A DNA stretch of 42,334 nucleotides from Bacteroidales bacterium (GTDB taxonomy: Bacteria; Bacteroidota; Bacteroidia; Bacteroidales; M50B96), in the NCBI GenBank assembly GCA_021740905.1, contig JAIOYV010000060.1, positions 1 to 42,334 of the forward strand. Direction: 5' to 3'. Both the position numbers and the translations under genes were made by a program. Under the pieces are notes generated by a model, which was given only the letters and a program-made list of their open reading frames with translations, did not search any database and was not told where the DNA came from. Positions 1-42,334 of the stretch are shown one piece after another. Numbering within the stretch: position 1 is the first letter of the stretch; each line of letters opens with the position of its first letter.

Positions 1-73
1 TGTCAAACAACCCAACTTTCTCTTTCTTGAAAGCTGTGCTGAATGTCCTCCTCTCTTTTCGTTGACTTTTCAT
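1..73 (-). CDS. Transposase OrfA N-terminal fragment (IS3-like), cut by the window edge
   Basis: A minus-strand ATG at 73-71 opens a frame that runs off the left edge; only 24 residues are visible. They begin MKSQRKERRTFSTAFKKEKV. The basic start followed by 'RRTFSxxFKxE' is typical of the first helix of IS3-family OrfA helix-turn-helix proteins, which bind the element's ends. That is family knowledge applied to a very short stretch, so the call is tentative. The ATG lies 27 nt from a possible terminal repeat at 100-118, which is about where orfA starts in such elements. The rest of the element would lie to the left of this window. Confidence 0.45.
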   Translation of the reverse strand, partial: MKSQRKERRTFSTAFKKEKVGLFD

Positions 74-118
74 TTTAGCTAATTTACGAAAGTTTTCAAC
101 TAAACTTCGTGTCAACCT
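1..118 (-). mobile_element. Probable right-hand edge of an insertion sequence
   Basis: The OrfA-like fragment at 1-73 is followed by non-coding DNA. The stretch at 100-118, read on the minus strand as AGGTTGACACGAAGTTTAG, could be the terminal inverted repeat. The matching end is outside the window and no target-site duplication can be checked, so the boundary is a guess. Confidence 0.3.
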
Positions 119-138
119 ATATTATGAAAAGACAGTTT

Positions 139-185
139 GTTTCGGGTTTCGGGTTTCGGGTTTCGGTTTCGGGTTTCGGGTTGGG
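139..185. repeat. TTTCGGG heptamer array, left copy
   Basis: About six tandem copies of the 7-mer TTTCGGG, one with a G deleted, end in GGTTGGGG. The array lies just beyond the 3' end of the four-helix-bundle gene (stop at 194). It is the reverse complement of the CCCGAAA array at 642-682, so the two arrays form inverted flanks around that gene. Confidence 0.9.
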
Positions 186-193
186 GTTGTGTT

Positions 194-586
194 TTAGTTT
201 TTGAATTTACGGCCTTCAAAGTCGGTTTTATTCAGATAGTTGATAAAGGCACCTATTTTCTTTCCTATCAATATGGATTCCTCCTTCATTTCATTAAAGG
301 TTTTCAAATCAATGTATTTTCGATCACAAGCACGAACCAACTGCGAGCGTGACTCACCACATGAACCTTTTGAAAAGTACAGAAATTGGCGAAATTCCTT
401 TTTGCCATCACGTTCAAAACCCTCGGCGATATTATCCATAATCGAACCACTTGAGCCATTTATCTGATCTCTTAATTTGTAATCCTGTCCAAGTTCAGTA
501 GAAATTATTAATTCATGTACTTTTTGGCAAAAACCCCTCGCCATTTTCCAAATCTCTAAATCTTCAAAATTTGTAATTGTAGCCAT
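194..586 (-). CDS. Four-helix-bundle protein, 23S rRNA intervening-sequence family
   Basis: This 130-residue protein has the hallmarks of the TIGR02436 / S23 family: an N-terminal 'FEDLEIWKMAR' segment, a central 'QINGSSGSIMDNIAEGFER' stretch, then 'EFRQFLYFSKGSCGESRSQL'. The family folds as a four-helix bundle. It was first found inside intervening sequences of 23S rRNA genes but usually stands alone in Bacteroidota, where its function is unknown; relatives (Avd) accompany diversity-generating retroelements. No reverse transcriptase or template repeat is present here. A TAACTTTA box at 625-618 on the minus strand, one mismatch from TAnnTTTG, may be the promoter. The gene is solitary and bracketed by inverted heptamer arrays (139-185 and 642-682), which suggests that gene and arrays move or are kept as a unit. 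The family call is secure; the biological role is unknown. Confidence 0.88.
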   Translation of the reverse strand: MATITNFEDLEIWKMARGFCQKVHELIISTELGQDYKLRDQINGSSGSIMDNIAEGFERDGKKEFRQFLYFSKGSCGESRSQLVRACDRKYIDLKTFNEMKEESILIGKKIGAFINYLNKTDFEGRKFKN

Positions 587-641
587 AAGTCTATATTTTT
601 AATGAAAAATAAACGCATAAAGTTAGCCCGAAAATTACCAC

Positions 642-682
642 AACCCGAAACCCGAAACCCGAAACCCGAAACCCGAAACCGA
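642..682. repeat. CCCGAAA heptamer array, right copy
   Basis: Between five and six tandem copies of CCCGAAA end one base before the yaaA stop codon (684-686, TGA on the minus strand). With the inverted array at 139-185 it could form a long imperfect stem enclosing the four-helix-bundle gene. Confidence 0.9.
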
Positions 683-683
683 A

Positions 684-1451
684 TCACCCCCTTGTAAATA
701 CCAACATATTTCCCTTTGAAAATTCTTCATTAAAAAAATATCCTTCCGCATCGAATAGTTTCAGTTGCTCAGGGGCGGAAAGTTTATTTTGAATGATGAA
801 GCGGGTCATTAACCCACGGGCTTTTTTGGCATAAATACTGATCATTTTGTATTCGCCCTTGTTAAAATCCTTGAATGTAGGAGTGATAATTTTGGCTTTC
901 AGCTTTTTGCTGTTGATGGATCTGTAGTATTCGATCGAGGCCAGGTTGATCAAAATATCATCTCCCTGATTCTTTAAATCAGACTGGATACGACGGGTAA
1001 TTTTTGTGCCCCAAAAATCGTAAAGGTCGTTCCATTTCGGGGTTTGAAAATTGATCCCCATTTCGAGGCGGTAGGCCTGGATCAGGTCGAGAGGCTTTAG
1101 AACACCATACAAACCAGAAAGAATCCGAAGATGGTCCTGAGCAAAATCGAAATCCTCCAAAGCCAAAGAATCCGCGTCGATGCCGGTGTACACTTCGCCA
1201 CGGAAAGCGAGGATGGCTTGTTTTGCATTTTCCTTTGAGAAAGGAACCGACCAGGCACGATAGCGACTATAGTTTAAATCTACCAACTTCGGGCTTATGT
1301 CCATCAGATTGGCCAATTGATGCGGTTTCAGTTTTTTCAACTGAGTGATAAGCCGTTTGGCCTCTTTCAAATAATCAGGCTCACTGTATTTTTCGATTAC
1401 CGGGCTTCCCTCCATGTCGAGGGTTTTTGCCGGCGAAATTACTATCAACAT
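684..1451 (-). CDS. yaaA: Peroxide stress protein YaaA (DUF328/UPF0246)
   Basis: This full-length 255-residue protein begins with the family signature MLIVISPAKTLDM. Further family blocks are 'RAWSVPFSKENAKQAILAF', 'GEVYTGIDA', 'HLRILSGLYGVLKPLDLIQAYRLEMG' and 'NLASIEYYRSI'. In E. coli, YaaA lowers intracellular free iron during hydrogen peroxide stress and limits DNA and protein damage; it is cytoplasmic and has a DNA-binding-like fold. The gene appears monocistronic. A perfect Bacteroidota -7 box (TACCTTTG on the minus strand, 1478-1471) lies 20 nt upstream of the ATG, giving a very short leader. The 3' end abuts a CCCGAAA array. Confidence 0.95.
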   Translation of the reverse strand: MLIVISPAKTLDMEGSPVIEKYSEPDYLKEAKRLITQLKKLKPHQLANLMDISPKLVDLNYSRYRAWSVPFSKENAKQAILAFRGEVYTGIDADSLALEDFDFAQDHLRILSGLYGVLKPLDLIQAYRLEMGINFQTPKWNDLYDFWGTKITRRIQSDLKNQGDDILINLASIEYYRSINSKKLKAKIITPTFKDFNKGEYKMISIYAKKARGLMTRFIIQNKLSAPEQLKLFDAEGYFFNEEFSKGNMLVFTRG

Positions 1452-1470
1452 ACTTCGTTCTTTTGGTTGT

Positions 1471-1478
1471 CAAAGGTA
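1471..1478 (-). promoter_or_regulatory. Bacteroidota -7 box for yaaA
   Basis: The minus strand reads TACCTTTG, a full match to TAnnTTTG. No clear TTTG -33 box is seen at the usual 19-21 nt spacing, so this rests on the -7 box and its position. Confidence 0.5.
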
Positions 1479-1504
1479 TAAAAAAGTGAATTACCATGCA
1501 GGTA

Positions 1505-1640
1505 AATAGAACACGGATGAGGCAGATTACACAGATAAAAACGGATTATTCTTCTTCCGTGAAAAAAGGTCTTATACTACAACAATTAACAAATGAATTG
1601 AAACCAGGCTACATGACACAGATTGCACATCCGAGATAGA
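1505..1640. repeat. 'ACACGGATGA...CAGATTACACAGAT' word repeats
   Basis: The gap between the lipoprotein gene and yaaA holds the low-complexity phrases AACACGGATGAGGCAGATTA followed by CACAGATAAAAACGGATTAT at 1509-1548, and ATGACACAGATTGCACATCC at 1612-1631. A related phrase, 'GGATTTCACAGACCACGAATTACA', lies near 3123-3146. Similar degenerate phrases occur between genes in many bacteria. No gene is visible here. Confidence 0.55.
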
Positions 1641-1657
1641 GGGTGTATTATTTATTT

Positions 1658-2938
1658 TTAGTTATCTTTATTTTGGTCAGTTATTTTAATCTCTCCATTA
1701 TCAAGGACTGCAATTTCAAATCTTTTTTTCAAATCTACATCATATTTTATATCCACCAAATTCTCAGTAGAGGTGTGCCTCTTGGTTACGGTTTGTTCAG
1801 TTGCGCCCTCATATATAAATATCCTTTTATCTTTAGTAATATAAAAAAATCGAAACACCAAAGTCCTGTATGCTCCAATAAAAGCAAAAACAGGAATGAA
1901 CTTAGCTTTATAGCTTAATGAATCATATAATACCAACATACCATAACTACCATCTTCATGATTTCTCAAATTGTAATACATATTATCTGGAAATGGTTCA
2001 ATCTCTGAATAGTTTTGTTTTCCATACCAAGATATATAGTAGGATTGATATTTTCCAATATTAGGGAATCTATAATCAGCACAATTATCTCCCCAAGTTT
2101 TCGTTTCATTGAGCGATGCAAAGTCTTCTATTCTATCTTCAAAAGAAAATGAACTATGGAGATAAACCTTTTCTACTTCTGTTATTATAGGCAAAACGAA
2201 TACCCTTCCAGCTCCATCTTGAAACCTATTGGACATCTCATTCATATAAAAAGACCATATATCAAATAACTCTTTAAAATGAGGTTCTTGAATAGAGTCA
2301 GGGTGCTTGTAAATAGAAAAACCATCTTCGGGGAAAATATGATTAACCAATGCTTCAGGCCCATAGGGGAATTGTTTGTTCACAAAATCATAAGTATCAA
2401 GACTAATTCTATCCGTGCGATATAACTTTAATAAATCATAAAATTTTTGATTTCTTATTGAATCATTTTTATTCAGTATTGAATCCCATTGCGCTGTAGG
2501 AATATGCTTTTGATTCGATTTTTTAGACCGTAATATATCTCTTAATTCAGTATATATTTTACTTCTTACTGTATCATTATTTATTAATATTGAATCCCAT
2601 TTGGAAGAATACTCATGACTTTGCCCTATTTTTTTTGACCCAAGTCTTCCATAATAATGATAAATCTCCTTCAAACAAAGTTTTTTGTAAACTTGATAAA
2701 GTAATTGACTTCTTTCAAATTCACGTTTAATCACAGTTGAATCAGGATTAGCGGTTGATTCGACTATATGTTCCAATTCTTTCTTTTTTTCTTCTACTAC
2801 TTTTGTTTTTTCCAGCTTTGCCTTTGTTCTATTCAATGTATCAGCTGACTGGTTACTATTATTGTTATTGCTTTTCGTGGAATTTATACACGAAGTGAAT
2901 ATGGTTAATAAAACTAATACGCTTAATAGATGTCTCAT
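1658..2938 (-). CDS. Lipoprotein of unknown function
   Basis: The 426-residue product has a lipoprotein signal peptide with lipobox 'FTSC' (Cys17), so it should be anchored in the outer or inner membrane. A linker rich in Asn, Ser, Lys and Glu (about 18-75) follows. The rest is a charged helical stretch (about 75-190) and a more beta-rich, aromatic C-terminal half (about 200-426). No named domain is recognised. Two spans with 'WDSILxNxDxxRxKxYxxLR' near residues 113-133 and 150-170 look like an internal repeat. The gene is A+T-richer than its neighbours and appears solitary, so recent acquisition is possible. A TATCTTCG box at 3004-2997, one mismatch from the -7 consensus, could be the promoter. 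Confidence 0.75.
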   Translation of the reverse strand: MRHLLSVLVLLTIFTSCINSTKSNNNNSNQSADTLNRTKAKLEKTKVVEEKKKELEHIVESTANPDSTVIKREFERSQLLYQVYKKLCLKEIYHYYGRLGSKKIGQSHEYSSKWDSILINNDTVRSKIYTELRDILRSKKSNQKHIPTAQWDSILNKNDSIRNQKFYDLLKLYRTDRISLDTYDFVNKQFPYGPEALVNHIFPEDGFSIYKHPDSIQEPHFKELFDIWSFYMNEMSNRFQDGAGRVFVLPIITEVEKVYLHSSFSFEDRIEDFASLNETKTWGDNCADYRFPNIGKYQSYYISWYGKQNYSEIEPFPDNMYYNLRNHEDGSYGMLVLYDSLSYKAKFIPVFAFIGAYRTLVFRFFYITKDKRIFIYEGATEQTVTKRHTSTENLVDIKYDVDLKKRFEIAVLDNGEIKITDQNKDN

Positions 2939-3171
2939 TAATTTTCTATAAAACTGTTATTTTCCATCACTCCAAATCAAATTTTGGTTTATTAAACGAA
3001 GATAGGCAAACCGCACCTAAATCCAATACATTGGCACCGATAATGTTTCAAAGAACCGGACTTGCCACTTCCTTGTTGAGATTACAAAACTCACACAAGC
3101 CCCATGGCATGGATTACTTCCTGGATTTCACAGACCACGAATTACAATTCCGACTCTGCGGGAAAGTGGTT

Positions 3172-3597
3172 TACTCTGTCGCTCCTGCCGGAGCTTTTTT
3201 TCGGGGGATGTTCAACTTTCTACCATACTTTCGTCCCTATCGGGACTTAAACAATTTAGGTTCAGAAATCATAAGCCCCGCAGATTCGAAAATATGATTG
3301 TCTTGCAAAAACTACTTTCAATTGTCAGTAAAAGGTGAAAAAATGGTTTTCCCCGGAATCTGAAACTGGTTTAATTCTGTCGCTCCTACCGTAGCTGTTT
3401 TTCTGAGGGTTCTCACTTTCTACCATACTTCCATCCCTATCGGGACTTAAACAAATTTGGTTTCGGAACTGAAAGCCTCGTAAAGGCAAAAGTATGGTAG
3501 TATTTAAGTTCCCTGAATCAAAAGCCTCGATAGAGGCGACAGTATGGTAGCAATGAAGCAACTGGGAGCACAAGCCTCGTAGAGGTGACAGTATAAC
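3172..3597. repeat. Palindromic REP-like cluster (five units, two orientations)
   Basis: Two units read 'CTGTCGCTCCTxCxGxAGCT', then after a gap 'CTACCATACTT' and 'CCCTATCGGGACTTAAAC' (about 3175-3252 and 3378-3452). Three inverted units read 'AAGCCTCGTAGAGGYGACAGTATGGTAG' with variations (about 3473-3500, 3522-3550 and 3571-3597), spaced about 49 nt apart. The halves GCCTCnnnAGAGGC and TCCCTATCGGGA are self-complementary and could fold into hairpins. The pattern suits a dispersed bacterial palindromic repeat family, not a gene. Confidence 0.75.
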
Positions 3598-3689
3598 AGG
3601 AAATACCCTTATACATCTTGGCCTGATTCAATTGAAATCATCAAAATAATTGGATCCTTCCAATATTGTGGGCTGCCCAATGAAGACTG

Positions 3690-3721
3690 GCGACTGCCGG
3701 CTGAAGACTGTGGACTCCTGA
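3690..3721. repeat. 'GACTG/GAAGACTG' word repeats at a gene 3' end
   Basis: Degenerate words GAAGACTGGCGACTGCCGGC and TGAAGACTGTGGACTCCTGA end exactly at the stop codon of the small gene at 3722-3898. The same word family recurs at 35239-35305 and 35361-35396. Confidence 0.65.
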
Positions 3722-3898
3722 CTAATTCTTCGTTGCTTTTCTCGATACCAGTTTTTCTTCATCCTCTTTGCTCATTTTTATTTTGACCTTGCCGGGTGGT
3801 TTATCATCCAACCGGGATTTCAAATCGAGCAAAAAGGATTCATCATCGATGTCGTAGATTTTATCAATGATCAAGTACTTCAGTTGGGCTAAATTCAT
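3722..3898 (-). CDS. Small acidic/basic protein of unknown function, 58 residues
   Basis: The minus strand has an ATG at 3898-3896 and a TAG at 3724-3722. The product begins MNLAQLKYLIIDKIYDIDDE, continues 'SFLLDLKSRLDDKPPGKVKI' and ends 'KMSKEDEEKLVSRKATKN'. The amphipathic N-terminal helix with 'LKxxLIDKIxxIDDExxL' resembles short antitoxin-like or addiction-module proteins common in Bacteroidota, but no toxin gene lies on either side and the function is unknown. Codon usage looks genuine, and there are no in-frame stops in a region otherwise full of them. It lies 120 nt downstream of the anti-sigma gene on the same strand, so it could share its transcript. A word-repeat array begins at its stop codon. 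Confidence 0.55.
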   Translation of the reverse strand: MNLAQLKYLIIDKIYDIDDESFLLDLKSRLDDKPPGKVKIKMSKEDEEKLVSRKATKN

Positions 3899-4018
3899 GA
3901 TTTTGGGTTTCGTTTTTCATCATACGCAAAAGTATTTGAGGCTTGGGTTAATCAGACTAATCAAAGCATAAAAAACGTTAAAACTGGTTTTTCATTGCCT
4001 GTTGTGAAAAATGCCAGA

Positions 4019-4897
4019 TTAGTCTTTTGAGTATTCTTTTAATTCTGAAAGATCAATAGAACCGGACAATTCTATCAGCAAATCCGCAGTATCGCCCTGA
4101 TGGTAATAAATATACGCCTGTTCATTGTCGGGCAGATCCAGCACATAGAAAGAAAACCCTTTCGCATCCGACTTATTCAGGAGATGGGCTTCGGGCGAAT
4201 TGGTGACCTGTTCAAAATAACTGGCAATTTCATCCTTCTTTTTGACATCCTTATCACTGATCCGGCTTATTTTTATCGATGATACTTCCCTTGTCAATGA
4301 TTGAAAAATTTTCTGGCCTTCCAATTCTGCAAGTTTCTTCAACATTTCTTCATCCACAACCAGAGAGATTGCCTTGTCATCCAAATTTGCCGATGAGAAC
4401 AAACCATCCATGAGCCTATTCCCATGATGATTTTCATCCGGTGATATTCCTTCTGAAAGTATTCGCAGGGCTTCGTCGGTATATTGATAACATTGCTCGA
4501 TGGTACCACACGAAACACTCGTCAATGAAGTAGTCAGCTTGTCGGCGTTCATGCCAGAGCTAAAGCTTTCCTCAAGGCTCTTCACCACAAATATGAGCAA
4601 AAACCCGGCTGCCACGGCAGTAATTATCCTGCCTATAATAGGCCCGGATTTTTTCTTCTGTAAAGGAACAACCGGCGGCCCTTCAAGAAGATTTGCCCTA
4701 ATTTTATCTTCCAGGCCGGTAGCCTCTGGCCGTTCTTCTGCAAGCCCAGAAAAAAAAATGAATTGGTCTCGCGAGGCTTGCAGATCATCGCTTACCTGGT
4801 TGCCAAGAAAATACTCCCTCAACTGTTTCTCCTCGCTAAGGTCGGTGTCGGCGCTATAATATTTCTCTAAAAGATATTTAATTTCCTGTTGTTTCAT
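4019..4897 (-). CDS. Membrane anti-sigma-like protein with extra periplasmic domain
   Basis: The chosen ATG at 4897-4895 overlaps the last 20 nt of the sigma gene, a normal coupling; an ATG 27 nt further upstream is also possible. The 292-residue product has a cytoplasmic acidic N-terminal part (about 1-80, 'YYSADTDLSEEKQLREYFLG', typical of Bacteroidota anti-sigma proteins). One membrane span follows (about 90-110, 'IIGRIITAVAAGFLLIFVVK'), then about 180 residues outside. That part ('ISLVVDEEMLKKLAEL', 'ISRISDKDVKKKDEIASYFE', 'GFSFYVLDLPDNEQAYIYYH') resembles DUF4252-type proteins, which often sit beside ECF sigma genes. It probably holds the sigma factor at the membrane until a signal arrives. 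No carboxypeptidase-like FecR domain is present, so this is not a classic FecR. Confidence 0.7.
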   Translation of the reverse strand: MKQQEIKYLLEKYYSADTDLSEEKQLREYFLGNQVSDDLQASRDQFIFFSGLAEERPEATGLEDKIRANLLEGPPVVPLQKKKSGPIIGRIITAVAAGFLLIFVVKSLEESFSSGMNADKLTTSLTSVSCGTIEQCYQYTDEALRILSEGISPDENHHGNRLMDGLFSSANLDDKAISLVVDEEMLKKLAELEGQKIFQSLTREVSSIKISRISDKDVKKKDEIASYFEQVTNSPEAHLLNKSDAKGFSFYVLDLPDNEQAYIYYHQGDTADLLIELSGSIDLSELKEYSKD

Positions 4898-5396
4898 AGT
4901 TGTAAATTTTTGCAATTTCATCACGAACTTTTTTTCTTGCCCTCGAAAGGTTCACACGCACGGCATTCAACTGCATGTCCAACATTTCGGCAATCTCCTC
5001 ATACGTGCACTCATCAATGTCGCGCAATTGAATGACCATCCTCTGTTGTTCGGGCAGTTCACCAATAATCTGTTTCACAAGGGCTAACTTCTCAAGGTCT
5101 TCGGTACGTTGGGCCGGTGTGGCATTTGCCTGTCCTGGTTCGACTCTCATGGTATCCTCAATCGAATAGGTGCGCTTTGCTTTCAACTTATCGAGGCAAT
5201 GGTTGCGTGTTACTGTGTAGGCGAAAGCCTCGATGCTGTTGTAAGTGCTCAGCTTGTCACGAATATTCCAGAGTTTCACAAACACATCCTGGACTGCATC
5301 CTCCGCATCGGCTGCACTTCTCAAAAACCTCAAAGCAAAATAATACAGCTTTTGGTTAATTGGTAATACCTCTAATTGAAATTCTTCTGCGCTCAT
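4878..5396 (-). CDS. ECF-type RNA polymerase sigma-70 factor
   Basis: The 172-residue protein has a sigma-70 region 2 (about 10-75: 'LYYFALRFLRSAADAEDAVQ', 'DVFVKLW', then 'AFAYTVTRNHCLDKLKAK') and a region 4 helix-turn-helix (about 112-165: 'LPEQQRMVIQLRDIDECTYE', 'EIAEMLDMQLNAVRVNLSRA'). It should direct RNA polymerase to a small envelope or stress regulon. Its gene overlaps that of the membrane protein at 4019-4897, the usual sigma/anti-sigma arrangement in which the partner keeps the factor inactive. The ATG at 5396 is the only start that keeps region 2 whole. The target genes cannot be told from the window; the PD40-OmpA gene upstream is a possible but unproven member. Confidence 0.93.
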   Translation of the reverse strand: MSAEEFQLEVLPINQKLYYFALRFLRSAADAEDAVQDVFVKLWNIRDKLSTYNSIEAFAYTVTRNHCLDKLKAKRTYSIEDTMRVEPGQANATPAQRTEDLEKLALVKQIIGELPEQQRMVIQLRDIDECTYEEIAEMLDMQLNAVRVNLSRARKKVRDEIAKIYNYETTGN

Positions 5397-5502
5397 ACTC
5401 CGGCCTTGACGATTCGTTTATAAAATAATTACAGAAACTGGGGAAATTTATTTTTCATTCGCATAATTTACACTTTATCAGCTCTTTTCAACTATTAAGG
5501 AT

Positions 5503-5670
5503 TGGAGTGATGGAGTGTTGGAGTACTGGGGGGATTTAAATTAGTGAGTACAAATTTGAAATGTTAACAATTTGAATTCCTGATTAAGTTGTGCAAGTAA
5601 ACCACCAATACTCCATCACTAGTACCCCATCTCTTAAAAACTTCTTAACTCAGAACTTTTCAACTCCTAT
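5503..5670. repeat. 'GGAGTGATGGAGT' and 'GAGTTCTAAGTTGAG' word repeats
   Basis: The gap upstream of the sigma gene holds GGAGTGATGGAGTGTTGGAG at about 5504-5523. An inverted relative lies at about 5605-5632 (minus strand GGGGTACTAGTGATGGAGTA), so the two could pair. Directly after the OmpA-family stop codon the minus strand reads GGAGTTGAAAAGTTCTGAGT. No gene is visible. Confidence 0.6.
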
Positions 5671-7194
5671 CTACTTCTTCAATATGGTAAACTCAACCCT
5701 TCTATTCTGCTGCTGTCCTTCCTCTGTTTCGTTGCTGGCAAGGGGTTTGTCTTTTCCATAGCCTTTGGCAATAATTCTTTTCTGGTCGATTTTCTTCGAG
5801 ACAAGGTATTTTTTCACCTCTCCTGCCCTATCGCCCGAAAGCTTTCGATTGAATGAATCGGACCCCACATTATCGGTATGTCCCGAAATCTCAATTTCCA
5901 TCCTGGGGTTTTCATCCATCAATTTCATTACTTTGTTCAATTCTGGAAACGATTCCGGTCTTAATTCAGCTTTGCCAAAATCGAAGAAAATATTGTTGAG
6001 ACGAACAGTATGCCCCACTTCAATGGGCACAAGCTTTAGGTCTTTTAAAATTTCCTTGTATTCATCAATTTGTAACAAGTCGATATTCTCAGAAACCGGG
6101 AAATAGCCATCTACTTTGGCTGAAAAGGAATAGCGTTTTCCGTAGGGCAAAATAATTTTGAAACTGCCATCCTCTGGATTGGTGCGAGCCGTGCCGGAAA
6201 CCTCTTCCTGCCCAAGCTCTTCATACTCAATTTCGGCAGCAATTCCCTGGCCTGTTTTCGAGTCGATCACCTGGCCACTGATCAGCACAACCGGGTCGGG
6301 CTGATCTTCCTCAACAAGGGGGATCCTGACAATGTCTTCCAAGCCGAGAGAGTTTTCTGTGGAAACCATATAAGCATATTTCCCGGCAGCATCAAGTGAG
6401 TAATATGCCTCCCATGCAGGTGTATTGATTGCCGGGCCAAGATTTTTGGGCTTGCTCCACTTTTTCCAACTATCATCTAAACGGCGGCTCATGTAAATAT
6501 CATACGACCCAAGTCCACCGGGCCGGTTGCTCGAAAAATAGAGTGTCTTCCCGTCGGATGCTAAAAATGGCGACACTTCATCTGTGTTCTTCCAATTTAT
6601 TTCCTTGCCCAGGCTTTTGGGTTTGCTCCACCCGCCTTTTTTGCGCAGCTGACTAAAATAAATATCGCAGAGGTTGCCAGTCAGATCTTCCGAGAAATAC
6701 ATCAGGATGGTTTGCCCGTCGTTGCTTAGAAATGCCCCACTGAATTCGCCCATGTCCATGTCCTCGTAGAAATTGATGTCGAGTTTTTCGGGAAGGCTCC
6801 ATCCATCCTTTTCGCGGTAAATAAGCGAATAGCCTTTCGATACCAATTCGCCATTCTCAAAAGCCCCTTTTACCAGGAACACATTGCCATCGGGGGTAAC
6901 ACTCAATACCGAGTTGTATTTTATCCTGTTCAGGGTATTTGGCGTATGAATGGCCTTCCCCCAACTTCCATCCGCCGTTTTAGACGACATCCAAATATCC
7001 TCACTGTCATCTTCTCCTTGGCGATTTTGAGGATGATCGACCCTTACAAAATAAAGGCTTTCCCCATCAGGGCTTACAATTGGGTTTATCTCCCGGTATT
7101 TTGAATTGATGTTTGGCCCCAAATTTTCTTTTTCCTGGCCAATCCCAATATGAGCCAGAATAACAGCTATTAGCAATAGTATGTAATTTTTCAT
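5671..7194 (-). CDS. PD40 beta-propeller / OmpA-family envelope protein
   Basis: The start is placed at the ATG at 7194, because a -7 box (7216-7209) lies just upstream and the residues before it do not form a signal sequence. The 507-residue product has a signal peptide ('MKNYILLLIAVILAHIGIGQ'). WD40-like PD40 repeats cover about 35-275 ('VSPDGESLYFVR', 'LSNDGQTILMYFS', 'LASDGKTLYFSSNRPGGLGS'). A carboxypeptidase-regulatory-like beta domain covers about 290-375 ('ISGQVIDSKTGQGIAAEI'), and a C-terminal OmpA domain about 390-507 ('IFFDFGKAELRPES', 'ISGHTDNVGSDSFNRKLS', 'NRRVEF') should bind peptidoglycan in the periplasm. The order PD40, CRD, OmpA is that of PorE, a T9SS periplasmic component. 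PorE, however, has N-terminal TPRs and a lipoprotein signal, which are missing here, so this is a relative and not a clear orthologue. Confidence 0.85.
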   Translation of the reverse strand: MKNYILLLIAVILAHIGIGQEKENLGPNINSKYREINPIVSPDGESLYFVRVDHPQNRQGEDDSEDIWMSSKTADGSWGKAIHTPNTLNRIKYNSVLSVTPDGNVFLVKGAFENGELVSKGYSLIYREKDGWSLPEKLDINFYEDMDMGEFSGAFLSNDGQTILMYFSEDLTGNLCDIYFSQLRKKGGWSKPKSLGKEINWKNTDEVSPFLASDGKTLYFSSNRPGGLGSYDIYMSRRLDDSWKKWSKPKNLGPAINTPAWEAYYSLDAAGKYAYMVSTENSLGLEDIVRIPLVEEDQPDPVVLISGQVIDSKTGQGIAAEIEYEELGQEEVSGTARTNPEDGSFKIILPYGKRYSFSAKVDGYFPVSENIDLLQIDEYKEILKDLKLVPIEVGHTVRLNNIFFDFGKAELRPESFPELNKVMKLMDENPRMEIEISGHTDNVGSDSFNRKLSGDRAGEVKKYLVSKKIDQKRIIAKGYGKDKPLASNETEEGQQQNRRVEFTILKK

Positions 7195-7208
7195 AATATC
7201 CATGTTTT

Positions 7209-7216
7209 CAAAAATA
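7209..7216 (-). promoter_or_regulatory. Bacteroidota -7 box for the PD40-OmpA gene
   Basis: The minus strand reads TATTTTTG, a full match to TAnnTTTG, 15 nt upstream of the preferred ATG. It argues against the upstream start at 7224. No well-spaced -33 TTTG is seen. Confidence 0.45.
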
Positions 7217-7362
7217 TACGACATATTACCTGTGTCATTTTGGGCAAAGTGAAGAATCTCATTTTTTTTTGCTGTACAAAATTATTCCATTTTTTATTAC
7301 CTTCAGGAATCGTTCCTTTTGGGATTTTCCCAGCCGAATAGAGGAAAGCCGCTTCGGCCCAA

Positions 7363-7488
7363 CAATTCCTAAATTACCTATTCACGGAATTCCCATTTTT
7401 GTCTTAATACCGAGATGCAAGCCTTGCGTCTCTACAAGTGGATCGTATCCCCATTTCCTTAATTGCCAAATTACTCAATTCCCAAATC
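7363..7488. repeat. 'AATTCCTAAATTACC' words and a GAGACGCAAG palindrome
   Basis: Word arrays at 7363-7395 and 7450-7488 (minus strand GGGAATTGAGTAATTTGGCA) flank a near-perfect palindrome at 7412-7432 (GAGATGCAAG C CTTGCGTCTC). The second array starts at the stop codon of the HAD gene. The palindrome resembles the dispersed GAGACGCAAGG repeats seen in many bacterial genomes. No gene is visible in 7225-7486. Confidence 0.6.
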
Positions 7489-7894
7489 ACCTACCAAGCC
7501 TCTTAAAGAAAGACTTCTTCTTATGCGGAATATGCCTAAACTCCTCGTCCAAGCTGGCATTTGGATTTAATATTTGCCATATCTTGCTCCATCCTAAAAA
7601 GCCACCCACATTGCGATCGTCGATAAATAAATCGGCATCAATTTTCCGCGAAATGGTATCATCGAAAACCTCTTCGGGGTAGCTCTTGTTCACAGCATAA
7701 AATTCAATCCCGTTGTCCCTACAGTATTTAACTGCTTCTTCCAGCGAATTGCCTGCTCTGAAAGTCCATAAAATTAATTGATGTCCTTGCTTTTGCAACT
7801 GTTTCAATGTTTCGAAAGCGAAGAGCATTTCCTCACCTATTGCGGGGTATTTATGTTCTACTACGGTTCCGTCAAAATCGACTGCTATTTTCAT
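7487..7894 (-). CDS. HAD-superfamily phosphatase-like protein
   Basis: The 135-residue protein starts MKIAVDFDGTVVEHKYP, with the HAD motif I DxDGT (Asp7 as nucleophile, Asp9 as acid/base). Motif II is the Thr in 'LILWTFRAG' and motif IV the acidic 'LFIDDRNVGG' near 105-113. The protein has no large cap domain. It matches the small HAD group that includes the Bacteroides protein BT0820; the substrate is unknown and probably a small phosphate ester. The gene lies 18 nt downstream of the thioesterase gene on the same strand, so the two are probably co-transcribed. A word-repeat array starts at its stop codon. Confidence 0.85.
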   Translation of the reverse strand: MKIAVDFDGTVVEHKYPAIGEEMLFAFETLKQLQKQGHQLILWTFRAGNSLEEAVKYCRDNGIEFYAVNKSYPEEVFDDTISRKIDADLFIDDRNVGGFLGWSKIWQILNPNASLDEEFRHIPHKKKSFFKRLGR

Positions 7895-7912
7895 CTGGTT
7901 TATTCTGAATAA

Positions 7913-8317
7913 TTAAAAGTACTGCTTAAAGGTATCCATAATTTCCTTGGGGGGGCGCATGGGGCGGCGGGTTTCGGCATTGATAAAGCCAAGTACTGCC
8001 TCTCCTGTATTCACTATTTGGCCTTCAATATTGTAGATTTCGTATTCGAAGTGTATCCGCGAGGCCGGCATTTCCCTTATCATTGTTTTGATGGTCAATT
8101 CGTCGTCGTAATAGGCAGGCCTTAAATAGCGGACACTCAGGTTTTGCACGGGCATCATAATCCCCATATCTTCGAGATGACGGTACGAAAAGCCCAGGCT
8201 ACGCATCAACTCTACCCTGCCCACTTCGTAGTATTGCGGATAGTTGCCATAATAAACATAGCCCATTTTATCTGTTTCGCTGTACCTTACCCTCAGCTTT
8301 GTTTCGTAACTCACCAT
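7913..8317 (-). CDS. Acyl-CoA/acyl-ACP thioesterase, YbgC/4HBT hotdog family
   Basis: The 134-residue hotdog-fold protein carries the 4-hydroxybenzoyl-CoA thioesterase signature 'RYSETDKMGYVYYGNYPQYY' with the catalytic Asp16, then 'GFINAETRRPMRPP'. It should hydrolyse acyl-CoA or acyl-ACP thioesters in the cytoplasm. Length is normal. It is the first gene of a probable two-gene unit with the HAD protein. A TATCTTCG box at 8352-8345 (one mismatch from the -7 consensus) lies 28 nt upstream. Thioesterases of this type occur in flexirubin/aryl-polyene clusters, and such a cluster fragment lies at 33982-37671, but 26 kb away; a link is speculative. Confidence 0.88.
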   Translation of the reverse strand: MVSYETKLRVRYSETDKMGYVYYGNYPQYYEVGRVELMRSLGFSYRHLEDMGIMMPVQNLSVRYLRPAYYDDELTIKTMIREMPASRIHFEYEIYNIEGQIVNTGEAVLGFINAETRRPMRPPKEIMDTFKQYF

Positions 8318-8485
8318 TGTATTTTAAGTTTGAAAGCGACGATACGAAGATAGTCATTGCATGGAAAATAATAGAAATTTGCCGGTAAAGAAGCTGTTTT
8401 TCTTTTGATATTTTAAAATTTCAATAGGCTAATCAATTCACATTTAAACAGAAAAGAATAAATTTTTAAAAAATTTAAAATTATG

Positions 8486-8516
8486 TTTGTGTATAAAATA
8501 TATGAGCCTATCTTTG
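8486..8516 (+). promoter_or_regulatory. Complete Bacteroidota promoter for tRNA-Lys
   Basis: A TTTG -33 box (8486-8489) and TATCTTTG -7 box (8509-8516) are separated by 19 nt, matching TTTG-N19-TAnnTTTG. Transcription should start about 20 nt before the tRNA 5' end. Confidence 0.85.
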
Positions 8517-8545
8517 CACCGCTTTTTAGAAGGCACAACAAGGAT

Positions 8546-8618
8546 GATTCAGTAGCTCAGCTGGTAGAGCACATCCCTTTTAAGGATGGGGTCCTGGGTT
8601 CGAGCCCCAGCTGAATCA
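8546..8618 (+). tRNA. tRNA-Lys (anticodon UUU)
   Basis: A 73-nt cloverleaf: acceptor GATTCAG pairs with CTGAATC, the D arm is GCTCAGCTGGTAGAGC, the anticodon stem CATCC/GGATG encloses the loop CTTTTAA, and the T arm contains GGTTCGAGCC. The anticodon TTT reads Lys codons. The discriminator base is A; CCA is not encoded (ACA follows), as is common in Bacteroidota. It is a solitary tRNA gene with its own promoter and terminator. Confidence 0.97.
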
Positions 8619-8620
8619 CA

Positions 8621-8654
8621 AAAAAAAGCCGCAAGATTTTCTTGCGGCTTTTTG
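8621..8654 (+). terminator. Rho-independent terminator of tRNA-Lys
   Basis: The stem GCCGCAAG/CTTGCGGC (8628-8635, 8641-8648) has a 5-nt loop. It is preceded by an A run and followed by a T run. It starts three bases after the tRNA. Confidence 0.95.
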
Positions 8655-8677
8655 CTTTTTATGCGGTTTGAAAGAAG

Positions 8678-8838
8678 AAATTGGGGTTTGAGGAATTAGG
8701 AAATTGAGAAATTAAGTACGTTTTTTCTGAACTCTTTAATTTCGAACTCCGAACTACTTATTTCAGAACTCCGAACTTCTCACTCTTCAACTTAGAACTC
8801 TTCACCCCTTCAACTCTGAAATTCTCAACTTAGAACTC
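8678..8838. repeat. Two convergent word-repeat arrays
   Basis: Plus-strand words 'AAATTGGGGTTTGAGGAATT' and 'AGGAAATTGAGAAATTAAG' (8679-8716) follow the tRNA terminator. From about 8726 to 8838 the minus strand reads 'GAGTTCTAAGTTGAG' and 'AGTTCGGAGTTC' words that begin at the stop codon of the gene at 8839. Each array is purine-rich on the strand of the unit it follows. Confidence 0.65.
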
Positions 8839-9288
8839 CTAATCATCATTCAGCTCATCGCATATTGTGCAGTAGCACTGGTATGGACAGTTTTCCAGGG
8901 AATAATGACAAAAGTCGATGTGGTGGTCTTTTCCTTTTAAGGTGACATCATTGTCCCAATACTCATAAATAAGTTTGTATCTTTTTTGGGCAGGTAACAG
9001 ATTGGGGAAATCAGAAAAAATTCTGTGCGAGGCAAGCAATTCCATGATCTGGTCAATTAAGAATTCGGCTTGTTGGTCGGTAAGTTCACTGTGAGGGGGA
9101 AGTTGATCCTTTTCAATACCAGCTATTTTTGATAAAGGTTTCGTTACATGACTGGAGGAGGGTAAGTCATCAAAATCCGATTCCTTACCCATGATTGAAT
9201 AAGATGCAAGGATGGCTGATCCATTGTTTACTTTTGCACGTTGGATGTCTTCCACTAACTGGTTGATGTATTTTGAAATATCCTGCAT
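8839..9288 (-). CDS. Uncharacterised His/Cys-rich protein paired with an HtrA-like protease
   Basis: The 149-residue protein has no signal peptide. Residues 1-30 are helical, a Ser/Pro-rich linker follows, and a helical core lies at about 65-115. The C-terminus holds 'HHIDFCHYSLENCPYQCYCTICDE', with five cysteines and nearby histidines that look able to bind a metal. No named domain is recognised. Its ATG lies 3 nt after the stop of the upstream protease gene, so the two are almost certainly co-translated. This suggests a partner, substrate or adaptor of the protease, but nothing in the sequence proves that. Confidence 0.7.
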   Translation of the reverse strand: MQDISKYINQLVEDIQRAKVNNGSAILASYSIMGKESDFDDLPSSSHVTKPLSKIAGIEKDQLPPHSELTDQQAEFLIDQIMELLASHRIFSDFPNLLPAQKRYKLIYEYWDNDVTLKGKDHHIDFCHYSLENCPYQCYCTICDELNDD

Positions 9289-9291
9289 TTT

Positions 9292-10311
9292 TTAGTTAAG
9301 TTCAACAGGAACAACTTCTATTGTTTGCAATTGCCCCTTTCGTAATATTTTAAGTTTTTGTATTTTCCCAATTGTATACTCTGTTAGGTCTTTTTGAAGA
9401 TCATCGAAATTGGAAATCATTGAGTTTTCCATTTCCAGAATGATATCTCCAGTACACAACTGAGCATTTTCTTTTGTTTCATTCACTAACTGAACCAATA
9501 CCGCCGTCTTTTGTTCATAGCCGTACAAATTTCTTAGGCGAAGTGGCAAATCAATCACTTGTCCTTGTATCCCCAGATATGCCCTTTTCACTTTTCCTTC
9601 GAGAATAAGTTTACTCACAATATACTCCACCGTTTTCGAGGCAACTGCAAAACATAAACCCTGTGCAGGCCTGATTATGGCCGTATTGATACCAATTACT
9701 TCACCCCTGGCATTGATCAACGGCCCTCCCGAGTTACCCGGATTTAGGGCGGCATCCGTTTGGATTACGTTTTCAATTAATCTGCCTGTCTTCGATCGCA
9801 GGGTCCTGCCCAGCGCACTGACCACACCTGCCGTAACTGTATATTGAAACCCATAGGGGTTGCCTATCGCAATAACCAATTGCCCCACATTCAGTTTTGA
9901 TGAATCGCCAAAACGGGCAACCGACAAATTTGTAGCATCAATCTTCAAAACAGCAAGATCGCTCGAAGGGTCGTTGCCTTTAATTTGCGGTTTAAAAATG
10001 CGGCCATCCTGCAAAACCACTTCAAGGTCCGCAATTTCAGAAACCACGTGGCTGTTTGTTACAATAAGGCCATCGCTACTGATAATGAAACCAGAACCTC
10101 CGCCGCGGTTTTCCAATCCGTTGCCATTATTTTTTAAATTCTTATTTTTTCCGGTAATCTGCACCACAGCAGGCGAAACCTTTTGTGTGGCAGCAATCAC
10201 TGTACGAGAGTATTCGTCGAGCAAATCGTAATCATGGATACTATTTCCTTGTTCCATGCTTTGTTGATCCTGGTCGGTTTGTGTATTTAATATTTCTGAT
10301 AATTTCACCAT
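9292..10311 (-). CDS. HtrA/DegP-like serine protease (S1C) without signal peptide
   Basis: The 339-residue protein has a trypsin-like domain (about 35-220) with a complete triad: His88 in 'IVTNSHVV', Asp118 in 'NDPSSDLAVLKI' and Ser194 in 'LNPGNSGGPLIN'. A C-terminal PDZ domain (about 235-335: 'AYLGIQGQVI', 'GDIILEMENSMISNFDDLQK') follows. HtrA proteins normally act in the periplasm, yet the N-terminus (MVKLSEILNTQTDQDQQSME) is hydrophilic, with neither signal peptide nor membrane span. No better upstream start is visible, since the non-coding hairpin at 10359-10399 intervenes. This protein is therefore predicted cytoplasmic, probably for protein quality control or regulated cleavage. It is the first gene of a two-gene unit with the Cys-rich protein. 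Confidence 0.88.
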   Translation of the reverse strand: MVKLSEILNTQTDQDQQSMEQGNSIHDYDLLDEYSRTVIAATQKVSPAVVQITGKNKNLKNNGNGLENRGGGSGFIISSDGLIVTNSHVVSEIADLEVVLQDGRIFKPQIKGNDPSSDLAVLKIDATNLSVARFGDSSKLNVGQLVIAIGNPYGFQYTVTAGVVSALGRTLRSKTGRLIENVIQTDAALNPGNSGGPLINARGEVIGINTAIIRPAQGLCFAVASKTVEYIVSKLILEGKVKRAYLGIQGQVIDLPLRLRNLYGYEQKTAVLVQLVNETKENAQLCTGDIILEMENSMISNFDDLQKDLTEYTIGKIQKLKILRKGQLQTIEVVPVELN

Positions 10312-10358
10312 AGCTTTAAAATTTGGGGACCGAGTACAGGAATTGTTCCTAAACGAAT

Positions 10359-10399
10359 AAATGCCAATTTTGGCAGGATTCCCACCAAAAATGGCATTT
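10359..10399. terminator. 15-bp hairpin between the anchor-V gene and htrA-like gene
   Basis: AAATGCCAATTTTGG (10359-10373) pairs with CCAAAAATGGCATTT (10385-10399) with one mismatch and an 11-nt loop. It is placed to end transcription of the gene at 10453-11781. An operator for the protease gene is an alternative. Confidence 0.55.
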
Positions 10400-10452
10400 C
10401 AACATGGAAGTTTTATAATTAAGTATACATCAATTAAGTAGAGGCACTCATT

Positions 10453-11781
10453 TTAATTGGCTGGATAGGTCAACACCTGGGCGCTCGAAAGCTTTATCTG
10501 ATAGCCTTCTCCAGGCATCATGTCCCCAATGGCATTCACCCCAAACTGGGGCCAATATACTTGCCCTGCACCATTCTTCATAATATCAATATTGGCCACA
10601 ATGGACGACATCATGGTAACAGCTGAAGCTGCCGTTTGACGTAGATAACCAATAATCCCCCAGCCTTGATTTATTGAAATGGGTGTAGCTTCAGGGGCAA
10701 CGGCAGTGCCTGAAACGGCAAGCGTTTGGGCATCAAACATTTTTATCTGATAGCCCTTTCCGATGATCATCGATCCAATGGCGTTTACTCCAAACTGCGG
10801 CCAATAAACAGCGCCGTCACCATCTTTTACAATAGCTACACTATCAACGATTTGTGCAAATACAGTTGGAAACAACGAGTCGACTGGGGCAATGTAGGTC
10901 GAAAAGATACTCCAGCCCTGGACTAAACCTATATTTTGGGTTTGGCTACCCGGAATTACGGTAATATTAAATGATTGGCTAACTGCGGGAGCCGTTCCAT
11001 CGCTTACCTGCAACTGAACCGAATGACTGCCCACGTTGGCTGACAGAGGAGTACCTGTGAGGCTGGCCAATCCATTTCCTGCATCGGCAAAAGTGAGCCA
11101 ACTTGGTTTAACCGGGCAAGTAATCACCAGGTTGCTTGTACCTTCTCCATCGTTTGCTTGAATGGAGTATAGATAAGCTTGGTCGGCGGTAGCTTCAATT
11201 ACGGGTGTGGATACGAAAAAGGGAGCTGTGTTTATGGGGGCTACAGGAACCACCATATTGGTTAAATGAATCACATCACCCGAATTATTACCATTTCCGT
11301 TGGCCGTATTACAGGCTGCATAAAAGGTCACGGTTCCAGTGCTAGCCGAAGGTGCAGTCCAGCTAAACACCCAGGTTTTCGAACCCGATCCGTTGGTACC
11401 GGCAGTTTTATGAGTGACCGAATGGTTATTATTGGCCAGTTGCGTTTGTGCCCCCATCAGAATTCCCAGGGTCCCAACCTTCGATCCGAAAGCGTCTTCG
11501 GCAGTACACTCAAAACCAAATTTAGTGATCCCGGCTTGGGTAGCGGTTACGCTTATATTATAAGTTGTCCCAGCAGTGTATCCTGCTGGGGGGATATTAC
11601 TGGTAATCCAGCCGGTATTTGTTACGGGTGTACCACTGTGGCATTGGGTGCAATTGGACACATCGCCCGGCGATCCGGTTTTTCCTCCCGGCGACCCGCC
11701 TGAATATAAGATACCCGATGTGGTAATTATCATCACAATAGCGGCAAAAGATAAGATTAAGTAAAGATTTACATTCTTCAT
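10453..11781 (-). CDS. Secreted 'choice-of-anchor V' protein with CxxCH and duplicated C-terminal module
   Basis: The start is taken at the ATG at 11781, which gives a signal/anchor sequence ('MKNVNLYLILSFAAIVMI'); the annotation length is 442 residues. Domains in order: a 'choice-of-anchor V' reelin-like domain (about 20-185) that opens with 'GSPGDVSNCTQCHSG', a CxxCH motif able to bind c-type haem; a putative Ig/cadherin-like domain (about 190-280, 'PSWLTFADAGNGLASLTGTP'); then two copies of a roughly 75-residue module ('LVQGWSIFSTYI' and 'INQGWGIIGYLR', each ending 'YWPQFGVNAIGxM...GYQIKM/L'). The module recurs at the C-termini of Bacteroidota extracellular proteins. A standard T9SS sorting domain is not obvious. 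Function is unknown, probably on the cell surface. Confidence 0.75.
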   Translation of the reverse strand: MKNVNLYLILSFAAIVMIITTSGILYSGGSPGGKTGSPGDVSNCTQCHSGTPVTNTGWITSNIPPAGYTAGTTYNISVTATQAGITKFGFECTAEDAFGSKVGTLGILMGAQTQLANNNHSVTHKTAGTNGSGSKTWVFSWTAPSASTGTVTFYAACNTANGNGNNSGDVIHLTNMVVPVAPINTAPFFVSTPVIEATADQAYLYSIQANDGEGTSNLVITCPVKPSWLTFADAGNGLASLTGTPLSANVGSHSVQLQVSDGTAPAVSQSFNITVIPGSQTQNIGLVQGWSIFSTYIAPVDSLFPTVFAQIVDSVAIVKDGDGAVYWPQFGVNAIGSMIIGKGYQIKMFDAQTLAVSGTAVAPEATPISINQGWGIIGYLRQTAASAVTMMSSIVANIDIMKNGAGQVYWPQFGVNAIGDMMPGEGYQIKLSSAQVLTYPAN

Positions 11782-12100
11782 AGTTTTTTTCTTTTTGTAC
11801 AACATTCAAAATTTAGATACATGTTGTAAACAATAGTTTATTTAAAATTGTTTTAAATAGTCTTTAAAATTTGGAAATCATCTTAAAAACAGGGTAATCT
11901 GATTTCCAGCCGACTCTCGTGTCACAGTTTTGCCCTGCACCCTTCCTGATGATTTCACCCAAATATAAGGAGCATATATTTCTGTTTAAGTTGGATGGTT
12001 TTCATTCGCTGAACGAGATGCAAGAATTGCTAAGTGAAAGTTTCAAAATAACTTGACTCTTTCTAGTTGTTCTTTTTCCGATTAATTTCTCAACAGCTCC

Positions 12101-12361
12101 TTAGTTTGATTTCTTCTTAAACCATGTCTTTGGGTTCAAGTAATTTTTATACTTCTTAAAAAGCTCCTTGCCCACAAAAAAGCCACCTGTATAAAAAAGG
12201 ACTTCCATCACAATAAAGGCCGATGAGGCCCAAACGATCTTGACTTGTTTTTCAATTTCCAAAAAGGGGATTATCAACATAACAGCAAAAGCAACTCCCG
12301 AAAGAAGTATAAGGCCAATACCTATTTTGATTTGTCTGTTCTTCTTTTCCATGCCATGCAA
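12101..12361 (-). CDS. Small two-helix membrane protein, transporter-suffix type
   Basis: The 86-residue protein has two membrane spans (about 12-33 'IGIGLILLSGVAFAVMLIIP' and 42-63 'IVWASSAFIVMEVLFYTGGF') and a basic tail with 'KKYKNYLNPKTWFKKK'. The tail and spacing recall small proteins called 'transporter suffix domain-containing', whose role is unknown. An alternative ATG three codons downstream (12352) would serve equally well. It stands alone on the minus strand, divergent from the sugar genes. Confidence 0.65.
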   Translation of the reverse strand: MHGMEKKNRQIKIGIGLILLSGVAFAVMLIIPFLEIEKQVKIVWASSAFIVMEVLFYTGGFFVGKELFKKYKNYLNPKTWFKKKSN

Positions 12362-12475
12362 ATAAAGAAGTTTTCCACCAGATTGTTCACTTTTTCTAAT
12401 TGTTATTGATTGGCAAGTATGAGTTTAGTCTATAAAAGCCCAAATCTAGTCGAGATAGGACTCAAATATTATTAC

Positions 12476-12483
12476 TATGTTTG
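12476..12483 (+). promoter_or_regulatory. -7 box upstream of the kinase-isomerase fusion
   Basis: TATGTTTG fully matches TAnnTTTG, 59 nt before the ATG at 12543. No TTTG is seen at the -33 position, which may mean that an activator is needed. Confidence 0.4.
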
Positions 12484-12542
12484 AACGGATGATTATAAAA
12501 TGACTATCCATAATTGGAACTTAAACAACAGCGAATTACAAT

Positions 12543-15224
12543 ATGATAAGAACAGGAATAGGGGTAGATATCGGAGGGACGCATATTGCAAGTGCAGCTG
12601 TTGAGTTAGATACAGGCCACATAATCGAAAATACATATAATGAAATTCTCATCGATTCTGCTGCTTCTCCCTGCCGATTCCTTGCCGATTTAACTAATGT
12701 CATTTCAACCAGCTTGGAATTTACGCAAGGCGGAATTGCCGGTTTTAGCCTGGCCTTCCCCGGCCCTTTTGATTACGATAAAGGAATCTCAAAGATCAAT
12801 GGGCTGTCGAAATTGGATACGCTTTTTGGGGTCAATATTAAGCAATACCTGAAAAGCCAACTTGCTATTGGTAAAGAAACGAGCATTGAATTTATTAATG
12901 ATGCCGAGGCCTTTGCTTTGGGCGAATATTATTACGGGAAAGCAATGGGGTTTAAAAATGTGCTTGCCATTACTGTAGGGACCGGATTTGGATCCACATT
13001 TATTCAAAATGATTCGGTGAAGAAAAGTGGGAAGGGAATACCTGATGGAGGTTTTTTATACAACCAGCCATTCAATAAAAGCTTTGCCGATGATTATTTC
13101 TCGACCCGATGGTTTGAAAATACCTGGTTTTCAAAAACCAGTTCCCACATAAAGGGAGTCAAAGAGATTTTTGACCTGGCTAATGCCGGGGATCGGGATG
13201 CAAAAAATTTATTCGAACAGTTTGGTCGCCATTTGGCCGATTTTTTAACTCCCTGGATCAAATCCTCACAAACGGAATGTCTTGTTATTGGCGGCAGCAT
13301 CAGCAAAGCCTGGAAACACTTTTTCCATCATCTCAAAGTCCAATTCTTACTTAAAGGGGTAAATATACAAATCAAACAAAGCGATTATGAAAAGTACCCG
13401 GCCTTGACCGGGGCTGCCAAATACCTTGATCTACGGCAGGTTTCTGCGCCAAAAGAGCTAAGAAAAACGACACAATTTCTTGCCCCTACTTCAAAAACCA
13501 CAACTAAGAAAGGAGAATATGATATCTACCCAGGATTCAAAATAGAAGAAAATTCAATACAAGAAGGATATGTTGGCCTGGCTGACTGGATTTCAAAATA
13601 TAAACAGGTCATTATAGATGGATATGTGGGAGTATTTTGGGAAGATATTAAAGATAATCTGAGTAAGGAATTCGACCAAAAAGGATTGAAGGTAATCTGG
13701 CATGAGATCGATGCTGCCTTGCTTTCCACAGAATCAATTGATCAAATGATTAAGCCCTGGCTTGGAAGCGATGATCCCATATTTGGCTTACGGTGTGAAT
13801 TGCCCCTCATCGACTTCTTTAACAAAAACCTTATAAATGCTATTAAACCAGACAGTAAAACAGATATAAATATAGTTATCGGAACTGGCGCTGCATTATC
13901 AAATTGGGATGCCCCTTTAGTTTATTTCGATATTCCAAAAAATGAATTGCAGTTTCGGATGCGGGCAAAGACTATCTGGAACCTGGGTGCAATTGAGCCG
14001 GGCGAACCAAAGCCGATGTATAAGCGATTCTATTTTGTGGATTGGCCTGTGCTGAACAAACACAAGAAAAACCTGATTCCTGATATACAAATAATAGTCG
14101 ATGACCAACGACCTGCATTTCCAATTTGGACCGAAGGAGACGTGCTCAGAAAGGCATTGCTCGAAATGAGCCATAACCTTTTTCGTGTGCGGCCCTGGTT
14201 CGAACCGGGGGTTTGGGGCGGAACCTGGATGAAAAAAAACATAAAAGGACTTTCGCAAACTGTTCCCAATTATGCCTGGTCGTTCGAAATGATTGTACCT
14301 GAAAACGGTTTGTTGTTGGAGGACAATGGCAAAATCCTGGAGGTGTCGTTCGATATGCTCATGTATGCCCAACACCACAATGTGCTGGGCGAAGCAGCCG
14401 ACAGGTTCGGTTTTGAGTTCCCCATCCGCTTCGATTATCTCGACACCTTCGATGGCGGAAACCTTTCCATTCAATGCCATCCTAAGGAAACGTACATAAA
14501 AGAACAATTTGGTGAACAATTCACTCAAGACGAAACCTATTATATTCTCGACACGAAAGACGATGCCCAGGTTTATCTGGGATTTCAGGAATCCATACAA
14601 CCACAAGATTTCAGAAAAGAATTGGAAAAGAGTTTCAAAGAATCAACAGAGGTAGACATTCAAAAATATGTACAAGCATACCCTGCCAATAAACATGACC
14701 TTTTCCTTATCCCAAACTGTACGATTCACGGTTCAGGGAAAAATAATCTGGTACTGGAAATCAGCTCCACGCCATACATCTTCACTTTTAAGCTTTACGA
14801 TTGGGTGCGCCTGGACCTGGATGGAAATCCGCGACCCATGAATATTAAAAGGGGTTTTGAAAACCTTGATTTCAGCAGAAAAGGAGAGAAAGTCGGGCAA
14901 GAATTGATCTCGAAACCCTACCTCCTTGAAAAGGGGGAAGATTGGGAATTGTTTCACTTACCCACTCACCCCGAGCATTTTTACGATGTTTATCGCTATC
15001 ATTTCATCCATGAACTTGATATTGAAACAAAAAACCAATGCCATGTACTAATGTTAGTAGAGGGTAGCTCCATTATTATTGAAACAGAAAATGGACTATC
15101 GCAGAGATTCAACTATGCCGAGACCTTTGTTATACCGGCAGCAGCCCAATCCTATAAAATAATCAACGAAAGCAACGAACTGGCTATGCTGGTAAAGGCT
15201 TTTGTGAAATCAGAAAAATGTTGA
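12543..15224 (+). CDS. ROK sugar kinase fused to class I mannose-6-phosphate isomerase
   Basis: This single 893-residue reading frame has three parts. Residues 1-300 are a ROK kinase ('GVDIGGTHIASAAV' phosphate loop, 'EFINDAEAFALGEYYYGKAM' with catalytic Asp, 'VGTGFGS'); the usual CxCGxxGC zinc motif is absent. Residues 320-545 resemble a nucleoside-kinase-like fold with a broken Walker A ('VIIDGYVGVFWEDIKDNL'), known as the N-terminal part of long Bacteroidota mannose-6-phosphate isomerases. Residues 545-893 are class I phosphomannose isomerase with Gln644 and His646 in 'SIQCHPKE' and His729 in 'IPNCTIHGSGKNN' as zinc ligands. The enzyme should phosphorylate a hexose, probably mannose or fructose, and interconvert mannose-6-phosphate and fructose-6-phosphate. 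A sugar transporter gene follows 4 nt downstream. The frame is uninterrupted, so this is a true fusion. Confidence 0.87.
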   Translation: MIRTGIGVDIGGTHIASAAVELDTGHIIENTYNEILIDSAASPCRFLADLTNVISTSLEFTQGGIAGFSLAFPGPFDYDKGISKINGLSKLDTLFGVNIKQYLKSQLAIGKETSIEFINDAEAFALGEYYYGKAMGFKNVLAITVGTGFGSTFIQNDSVKKSGKGIPDGGFLYNQPFNKSFADDYFSTRWFENTWFSKTSSHIKGVKEIFDLANAGDRDAKNLFEQFGRHLADFLTPWIKSSQTECLVIGGSISKAWKHFFHHLKVQFLLKGVNIQIKQSDYEKYPALTGAAKYLDLRQVSAPKELRKTTQFLAPTSKTTTKKGEYDIYPGFKIEENSIQEGYVGLADWISKYKQVIIDGYVGVFWEDIKDNLSKEFDQKGLKVIWHEIDAALLSTESIDQMIKPWLGSDDPIFGLRCELPLIDFFNKNLINAIKPDSKTDINIVIGTGAALSNWDAPLVYFDIPKNELQFRMRAKTIWNLGAIEPGEPKPMYKRFYFVDWPVLNKHKKNLIPDIQIIVDDQRPAFPIWTEGDVLRKALLEMSHNLFRVRPWFEPGVWGGTWMKKNIKGLSQTVPNYAWSFEMIVPENGLLLEDNGKILEVSFDMLMYAQHHNVLGEAADRFGFEFPIRFDYLDTFDGGNLSIQCHPKETYIKEQFGEQFTQDETYYILDTKDDAQVYLGFQESIQPQDFRKELEKSFKESTEVDIQKYVQAYPANKHDLFLIPNCTIHGSGKNNLVLEISSTPYIFTFKLYDWVRLDLDGNPRPMNIKRGFENLDFSRKGEKVGQELISKPYLLEKGEDWELFHLPTHPEHFYDVYRYHFIHELDIETKNQCHVLMLVEGSSIIIETENGLSQRFNYAETFVIPAAAQSYKIINESNELAMLVKAFVKSEKC

Positions 15225-15228
15225 TCAG

Positions 15229-16614
15229 ATGAAAAATACGACCATTTACATTTCAATTTTAAGCCTGATTGCTGCCCTGGGTGGTTTTCTTTTTGGCTTC
15301 GACACTGCGGTAATATCGGGCACAGTAGGTTTTGTGAAAGATCAGTTCGCGCTTTCGAGCCTCGAAGAAGGCTGGTTTGTAAGTTCTGCCCTTTTAGGTT
15401 GCATCATCGGGGTAGTGTTTGCCGGTTTTTTGAGTGATAAATACGGACGAAAAAAGATATTACTCCTGGCTTCCCTCCTATTTTTCGTATCGGCTTTGGG
15501 CTGTACCCTGGCAGGAAATCATACCATTCTTATAATCTACCGTTTGATTGGTGGGATTGGTGTGGGTGTGGCCTCTATGCTTTCGCCCATGTATATCTCC
15601 GAGATTTCGCCACCAAACATCAGGGGCCGAATGGTCACGCTTTACCAGTTTGCCATTACCATTGGCATACTCACCGCCTATTTTACCAATGCGAAAGTCT
15701 TGAAAATTTCTGTGGGAGAAAGTAACAGCAGTGACCTGTTTAGCCTTATATTCCATGAAGAAATCTGGCGGGGTATGTTTTCCATCGAAATTCTTCCCGC
15801 TTTGATATTTTTCTTCCTCTTATTTATTATCCCTGAAAGTCCTCGCTGGTTGCTTTCCAAAAATAAAAGGCCAGAAGCCCTAGATATTCTAAAGAAATCT
15901 CTTCCCGAAGACCAGATCGACCATGAGCTTTCGGCCATTGAATCAAGCTTAAACCAAAAAAGAACCTCGCTAAAAGCCCTGTTTAAACCCGGATTGCGAC
16001 TTGCACTTTTGATAGGGATTTTGCTGCCCGTATTTTCGCAACTGAGCGGGATAAATGCCATCATCTATTATGGCCCCACCATCTTAAAAGATGCTGGGCT
16101 TACCATAAACGATGCCCTGGGCGGGCAAGTCACCATTGGGATTGTAAATGTGGTCTTCACCATTTTGGCCATATTGCTGATTGATAAATTGGGCCGAAAA
16201 CCTTTGTTGATCATTGGGATAAGCGGGGCTATGCTTGCTCTGGCAACAGCAGGTTTTTTGACCTACACCGGAAATCAAAACGGTGAACTATTCCTTTTCT
16301 CAATCCTGTTTTTCATTGCCTGTTTTGCCTTCTCCTTAGGTCCAATCCCGTGGATCATCATCTCCGAGATATTCCCCACCAACATCCGTGGACGGGCTGT
16401 TTCCATCGGGACTTTTGCAATATGGGGCACAAACTTTTTTGTAGGGTTGCTTTTCCCGGTGATGAACAATTCAAGTTTTCCCGGGCCGGGGGGTACGTTT
16501 TTGTTCTTTGCCTTTTGCTGTGCCCTGGCAATATTATTTACGTTGAAATACATACCTGAAACCAAAGGTAAATCGCTGGAAGAAATTGAAGGGTTGTTCA
16601 GAGCGGGCAAGTAA
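15229..16614 (+). CDS. Sugar-porter family MFS transporter
   Basis: The 461-residue membrane protein has 12 predicted spans and the sugar-porter signatures: 'GFDTAVISGT' in span 1, 'DKYGRKK' in loop 2-3, 'RLIGGIGVGVASMLSPMYIS', 'PESPRWLL', 'QLSGINAIIYYGP' in span 7, 'DKLGRKP' in loop 8-9 and the terminal 'PETKGKSLEEIE'. It should import a monosaccharide with protons. The QLSGINAIIYYGP segment is the sugar-binding region of xylose, glucose and fructose porters. It lies 4 nt after the kinase-isomerase fusion, so the transported sugar is probably mannose or fructose and is phosphorylated on entry. Confidence 0.93.
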   Translation: MKNTTIYISILSLIAALGGFLFGFDTAVISGTVGFVKDQFALSSLEEGWFVSSALLGCIIGVVFAGFLSDKYGRKKILLLASLLFFVSALGCTLAGNHTILIIYRLIGGIGVGVASMLSPMYISEISPPNIRGRMVTLYQFAITIGILTAYFTNAKVLKISVGESNSSDLFSLIFHEEIWRGMFSIEILPALIFFFLLFIIPESPRWLLSKNKRPEALDILKKSLPEDQIDHELSAIESSLNQKRTSLKALFKPGLRLALLIGILLPVFSQLSGINAIIYYGPTILKDAGLTINDALGGQVTIGIVNVVFTILAILLIDKLGRKPLLIIGISGAMLALATAGFLTYTGNQNGELFLFSILFFIACFAFSLGPIPWIIISEIFPTNIRGRAVSIGTFAIWGTNFFVGLLFPVMNNSSFPGPGGTFLFFAFCCALAILFTLKYIPETKGKSLEEIEGLFRAGK

Positions 16615-16687
16615 ACTCAGAACGAATCATTTGAGCAATTTTTATTAAAGCAAATCGCAAATAACTAAGGTCTTGGATAGAAGGGGT

Positions 16688-16724
16688 GAAGAAAAAGAGA
16701 CGGGTTCGCTATCTCTTTTTCTTC
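16688..16724 (+). terminator. Hairpin after the sugar operon
   Basis: GAAGAAAAAGAGA (16688-16700) pairs perfectly over 13 bp with TCTCTTTTTCTTC (16712-16724) around an 11-nt loop, 73 nt after the transporter stop. There is no T run, so this may be a terminator or an mRNA-stabilising end. Confidence 0.5.
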
Positions 16725-16745
16725 CCTTCCCCCTATAATCTCTTG

Positions 16746-16810
16746 TCATTCCAAACTCCACTATTTTGGGTGAGGAATCTCTATCAATTAAAAAATTTGT
16801 CAATAGTGGA
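16746..16810. repeat. GTCATTCC...GAGGAATCTC dispersed repeat with TCCACTATT/AATAGTGGA stem
   Basis: GTCATTCC (from 16746) and GAGGAATCTC (16773-16782) enclose half of a perfect 9-bp inverted pair, TCCACTATT (16757-16765) and AATAGTGGA (16802-16810). A variant lies at 21731-21759. The gap 16615-16942 holds this, the hairpin above and no visible gene. Confidence 0.45.
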
Positions 16811-16942
16811 AAATGAAAAATCCCCTTGAAGACACAGCTGGATTATGCAATTAGTCGGTTGAGAGTTTATTTTTAACAATCCTCTCTGACAACCATTCTC
16901 AAAACACTTTTGTCTATCTTAGAAATCTTAAACTTTACGACT

Positions 16943-18541
16943 ATGAAAAAGAATATTTTGATCTTTTTGCTCTTTCTATCTGCCCCTTTCATTTCTAATG
17001 CACAAATTCAGTCCAGCCCGGTTATTCCGGCAGAGTTACTTAGCAACTACGAAAAGGACGTACATTCTCTTGCCTTAGGGCGGATTTATACGACCAATGC
17101 GCCGGCAATGAATGAAATAGAAATCCCTAATGCTTATACCGATACCATCTGGGATGCTATGGCGGCTGTTTTTAATGCCTGGCCAATACCTGAGCGCGAC
17201 ACGGTATTCGACATCGAATGTGTTCACAAATATCCATATTATCCCTTTTATGAGTTTACCTCCGACATTGTGATCGAGAGCAACTATCCATTGTATGTAA
17301 ATGCCTGGGATAATGGACAGACCACAACTGGCGACCCAGCTATCGACACAATTCTTACTAACTATGGATTTACAAACGTCTACAATTTTGCATTTGGTGG
17401 TTGGGTAAATGTTTATTTTCAAACCAGCCAATATATCAACACCCAGGCTTTGTGTTCATTGCTACTCTCGCTTCCTTACATTAGTACAGCAACACCAGGC
17501 GACGGGTCTTTTGGGAGCCCAAACAAGGATATTCATTATTCAAAAGATGAAGATTACCAATATTTGGGATTTGTCATAAGATGGGGTGATTGCCCCACGG
17601 GCTGCACGGATGCCAAAAGCTGGAATTTTCGGGTTTCCTCAAATTTTGTTGTCGAATTTACCGGAATTACGCAAACACCACCTGTAAATACATACGTCCC
17701 TTTTCCGACCAATTGTAATATATCAGTCAATATTCCTTTGTTTTCGTTGAATCAACTTATACTATGCGAAGGCGATAGTGTGTTCCTGAACAATCAATGG
17801 TACTTTGGGCCGACAGCTTTTAACGATACCCTTATCAGCTCGCAGGGAACCGACAGTATTGTGTACAACAGCATCCATCAAATCGGAACTGTGCAGACTG
17901 TTTTAGATGTAAGTATTTGCGAAGGCGACAGCTTCAATTTCAATGGACAATATCTGGATTCATCGGGGAATTATAGTAGTGTTTATCAAGCTATCTCGGG
18001 TTGCGATAGCTTGGTAGTTTTGAATTTAGAAATACTCCAGCTCCCTGAGATTCAATTTAGCCCAGCTTTTCAGGATAGCATCGCCCAGGATGCTGGGTTG
18101 GTTTATCTCGATTTTGCAAGCCCGGTGGGCGGTGTGTATTCCGGCGATGGTATTTCGTTGGGCTATCTCGACCCACAAGTATTAGTTCCGGGCCCTTCAT
18201 GGGTTTATTATTCATATACCGACTCTATTTCCGGTTGTGGTAATGCCGATTCCTTGCTCATCCAAATAATTGAAGTGAACGATATTGAAGCTAATAATCA
18301 TTTGTATGGATTAAAGCTTTTTCCAAATCCTTCAACAGGAATTATCCAAATCCACTTAGAAGATAAGCTCACCAAAACTGCACATATTGAGATATTTAAT
18401 GCTCAGGGCAGCAAAATCATGGCAATTGAAACAGATGAAAACAATTCACAAATTAATCTACAGGATTTTCCGAGTGGAATATATTTACTTCGATTGGAGG
18501 TTGAAGAGCTTATAAGTTTACATAAACTTGTTTTGGAATAA
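16943..18541 (+). CDS. T9SS-secreted protein of unknown function
   Basis: The ATG at 16943 is preferred to the TTG at 16910 because the signal peptide starts there ('MKKNILIFLLFLSAPFISNA'). The 532-residue product has a unique N-terminal region (about 20-260, rich in Tyr, Trp and Asn). Two copies of a bacterial adhesin-like segment follow: 'LILCEGDSVFLNNQWY' and 'VSICEGDSFNFNGQYLDSSG', each running to a '(G)xDS(L/I)V' segment. Then come a beta domain ('GGVYSGDGISLGYLDP') and a T9SS type A sorting domain in the last 80 residues ('LFPNPSTGIIQIHLED', 'GSKIMAIETDE', 'GIYLLRLE'). It should be exported across the outer membrane and attached or released. The specific role is unknown. Confidence 0.8.
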   Translation: MKKNILIFLLFLSAPFISNAQIQSSPVIPAELLSNYEKDVHSLALGRIYTTNAPAMNEIEIPNAYTDTIWDAMAAVFNAWPIPERDTVFDIECVHKYPYYPFYEFTSDIVIESNYPLYVNAWDNGQTTTGDPAIDTILTNYGFTNVYNFAFGGWVNVYFQTSQYINTQALCSLLLSLPYISTATPGDGSFGSPNKDIHYSKDEDYQYLGFVIRWGDCPTGCTDAKSWNFRVSSNFVVEFTGITQTPPVNTYVPFPTNCNISVNIPLFSLNQLILCEGDSVFLNNQWYFGPTAFNDTLISSQGTDSIVYNSIHQIGTVQTVLDVSICEGDSFNFNGQYLDSSGNYSSVYQAISGCDSLVVLNLEILQLPEIQFSPAFQDSIAQDAGLVYLDFASPVGGVYSGDGISLGYLDPQVLVPGPSWVYYSYTDSISGCGNADSLLIQIIEVNDIEANNHLYGLKLFPNPSTGIIQIHLEDKLTKTAHIEIFNAQGSKIMAIETDENNSQINLQDFPSGIYLLRLEVEELISLHKLVLE

Positions 18542-18934
18542 TTTCTAGGACAATGCGATTTCGATACAATAACAACTCTAATTGGCTTCATTTGAGAACC
18601 CTATAATCTATTGCGGTAATTGACTACCAAATAATACTCATTTTCCAGTCCTACCAAGTCGATTTGTCTATCTTTGCCAACTTTTTTGCAAAATACCTAG
18701 GAGCGAGATTTGGTAAAAGAGGTTGGTGAAGGAATTCAAATTAAAGGAAAGGGAGAACAAAGCGATGTGTTTTTTTACACCTGCGAATACGAAGCATTGG
18801 TCCCAAACGAATTTATTGATACGATGGTTTGCACTATATTCTAAATAGGAATGTCGATTTAACATACCCATTTCGATTGGGGACTATCCTCGGCAACTTC
18901 CTAAGCATCCTGGAGTTCCTTCTAATTACACGAT
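18542..18934. other. Gap with a possible gene remnant
   Basis: No complete gene is seen. A perfect -7 box TATCTTTG lies at 18669-18676 on the plus strand. Downstream, one frame is open from 18701 to the TAA at 18842-18844 and reads coding-like ('VKEVGEGIQIKGKGEQSDVF', 'FYTCEYEALVPNEF') but has no ATG. It may be the stub of a decayed gene. Confidence 0.3.
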
Positions 18935-19648
18935 TTATATCTTCATCGGGATTTCCATAAGAAGAACATCGGCATTTGTTATGGCTTCAATAGAAAGCGA
19001 AAAAATTCCCCAAAGCCCTAAACCATCCCTTTTGTCGAGAACCTGGCCATGCACATCAATCTGCCCTTCAACTACAAAAACATAAACACCCGAATTTTTT
19101 CCTTTCAAGTTATAGGTAATCGTTTTCCCATTGTCAAGATTCGAAAGATGAAACCAGGCATCCTGATGGATCCAAACCCCCTCATCATCGGCAAAGGGCG
19201 AAAGAATTTGCTGGAGCTTGTTTTTTCTGTCTTCCAGTTTGAAAGTTATCTGGCCGTATCGGGGTGTTACGTTCCGCTTATTCGGAAAAAGCCAGATTTG
19301 AAAAAGGGTGCAAGCTTTGTCTTTCTCATGGTTGAACTCGGAATGATAAATACCAGTCCCGGCGCTCATCACCTGCACATCTCCCTTGCGGATTACCCCG
19401 TTGTTTCCCATGCTGTCTTTGTGTTCGAGCGCGCCTTCTAACGGAATGGTAATTATTTCCATGTTTTCGTGGGGGTGCATCCCGAAACCCTGCCCACCGG
19501 CTATGTAATCATCGTTGAGCACTCGCAATACGCCAAAGTGCATTCGTTCAGGATTGTGATAATCGGCAAAACTAAAACTATAATGGGTTTTTAGCCAGCC
19601 ATGATCGGCATGTCCACGTGTATTTGCTTTATGCAGAACAGATTTCAT
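18935..19648 (-). CDS. Pirin family protein (YhaK-like)
   Basis: The 237-residue bicupin carries the pirin metal site: His58 and His60 in 'GFGMHPHENMEI', His102 and Glu104 in 'GTGIYHSEFNHE'. The N-terminal motif 'HGWLKTHYSFSFADYHNPER' is also typical. Bacterial pirins bind Fe(II)/Fe(III); some oxidise quercetin and others act as redox-sensitive regulators of metabolic enzymes. It is the last gene of a MarR, CDGSH, pirin unit; only 3 nt separate it from the CDGSH gene. The arrangement points to a role in oxidant or electrophile response. Confidence 0.92.
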   Translation of the reverse strand: MKSVLHKANTRGHADHGWLKTHYSFSFADYHNPERMHFGVLRVLNDDYIAGGQGFGMHPHENMEIITIPLEGALEHKDSMGNNGVIRKGDVQVMSAGTGIYHSEFNHEKDKACTLFQIWLFPNKRNVTPRYGQITFKLEDRKNKLQQILSPFADDEGVWIHQDAWFHLSNLDNGKTITYNLKGKNSGVYVFVVEGQIDVHGQVLDKRDGLGLWGIFSLSIEAITNADVLLMEIPMKI

Positions 19649-19651
19649 CGG

Positions 19652-19894
19652 TCAGGATAGTTTGTTGTGTGAGCCATCGCAAAAAGGTGGGTTCGCGGTT
19701 TGTTTACACATACACAAAGCCACTTCCTTGTCTTCGGCTAAAGAAAATGCCACTGGATTAAACTCACTTCCCAGATGGGATCCATCGCAAAAGGGTTGAT
19801 TTTTCGATTTTCCACAAGCACACCAATATTTATCTTCGCCTTTTTTCATTGCTAATAACCTGGGCGCAATGCCTGCAACTACTGCCTTTTTCAT
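19652..19894 (-). CDS. Tandem CDGSH iron-sulfur protein
   Basis: The 80-residue protein has two CDGSH-type cluster sites: Cys25, Cys27, Cys36 and His40 ('WCACGKSKNQPFCDGSH'), and Cys61, Cys63, Cys72 and His76 ('LCMCKQTANPPFCDGSH'). Each 3Cys-1His site should hold a redox-active, acid-labile [2Fe-2S] cluster. Two-site CDGSH proteins are common in bacteria and are thought to be electron or cluster carriers. It lies between the MarR regulator (11 nt) and pirin (3 nt), so all three should be translated from one mRNA. Confidence 0.95.
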   Translation of the reverse strand: MKKAVVAGIAPRLLAMKKGEDKYWCACGKSKNQPFCDGSHLGSEFNPVAFSLAEDKEVALCMCKQTANPPFCDGSHNKLS

Positions 19895-19905
19895 CGTATG
19901 TTCTG

Positions 19906-20349
19906 TTATTTGTTTTTTATTCTTTTTAAGATGTTAATCATTTTTTGAGCTTCCATTTCGCTTACTTCATTTTCGTAGCAATTGTCAAACACCTCCGCCA
20001 ATTTAGGAGCTATTTGAGCGAGCAGCGCAAAACCATCTGCCGACATTTTAATGTCCATTTTCCTTCGGTTGTTGGGGCATAGCTCACGCTCAACCAAATT
20101 TTTGTGTACCAGACGGTCGATTATCCGGGTGATATCAGAATTTGAAAACAGTACACCTTGTTTGACCTCTCCCACACATAAAGGCTGAGGATGTGAAGCT
20201 TCCAACACTTTTAATATATTGAACTGCACATGGGTTATATCAAACTGCTTGAGCATGGACGATATCTTGCTTTCAAGTAGCTGGCCGGTGTGCATGATGT
20301 GCACAATCATTTTCCGGTGAATATCGCTTATTTGTTTTGTAGCTTCCAA
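19906..20349 (-). CDS. MarR family transcriptional regulator
   Basis: The 147-residue protein has the MarR layout: a dimerisation helix (1-35), a winged helix-turn-helix (about 40-105: 'THVQFNILKVLEASHPQPLC', 'SNSDITRIIDRLVHKNLVER', wing 'NNRRKMDIKMSADG') and a C-terminal dimer helix. Cys58, Cys91 and Cys124 could sense oxidants, as in OhrR-type members, although the classic N-terminal OhrR cysteine is not obvious. It leads the CDGSH-pirin unit and probably represses it through an operator in 20350-20454, for which the palindrome at 20392-20401 is a candidate. Confidence 0.9.
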   Translation of the reverse strand: MEATKQISDIHRKMIVHIMHTGQLLESKISSMLKQFDITHVQFNILKVLEASHPQPLCVGEVKQGVLFSNSDITRIIDRLVHKNLVERELCPNNRRKMDIKMSADGFALLAQIAPKLAEVFDNCYENEVSEMEAQKMINILKRIKNK

Positions 20350-20391
20350 TTTATGTTTTTAACAATATATGTTCACAACAACAAAAGAATC

Positions 20392-20401
20392 AAACATGTT
20401 T
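20392..20401. promoter_or_regulatory. Candidate MarR operator palindrome
   Basis: AAACATGTTT is a perfect 10-bp palindrome 43 nt upstream of the marR-like ATG. A weaker dyad AACA-N5-TGTT lies at 20361-20373. On the minus strand, CATGTTTG, one mismatch from the -7 consensus, overlaps the palindrome, so a bound repressor would block the polymerase. Confidence 0.4.
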
Positions 20402-20454
20402 AGCGGAGTACGCTCTTTTTGCGATTTTTAACAGTTGGAAGTGCTAATACTTAT

Positions 20455-21606
20455 CTATTTTAGTTTGATAGTAATCTCAACAATCTCCGGCCTGTTGCCT
20501 ATTCTTACGGGTGGGCCCCAGCTTCCATAACCCGATGAGGTATAGAAAAAACTATTTCCCTTTTGCAGTAAGCCATAATGATTTTCAAAAATGGCCGAAG
20601 TCAAATAACCAAAAGGCCAAATCTGTCCTTTGTGGGTGTGGCCCGAAAGCATTAGGTCTACCCCTGCCTTCTCGGCTTTGTTGTAATCAACGGGCTGGTG
20701 ATCCATTAGTATGAGGGGTAGATTCGGATCAACATCTCTCAAAATATCTTCCAGTTCTTTGCGTTTATGGCCATCCTCGAAACGGGGTTTGTCACGGTCG
20801 TCACGTCCTGCAAGAGTAAGTATACCACCTACATTGATGGCAGTATCGCGGACATAATTTATCCCCACTGTGGAAAGATAGTCGATGCTGACTTGAGCAT
20901 GACCAATAAATTCGTGGTTACCGGTTACGGCATACATGCCCAGTTTAGGGTGCAGTTGTTTGAAATATTCGCCCATTTTCTTTTTAATTACCGGAATGGG
21001 GTTGTGATCGACCAAATCGCCGCCAAATAAAACAATATCTGGATTCAAATTATTGATCATGTTCACCATTTTCTGGATGCGCCCGTTTTGAATGATAGCC
21101 CCCATGTGAATATCGGTAACCAAAACAGCCTTTATTTCTTTTCGATCAGCCACAATCTTGTCCACCTCAATTTCAATTTTATTTACTCTGGGATTAATTG
21201 CATTGATGTATCCAGCAATCAATAACAAAACTGATATACCGGATACTACAATAAAAAGGCTTTTTCCTGAAAAGATCCCGGCTTTTAAAGAAGCTGGGAC
21301 AAAATTCAACCATCCATCGAAAAGCCTGATTATATCTATAAAGAACACCATCATAATGGAATACAAAAGGATGACGAGATAAAACGAACCGGTAAAGCTG
21401 ACCATCCGGAATATATCGTTGGGATTGCCCCTCTCAAGAAACTGACCTAAGGGAAAACTAATAACCAATATCCAGAATGCCCAGGTAAAAACAGATTTGA
21501 TATGGGTGAATTCGAGTGCTTTCATGCCACGGGAAAAAATATACCAATTGGCCAGAAAATAGACTGTAATTACTATGGTGAAGAAGAAAAGAATGGCTGG
21601 TTTCAT
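20455..21606 (-). CDS. Membrane-anchored metallophosphoesterase (YkuE/YaeI-like)
   Basis: The 383-residue protein has about four or five membrane spans in residues 1-145. A calcineurin-like phosphoesterase domain (about 155-383) follows, with the full metal-site set: 'VTDIHMG', 'GGDLVDHN', 'VTGNHEF' and 'SGHTHKGQIWPFG'. Two-metal enzymes of this group cleave phosphate esters or diesters; YkuE- and LpxH-like relatives act on lipid or cell-wall-linked phosphates. The last helix leads straight into the catalytic domain, and its side of the membrane is uncertain. It stands alone; a 105-nt gap separates it from the marR-like gene, with no clear terminator. Confidence 0.88.
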   Translation of the reverse strand: MKPAILFFFTIVITVYFLANWYIFSRGMKALEFTHIKSVFTWAFWILVISFPLGQFLERGNPNDIFRMVSFTGSFYLVILLYSIMMVFFIDIIRLFDGWLNFVPASLKAGIFSGKSLFIVVSGISVLLLIAGYINAINPRVNKIEIEVDKIVADRKEIKAVLVTDIHMGAIIQNGRIQKMVNMINNLNPDIVLFGGDLVDHNPIPVIKKKMGEYFKQLHPKLGMYAVTGNHEFIGHAQVSIDYLSTVGINYVRDTAINVGGILTLAGRDDRDKPRFEDGHKRKELEDILRDVDPNLPLILMDHQPVDYNKAEKAGVDLMLSGHTHKGQIWPFGYLTSAIFENHYGLLQKGNSFFYTSSGYGSWGPPVRIGNRPEIVEITIKLK

Positions 21607-21730
21607 GCTGTCTTTATTTGCTGTTATTTGTTCCTATAATGAAAAATATAAATCAAATTTTGTCAAAATCATAAACAGACATAAAGACGGATAAGGATCA
21701 AAAATGTTTTAACTGCTAGTAACATATTGT

Positions 21731-21759
21731 GATTCTCACTTCCTGAATGTGGGAGTGAC
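21731..21759. repeat. Second copy of the GTCAYTCC palindromic element
   Basis: The minus strand reads GTCACTCCCACATTCAGGAA followed by GTGAGAATC, which resembles the element at 16746. TCACTTCC and GGGAGTGA can pair with one mismatch. The gap 21607-21862 has no visible gene. Confidence 0.4.
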
Positions 21760-21862
21760 AGGAAAAATTCCAAGCAAGAAAATACAAATTCAAGCAACTA
21801 AAAGAACAAGACATTTTGAAAATCAATTGCGAAATTAGAAGGAAGATACTGGGTTTTCGCAA

Positions 21863-22120
21863 TTAATCATCCGAAGATTGGGCAAGCTTGTTATAAATTG
21901 AAGCGAACAATGCCCCTCCAATAAAGCCAGCTGCAAAAGCCCATATAAAACCAATAAGACTACCAATAGGAGAAAGGTTATAGCCTCGTAACACAGCGCC
22001 AATCACAGTTGACTGGCCATTTCCTCCTGTTGTTATAATCATCCACCAGGTAAGTATAAAAAGCCCTATACCAGCGATTAATCCTGTTGTCAGTGCAAAA
22101 GCAAGTACTTTAACTTTCAT
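21863..22120 (-). CDS. Small membrane protein annotated as holin-like
   Basis: The 85-residue protein has two long membrane spans (about 5-30 'VLAFALTTGLIAGIGLFILT' and 52-76 'IGSLIGFIWAFAAGFIGGAL') joined by a short loop, and a short acidic tail. It matches the small chromosomal group usually labelled 'bacteriophage holin', found in non-phage contexts with sequence 'GSLIGxxWxFxxGFIGGxLxAxxYN'. No phage gene lies nearby, so the label should not be taken as lysis function. Function is unknown. Confidence 0.65.
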   Translation of the reverse strand: MKVKVLAFALTTGLIAGIGLFILTWWMIITTGGNGQSTVIGAVLRGYNLSPIGSLIGFIWAFAAGFIGGALFASIYNKLAQSSDD

Positions 22121-22320
22121 TGTTGTTATTTATTAAAATTTGCCTACTCCTATTTTTTGCTAAAACTACATATTAAAATGCGCGAAACAAATTTTTCATC
22201 TAATAAAAAAATAAAAAAGCCGATAAACCATTTTTTCTCAAGCTTGTTGATTTGAGTAGCTCTAGCTTGACTTGGTTTGAAATTGCACCCCCAAAACTAT
22301 TTTATACAATAACTAATAGG

Positions 22321-23388
22321 CTAATACTTCTCCCTTTTGTTATTCTTCAACACCGACTTTATCATCTTTCCAAACTCTTTATCTTTCTTCCGTTTATCAG
22401 CAACTGATAATTGAAAGTGCTCCTGTTCTCGTTGCATCTTCAGATAATTATTGTAAGTGGCATGGTCAATTTCCCCATTTTCCACCGCAAGGAGGATTGC
22501 ACATCCCGATTCGTTCGTATGGGAGCAATCGGAGAATCTACATTCCTTTGAAAGCTCCGAGATTGTGCCGAAGGTCATTGATAAACCCTCCTGCTTATCG
22601 GTTATACCCAATTCTTTCATCCCGGGCGTATCAATAAGAATAGCCCCTTTTTCCAGCACGATTAGTTCCCTATGACTGGTCGTATGTCTTCCTTTTTGGT
22701 TGCTTTTGCTGATTACCGAAGTTTTCATATAATCCTGCCCCATGAGATTATTGATTAGGGTAGATTTCCCAACACCTGATGAACCAAGAACACAATACGT
22801 ATTGCCTTTTTTCAGATGTGCATTCAGTTCGGGGTAACCTTGCATTGAAACGTTGCTAACAGGCAGTACAGTAATGGTTTTACCTCGTCCTTTTAATTGT
22901 TCCAGAAAGCTAGTTATTTCATCTTCAACAAGTAAATCCGTTTTTGTGAGGACGAGGGTAGCATCGATCCCAGTCGCATAGCATATTGTAAGGTAGCGTT
23001 CCAGCCTGTTGATATTGAAGTTGCGATCGACAGACTGCACGATAAGGGCTTCGTCGATATTGGCGGCAATTACTTGGGTTTCGCCATGTTTTCCGACGGC
23101 TTGCCTTTCGAGCAAACTGCTGCGGGGCAACACAGAATGAATAATCGCCAATTGTTCATCGACAGGGATACAAGCAACCCAATCGCCAACTGCGGGAAAA
23201 TCGGTTTTGCTTTGGGCCGAATAGCGAAGATTTCCGGTGATTTCGGCATCAAACTCCCCGCCAGCGGTAAACACAAGATATCTTTCTTTAAATTCACGAA
23301 CCACTCTTCCAATCACAAAATCAGCATAATTATCTGATTTTATGACTTCTTCAAGTGAAGGTTTTAATCCAAAAATAGCGAGATTCAT
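22321..23388 (-). CDS. rsgA: Ribosome small subunit-dependent GTPase A
   Basis: The ATG at 23388 is preferred to the TTG at 23418, which would overlap the butyrate kinase gene and adds a poor extension. The 355-residue product has an N-terminal OB fold (about 20-75), then a circularly permuted GTPase domain: G4 'VLTKTD' precedes G1 'GSSGVGKSTL', followed by G3 'DTPGMKELG'. A C-terminal zinc site ('CRFSDCSHTNESGCAI') follows. RsgA checks late 30S subunit assembly and binds near the decoding centre. It is the third gene of a buk-buk-rsgA run, 13 nt after the kinase. Confidence 0.96.
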   Translation of the reverse strand: MNLAIFGLKPSLEEVIKSDNYADFVIGRVVREFKERYLVFTAGGEFDAEITGNLRYSAQSKTDFPAVGDWVACIPVDEQLAIIHSVLPRSSLLERQAVGKHGETQVIAANIDEALIVQSVDRNFNINRLERYLTICYATGIDATLVLTKTDLLVEDEITSFLEQLKGRGKTITVLPVSNVSMQGYPELNAHLKKGNTYCVLGSSGVGKSTLINNLMGQDYMKTSVISKSNQKGRHTTSHRELIVLEKGAILIDTPGMKELGITDKQEGLSMTFGTISELSKECRFSDCSHTNESGCAILLAVENGEIDHATYNNYLKMQREQEHFQLSVADKRKKDKEFGKMIKSVLKNNKREKY

Positions 23389-23401
23389 TTCTATAAAGAC
23401 T

Positions 23402-24472
23402 CTAAGTATACTCCACAATATCGGCTTGCCCGTTGATTACCCGAAGGCCATTCATTGCCAGTGCACGCATTTCATCTTCGCCGGGGTAAACAAATACAGG
23501 ACAGATATGTCGGACCCGCTCTGTAATAGCATCGACAATGGTTTGTCCATGGGCCATTCCGCCTGTCAACAATATCCCATCAACTTCGCCTTTCAGCACG
23601 GTAGACATAGCACCTATAAATTTAGCCACCTGATAGGCAAGAGCATCCTGTATCAGTTGGGCCTTTTCATCACCGGCAGCTGCCATTTGCTGAACCTTGT
23701 AGCCATCGTTGGTCCCGAAATAGGCCACATAGCCACCTTTGCCCTTCAACATTAGTTTAATTTCGTCGTGTGTGAATTTGCCACTAAAGCAAAGATTCAC
23801 CAAATCGCCGCAGGGCAATGTGCCCGAACGTTCCGGGGTAATCGGGCCTTCTGCATCGAGGCCGTTGTTTACATCAACAACTCGCCCTTTTTTGTGGGCA
23901 CCAACAGTGATACCGCCTCCTAAGTGGGCTACTATCAGGTTTAAATCTTCGTAATTTCGAGCAATTGAACTGGCATGAAGGCGAGCTACGGCTTTTTGGT
24001 TCAAAGGATGAAATATAGACTTCCGTTCGAATAAGGGGTGTCCCGAAATGCGCGCAATAGGCTCAAATTCGTCGACCACAACAGGATCCACTATATAGGC
24101 TTTGGCATTTTTCAATTCCAATGCAATATCGTGGGCAATCAACCCGCCCAAATTGCTGGCATGTTCGCCAAGTGGACTGTCAATAAGGTCACGCATGAGG
24201 GCATCGTTTACTTCGATTACCCCCGATCGCACCGGTTTTACCAGCCCCCCTCTTCCCATAATCGCCAAGATACTGTTGAGATGGATGCTGGCATTATTCA
24301 ATTCCCTGAGAATAATTTCCTTTCTAAAACTTCGCTGATCTGTAATTTTCTTGAAAGGTTTAAGGTCTTCGATCGAGTGATTTATATTGGTCACAAATGC
24401 CTGGTGTGGCCCTTCAAAAATTGCAATTTTTGTTGAAGTTGAACCCGGGTTTATGGCAAGGATTAAATTCAT
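23402..24472 (-). CDS. buk: Butyrate kinase
   Basis: The 356-residue ASKHA-fold kinase has intact signatures: 'INPGSTSTKIAIFEG' at residues 7-21 (phosphate loop), 'IMGRGGLVKPV' with Arg74, 'VDPVVVDE', 'AHLGGGITVG' with His183, 'TPERSGTLPCGDLV' and 'LLTGGMAHG' near the C-terminus. It catalyses butanoate + ATP <=> butanoyl phosphate + ADP, or the same with branched-chain acids, and makes ATP at the end of butyrate fermentation. The usual partner, phosphate butyryltransferase, is not in the window. It lies 98 nt downstream of a degenerate paralogue on the same strand. Confidence 0.95.
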   Translation of the reverse strand: MNLILAINPGSTSTKIAIFEGPHQAFVTNINHSIEDLKPFKKITDQRSFRKEIILRELNNASIHLNSILAIMGRGGLVKPVRSGVIEVNDALMRDLIDSPLGEHASNLGGLIAHDIALELKNAKAYIVDPVVVDEFEPIARISGHPLFERKSIFHPLNQKAVARLHASSIARNYEDLNLIVAHLGGGITVGAHKKGRVVDVNNGLDAEGPITPERSGTLPCGDLVNLCFSGKFTHDEIKLMLKGKGGYVAYFGTNDGYKVQQMAAAGDEKAQLIQDALAYQVAKFIGAMSTVLKGEVDGILLTGGMAHGQTIVDAITERVRHICPVFVYPGEDEMRALAMNGLRVINGQADIVEYT

Positions 24473-24570
24473 TGATATTGATTGGTTTTTATAAATCCAC
24501 TATTGATATATTCAGCTAAAGCACGTTTTTGATTACGCCAAATAAATGGCGAATGTTTCAATGTCGATGG

Positions 24571-25647
24571 CTAAACATATTCTTTTACTTCAATTTCCCC
24601 TTTCAGCATCATAAGGGCATTAAGGGCAAGCCCATCGGCAATACATTCGCCCGGATATATATGGACCGGGGCAAGTTTACCTATGTATTCAATGATAAAA
24701 TCGGTGAACATCTTATTGTGCGAAATCATGCCTGTAAGGATAATACCATCGACCTCACCTTTTAGGGCTGCGAAAAGTGAACCAATATATTTGGCCACCT
24801 GATAAGCCATGGCTTTAAAAATAAATGCCACTTTTTCATTCCCGTCATCTATCATTTCTTCGATCTCATATAGACTCCGGGTGTTGAAATGGGCCATCAT
24901 TCCACCTTCCGCCCGGATCTTATATAGGATTTCCTGCTCGGAATATTTCCCGCTAAAACACATTTTCACCAAATCGCCAACAGGCAAGCTGCCACTTCGT
25001 TCGAGCGAAAATGGGCCTTCGCCGTCGAAAGCCTGGTTCACATCCACCACCTTGCCTTGTTTATGCGCCCCAATTGAAATCCCTTCGCCAAGATTGGCCA
25101 CGATCAGGTTCATTTCTTCGTAGTTCTTCATAACCGCTTTGGCATGTCGGCGGGCTATTGCCTTTTGGGTAAGTGCATGAAAAACTGAATGTCGTTGAAA
25201 TTCGGGCCAACCCGTTACTCGTGCAATATCGTCCATTTCATCCACCACAACCGGATCGGCAATGTAGGCTTTGGCATCGGGCAGCATTTTGGCCAGATCG
25301 TCGGCAATTAGCCCACCAAGATTAACAGAATGAACACCCAGGGACGCATTGATTAAATCTTCTTTCATCCGGTCGTTCACCTCATAAATTCCCGAAGGGA
25401 TTGGCTTTATCAGCCCCCCCCTGCCAATTACCACACGGATCAGATCGATACGGATATCGGCATCCTTCAACTCGCGTAATACTTCATCGGCCCTGTATTG
25501 GTGCTGCTCGACAACCTTGTTAAAACTGGCCAGCTTTTCGGCTGGATGCTTTATCGATTTTAGAAAGAGCATGTTCCCACCCTGGTATATGGCTGCTTTG
25601 GTTTGAAAAAACTCTGGTTTTAAGCATAAAATGCGTATGTTTTCCAT
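24571..25647 (-). CDS. Degenerate butyrate kinase paralogue (probable pseudoenzyme)
   Basis: The 358-residue protein aligns end to end with the butyrate kinase at 23402, at roughly half identical residues by eye, and keeps 'IGRGGLIKPI', 'ADPVVVDE', 'GKVVDVNQAF' and 'LERSGSLPVGDLV'. Three nucleotide/phosphate motifs are changed. 'NPGSTSTK' becomes 'KPEFFQTK' (residues 10-17). 'AHLGGG' becomes 'ANLGEG' (His to Asn185, Gly to Glu188). 'LTGGMAHG' becomes 'LTGMISHN'. The His at this position stabilises the transition state in acetate kinase. The frame is intact and the fold residues are conserved, so the gene is under selection; a regulatory or heteromeric partner is more likely than a dead gene. 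It leads the buk-rsgA run, with a weak -7 box TATTTTTA at 25680-25673. Confidence 0.85.
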   Translation of the reverse strand: MENIRILCLKPEFFQTKAAIYQGGNMLFLKSIKHPAEKLASFNKVVEQHQYRADEVLRELKDADIRIDLIRVVIGRGGLIKPIPSGIYEVNDRMKEDLINASLGVHSVNLGGLIADDLAKMLPDAKAYIADPVVVDEMDDIARVTGWPEFQRHSVFHALTQKAIARRHAKAVMKNYEEMNLIVANLGEGISIGAHKQGKVVDVNQAFDGEGPFSLERSGSLPVGDLVKMCFSGKYSEQEILYKIRAEGGMMAHFNTRSLYEIEEMIDDGNEKVAFIFKAMAYQVAKYIGSLFAALKGEVDGIILTGMISHNKMFTDFIIEYIGKLAPVHIYPGECIADGLALNALMMLKGEIEVKEYV

Positions 25648-25752
25648 CGAAATCGGATTTTATATTTTGGCCTAAAAATACGAATCCTGAACTTTAATAC
25701 AACTATAATCCAAAAATTTCCTTTCCTGACAATGGAAAGATAATTTTTTCTC

Positions 25753-25760
25753 TACTTTTG
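25753..25760 (+). promoter_or_regulatory. -7 box for the RCC1-repeat gene
   Basis: TACTTTTG matches TAnnTTTG in full, 26 nt before the ATG at 25787; no TTTG -33 box is clear. Confidence 0.45.
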
Positions 25761-25786
25761 AAAACAAAAATTAAAAATCATTCTAC

Positions 25787-27193
25787 ATGCGGACCTTCAT
25801 TACCTTATTGATTATTACATTACTTGGCTTAAAATTATATGCCCAAAGCTGGCAACAGGTTAGTTGTGGGGGCGAATTTTCGCTTGCCCTTCGTTCCGAC
25901 AGCACCATCTGGTCGTGGGGAAACAACGGGAACGGGCAGTTGGGCCTGGGCAATACCAATAGTTCAGACGTACCTCTTCAGATTGGCACCGACCATGTGT
26001 GGAAAAAGGTGGTGGCAAGCAGTTTTCATTCCGTCCTTTTGAAATGGGACGGTTCGCTGTGGACTTGCGGCCTAAACGGAAACGGCCAGCTGGGGATTGG
26101 AAATACACAACAGCAGACATCGCCGGTGCAAGTTGGCACCACCTTATGGAAAAATATTGCTTGCGGACAGGCGCACACCCTTGCCATTGCCAACAACGGC
26201 AGTCTTTGGGGATGGGGTTTCAACTACAATGGGCAGGTTGGGGACAGTAGCCAGACCGACCGCCATGCACCGGTACAAATCAGCACCGACACTTCATGGG
26301 CGAAGATTTCGGGAGGTGGCGGACATTCACTCGCACTGAAATCGGATGGCAGCCTCTGGGCTTGGGGTTCCAACGGCAATGGCCAAATGGGGATCGATTC
26401 CATTGGTTCGAGCAGCTATCCCGTGCAGTTGGGAAACGATACCAACTGGGTGGATATTTCGGCAGGATTTGAATTTTCGATTGGTGTAAAATCGGACGGA
26501 ACGCTCTGGAGCTGGGGGTTCAATGGCAATGGACAGTTGGGCACAGGCTCCATAATCCAGGAGGACATCCCTGTCCAGGTTGGGACTGATACCGATTGGG
26601 CCAAAGTGGAAGCAGGCTCGGCCTTTGCCTTTGCAATTAAAGCCGATAGCAGCCTCTGGGCTTGGGGATATAATGCTGTTGGTCAGTTGGGAGATGGTAG
26701 TCTTCTTCAGCAAAATTCTCCTATTGATGTCGATTTTGGCTACGACTGGAAATGCGTATCTGCTGCCGAAGGCTTCGTCTATGCCAATAGTGTATATGGC
26801 CATCATACCTTGGGAATAAAAGGCGATGGAAGTGTAATTTGCGGGACAGGACATAATTATATCAGCCAACTTGGAGATGGAACCGCAGTTGATCATGAAA
26901 AATTCTATTGCACTACCGGGCAAATCCTTGATATTCCAATAGTTTCAATTGAAAATCACGAATCTTTCATGCAGGTTTATCCCAATCCAAGTAATGGAAC
27001 TTTTCACCTCAAAATCGAAAACGGAAGCAATCGACTTGGAATTGAATTATACAATACCTTAGGGGAATTGATACATGTTGATGAAATTATTAACGATAGT
27101 GAAATTCTATTACCTGGATTGGCACATGGGATTTATATGTTGAAAATAAAATCGAATGAAGAATTTTTCACCAAGAAAATTATTATTGAATAG
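25787..27193 (+). CDS. RCC1-repeat beta-propeller protein with T9SS sorting domain
   Basis: The 468-residue protein has a signal peptide (about 1-19, cleaved near 'LYAQ'). Seven RCC1 repeats of about 50 residues follow, each with 'SLWxWGxNxNGQLGxG' and 'VxxGxxHSLALK' elements (about 20-380), which should form a seven-bladed propeller. The last 80 residues are a T9SS type A sorting domain ('VYPNPSNGTFHLKIENG', 'GIYMLKIKSNEEFFTKKIII'). It is therefore a surface or secreted protein, probably for binding; the ligand is unknown. It appears monocistronic. Confidence 0.9.
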   Translation: MRTFITLLIITLLGLKLYAQSWQQVSCGGEFSLALRSDSTIWSWGNNGNGQLGLGNTNSSDVPLQIGTDHVWKKVVASSFHSVLLKWDGSLWTCGLNGNGQLGIGNTQQQTSPVQVGTTLWKNIACGQAHTLAIANNGSLWGWGFNYNGQVGDSSQTDRHAPVQISTDTSWAKISGGGGHSLALKSDGSLWAWGSNGNGQMGIDSIGSSSYPVQLGNDTNWVDISAGFEFSIGVKSDGTLWSWGFNGNGQLGTGSIIQEDIPVQVGTDTDWAKVEAGSAFAFAIKADSSLWAWGYNAVGQLGDGSLLQQNSPIDVDFGYDWKCVSAAEGFVYANSVYGHHTLGIKGDGSVICGTGHNYISQLGDGTAVDHEKFYCTTGQILDIPIVSIENHESFMQVYPNPSNGTFHLKIENGSNRLGIELYNTLGELIHVDEIINDSEILLPGLAHGIYMLKIKSNEEFFTKKIIIE

Positions 27194-27472
27194 CATAGTT
27201 CCTTTATAAGCTTGGTCTAAAAGGCACAAACCTGCTTGAAATTATACATCGCACGGGATAAATTTCCACACATCAATAGCATCGTCCTTTAGGTCGGGGT
27301 ATATTGATAAACAAGTTGATAGGAGCTTTAGCCCAATATGGTAAATGCGGGATTTATACCGTCTGCGGTATAGTAATGCAAAAAAGATTAGTATTTTTAT
27401 AAAACTAATCATTAACACGATTTAGGTGATGAATAATATTTCAAATCTTATAGCTTTATCAGCATCAAGATC

Positions 27473-27616
27473 ATGTCAAATGTAACTATGGAACATAGAA
27501 ACGAAAATGCAAGGAGGCTTCTAAAAGATTTGGAGCTTGCGAATATTATCCGCGTCCTTCACAAAGACAAAGGATGGCTGCATCAAAGCTTTCAGGGAGT
27601 ATTCGCGGCTCAATAG
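27473..27616 (+). CDS. Possible 47-residue protein, unknown
   Basis: The ATG at 27473 opens a frame to the TAG at 27614-27616 encoding 'MSNVTMEHRNENARRLLKDL' and 'ELANIIRVLHKDKGWLHQSF'. It is basic and helix-forming, and reads like coding sequence, but no family is recognised. It overlaps, in another frame, the next frame at 27574, so one gene may have been broken by a frameshift. Confidence 0.3.
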   Translation: MSNVTMEHRNENARRLLKDLELANIIRVLHKDKGWLHQSFQGVFAAQ

Positions 27617-27888
27617 GCAAGAAAAAGGCAATAGAACAAAATAATCAACTCGATCAAATGCGCAACGAATGGAAAGATGGTTTTTTCAATATTGAAAAAA
27701 GTGAAACTTACTTCGATACACATAAAAAAATTGCCAAAAATCTTTGTTCCATGAATAAAATCACTCCCGACACAATTGTTTTCTTTCAGTATCAAACTCT
27801 ATTCTTTAAGAGCCGCCTCATTTCTTCAAATTTAACAATGCCCTTTGTAAAACGAGACCAATCGTGTCTCTACCTGTTAAAAAACTGA
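27574..27888 (+). CDS. Possible 104-residue protein or gene remnant, unknown
   Basis: The frame encodes 104 residues, of which 'QMRNEWKDGFFNIEKSETYF' and 'DTHKKIAKNLCSMNKITPDT' look coding-like, with a basic N-terminus and a less regular C-terminus. No domain is recognised. It stays open upstream of its ATG to about 27500, in a different frame from the 47-residue frame at 27473. No ribosome-binding or promoter signal supports it. Confidence 0.3.
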   Translation: MAASKLSGSIRGSIGKKKAIEQNNQLDQMRNEWKDGFFNIEKSETYFDTHKKIAKNLCSMNKITPDTIVFFQYQTLFFKSRLISSNLTMPFVKRDQSCLYLLKN

Positions 27889-27973
27889 GATTTTCACAAA
27901 CCTGTTCCATAGCATATCACAACAACAATCATATCAAATTCTTATTACTACTTTCGCCAAAAAAATTTACATA

Positions 27974-30097
27974 ATGAAGAAATCGTTTATTTTAATGCTT
28001 GCACTGGCGTTTGGGATTATGTCGTGCAACAACCAACAAACAAAACCTAAAAGTGAAGACATGGACACAAACCCCTTTTTCACGGAGTATACTACCCCTT
28101 ATCAGGTTCCGCCTTTCGATAAGATAAAAACGGAGCATTACCTGCCTGCTTTTAAAAAAGGCATGAACCAACAGAAGGAAGAAGTTGAAGCAATTGTAAA
28201 AATTGCTGATCCTACTTTTGAGAACACAATTGCAGCATTAGATTATAGTGGCGAGTTGCTTACCAATGTGAGCAGTGTGTTTTTCAACTTGAAATCGGCG
28301 TTGACAAACTCCGAGATTGAGGCCATTGCCAAAGAGGTTTCGCCCTTGTTGTCGCAACATCAGGACGATATTGGGTTGAACCCCGACCTGTTTAAAAATG
28401 TGAAAGCAGTTTTTGACAAGAAGGATGAATTGAACCTCAATACAGAACAAATGCGCTTGCTCGACAAAGTGTATAAGCGATTTGTGCGTGGTGGCGCTAA
28501 TCTGAAAGCGGAGGACCAGGAAAGATTCCGGGCAATCAACAAGGAATTGTCTTTGTTGGAGTTAAAATTCTCAGAAAATCAATTGGCCGAAACCAATGCT
28601 TTCCAGATGTTTATCGAAAACTCCGATGATTTGGTGGGTCTTCCTCAATCGGTAATAGATGCTGCTGCCGATGAAGCAAAAGCTGCCGGGCAAGAAGGCA
28701 AATGGCTATTTACAGTGCAAAAGCCAAGTATGATCCCTTTTCTTCAATATTCCGAAAAACGGGACTTACGCGAGAAAATTCTGAAAGGCTACATTATGCG
28801 TGGCGACAATAATAACGAAAACGATAATAAGGAGAGTGTTCAGAAAATAGTTAAACTTAGGGTCGAACGTGCCCATCTGCTTAGGTACGAATCTCACGCT
28901 GCTTATGTGCTGGACGAAAACATGGCAAAAACACCCGAAAATGTATTCAACTTTATGGATCAATTGTGGGAGAAAGCATTGCCAATGGCCAAAGCCGAAG
29001 TGGTAGAATTGCAAAAACTGATCGATGCCGAAAAGGGCGGGTTCAAGCTCGAAGCCTGGGATTGGTGGTATTATGCCGAAAAACTCCGGAAAGCAAAATA
29101 CGATCTGGACGAAGAAGAAATGCGCCCCTATTTCAAACTCGAAAATGTAATTGACGGTGCTTTTGCAGTTGCCCATAATCTATATGGCATCAGCTTTAAC
29201 GAGCGTACTGATATTCCGACTTACCACCCTGAAGCCCATGTTTTTGAAGTCCTCAACAACGACAACACCCATTTAGGTATTTTGTATATGGATTTCTTCC
29301 CTCGCGAAAGCAAACGTGGTGGTGCCTGGATGACCGAATTCCGCCAGCAAAGCAATAAGGATGGAAAAGATATCCGTCCTGTAATTACGGTCGTTTGTAA
29401 TTTCTCAAAACCCACAGGCGACACCCCTTCCCTACTAAATTTCGATGAGGTAGAAACCCTGTTCCACGAGTTTGGCCATGCTCTGCACGGATTGCTTTCG
29501 GATTGCACATACCCAGGAGTGGCCGGGACCAATGTGGCCCGCGACTTTGTGGAACTGCCATCTCAGTTTATGGAGAATTTCTGTTCAGAACCCGAAGCTC
29601 TAAGCCTGTTTGCCAAACATTATCAAACCGACGAAATTATCCCACAGTCCTTGGTGGATAAAATGACTGCCAGCTCCCATTTCAACCAGGGGTTTGTGGC
29701 TGTGGAATATTTATCGGCAGCCTATCTCGATATGGATTGGCACACTCTGAAAGAGCCTGAAATGCTGGATGTGAACAAATTCGAAAAAGAGTCGCTGGAA
29801 AAAATTGGCCTGATACCCGAAATTGTTGTCCGTTATCGTAGTACCTATTTTGCACATATTTTTAGTGGAGGATATTCAGCCGGTTATTACAGCTACATCT
29901 GGGCCGAATTATTAGATGCTGATGCTTTTGAGGCTTTTAAAGAAAATGGTTTGTTCGACCAGGCCACTGCCACTGCCTTCCGCGAAAATGTGTTATCAAA
30001 AGGGAATACAGAGGACCCAATGGTTCTGTACGAAAAATTCCGTGGTGCAAAACCAAAGATTGAGCCTTTGCTCCGAAGGAAAGGATTTATACAGTAG
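27974..30097 (+). CDS. dcp: M3 family oligopeptidase / peptidyl-dipeptidase, lipoprotein
   Basis: The 707-residue protein is an M3A zinc metallopeptidase (thimet oligopeptidase/Dcp type). His498, Glu499 and His502 in 'LFHEFGHALHGLLS' with Glu527 in 'RDFVELPSQ' form the zinc site. Late motifs 'HIFSGGYSAGYYSYIWAELL' and 'FRENVLSKGN' fit Dcp closely. The N-terminus has a lipobox ('FGIMSC', Cys18), so the enzyme is predicted to be membrane-anchored in the periplasm, unlike E. coli Dcp, which is mostly cytoplasmic. It should trim dipeptides or short peptides for nutrition. Length is normal. A strong hairpin follows at 30118-30155. Confidence 0.93.
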   Translation: MKKSFILMLALAFGIMSCNNQQTKPKSEDMDTNPFFTEYTTPYQVPPFDKIKTEHYLPAFKKGMNQQKEEVEAIVKIADPTFENTIAALDYSGELLTNVSSVFFNLKSALTNSEIEAIAKEVSPLLSQHQDDIGLNPDLFKNVKAVFDKKDELNLNTEQMRLLDKVYKRFVRGGANLKAEDQERFRAINKELSLLELKFSENQLAETNAFQMFIENSDDLVGLPQSVIDAAADEAKAAGQEGKWLFTVQKPSMIPFLQYSEKRDLREKILKGYIMRGDNNNENDNKESVQKIVKLRVERAHLLRYESHAAYVLDENMAKTPENVFNFMDQLWEKALPMAKAEVVELQKLIDAEKGGFKLEAWDWWYYAEKLRKAKYDLDEEEMRPYFKLENVIDGAFAVAHNLYGISFNERTDIPTYHPEAHVFEVLNNDNTHLGILYMDFFPRESKRGGAWMTEFRQQSNKDGKDIRPVITVVCNFSKPTGDTPSLLNFDEVETLFHEFGHALHGLLSDCTYPGVAGTNVARDFVELPSQFMENFCSEPEALSLFAKHYQTDEIIPQSLVDKMTASSHFNQGFVAVEYLSAAYLDMDWHTLKEPEMLDVNKFEKESLEKIGLIPEIVVRYRSTYFAHIFSGGYSAGYYSYIWAELLDADAFEAFKENGLFDQATATAFRENVLSKGNTEDPMVLYEKFRGAKPKIEPLLRRKGFIQ

Positions 30098-30117
30098 AGG
30101 ATATCTACAACAAAATA

Positions 30118-30155
30118 CAAAAAACGTAGGCAGAGTGATTTGCCTACGTTTTTTG
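30118..30155. terminator. Bidirectional terminator between convergent genes
   Basis: CAAAAAACGTAGGCA (30118-30132) pairs perfectly with TGCCTACGTTTTTTG (30141-30155) around an 8-nt loop, with an A run on one side and a T run on the other. It serves the M3 peptidase gene and the convergent gene at 30158. Confidence 0.95.
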
Positions 30156-30157
30156 TT

Positions 30158-30586
30158 TTAGATAAACAGCAAATTGCTCAGGTTTACCTTTAAAAATTTC
30201 GTAAACGACCTATATTCCTGTTGTATGGAAACAAAAACTGTTTTCAGACTATTGCGCTCTTGATAATAAACATGGTTACGATTGATCGGGAAATCTTTCA
30301 CATAATGGGCAATTTCTTCCTCCTGGGTTTTAATGTTGCTCAACAACTGATCGATACTTTGCAGGATAGGAGAAATTAATGCCAGCGCAGGATTGGCTTT
30401 CCGGATATCCTTTTCGTGGGCATATTCAACCTTGATGGCATCGATCCGTTGTTGGAAAAGCCTTAGCTGCTTCGACATAAAGGCCAGTTCGTTTTTCCAA
30501 AGCTTGTATTCGAAATCGAAATCGGGTAGGGAAATCTCACTGGTCTTACCATATTTCCTTATCTTCAATATTCCAGGTAGCATCAT
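30158..30586 (-). CDS. Conserved-looking coiled-coil protein, unknown
   Basis: The frame could begin at a TTG at 30619, but the ATG at 30586 (or the next one, 30583) is preferred because 30624-30617 reads TATCTTAG, close to a -7 box. The product of about 142 residues is hydrophilic and helical, with heptad-like segments at about 25-60 ('LWKNELAFMSKQLRLFQQRI') and 80-105 ('PILQSIDQLLSNIKTQEEEI'). It has no signal peptide, membrane span or recognised domain, so it is probably cytoplasmic. It converges on the M3 peptidase gene and shares its terminator. Confidence 0.65.
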   Translation of the reverse strand: MMLPGILKIRKYGKTSEISLPDFDFEYKLWKNELAFMSKQLRLFQQRIDAIKVEYAHEKDIRKANPALALISPILQSIDQLLSNIKTQEEEIAHYVKDFPINRNHVYYQERNSLKTVFVSIQQEYRSFTKFLKVNLSNLLFI

Positions 30587-30694
30587 ATTTTCTAAAATTT
30601 TGGTTGAACTAAGATACAAAAATTCCAGGAAAAAGGAGTAATCTGGAAACTAGCGAGAAACTATTTTATATCTCCAAAATTGGGATTAATTAAA

Positions 30695-31639
30695 TCAATG
30701 CTTTAACACTTTGATGTAATGAACTTGAATATCGTTGACTTTTAATGCGATGAAGTAATAACCTTTGGGCAAGTTTGAGTCGGGTTGCCAGGTGGCTGTG
30801 TACTTTTCGGCTTTTAGCGATTTTTCTTCCAATTTAGCGACAGTTCGGCCTTGCAAGTCAAATACCCACAAGCTTACCACATTTTCATGGAATACGCCAT
30901 AGTTGATATTTACCGAATCGGAAAAGGGATTTGGGCTGGCCGAATAAATCATCCCTTTTTCCAGATGTAAATCACTCATGCCTACTGTTCCGTTTCCATC
31001 GACCACAATATCCCAGGTGCCTTCGTACTTCCCATCGGTATTCATGGTGATTGGGATTATCCGGTGTGTCGCATCGTATTGTCCACTGCTGATAGAGGCT
31101 GCTGCATCGATAGGAATATACTGATCGCCCTCGAAATAAAGCTGTGTGGTAAGGGTAGCGAAACCGGGCGGTGTGATTTTAAGGTGTATATGCGAAGGCC
31201 GGTAATTGGCCCCGTTCAAATAATGCCCGGGCAGGATGGTTTCGAACATATAAAAGCCCTGGTTATTTGAATAAGTAATGCCCCGAAGATTGTAACCAAC
31301 ATTATCGTAAGCCCCAGCATCGTTGGCATGCCAGACATCAATCACCGCATTATGGATCAGCTCGGTGCAATCGAGCGTCCTAACTTGCCCGCTAAGGATA
31401 AGTCTTACGCCCGGTTCGGTTGATGCGACAAGCAGGTTATTCTGAATCGTAGGCGGGTTGGGTGTGTAAAAAGGACCTTCACCATAATAATCCGGTGTTG
31501 TGAGATTACAATTGAGAGTTGCCTTTGATTCTGCTGCAATCCCATTTCCCTTTGCTATTGTGGGTAAAAGCCCCACCGATAAAGAGGCCAGAGAAAAATT
31601 CTTGAGAAATTGCCGACGTGTTTTATTTAAAACTTTCAC
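30695..31639 (-). CDS. Tat-exported intradiol dioxygenase-like protein with T9SS tail
   Basis: The 314-residue product starts with a twin-arginine signal ('TRRQFLKNFSLASLSVGLLP', residues 7-26). An intradiol ring-cleavage dioxygenase core (about 40-215) follows, with likely iron ligands Tyr111 ('DAGAYDN'), Tyr140 ('LPGHYLNG'), His150 and His152 ('NYRPSHIHLKI'). The last 85 residues are a T9SS type A sorting domain ('YSASPNPFSDSVNINYG', 'LPKGYYFIALKVND'). Family members open catechol or protocatechuate rings using O2; extracellular members are less well understood. The ATG overlaps the stop of the anchor-J gene upstream by 4 nt, so the two are translationally coupled. Export in the folded state by Tat before T9SS passage is unusual. 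Confidence 0.85.
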   Translation of the reverse strand: MKVLNKTRRQFLKNFSLASLSVGLLPTIAKGNGIAAESKATLNCNLTTPDYYGEGPFYTPNPPTIQNNLLVASTEPGVRLILSGQVRTLDCTELIHNAVIDVWHANDAGAYDNVGYNLRGITYSNNQGFYMFETILPGHYLNGANYRPSHIHLKITPPGFATLTTQLYFEGDQYIPIDAAASISSGQYDATHRIIPITMNTDGKYEGTWDIVVDGNGTVGMSDLHLEKGMIYSASPNPFSDSVNINYGVFHENVVSLWVFDLQGRTVAKLEEKSLKAEKYTATWQPDSNLPKGYYFIALKVNDIQVHYIKVLKH

Positions 31640-32460
31640 TTGATTAATTTTTGGGTTACGATCCCTTTGTTAGTGGCGATTTTCAAAATATAAAGCCCTC
31701 CTGGTATTGTTTGAAGGTCGATCGTTCTGTTGTCTTTATCAAATTGCACGACTTGTTGTCCGGCTGCGTTGAACAACAAAAGACTATGGATATTAATTTC
31801 ATCGGGTACTTGCAAGGAAACTACCTCGCTTGCTGGATTGGGAAAAAGAGAGATATTCAAATTATTGTTGGAAAGGGCAGATATTCCAATAGTACCGGTA
31901 CTGCTAATCCTCACATCGTCAAATTTAACATCCAGCCAATTGTTAGTGGTGTAGTATCTAAATGCAATATAACTCGATCCGGTTTGAGGCGGCACAACGA
32001 TATTTGTATCGAGGGTCCACGTATTGTCTGCTACGTAATTTGTATCCCGGTAATCGAACAACATGGTTTTAGAAAGTGCCAGATCAGGATCGTTTGAACC
32101 GGTCAATAAATAGAAGGCAACAGTGTCTCCAGCCATTGGAAGCCCGAACCCGGCAAACGAGTGCCAAACAGAATCGATACTTCCCCCATTCGAAAAATCG
32201 AAAGCCGGGGATACGAACCAATCATCGGTGGCAACTGTCCCGCCCACCGGATAGCCGTGAGACAGGCAATTGGGAGCTGATAGGCTGGAAAAAGTGGAGA
32301 TTTCCCAATAATAAAAAGGGTTTGCATCGCCCTTTCTAAATTCAGTCCAATTGGCCATCCCGGCAGGTGTGTCGAATCCTGTGGAATAATTTTGAGCTTT
32401 CAGTTGTGTGAGATTCGCCGAGATGACAATAGCGACCAAGAGAATAAATGTCTTTTTCAT
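31636..32460 (-). CDS. T9SS-secreted 'choice-of-anchor J' protein
   Basis: The 274-residue protein has a signal peptide ('MKKTFILLVAIVISANLTQL', cleaved near 'LKAQ'). A MAM-like choice-of-anchor J beta-sandwich (about 25-190) follows: 'STGFDTPAGMANWTEF', 'DDWFVSPAFDFSNGG', 'IAFRYYTTNNWLDVKFDDV'. A T9SS type A sorting domain closes the protein ('ISLFPNPASEVVSLQVPD', 'GGLYILKIATNKGIVTQKLI'). It is probably a surface adhesive or binding protein. The stop codon overlaps the start of the dioxygenase gene (ATGA), so both should be made together and may act on the same substrate. Confidence 0.88.
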   Translation of the reverse strand: MKKTFILLVAIVISANLTQLKAQNYSTGFDTPAGMANWTEFRKGDANPFYYWEISTFSSLSAPNCLSHGYPVGGTVATDDWFVSPAFDFSNGGSIDSVWHSFAGFGLPMAGDTVAFYLLTGSNDPDLALSKTMLFDYRDTNYVADNTWTLDTNIVVPPQTGSSYIAFRYYTTNNWLDVKFDDVRISSTGTIGISALSNNNLNISLFPNPASEVVSLQVPDEINIHSLLLFNAAGQQVVQFDKDNRTIDLQTIPGGLYILKIATNKGIVTQKLIK

Positions 32461-32526
32461 TTTTTCAGGTTTAGGTTAAAAATAGTTTCAATATATACAT
32501 TCCATTTGCCTGAATTGTTCACCTGG

Positions 32527-33036
32527 CTATCTATAATTAAACCATTGCTTCAAAATCTCATACACATTATAAACAATGGGGCAAATCTCATAATTTTGCA
32601 TTACCCCAAATAGTCGGGATGTGAAACCCTCTTTGTGCAGATAAGGGTACGAGCTACATTCTTCAGGCCTTAACTCATAGATTGTACACTTCTTGTCTTT
32701 TAAGAATTTGCATGGCTTCGAGTTTAAAAAGAATTTGTCCTTGGCCCCAAATTCATCTGGTTTGGTCGATTCCTTAATGAACTTTTTTTTGTCGATGCCC
32801 AACGCCGTGGCCATACGGTCAATTTCAGGGCCACTAAAGCAAGTATCCAATTCTATGCAGCAATTTCCACATTCGGTGCAATCAACCCCTTCAAGCACCT
32901 CTTCGTATATCCCGGCTACCATCTCGTCGATTTTGTCAGAATCCTGCATTTTCAGAAAGCTTCTGAACCGCCAGTTTTTATCTTCCCATCGCTTTGCATT
33001 TCTGTTAATTGTGTCTAAGTCTAACTCTAATTTCAT
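32527..33036 (-). CDS. YkgJ-type zinc/iron-chelating cysteine-cluster protein
   Basis: The 169-residue protein has the CxnC cluster of the YkgJ family: 'CTECGNCCIELD', 'TCFSGPEID', 'KPCKFLKDKKCTIYELRPEE', 'CSSYP' and a late 'EICPIVYNVYE'. Family members bind zinc or an iron-sulfur cluster; the function is unclear. It is predicted cytoplasmic. The gene lies 21 nt downstream of the EEP-family gene on the same strand. Length is normal for this group in Bacteroidota. Confidence 0.9.
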   Translation of the reverse strand: MKLELDLDTINRNAKRWEDKNWRFRSFLKMQDSDKIDEMVAGIYEEVLEGVDCTECGNCCIELDTCFSGPEIDRMATALGIDKKKFIKESTKPDEFGAKDKFFLNSKPCKFLKDKKCTIYELRPEECSSYPYLHKEGFTSRLFGVMQNYEICPIVYNVYEILKQWFNYR

Positions 33037-33057
33037 TTCCTTCTAATATTAAATCTT

Positions 33058-33861
33058 TTACTCAGTCAATAACTCTAAAGTCACCAAATAAGCACAATGA
33101 TCGGATGCAACGGAATCGCAGATTACCTCTGTTGAAAGAACGTGCCACCTGGTTGCAGGATAAAACATCACATAGTCAATTTTCTTTTCAGGATTGTTGG
33201 AAGGATAGGTTGGGGTGGGGTTCGATTTGTTATATAATGGTGCCCATATTTCTTCGAGGATATTGATTGCCTTACTCCCTGGCAGGGCGTTCATATCGCC
33301 GGCTAAAATTGTAGGATAGCGATTAGAAAAAAACTCCTCGTTGATTTTTTTAACTTGAGCCACCCGGTCTGTTTCATCTTCCAGGTGATCGAGGTGTGTC
33401 CCAATAAATGCAATGGTGTCGCCCGATGGCAGCACTGAAATTATTTCCAAGGCAGCCCTGGGTTCATTTCCGGGAGAAAAAGGTAGGGGCACATTCCTGG
33501 TTTGGAGAAAAGTAAATTTCGACAATATCCCCTCGCCGTATTCGCCACCATCGTAATTCATTGCTTTGCCAAATAGGGGGGACATTTTTGTTCTCCAGCC
33601 AAGTTCTGTGGCCAAATCGTAATTATGTGCACGGTTTGTTTTATGGTCCACTTCCTGCAGTGCTACAAAATCGGCATCGGCATTGATAACTACTTGGGCT
33701 ATTGCATCCAGGTTAAAATCGCCTTTCATGGTTTCGCCATGATAAATATTAAACGAGAGCACTTTGACTGTTCTTTCATAGGTAGGCGTAGGCTCAACTT
33801 GCGCACGCAACAAATAGCCTGCAAACAGATGGATCAGAAAAATGGTAAGTTTTAATCTCAT
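33058..33861 (-). CDS. Secreted endonuclease/exonuclease/phosphatase family hydrolase
   Basis: The 267-residue protein has a signal peptide (about 1-20, 'MRLKLTIFLIHLFAGYLLRA'). A complete EEP fold follows: 'FNIYHGE', 'LQEVDH', 'GTHLDHLED', 'LAGDMNALPGS', 'KIDYVMFYP' and 'SDHCAYL'. These supply the divalent metal site and catalytic His and Asp. Such secreted enzymes may be nucleases, inositol or sugar phosphatases, or sphingomyelinase-like; the substrate cannot be told. No surface anchor or sorting domain is seen, so it is probably periplasmic or released. The YkgJ gene follows at 21 nt. Confidence 0.9.
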   Translation of the reverse strand: MRLKLTIFLIHLFAGYLLRAQVEPTPTYERTVKVLSFNIYHGETMKGDFNLDAIAQVVINADADFVALQEVDHKTNRAHNYDLATELGWRTKMSPLFGKAMNYDGGEYGEGILSKFTFLQTRNVPLPFSPGNEPRAALEIISVLPSGDTIAFIGTHLDHLEDETDRVAQVKKINEEFFSNRYPTILAGDMNALPGSKAINILEEIWAPLYNKSNPTPTYPSNNPEKKIDYVMFYPATRWHVLSTEVICDSVASDHCAYLVTLELLTE

Positions 33862-33950
33862 TTATCCCAAATTTGTTGAATTAGTGGAATATGTCCTACA
33901 CCTGTTTCATGCAAGATAGTCATTGCGAAATTCACTTCTCTCATCATAAA

Positions 33951-33984
33951 TACCCAATTCCTTAATTCCCAAATTACCCAATCA
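33951..33984. repeat. 'AATTCCTTAATTCCCAAATTACCC' words
   Basis: On the minus strand this reads GGTTGATTGGGTAATTTGGG then AATTAAGGAATTGGG; the fabF stop TGA lies inside its first bases. It is the same word family as at 7363-7488 and 8678-8716. Confidence 0.6.
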
Positions 33985-35208
33985 ACCAATCATTTTCTTC
34001 ACCACCAGCGATGAATTTGTCCCGCCAAAACCAAAGGAATTAGAGAGGAAAATATCAATGTTATGGTCGATTGTGTTTCGGACTATGTTTAATTTGGCAG
34101 ATTCTTCGTCGGTGTTTTCCAGGTTTATGTTGGGGGCGATAAACGAATCGCGCATCATCAGCAAGGAGTAAACCACTTCGCTGGCCCCGCCCATCCACAT
34201 TTCATGTCCGGTCATCGACTTTGTGGAGCTGACCAGGGGCTTCGATTTTCCAAATATAAGGTCTATGGCTTTGGCTTCGTTGAGGTCGCCCACGGGTGTT
34301 GAGGTTGCATGGGCGTTGATATAGTCCACCTTATCAGGACTTATTCCGGCATCTTTAAGCGAATTGGACAATGACCTTGCAGGCCCGTCCACATTCGGGA
34401 CCGAGATATGCTCGCCGTTGGATGAAAAGCCATAACCTATCAATTCGGCAAGGATGGGTGCTCCTCTTTTAATGGCCGATTCGTAGCTTTCGAGGACAAT
34501 GGTTGCGCCGCCTCCACTGGGGACCAGGCCATCCCGTGATGCATCAAAAGGTCTGGACGCTTTGGTCGGTTCATCTTCGCGGATCGAGAATGCGCTCAGG
34601 GCATCGAAATTGCCCATCGAGTAGGCATTTATTTCCTGCGCCCCACCGCAAATTATGGTATCCTGCAAGCCCTGCTTTATCATCAGGTAGCCCATGCCAA
34701 TAGCGTGCGAACCGCTTGCACAGGCCCCGCTCACGGTAAAGTTTATGCCCTTTAGTTTGAGGATTACAGACAGGTTCATGGTAATGGTGGAGTTCATCGA
34801 CTGAAAAATGGAGCCTGAACCGATCATGGCTGTGTCTTTCTTATCCCTTACGATATCGATAGCTTCGATTACCGGTACTGCGGAGCTATCGTTGCCATAC
34901 AGAATGCCCACTTCATTTTTGTCGAGAAATTCCTGATCAATCCTGGCATTTTCCAATGCTTCCATGGTGGCCACATAAGCATATTCGCCTTGCTCGGCCA
35001 GGCCAATCCGCAACCTGCGCGGAAGGATTCCTTTTAAAAGGGGTCTTTCGATAATACCTGTAAGGGAAGACCTAAACCCAAATTCCTTTCTTGCCGGATC
35101 AATCCCAATGCCCGACTTTCCGTTGTACAATGAATCTTTTACTTCATCCAGGTTTTTGCCCAAGGTCGAATAAATCCCCATCCCGGTTATTACTACTCTT
35201 CTGTTCAT
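33982..35208 (-). CDS. Beta-ketoacyl-ACP synthase (FabF type)
   Basis: The 408-residue protein has the complete Cys-His-His triad of ketosynthases: Cys163 ('FTVSGACASGSHAIG'), His300 ('INAHATSTPVGD') and His335 ('KSMTGHEMWMGGASE'). The 'GHEMWMGGA' variant of the usual 'GHLLGAAG' is found in pathway-specific synthases. It condenses malonyl-ACP with an acyl primer. It is the third gene of a run with a tyrosine ammonia-lyase and FabG, so its primer is probably an aryl acid in flexirubin/aryl-polyene synthesis. A 198-nt gap rich in GACTG words separates it from fabG. Confidence 0.92.
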   Translation of the reverse strand: MNRRVVITGMGIYSTLGKNLDEVKDSLYNGKSGIGIDPARKEFGFRSSLTGIIERPLLKGILPRRLRIGLAEQGEYAYVATMEALENARIDQEFLDKNEVGILYGNDSSAVPVIEAIDIVRDKKDTAMIGSGSIFQSMNSTITMNLSVILKLKGINFTVSGACASGSHAIGMGYLMIKQGLQDTIICGGAQEINAYSMGNFDALSAFSIREDEPTKASRPFDASRDGLVPSGGGATIVLESYESAIKRGAPILAELIGYGFSSNGEHISVPNVDGPARSLSNSLKDAGISPDKVDYINAHATSTPVGDLNEAKAIDLIFGKSKPLVSSTKSMTGHEMWMGGASEVVYSLLMMRDSFIAPNINLENTDEESAKLNIVRNTIDHNIDIFLSNSFGFGGTNSSLVVKKMIG

Positions 35209-35238
35209 AGTAAGGTCTATATTTTTTTTGTTATCAAT

Positions 35239-35396
35239 CCAGTCTTCAGTCCTCTGTTTTCAGTCTTCAGTCGTCTGTCCTTTGTCCTCAGTCTCCTGTC
35301 GTTGGTTTCCAATCTAAGTTAGTATGTTTCTGTTTTTATCTTCAAAATCTTATTTTCAGCAAACCTTCCAACTGCCTACTGTGAACTGCCGACTTA
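35239..35396. repeat. 'CAGTCTTCAGTCCTCTG' words between fabG and fabF
   Basis: Two blocks (35239-35305 and 35361-35396) hold degenerate words; on the minus strand they read GACTGAAGACTG and GGCAGTTCACAGTAGGCAGT. The second block begins about 10 nt after the fabG stop. No gene is visible between 35209 and 35406. Confidence 0.65.
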
Positions 35397-35406
35397 GAAA
35401 TGCCGT

Positions 35407-36135
35407 CTACGTATAAAGTCCCCCATTGATATTAATAACCTCCCCGGTGATGTACGATGATTTCTCAGAGGCTAGGAACCCAACCACTTCGGCCACTTCT
35501 TCGGGCATCCCAAAACGGTTGAGGGGGATCATTTTCTTTAGCTCTTTTTCGTCCAGGTCTTTGGTCATGTCAGTTCTGATGAACCCGGGGGCAACTGCAT
35601 TTACAGTCACATTCTTTTTGCCGATTTCCTGTGCAAGGGCTTTGGTAGCCCCAATCACCCCGGCTTTGGCCGCAGAATAATTGGTCTGGCCTGGTAGACC
35701 TTTTATCCCTGATAGGGAAACCACATTTATGATCCGACCAAATTTATTGATCAGCATATCTTTCAACAGCAATTGTGTAACATAGAAAAAACTGTCAAGA
35801 TTTGTGCGAATCACGTTTGTCCAGTCCTTTTCGTCCATCCAGATCATCAACATATCTTTGCTGGTCCCGGCATTGTTCACCAGCACTTCGATATGCTCAT
35901 CGGGGTGTTTTGCCTGCCAGCCCTCAATGGCAATTTTTATCATTTCCGGGTCGCTTACATCGAATTGAAACAGCTCACCATCGCCCCCTTTTGTCCTGAT
36001 CTCGTTTAAAGTATTTTCAGCATCGGTGGTGTTGGCGTTGAAATTGATCAGCACAAAATAGCCCATTTCAGCAAGTTTTATGCTGATGGCTTTTCCAATC
36101 CCTCTCGAACCTCCTGTTACTAGCGCGTATTTCAT
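35407..36135 (-). CDS. fabG: 3-oxoacyl-ACP reductase (FabG, SDR family)
   Basis: The 242-residue SDR has the NADPH loop 'TGGSRGIGKAI' (residues 7-17), 'NNAG' (87-90), and catalytic Ser140, Tyr153 and Lys157 ('NVVSLSGIKGLPGQTNYSAA'). The late 'PGFIRTDMTK' also fits. It reduces 3-oxoacyl-ACP to 3-hydroxyacyl-ACP in the cytoplasm. It lies 3 nt after the tyrosine ammonia-lyase and before a FabF-type synthase, so it is probably the pathway reductase for aryl-polyene chain extension, not the housekeeping FabG. Confidence 0.94.
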   Translation of the reverse strand: MKYALVTGGSRGIGKAISIKLAEMGYFVLINFNANTTDAENTLNEIRTKGGDGELFQFDVSDPEMIKIAIEGWQAKHPDEHIEVLVNNAGTSKDMLMIWMDEKDWTNVIRTNLDSFFYVTQLLLKDMLINKFGRIINVVSLSGIKGLPGQTNYSAAKAGVIGATKALAQEIGKKNVTVNAVAPGFIRTDMTKDLDEKELKKMIPLNRFGMPEEVAEVVGFLASEKSSYITGEVININGGLYT

Positions 36136-36138
36136 ATC

Positions 36139-37671
36139 TTACAGAATATTTGGGCGGTTATTGATCAGGAAATCCCTGATGTTGTCAATGTCTTTATATT
36201 TTATCGTGTCCTGCTCGAAGCGGGGCACAATGTCTCGTATCTGGTGGAATATCTCCCTCGATTTTACCGACAATTTCGATTGTTGCCCCAGGTAGTCGAT
36301 AGCCTGAACAATAGCCAGGAATTCGATGGCAAGAACCTGAAAAGTGTTATCGATTATTTTTTTGGTGATCAAAGCGGCGTTTGTGCCCATGCTCACGATA
36401 TCCTGATTGTCGTTGTTGTTGGGGATGCTGTGAATATACATGGGGTTCGACAGGGTTTGGTTCTCGGCCACAGTTGACGTGGCTGTAAATTGTGTTCCCT
36501 GAAGGCCGAGATTTAACCCCAGTTTACCAAGATTGATAAATGGTGGCAGGATATTGTTCAGCTTGTCGTTCAACAAAAAATTGAGTTGCCTTTCGGCCAG
36601 CATCGAAAGTTTGGTGATGGCAATTTTCAGCTTATCCATCTCGAACGACACATAATCGCCATGAAAGTTGCCACCGTGCAATACATCCTGGTTCTTATGG
36701 TCGATCACCGGGTTGTCGTTCACCGAGTTTACTTCTTCTTCCAGTACTTTTTTGGTATTGCTGATGGTATCGTATACAGGGCCAAGTATTTGGGGTACGC
36801 AACGCAACGAGTAATACTCCTGCACTTTGTGATTGATTACATTTCCGTTTTCTTTGCCGTTAAACAAATGATCCTCACGTTTTCTGATCAACGCACTATC
36901 TGCAACTATTTCGCGCATGGCCCTGGCGATTTCCTGCTGGCCTCCATGAAGTTTTGAGGCATTCAAACGAACTGAAAAATGATCATCGTATGATTCAACA
37001 ATCTCATTGATCATCGCGGAAGCAATCACCGACCATTTCAAAAGATTTTCAGCATGGATGGTGTTTACGATGCCTATCCCTGTCATTACCGAAGTCCCGT
37101 TTATCAGGGCCAGGCCTTCGCGGATATGGACATGGATGGCATTCAAACCAATTTCCTCAAAAACCTCTGCGGTCGCCCTCAATTCATCTTTGTAGAAAAC
37201 TTCGCCTTCACCTATCAAAACAAGCGCAAGGTGCGAAAGCTGTACAAGGTCGCCACTGGCCCCAACCCCGCCATGTTCGGGGATAAAAGGGTACACATCG
37301 TGGTTTATCAGGGATGCCAATAATTCGATAACTTCGGGGTGCACGCCCGAAAAGCCCAACGACAAGGTGTTTAGCCGGGCTATCATGGCCGCCTTCACGT
37401 AAATGCCCGGCAGTGCATCGCCACAACCTGCCGAATGACTACGGATTAGGTTGTATTGCAATTGGGTTTGGTCATTTTCGTCGATGCGGTACTGGGCCAT
37501 TGGGCCAAGCCCGGTGTTGATACCGTATATGATTTTGCCTTTCGAAAACTCCCTCAGGAATTCGAAACAGGATTTTACCGTTTTTAAAGATTCTTCAGCT
37601 ATTGTCACTTTTGTATTTTGAAACAATAGCTGGTAAAAATCTGAAATATCCAGTTGTTTTTCGCCTATCAT
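36139..37671 (-). CDS. Tyrosine ammonia-lyase, flexirubin type (HAL/PAL family)
   Basis: The 510-residue protein carries the MIO-forming Ala138-Ser139-Gly140 ('GGVGASGDLVQLSHLAL'), catalytic Tyr49 ('IIYGINTGLGPMAQYR'), 'LQYNLIRSHSAG' and 'LINGTSVMTGIG'. From memory, the N-terminal half closely resembles the Flavobacterium johnsoniae tyrosine ammonia-lyase of the flexirubin cluster, also at 'SNPMYIHSIPNNNDNQDIVSM'. It should remove ammonia from L-tyrosine to give p-coumarate, the aryl starter. A histidine ammonia-lyase label would be a database error: the gene lies with FabG and a ketosynthase and there are no hut genes. It leads the three-gene unit. Confidence 0.9.
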   Translation of the reverse strand: MIGEKQLDISDFYQLLFQNTKVTIAEESLKTVKSCFEFLREFSKGKIIYGINTGLGPMAQYRIDENDQTQLQYNLIRSHSAGCGDALPGIYVKAAMIARLNTLSLGFSGVHPEVIELLASLINHDVYPFIPEHGGVGASGDLVQLSHLALVLIGEGEVFYKDELRATAEVFEEIGLNAIHVHIREGLALINGTSVMTGIGIVNTIHAENLLKWSVIASAMINEIVESYDDHFSVRLNASKLHGGQQEIARAMREIVADSALIRKREDHLFNGKENGNVINHKVQEYYSLRCVPQILGPVYDTISNTKKVLEEEVNSVNDNPVIDHKNQDVLHGGNFHGDYVSFEMDKLKIAITKLSMLAERQLNFLLNDKLNNILPPFINLGKLGLNLGLQGTQFTATSTVAENQTLSNPMYIHSIPNNNDNQDIVSMGTNAALITKKIIDNTFQVLAIEFLAIVQAIDYLGQQSKLSVKSREIFHQIRDIVPRFEQDTIKYKDIDNIRDFLINNRPNIL

Positions 37672-37748
37672 TCTTATTCTTACTTACTTTTTCATTCCGA
37701 TAAGTCAACAACATAACTTAGGTTGGTTTGTCGATTTACCTTGGTCGG

Positions 37749-37756
37749 CAAATATA
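37749..37756 (-). promoter_or_regulatory. -7 box for the tyrosine ammonia-lyase operon
   Basis: The minus strand reads TATATTTG, a full match to TAnnTTTG, 77 nt upstream of the ATG at 37671. No well-spaced -33 TTTG is present. Confidence 0.4.
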
Positions 37757-37946
37757 AATATATTTTGAAAGCCTGATTGGTTAGAATCCTGTCGGCAACG
37801 ATTTTCTATGTGCTCTCTCCGAGGGCAGGATTTTCTTGTATTCCCTTTTCTATCGCCATATCATCTCTCTGAGGTGTTCTTTCATATTGGACAGATGTGG
37901 AAATTTATCCTCTTCAAGTAATTAATCAATCAACATTCATCAATTA

Positions 37947-38588
37947 TCATTTCAAACTTTCTTTCTGCCACTTATAGTAGTATTTTCTATCAATCTGCTT
38001 TATGACTTGATAGACCGAATTGGCCCAATAATTCCGAAGGCCAAATCCACTGGGTTCACCGCTAAGTCTTTCGTGTAGCAAAATTTCTTTTGTTTTCATG
38101 TTGATGGCCACAAAGTGAAAGGTGCCTTCGTGGATGTTTTTGTTTAGACATTCGGCAATAAAAAACACGCCGATCCCTTCACCGCCATCCAAATTGTATT
38201 GCCCGATAAACTCTTTCATGTTTTCTGCTGAATAAGAGGGGCACCTGGATGTTTCTATGCTTTCCAGGTTTGCCTTGTCATTGATGTCCATCAGCATATC
38301 GATGTCGAATAGGACCGAGTCTTTCCGCAACATCCACGCAATATTGAATTTTTTGGGTTCGGCAATGATGACGTGGTTCCACTTTTTGAAATAGAGAGGC
38401 ACCTGGTGCACCTTTGTCTCAGGTGTGCTGCATAGTTGCGAGAAATCGCCTATTAATTTCACATGGGAGAAATCGATGCCCAACCAAGTAATCTTTACAT
38501 CACTTTTTGTGAAAAGATCCCGGGCAGTCTGGGTGTTTCCAGTAATTGTACAAATCAGGAACAGAGAAACAATCATCAACTTTTTCAT
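37947..38588 (-). CDS. Secreted protein of unknown function
   Basis: The 213-residue product has a signal peptide (1-19, cleaved near 'TGNTQ'). The mature part has 'KSDVKITWLGIDFSHVKLIG' at its start, a Cys pair near 50 and 115, and 'GTFHFVAINMKTKEILLHER' with 'GFGLRNYWANSVYQVIKQID' near the end. This pattern recurs in Bacteroidota secreted proteins of unknown function. No sorting domain is seen, so it is probably periplasmic. It sits before two other secreted proteins on the same strand, with gaps of 40-50 nt. Confidence 0.75.
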   Translation of the reverse strand: MKKLMIVSLFLICTITGNTQTARDLFTKSDVKITWLGIDFSHVKLIGDFSQLCSTPETKVHQVPLYFKKWNHVIIAEPKKFNIAWMLRKDSVLFDIDMLMDINDKANLESIETSRCPSYSAENMKEFIGQYNLDGGEGIGVFFIAECLNKNIHEGTFHFVAINMKTKEILLHERLSGEPSGFGLRNYWANSVYQVIKQIDRKYYYKWQKESLK

Positions 38589-38629
38589 GTCTTTAAATTT
38601 TTATGCGTTATCATTTCAAATGTGTGAGC

Positions 38630-39403
38630 CTATTTCATCGCCTCGGCCGGAATAGCCATATCCGACGAAATATGGTTAAAGTCTTTTTCGAGCTTCCAAA
38701 CTTCCTCGTACATCTGCAGTTTTTTGGCGATAAAGTCTTTGAGCCGGATGTTCATCTCCTCAATTTTTTCTTCAGAAGTAACAGCCGGTTCTTTCTTGTT
38801 TATTAGTCTCTTTGCTTTTACAAAATCCTGTTCGTCCTTTACACTTATTGGCCGAAGCCCTACCCGGGCCTTCCATGCACCCATCAACACATCAACCATC
38901 ACGATGTAGGTTTTGCCGGCTTCCAGGTTTGTTGTGATAAACTCCTTGTTTTCCGACGATGCCCACAAAAGTTGTTCGCCCGGGTCACATTCGTATCTCA
39001 TGTAATTTTTCCCTTTGAATATGCCAATGTATCTGTCCTGATGAAAATACTCGAAGGATATTAACGCACCATAAGGGGTGACACGCACAAAATAAATAAC
39101 AGCCTTGCCTTCGGAAGGGGGGTGAAAACCTTTTGCCGAAATTGGGACTTGCCACTTGTTATCTTCCTTTTTGGCGAACACTTCTCTATTTCCATTTTCA
39201 TAAATAACCATAAACACATCAGAAATATTAATATTCCTTATTGGCCCTTCTTGAAAATCAAACTCTTTGTATTTGATTGTTTCAATAGTAATTTCAATGA
39301 TTTTGGTTTTGATTTCACTCCCGTTCTTTTTTATAATTATGTCTTGTGAGAAAAGTAAATTGCTGGTTAATCCGATCAATAAAATCAATACAATTTGTTT
39401 CAT
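38630..39403 (-). CDS. Secreted protein: shared N-terminal module plus DUF2846-like domain
   Basis: The 257-residue product has a signal peptide (1-19). A 60-residue module follows ('DIIIKKNGSEIKTKIIEITI', 'KYKEFDFQEGPIRNI') that is nearly identical in the neighbouring gene at 39450. Next is a beta domain (about 98-185: 'GKAVIYFVRVTPYGALISFE', 'YECDPGEQLLWASSE', 'LEAGKTYIVMVDV') resembling DUF2846, and a helical coiled-coil-like C-terminus (about 195-257). No sorting tail is seen. Function is unknown, probably envelope-related. Confidence 0.75.
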   Translation of the reverse strand: MKQIVLILLIGLTSNLLFSQDIIIKKNGSEIKTKIIEITIETIKYKEFDFQEGPIRNINISDVFMVIYENGNREVFAKKEDNKWQVPISAKGFHPPSEGKAVIYFVRVTPYGALISFEYFHQDRYIGIFKGKNYMRYECDPGEQLLWASSENKEFITTNLEAGKTYIVMVDVLMGAWKARVGLRPISVKDEQDFVKAKRLINKKEPAVTSEEKIEEMNIRLKDFIAKKLQMYEEVWKLEKDFNHISSDMAIPAEAMK

Positions 39404-39449
39404 GATTTCTTTTTTTTAGTCAATACTTTTTGTCGAAATATACATGCAC

Positions 39450-40187
39450 TTAAAACCAAATAATTAAACCCGAATCAAAAGCTAAGGTCAAAGGACCTTG
39501 GTTTACCACATTAATATTGTAAGTTGCACCTAATCCGAAATTAAAACCAAGTCCAGCTTTTTTTCCACATGTCCAATCTCCACCGACCAATATAGACGGA
39601 CCGTACAATATCTGATGATAAGAACCATCGCCAAAATGACTATACTTATTCGAATCATAGACTTCCCAACCAGTAAACCCAAATTGTGTATTGAAATATA
39701 AATGTTTCTCGAAAAAAAGTTTTATACCTGCCGATGCAAGCATTGGAGCTTCCGGAAAATAGCCAACACCAAAATGAAAACCGTATCCCAGCTCTCTACC
39801 TCTTTTCCATTGGATCCTGCAACCAAAGCCTCCATAGCTATTTCCGTATCCTGGGCCAATCATAAATTCATTTTTCTTATTATCATCCTCTTCATCGGCT
39901 CTATCAACAATATATTGCTCGGATACTTGGGTTGAATTCTTGCCCTTGATTGGGGTAATAAGCTCTCGTTTCCCACTTTCATAGATGATCATAAAGACTT
40001 CCGAAGCATTTATGTGTTTTGTAGGTCCATCCTGAAAATCAAATTCTTTATATTTGATTGTTTCAAAAGTAATTTCAATGATTTTGGATTTTATCTCATC
40101 CCCGTTTTGTTTGTAAATGACATCTTGTGCGAATAGATAATTACCCACAATTGTAAAAAATACTACTACTAGAATTCCTCTCATCAT
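39450..40187 (-). CDS. Secreted beta-barrel-like protein with the shared N-terminal module
   Basis: The 245-residue product has a signal peptide (about 1-20) and the same module as its neighbour ('DVIYKQNGDEIKSKIIEITF', 'KYKEFDFQDGP'). The C-terminal half (about 105-245) alternates aromatic and polar residues ('GPGYGNSYGGFGCRIQWKRG', 'YGFHFGVGYFPEAPMLASAG', 'FNFGLGATYNINVVNQ') and ends in an aromatic 'LIIWF', as in small outer-membrane beta-barrels. It is probably in the outer membrane. A -7 box TATTTTTG lies at 40246-40239. It starts a run with 38630 and 37947. Confidence 0.72.
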   Translation of the reverse strand: MMRGILVVVFFTIVGNYLFAQDVIYKQNGDEIKSKIIEITFETIKYKEFDFQDGPTKHINASEVFMIIYESGKRELITPIKGKNSTQVSEQYIVDRADEEDDNKKNEFMIGPGYGNSYGGFGCRIQWKRGRELGYGFHFGVGYFPEAPMLASAGIKLFFEKHLYFNTQFGFTGWEVYDSNKYSHFGDGSYHQILYGPSILVGGDWTCGKKAGLGFNFGLGATYNINVVNQGPLTLAFDSGLIIWF

Positions 40188-40238
40188 TTAAGGGTATAAA
40201 GTTTATAATGTGTCTTGAACGTGTTGATTTTTCACTTT

Positions 40239-40246
40239 CAAAAATA
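40239..40246 (-). promoter_or_regulatory. -7 box for the shared-module genes
   Basis: The minus strand reads TATTTTTG, a full match to TAnnTTTG, 52 nt upstream of the ATG at 40187. Confidence 0.4.
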
Positions 40247-40349
40247 GCAAATCTTTTTAAAGATTACTGAAAGCAAAGCTTTTCTCTCAATCACTATTAA
40301 CCATTTCTACTCCTTCCCGTATGAATCCCTGAATAAAGCAAAAGCGAAA

Positions 40350-42212
40350 ATGAGAATTACGAAGAACCATAAATTGAGGGTACAGTTCACCATCTTCCTA
40401 TTGAGCCTTCTTACTATACTGTTTGTTTTTTTGGGGCTGTTTATTTTTGAGTACGCCCAACATAGCATATTTACCCGCAATAGCTTGCGAATGCAAGGGC
40501 AGTTGAGCGATTTTGTCGATATGTTCGATATACAAAATACGCTAAAGGTAAAAAAAGTGAAAGAGGACATGAAATTTGCCCATCATGTATTTTACGAAAC
40601 CTACAAAGAGGAAATAAAGGAAAATCCAAATCAGAAGATTGCATTTAAGGCGGTAAACCAATTGAGCCATGATACTATTGATGTGCGCGTTCCAATGTGG
40701 TCGAAAGGCCCGGAACAGTTGCAATACAACAAAAAAATTGTAGATAAAATACAGTCGCTTGGTTCCGAAACTACCACTATTTTTCAGAAAATAGAATATG
40801 GTTATCTCAGGATAGCGACCAATGTGAAGAATATAGATGGAAGCCGTGCTGTAGGTACATTTATTCCTAATGGTTCGCCTGTTATTCAGGCTGTTGAGCG
40901 TGGTGAGACGTACCACGGAAGGGCTTATGTGGTGAATGATTGGTATATTACAGCTTATGAGCCTATTATGATTGATGGGAAAATCAAAGGCATGTTGTAT
41001 GTGGGCGAAAAGGAAAAAGACCTTAGCCTGATTAAAGAAAAATTCCACAACAAAAAAATCCTCGAAACAGGGCATCCTTTTATTGTTTCCGACAATGAGG
41101 ACTACAAAGGTTTAATGGTTGTGGATGCGTATGCTGAAGGAGAAAACTGGTTCGAAACCACCGACCTGAAAAAGCGCACTTATTTCGACAATTTGATCAA
41201 TGCCTACAAAGGCAAACAAACCCTAATGGATGTGCAAATGGCAGAAAGCAGCGAGGTTTATTCTTTCGAAACCCCCTCGCCCATGTCGGACAAAAGGCTG
41301 ATTGTATTTTTTCAATATTACGATGTCTATGAATATTTTATTGGTGTAGTAATTCCGAAGGACGATTTTATTAGCACCCCATTGAGGAATCTGTTTCTGA
41401 TTATCCTTTCGGTGATTGTGGCTTTTCTGCTTATATCGATATTCTTTGTAAACCGTTTTATAAGATCGATAACGCGGCCATTGATTGATTCTGTCGAGTC
41501 GGTGAAGCAAATGACAAAAGGTGAATTGCCGGAACCTTTACCTGTAATAGGGCGCGATGAAATAGCCGAAATGGGAAATTCACTGAATACTTTGGCAACC
41601 ATCTTTAACAAGAGTGCCTCCTTTGCACGCGATGTGGGCCAGGGTAAATTCGATGAGGACTACCAGGTGCTGGGCCAAAACGATGTGCTTGGCAATGCCT
41701 TGGTGCTGATGCGCTCGAACCTGAAAGAGTTATCGGGGCAGCAGGAAAGGGTGAATTGGTTGCAAACGTCAACCAATAAGGTTAACTTGTTTTTGCGCGA
41801 AGAAAAAGAATTAGGTACCCTGTCGAACGAATTGCTATCGTTGCTGGCCGAAATCCTCGATTTTCAGGTGGCAGCCCTTTATTTCAACTCCGATGAAAAA
41901 TATAAGCTTATTGGTTCGTACGCCTTTAATGTGCGGAAAACCAATGCCAACGAGTTTGACCTTGGCGAAGGCCTGGTAGGACAGGCTGCCTTGGAGCACA
42001 AAACCATCCTGTTTAAAAATGCCCCAAAAGAATTTATTTTTATCCAGTCGGGAATGGGCGAAATTGAATCGGCCAATGTGGTGGTGGTGCCACTTATTTA
42101 TCAGGAAAAAGTGGTGGCCGTACTGGAAATTGGCAGCTGCCATGATCTGAAAGATGAAATGCTGGAACTTTTAGAAAAGGTTTCCGAATCGATAGCCATC
42201 AGCTATTCCTAA
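40350..42212 (+). CDS. Cache-HAMP-GAF membrane receptor without output domain
   Basis: The 620-residue protein has a membrane span at about 12-35 ('FTIFLLSLLTILFVFLGLFI'). A large periplasmic Cache3/Cache2-type sensor (about 60-335: 'GTFIPNGSPVIQAVERGETY', 'AYEPIMIDGKIKGMLYVGEK', 'ETGHPFIVSDNED') follows, then a second span (about 345-370). Next are a HAMP linker (about 370-425, 'FIRSITRPLIDSVESVKQMT', 'GRDEIAEMGNSLN') with a second HAMP-like stretch, and a cytoplasmic GAF domain (about 475-618, 'DFQVAALYFNSDEKYKLIGS', 'EGLVGQAALEHKTI'). In relatives a PAS or histidine kinase domain follows; here a stop comes directly after GAF, and the frames beyond are closed. It may pass signals to a separate kinase or be truncated. 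Confidence 0.85.
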   Translation: MRITKNHKLRVQFTIFLLSLLTILFVFLGLFIFEYAQHSIFTRNSLRMQGQLSDFVDMFDIQNTLKVKKVKEDMKFAHHVFYETYKEEIKENPNQKIAFKAVNQLSHDTIDVRVPMWSKGPEQLQYNKKIVDKIQSLGSETTTIFQKIEYGYLRIATNVKNIDGSRAVGTFIPNGSPVIQAVERGETYHGRAYVVNDWYITAYEPIMIDGKIKGMLYVGEKEKDLSLIKEKFHNKKILETGHPFIVSDNEDYKGLMVVDAYAEGENWFETTDLKKRTYFDNLINAYKGKQTLMDVQMAESSEVYSFETPSPMSDKRLIVFFQYYDVYEYFIGVVIPKDDFISTPLRNLFLIILSVIVAFLLISIFFVNRFIRSITRPLIDSVESVKQMTKGELPEPLPVIGRDEIAEMGNSLNTLATIFNKSASFARDVGQGKFDEDYQVLGQNDVLGNALVLMRSNLKELSGQQERVNWLQTSTNKVNLFLREEKELGTLSNELLSLLAEILDFQVAALYFNSDEKYKLIGSYAFNVRKTNANEFDLGEGLVGQAALEHKTILFKNAPKEFIFIQSGMGEIESANVVVVPLIYQEKVVAVLEIGSCHDLKDEMLELLEKVSESIAISYS

Positions 42213-42334
42213 TCTGAGTAATATTAGAAACCCATTTGGGATAAGCGCATAAATTCCCTATTCAGTGGCTTACGCTACTGTCAAGATTCGTTTATGTTTG
42301 GTTTACATGTTGCCTCCTTTTTGGTTTATTTGGT

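Follow-up and report, generated by a model that had tools for sequence, protein, structure and literature searches.

A butyrate kinase paralogue without nucleotide loops is conserved in Bacteroidales and frequently accompanies icmF

The window analyzed here, a 42,334-nucleotide stretch of DNA from a member of the Bacteroidales, contains two tandem butyrate kinase (Buk) genes, one of which (gene A) has lost the nucleotide loops that are present in the other (gene B). Gene A is a member of an old, well-kept Buk paralogue family in this order. Rather than a dying gene, it is probably a partner with a regulatory or specificity role in the metabolism of branched-chain acids: an old conserved family which has no ATP loop and is frequently found in the company of icmF points to a partner role rather than to decay. 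The features discussed below are collected in Table 1.

Table 1. Position of the two Buk genes, of the lost and kept motifs of A, and of the DUF6125 loci. Window coordinates, except for the DUF6125 loci, which are numbered within their own locus.
Feature	Position	Strand	Details
Gene A, Buk paralogue with dead nucleotide loops	24571..25647	-	358 aa, ATG start
Gene B, intact butyrate kinase	23402..24472	-	356 aa, 98 bp downstream of A
PHOSPHATE1, KPEFFQTK replaces NPGSTSTK	25597..25620	-	A residues 10-17
PHOSPHATE2, ANLGEG replaces AHLGGG	25081..25098	-	A residues 184-189
ADENOSINE loop, LTGMISHN replaces LTGGMAHG	24715..24738	-	A residues 304-311
PGECIA replaces PGEDEM	24637..24654	-	A residues 332-337
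Arg76 kept (AckA Arg91 position)	25420..25422	-	profile alignment; kept in 23/24 clade members
His157 kept (AckA His180 position)	25177..25179	-	profile alignment; kept in 24/24 clade members
Arg217 kept (AckA Arg241 position)	24997..24999	-	profile alignment; kept in 23/24 clade members
DUF6125 loci	L052:9598-10311, L053:16040-16762, L122:3888-4634, L129:1371-2147		

According to the ORF list, the reading frames of A and B are both open, on the minus strand and spaced by 98 bp. BLASTP aligns the two proteins with 174/353 identical residues (49%), no gaps and an E value of 6e-132, and both score above the cut-off of the TIGR02707 butyrate kinase model (419.5 bits for A and 487.8 for B, cut-off 289.1). 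Every Buk signature is present in B. The initial annotation had described two tandem genes that align over their full length, the upstream one with lost motifs in an open frame, and BLASTP and the ORFs confirm this description; the stretches that it listed as kept are indeed kept, with a single exception, ADPVVVDE in A for VDPVVVDE.

It had also stated that phosphate butyryltransferase (Ptb) is absent from the window. Ptb was not found among the window ORFs examined (18000-32000), but the genome as a whole (G000; 160 contigs, 6.54 Mb) has a third Buk, which is intact and adjoins ptb elsewhere, on contig C120, so that the missing Ptb near A and B says little alone. An acetate kinase gene lies near this third Buk/ptb pair, on the same contig. 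The search for repeats at 23300-25800 gave nothing informative, and the promoter and terminator scan of 22200-26000 was uninformative (7 promoter-like sites for 7.9 expected; 7 terminator-like sites for 3.8 expected, sd 2.1). As for the other genes of the region, the divergent neighbour of A (25787-27193, plus strand) shows, by eye, several copies of a WGWG-type (RCC1-like) motif and, at its C terminus, a tail that resembles a type IX secretion signal. An ORF at 30695-31639 on the minus strand resembles, also by eye, an intradiol ring-cleavage dioxygenase and has a similar C-terminal sorting tail.

The PHOSPHATE1 pattern of active Buk, NPG[STA][TS][ST]TK, does not match A, and neither do the PHOSPHATE2 and ADENOSINE patterns (AHLGGG and LTGG.A). 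In the alignment, His183 and Gly186 of B are replaced by Asn185 and Glu188. The PGEDEM loop, which we take to correspond, perhaps, to the Mg/adenine region of acetate kinase (AckA), is a fourth altered loop that was missing from the earlier list. His183, Gly186, Gly305 and Glu334 are near-invariant in the 82 intact rows (conserved in 82, 81, 82 and 82 of them, respectively) and all four are changed in A; these columns played no part in the selection of the rows. The acyl-side residues Arg74, His155 and Arg215 (B numbering) are found in A as Arg76, His157 and Arg217. Judged from the sequence, the losses of A are thus on the nucleotide side, apart from a few flanking columns.

His180 of acetate kinase is a transition-state residue, and the initial annotation had assigned this role to the histidine that A has lost. 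A profile alignment of 82 intact Buk and 20 acetate kinases from the same set matches Arg74, His155, His183 and Arg215 of B to Arg91, His180, His208 and Arg241 of AckA, respectively, and these residue numbers are exactly those obtained when the genome's own AckA is counted by hand from Met. When B is aligned with 4ijn, the same Phe-His stretch falls on acetate kinase. The lost histidine therefore occupies the position of AckA His208, which rules out His183 as the transition-state residue, and the equivalent of His180 is kept.

The AlphaFold2 model of A has a mean pLDDT of 81.4 and is weakest at residues 136-138, 150-155 and 206-221. Its best matches in the PDB are the butyrate kinases 9a71 (an integrative model), 1SAZ and 1X9J, with TM scores of 0.83-0.84 and an rmsd of about 4; against 1SAZ, the Foldseek E value is 7.4e-36, and the predicted structure has the ASKHA fold. 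A is thus similar to Thermotoga maritima Buk2 (1SAZ/1X9J; TIGR02707) in length, fold, profile score and acyl-side residues, but unlike a butyrate kinase it has lost the PHOSPHATE1, PHOSPHATE2, ADENOSINE and PGEDE loops. AckA belongs to the same superfamily and its Arg91, His180 and Arg241 positions are kept in A, but A is without the nucleotide loops and the sequence similarity is distant.

The family was sampled as 111 Buk homologues from 72 of 99 relatives' genomes, with a broken PHOSPHATE1 loop as the defining criterion of a pseudokinase. The loop is broken in 29 of the 111. In a quick tree computed after removal of three motif regions, with SH-aLRT support only and no bootstrap, 24 of these 29 rows, including A, group in a single clade (SH-aLRT 97); the remaining five fall elsewhere in the tree and make up a second lineage. 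A single origin of all 29 pseudokinases was rejected (p-AU 6.6e-6, on a 60-row subset of the 111). One second-lineage row, from G041, is borderline or decayed (NPGTLSTK, Arg74 replaced by Thr and His155 by Asn) and is counted among the 29. Three Buk rows remained outside the 111 (G038, G068 and G011): the loop is intact in two of them, and that of G011, NTGSTTTK, is broken by the pattern used, yet is one Pro away from an accepted loop. An orthologue of A occurs in all four genomes examined of the window's family, with a KPEF or KPEY loop and Asn in place of the second His. In a phylum-wide draw, 6/198 genomes gave a Buk-like match (E 1e-60); one is the window's own genome and the other five have an intact NPGSTSTK. 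A plasmid search returned 47 records, each below 60% identity.

Within the clade, Gly10 of PHOSPHATE1 is lost in 24/24 members and Asn8 in 16, the rows having been chosen by this loop. The second Gly of ADENOSINE (Gly305) is lost in 21/24 and kept in three, and the middle Gly of PHOSPHATE2 (Gly186) is lost in 15/24 and kept in nine. His183 is kept in 17/24, so that its loss characterizes the window's family and three further rows and is not what defines the clade. Of the altered motifs for which the initial annotation proposed a check among homologues, the broken PHOSPHATE1 is common to the whole clade, and the lost His183 is still present in most members. Nucleotide-loop columns are lost more often than the others (11/21 versus 7/65, p 0.0002), a test that is partly circular because the rows were selected by PHOSPHATE1; when this loop is left out, the counts are 6/13 versus 7/65 (p 0.006, split counted by hand).

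Arg74, His155 and Arg215 are all retained together in 22/24 clade members and in 4/5 second-lineage rows. Columns adjacent in sequence to these kept residues are altered: G73 in 13/24, A105 in 17, P213 in 20 and E214 in 13. In addition, A161, L205 and G244 are lost in most clade rows and H104 is Asp in 6/24. The altered neighbouring columns and the change of H104 to Asp suggest that the pocket may not bind butyrate.

The loss of motifs from one of two tandem copies is what the decay of a duplicate would leave. Yet the frame of A is open, the gene is present in 4/4 genomes of its family, and 53 of 86 near-invariant columns are retained in at least 90% of clade members. Pairwise dN in the window's family spans 0.19-0.26 (A), 0.21-0.26 (B) and 0.20-0.28 (the copy next to ptb): A changes no faster than its intact paralogues and is under similar constraint. 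Apart from a single pair, dS is saturated in the comparisons within A, within B and within the ptb-linked copies (one A pair gives a dN/dS of 0.123 at pS 0.70), which makes dN/dS unusable, and the claim of constraint is made from dN alone. Decay is thus rejected and we consider it highly improbable. The term "retained pseudokinase" of the initial annotation is supported by the clade-wide broken PHOSPHATE1 together with this paralogue-like constraint, and the role that it suggested for A, in regulation or in specificity, is plausible. Pseudokinases in general have a conserved fold and lost ATP-binding motifs, and coexist with an active paralogue; A likewise combines a kept fold, lost nucleotide motifs and long-term conservation (the 24-row clade and the paralogue-like dN). 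To our knowledge, no pseudokinase has been described for the butyrate kinase family. In the accessible part of the open-licence literature, no inactive Buk paralogue or icmF-buk pair in this order was found, which does not prove absence.

The pseudokinases rarely occur without an active-looking relative. An intact Buk is also carried by 27/29 pseudokinase genomes; none was seen in the other two, G013 and G054, which are 91% and 85% complete. Reciprocally, 27/29 genomes with at least two Buk homologues include a pseudokinase. The expectation that the altered copy would always be adjacent to an intact one does not hold, since the two are in tandem in 6/29 cases of the first sample, although the intact copy is somewhere in the genome in 27/29.

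These observations were repeated with 20 genomes (G296-G315) from families of the order that were absent from the first sample; 16 of them have Buk, and all rows were read. Six have a second Buk homologue, which is a pseudokinase in 6/6, while the other copy is intact and near ptb; the ten single-copy genomes all have an intact loop. A further genome scan, whose best 80 loci contain 86 Buk ORFs, overlaps both the 99-genome sample and the repeat sample. It yielded at least ten pseudokinases, of which 10/10 keep the three acyl-side residues; at least three lie directly behind icmF (L232, L233 and L240) and at least three are in tandem with an intact Buk (L180, L232 and L236). The pseudokinase of L238 shares motifs with that of L272 (G313). 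As the samples overlap, the ten pseudokinases of the scan and the six of the repeat sample are not fully independent.

Other arrangements of Buk genes also occur. Intact butyrate kinase is found in ORFs of about 660 aa at L131:4006-5985, L132:3139-5121, L254:642-2645, L255:355-2328 and L284:3341-5308. The second half of the L132 protein, which was scanned, is an ABC-transporter substrate-binding domain (PF04392), which makes this protein a fusion of a kinase with a ligand-binding domain; the remaining four ORFs are of similar length. In 4/5 cases, the second-lineage pseudokinase has a gene for a DUF6125 protein next to it (PF19620, assigned by the scan of L129). A gene of the enoyl-CoA hydratase family lies beside an intact Buk or a pseudokinase at L052:4086-4871, L053:3457-4317 and L116:3323-4123 (Pfam-scanned in L053 only). 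Outside the order, L237 and L241 (Caloramator and Anaerosalibacter) have a buk-ptb-buk arrangement in which both kinases are intact, that is, a duplication without loss.

The strongest clue to the role of A, and one beyond the reach of the initial annotation, is the linkage to icmF. In 11/29 cases (G001, G002, G003, G023, G029, G054, G071, G077, G078, G085 and G096), the pseudokinase is immediately preceded, in the same orientation, by an ORF of about 1,130 aa. One such protein was scanned with Pfam and contains B12-binding, MeaB and CoA-mutase domains; four proteins tested against the model of IcmF, the fused isobutyryl-CoA mutase (NF045497; three of the 11, and that of G088), score 1732-1781 bits, for a cut-off of 1500. 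In G030 and G088, icmF separates an intact Buk from the pseudokinase. The genome of the window has icmF on contig C69, away from A. In the repeat sample, icmF is immediately upstream of the pseudokinase in G299, G302 and G309, on the same contig at about 2 kb in G298 and about 5 kb in G315, and in G313 the two genes are both at contig starts. IcmF is a different protein from A, and its tie to A consists of gene order and co-occurrence only.

The co-occurrence extends beyond the adjacent genes. IcmF is found above the curated cut-off in 35/99 genomes: 25/29 with a pseudokinase versus 10/70 without (Fisher p 1.4e-11, or 2.1e-10 when the window's family is counted once). Of the 70 pseudokinase-free genomes, 27 contributed no Buk to the 111. 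With the reference group restricted to genomes in which every Buk row of the 111 is intact, the comparison gives 25/29 versus 9/43 (p 4e-8). IcmF is present in 20/24 genomes of the clade and 5/5 of the second lineage. In the repeat sample, it occurs in 6/6 pseudokinase genomes versus 3/14 others (p 0.002). We propose that selection maintains the pseudokinase family together with IcmF and, in nearly all genomes, alongside one or more active-looking Buk.

Ptb and Buk interconvert acyl-CoA, acyl phosphate and the free acid. IcmF interconverts isobutyryl-CoA and n-butyryl-CoA, according to PMC10481361, and PMC7764203 treats IcmF and Buk as separate steps in chain-elongating clostridia. The acyl side of the pseudokinase is kept, its ATP side is lost, and an intact Buk is present in 27/29 genomes; the simplest explanation would be a partner that reads or shapes acyl ligands within a mixed oligomer. 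A would assemble with an active Buk, either B or the ptb-linked copy, its acyl pocket would sense or position (iso)butyrate or the acyl phosphate, and it would thereby tune how active the kinase is, in which direction it runs or which chain it prefers on the isobutyrate/butyrate route through Ptb and IcmF. We give an even chance to this proposal, in which A is a retained pseudokinase that forms a mixed oligomer with active Buk and uses its acyl pocket to tune the kinase for that route. That A does not use ATP is something we infer from the sequences, as are the mixed oligomer, the ligand sensing and the direction of the flux.

The junction between icmF and the pseudokinase is more common than the tandem with an intact Buk (11 versus 6 of 29), and in G002 the icmF-A arrangement occurs without B; A could therefore work with IcmF, or alone. 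It might bind an acyl or acyl-phosphate ligand and act on IcmF or on the handling of its cofactor without a kinase partner. We regard this as rather improbable, since IcmF already has its own G-protein chaperone domain (MeaB; PMC10481361) and 4/29 pseudokinase genomes (G009, G040, G051 and G060) have no IcmF above the cut-off. The retention of Arg74, His155 and Arg215 in both lineages and in the further scan is what would be expected of an enzyme that uses this His/Arg/Arg site for another chemistry, such as acyl-phosphate hydrolysis or the use of another phosphoryl donor. However, the replacement loops differ among subclades and have no novel catalytic motif in common; conservation that is specific to the clade, and missing from intact Buk, is limited to column 151 (Lys) and column 260 (Ile). 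Such an activity is unlikely.

A could also be taken for a normal, active butyrate kinase whose loops are unusual, as it passes TIGR02707 and the 29/29 pseudokinase rows match this model at E 1.5e-86, a value set to about the curated cut-off. The simultaneous change of H183, G186, G305 and E334 in A, besides that of PHOSPHATE1, makes this quite unlikely.

In a wider reading, the pseudokinases would form a class of acyl-kinase pseudoenzymes, with at least two origins from Buk, which senses or positions (iso)butyryl ligands and couples active Buk to the B12-dependent mutase. This joint reading, which includes the proposal that such a class is previously undescribed in the order, is held tentatively, at somewhat less than an even chance.

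Butyrate kinase genes serve as markers of butyrate production in genomes and metagenomes. In the genomes sampled here, a second Buk homologue is nearly always a copy with a dead ATP site (27/29 genomes, and 6/6 in the repeat sample), and the 29/29 pseudokinases tested match the standard model, so that marker counts would be inflated and proteins misnamed. If the partner hypothesis is true, the pseudokinase would provide anaerobes with a testable point of control between four-carbon acids with branched and with straight chains, and would be a further case of control by a pseudoenzyme within primary metabolism.
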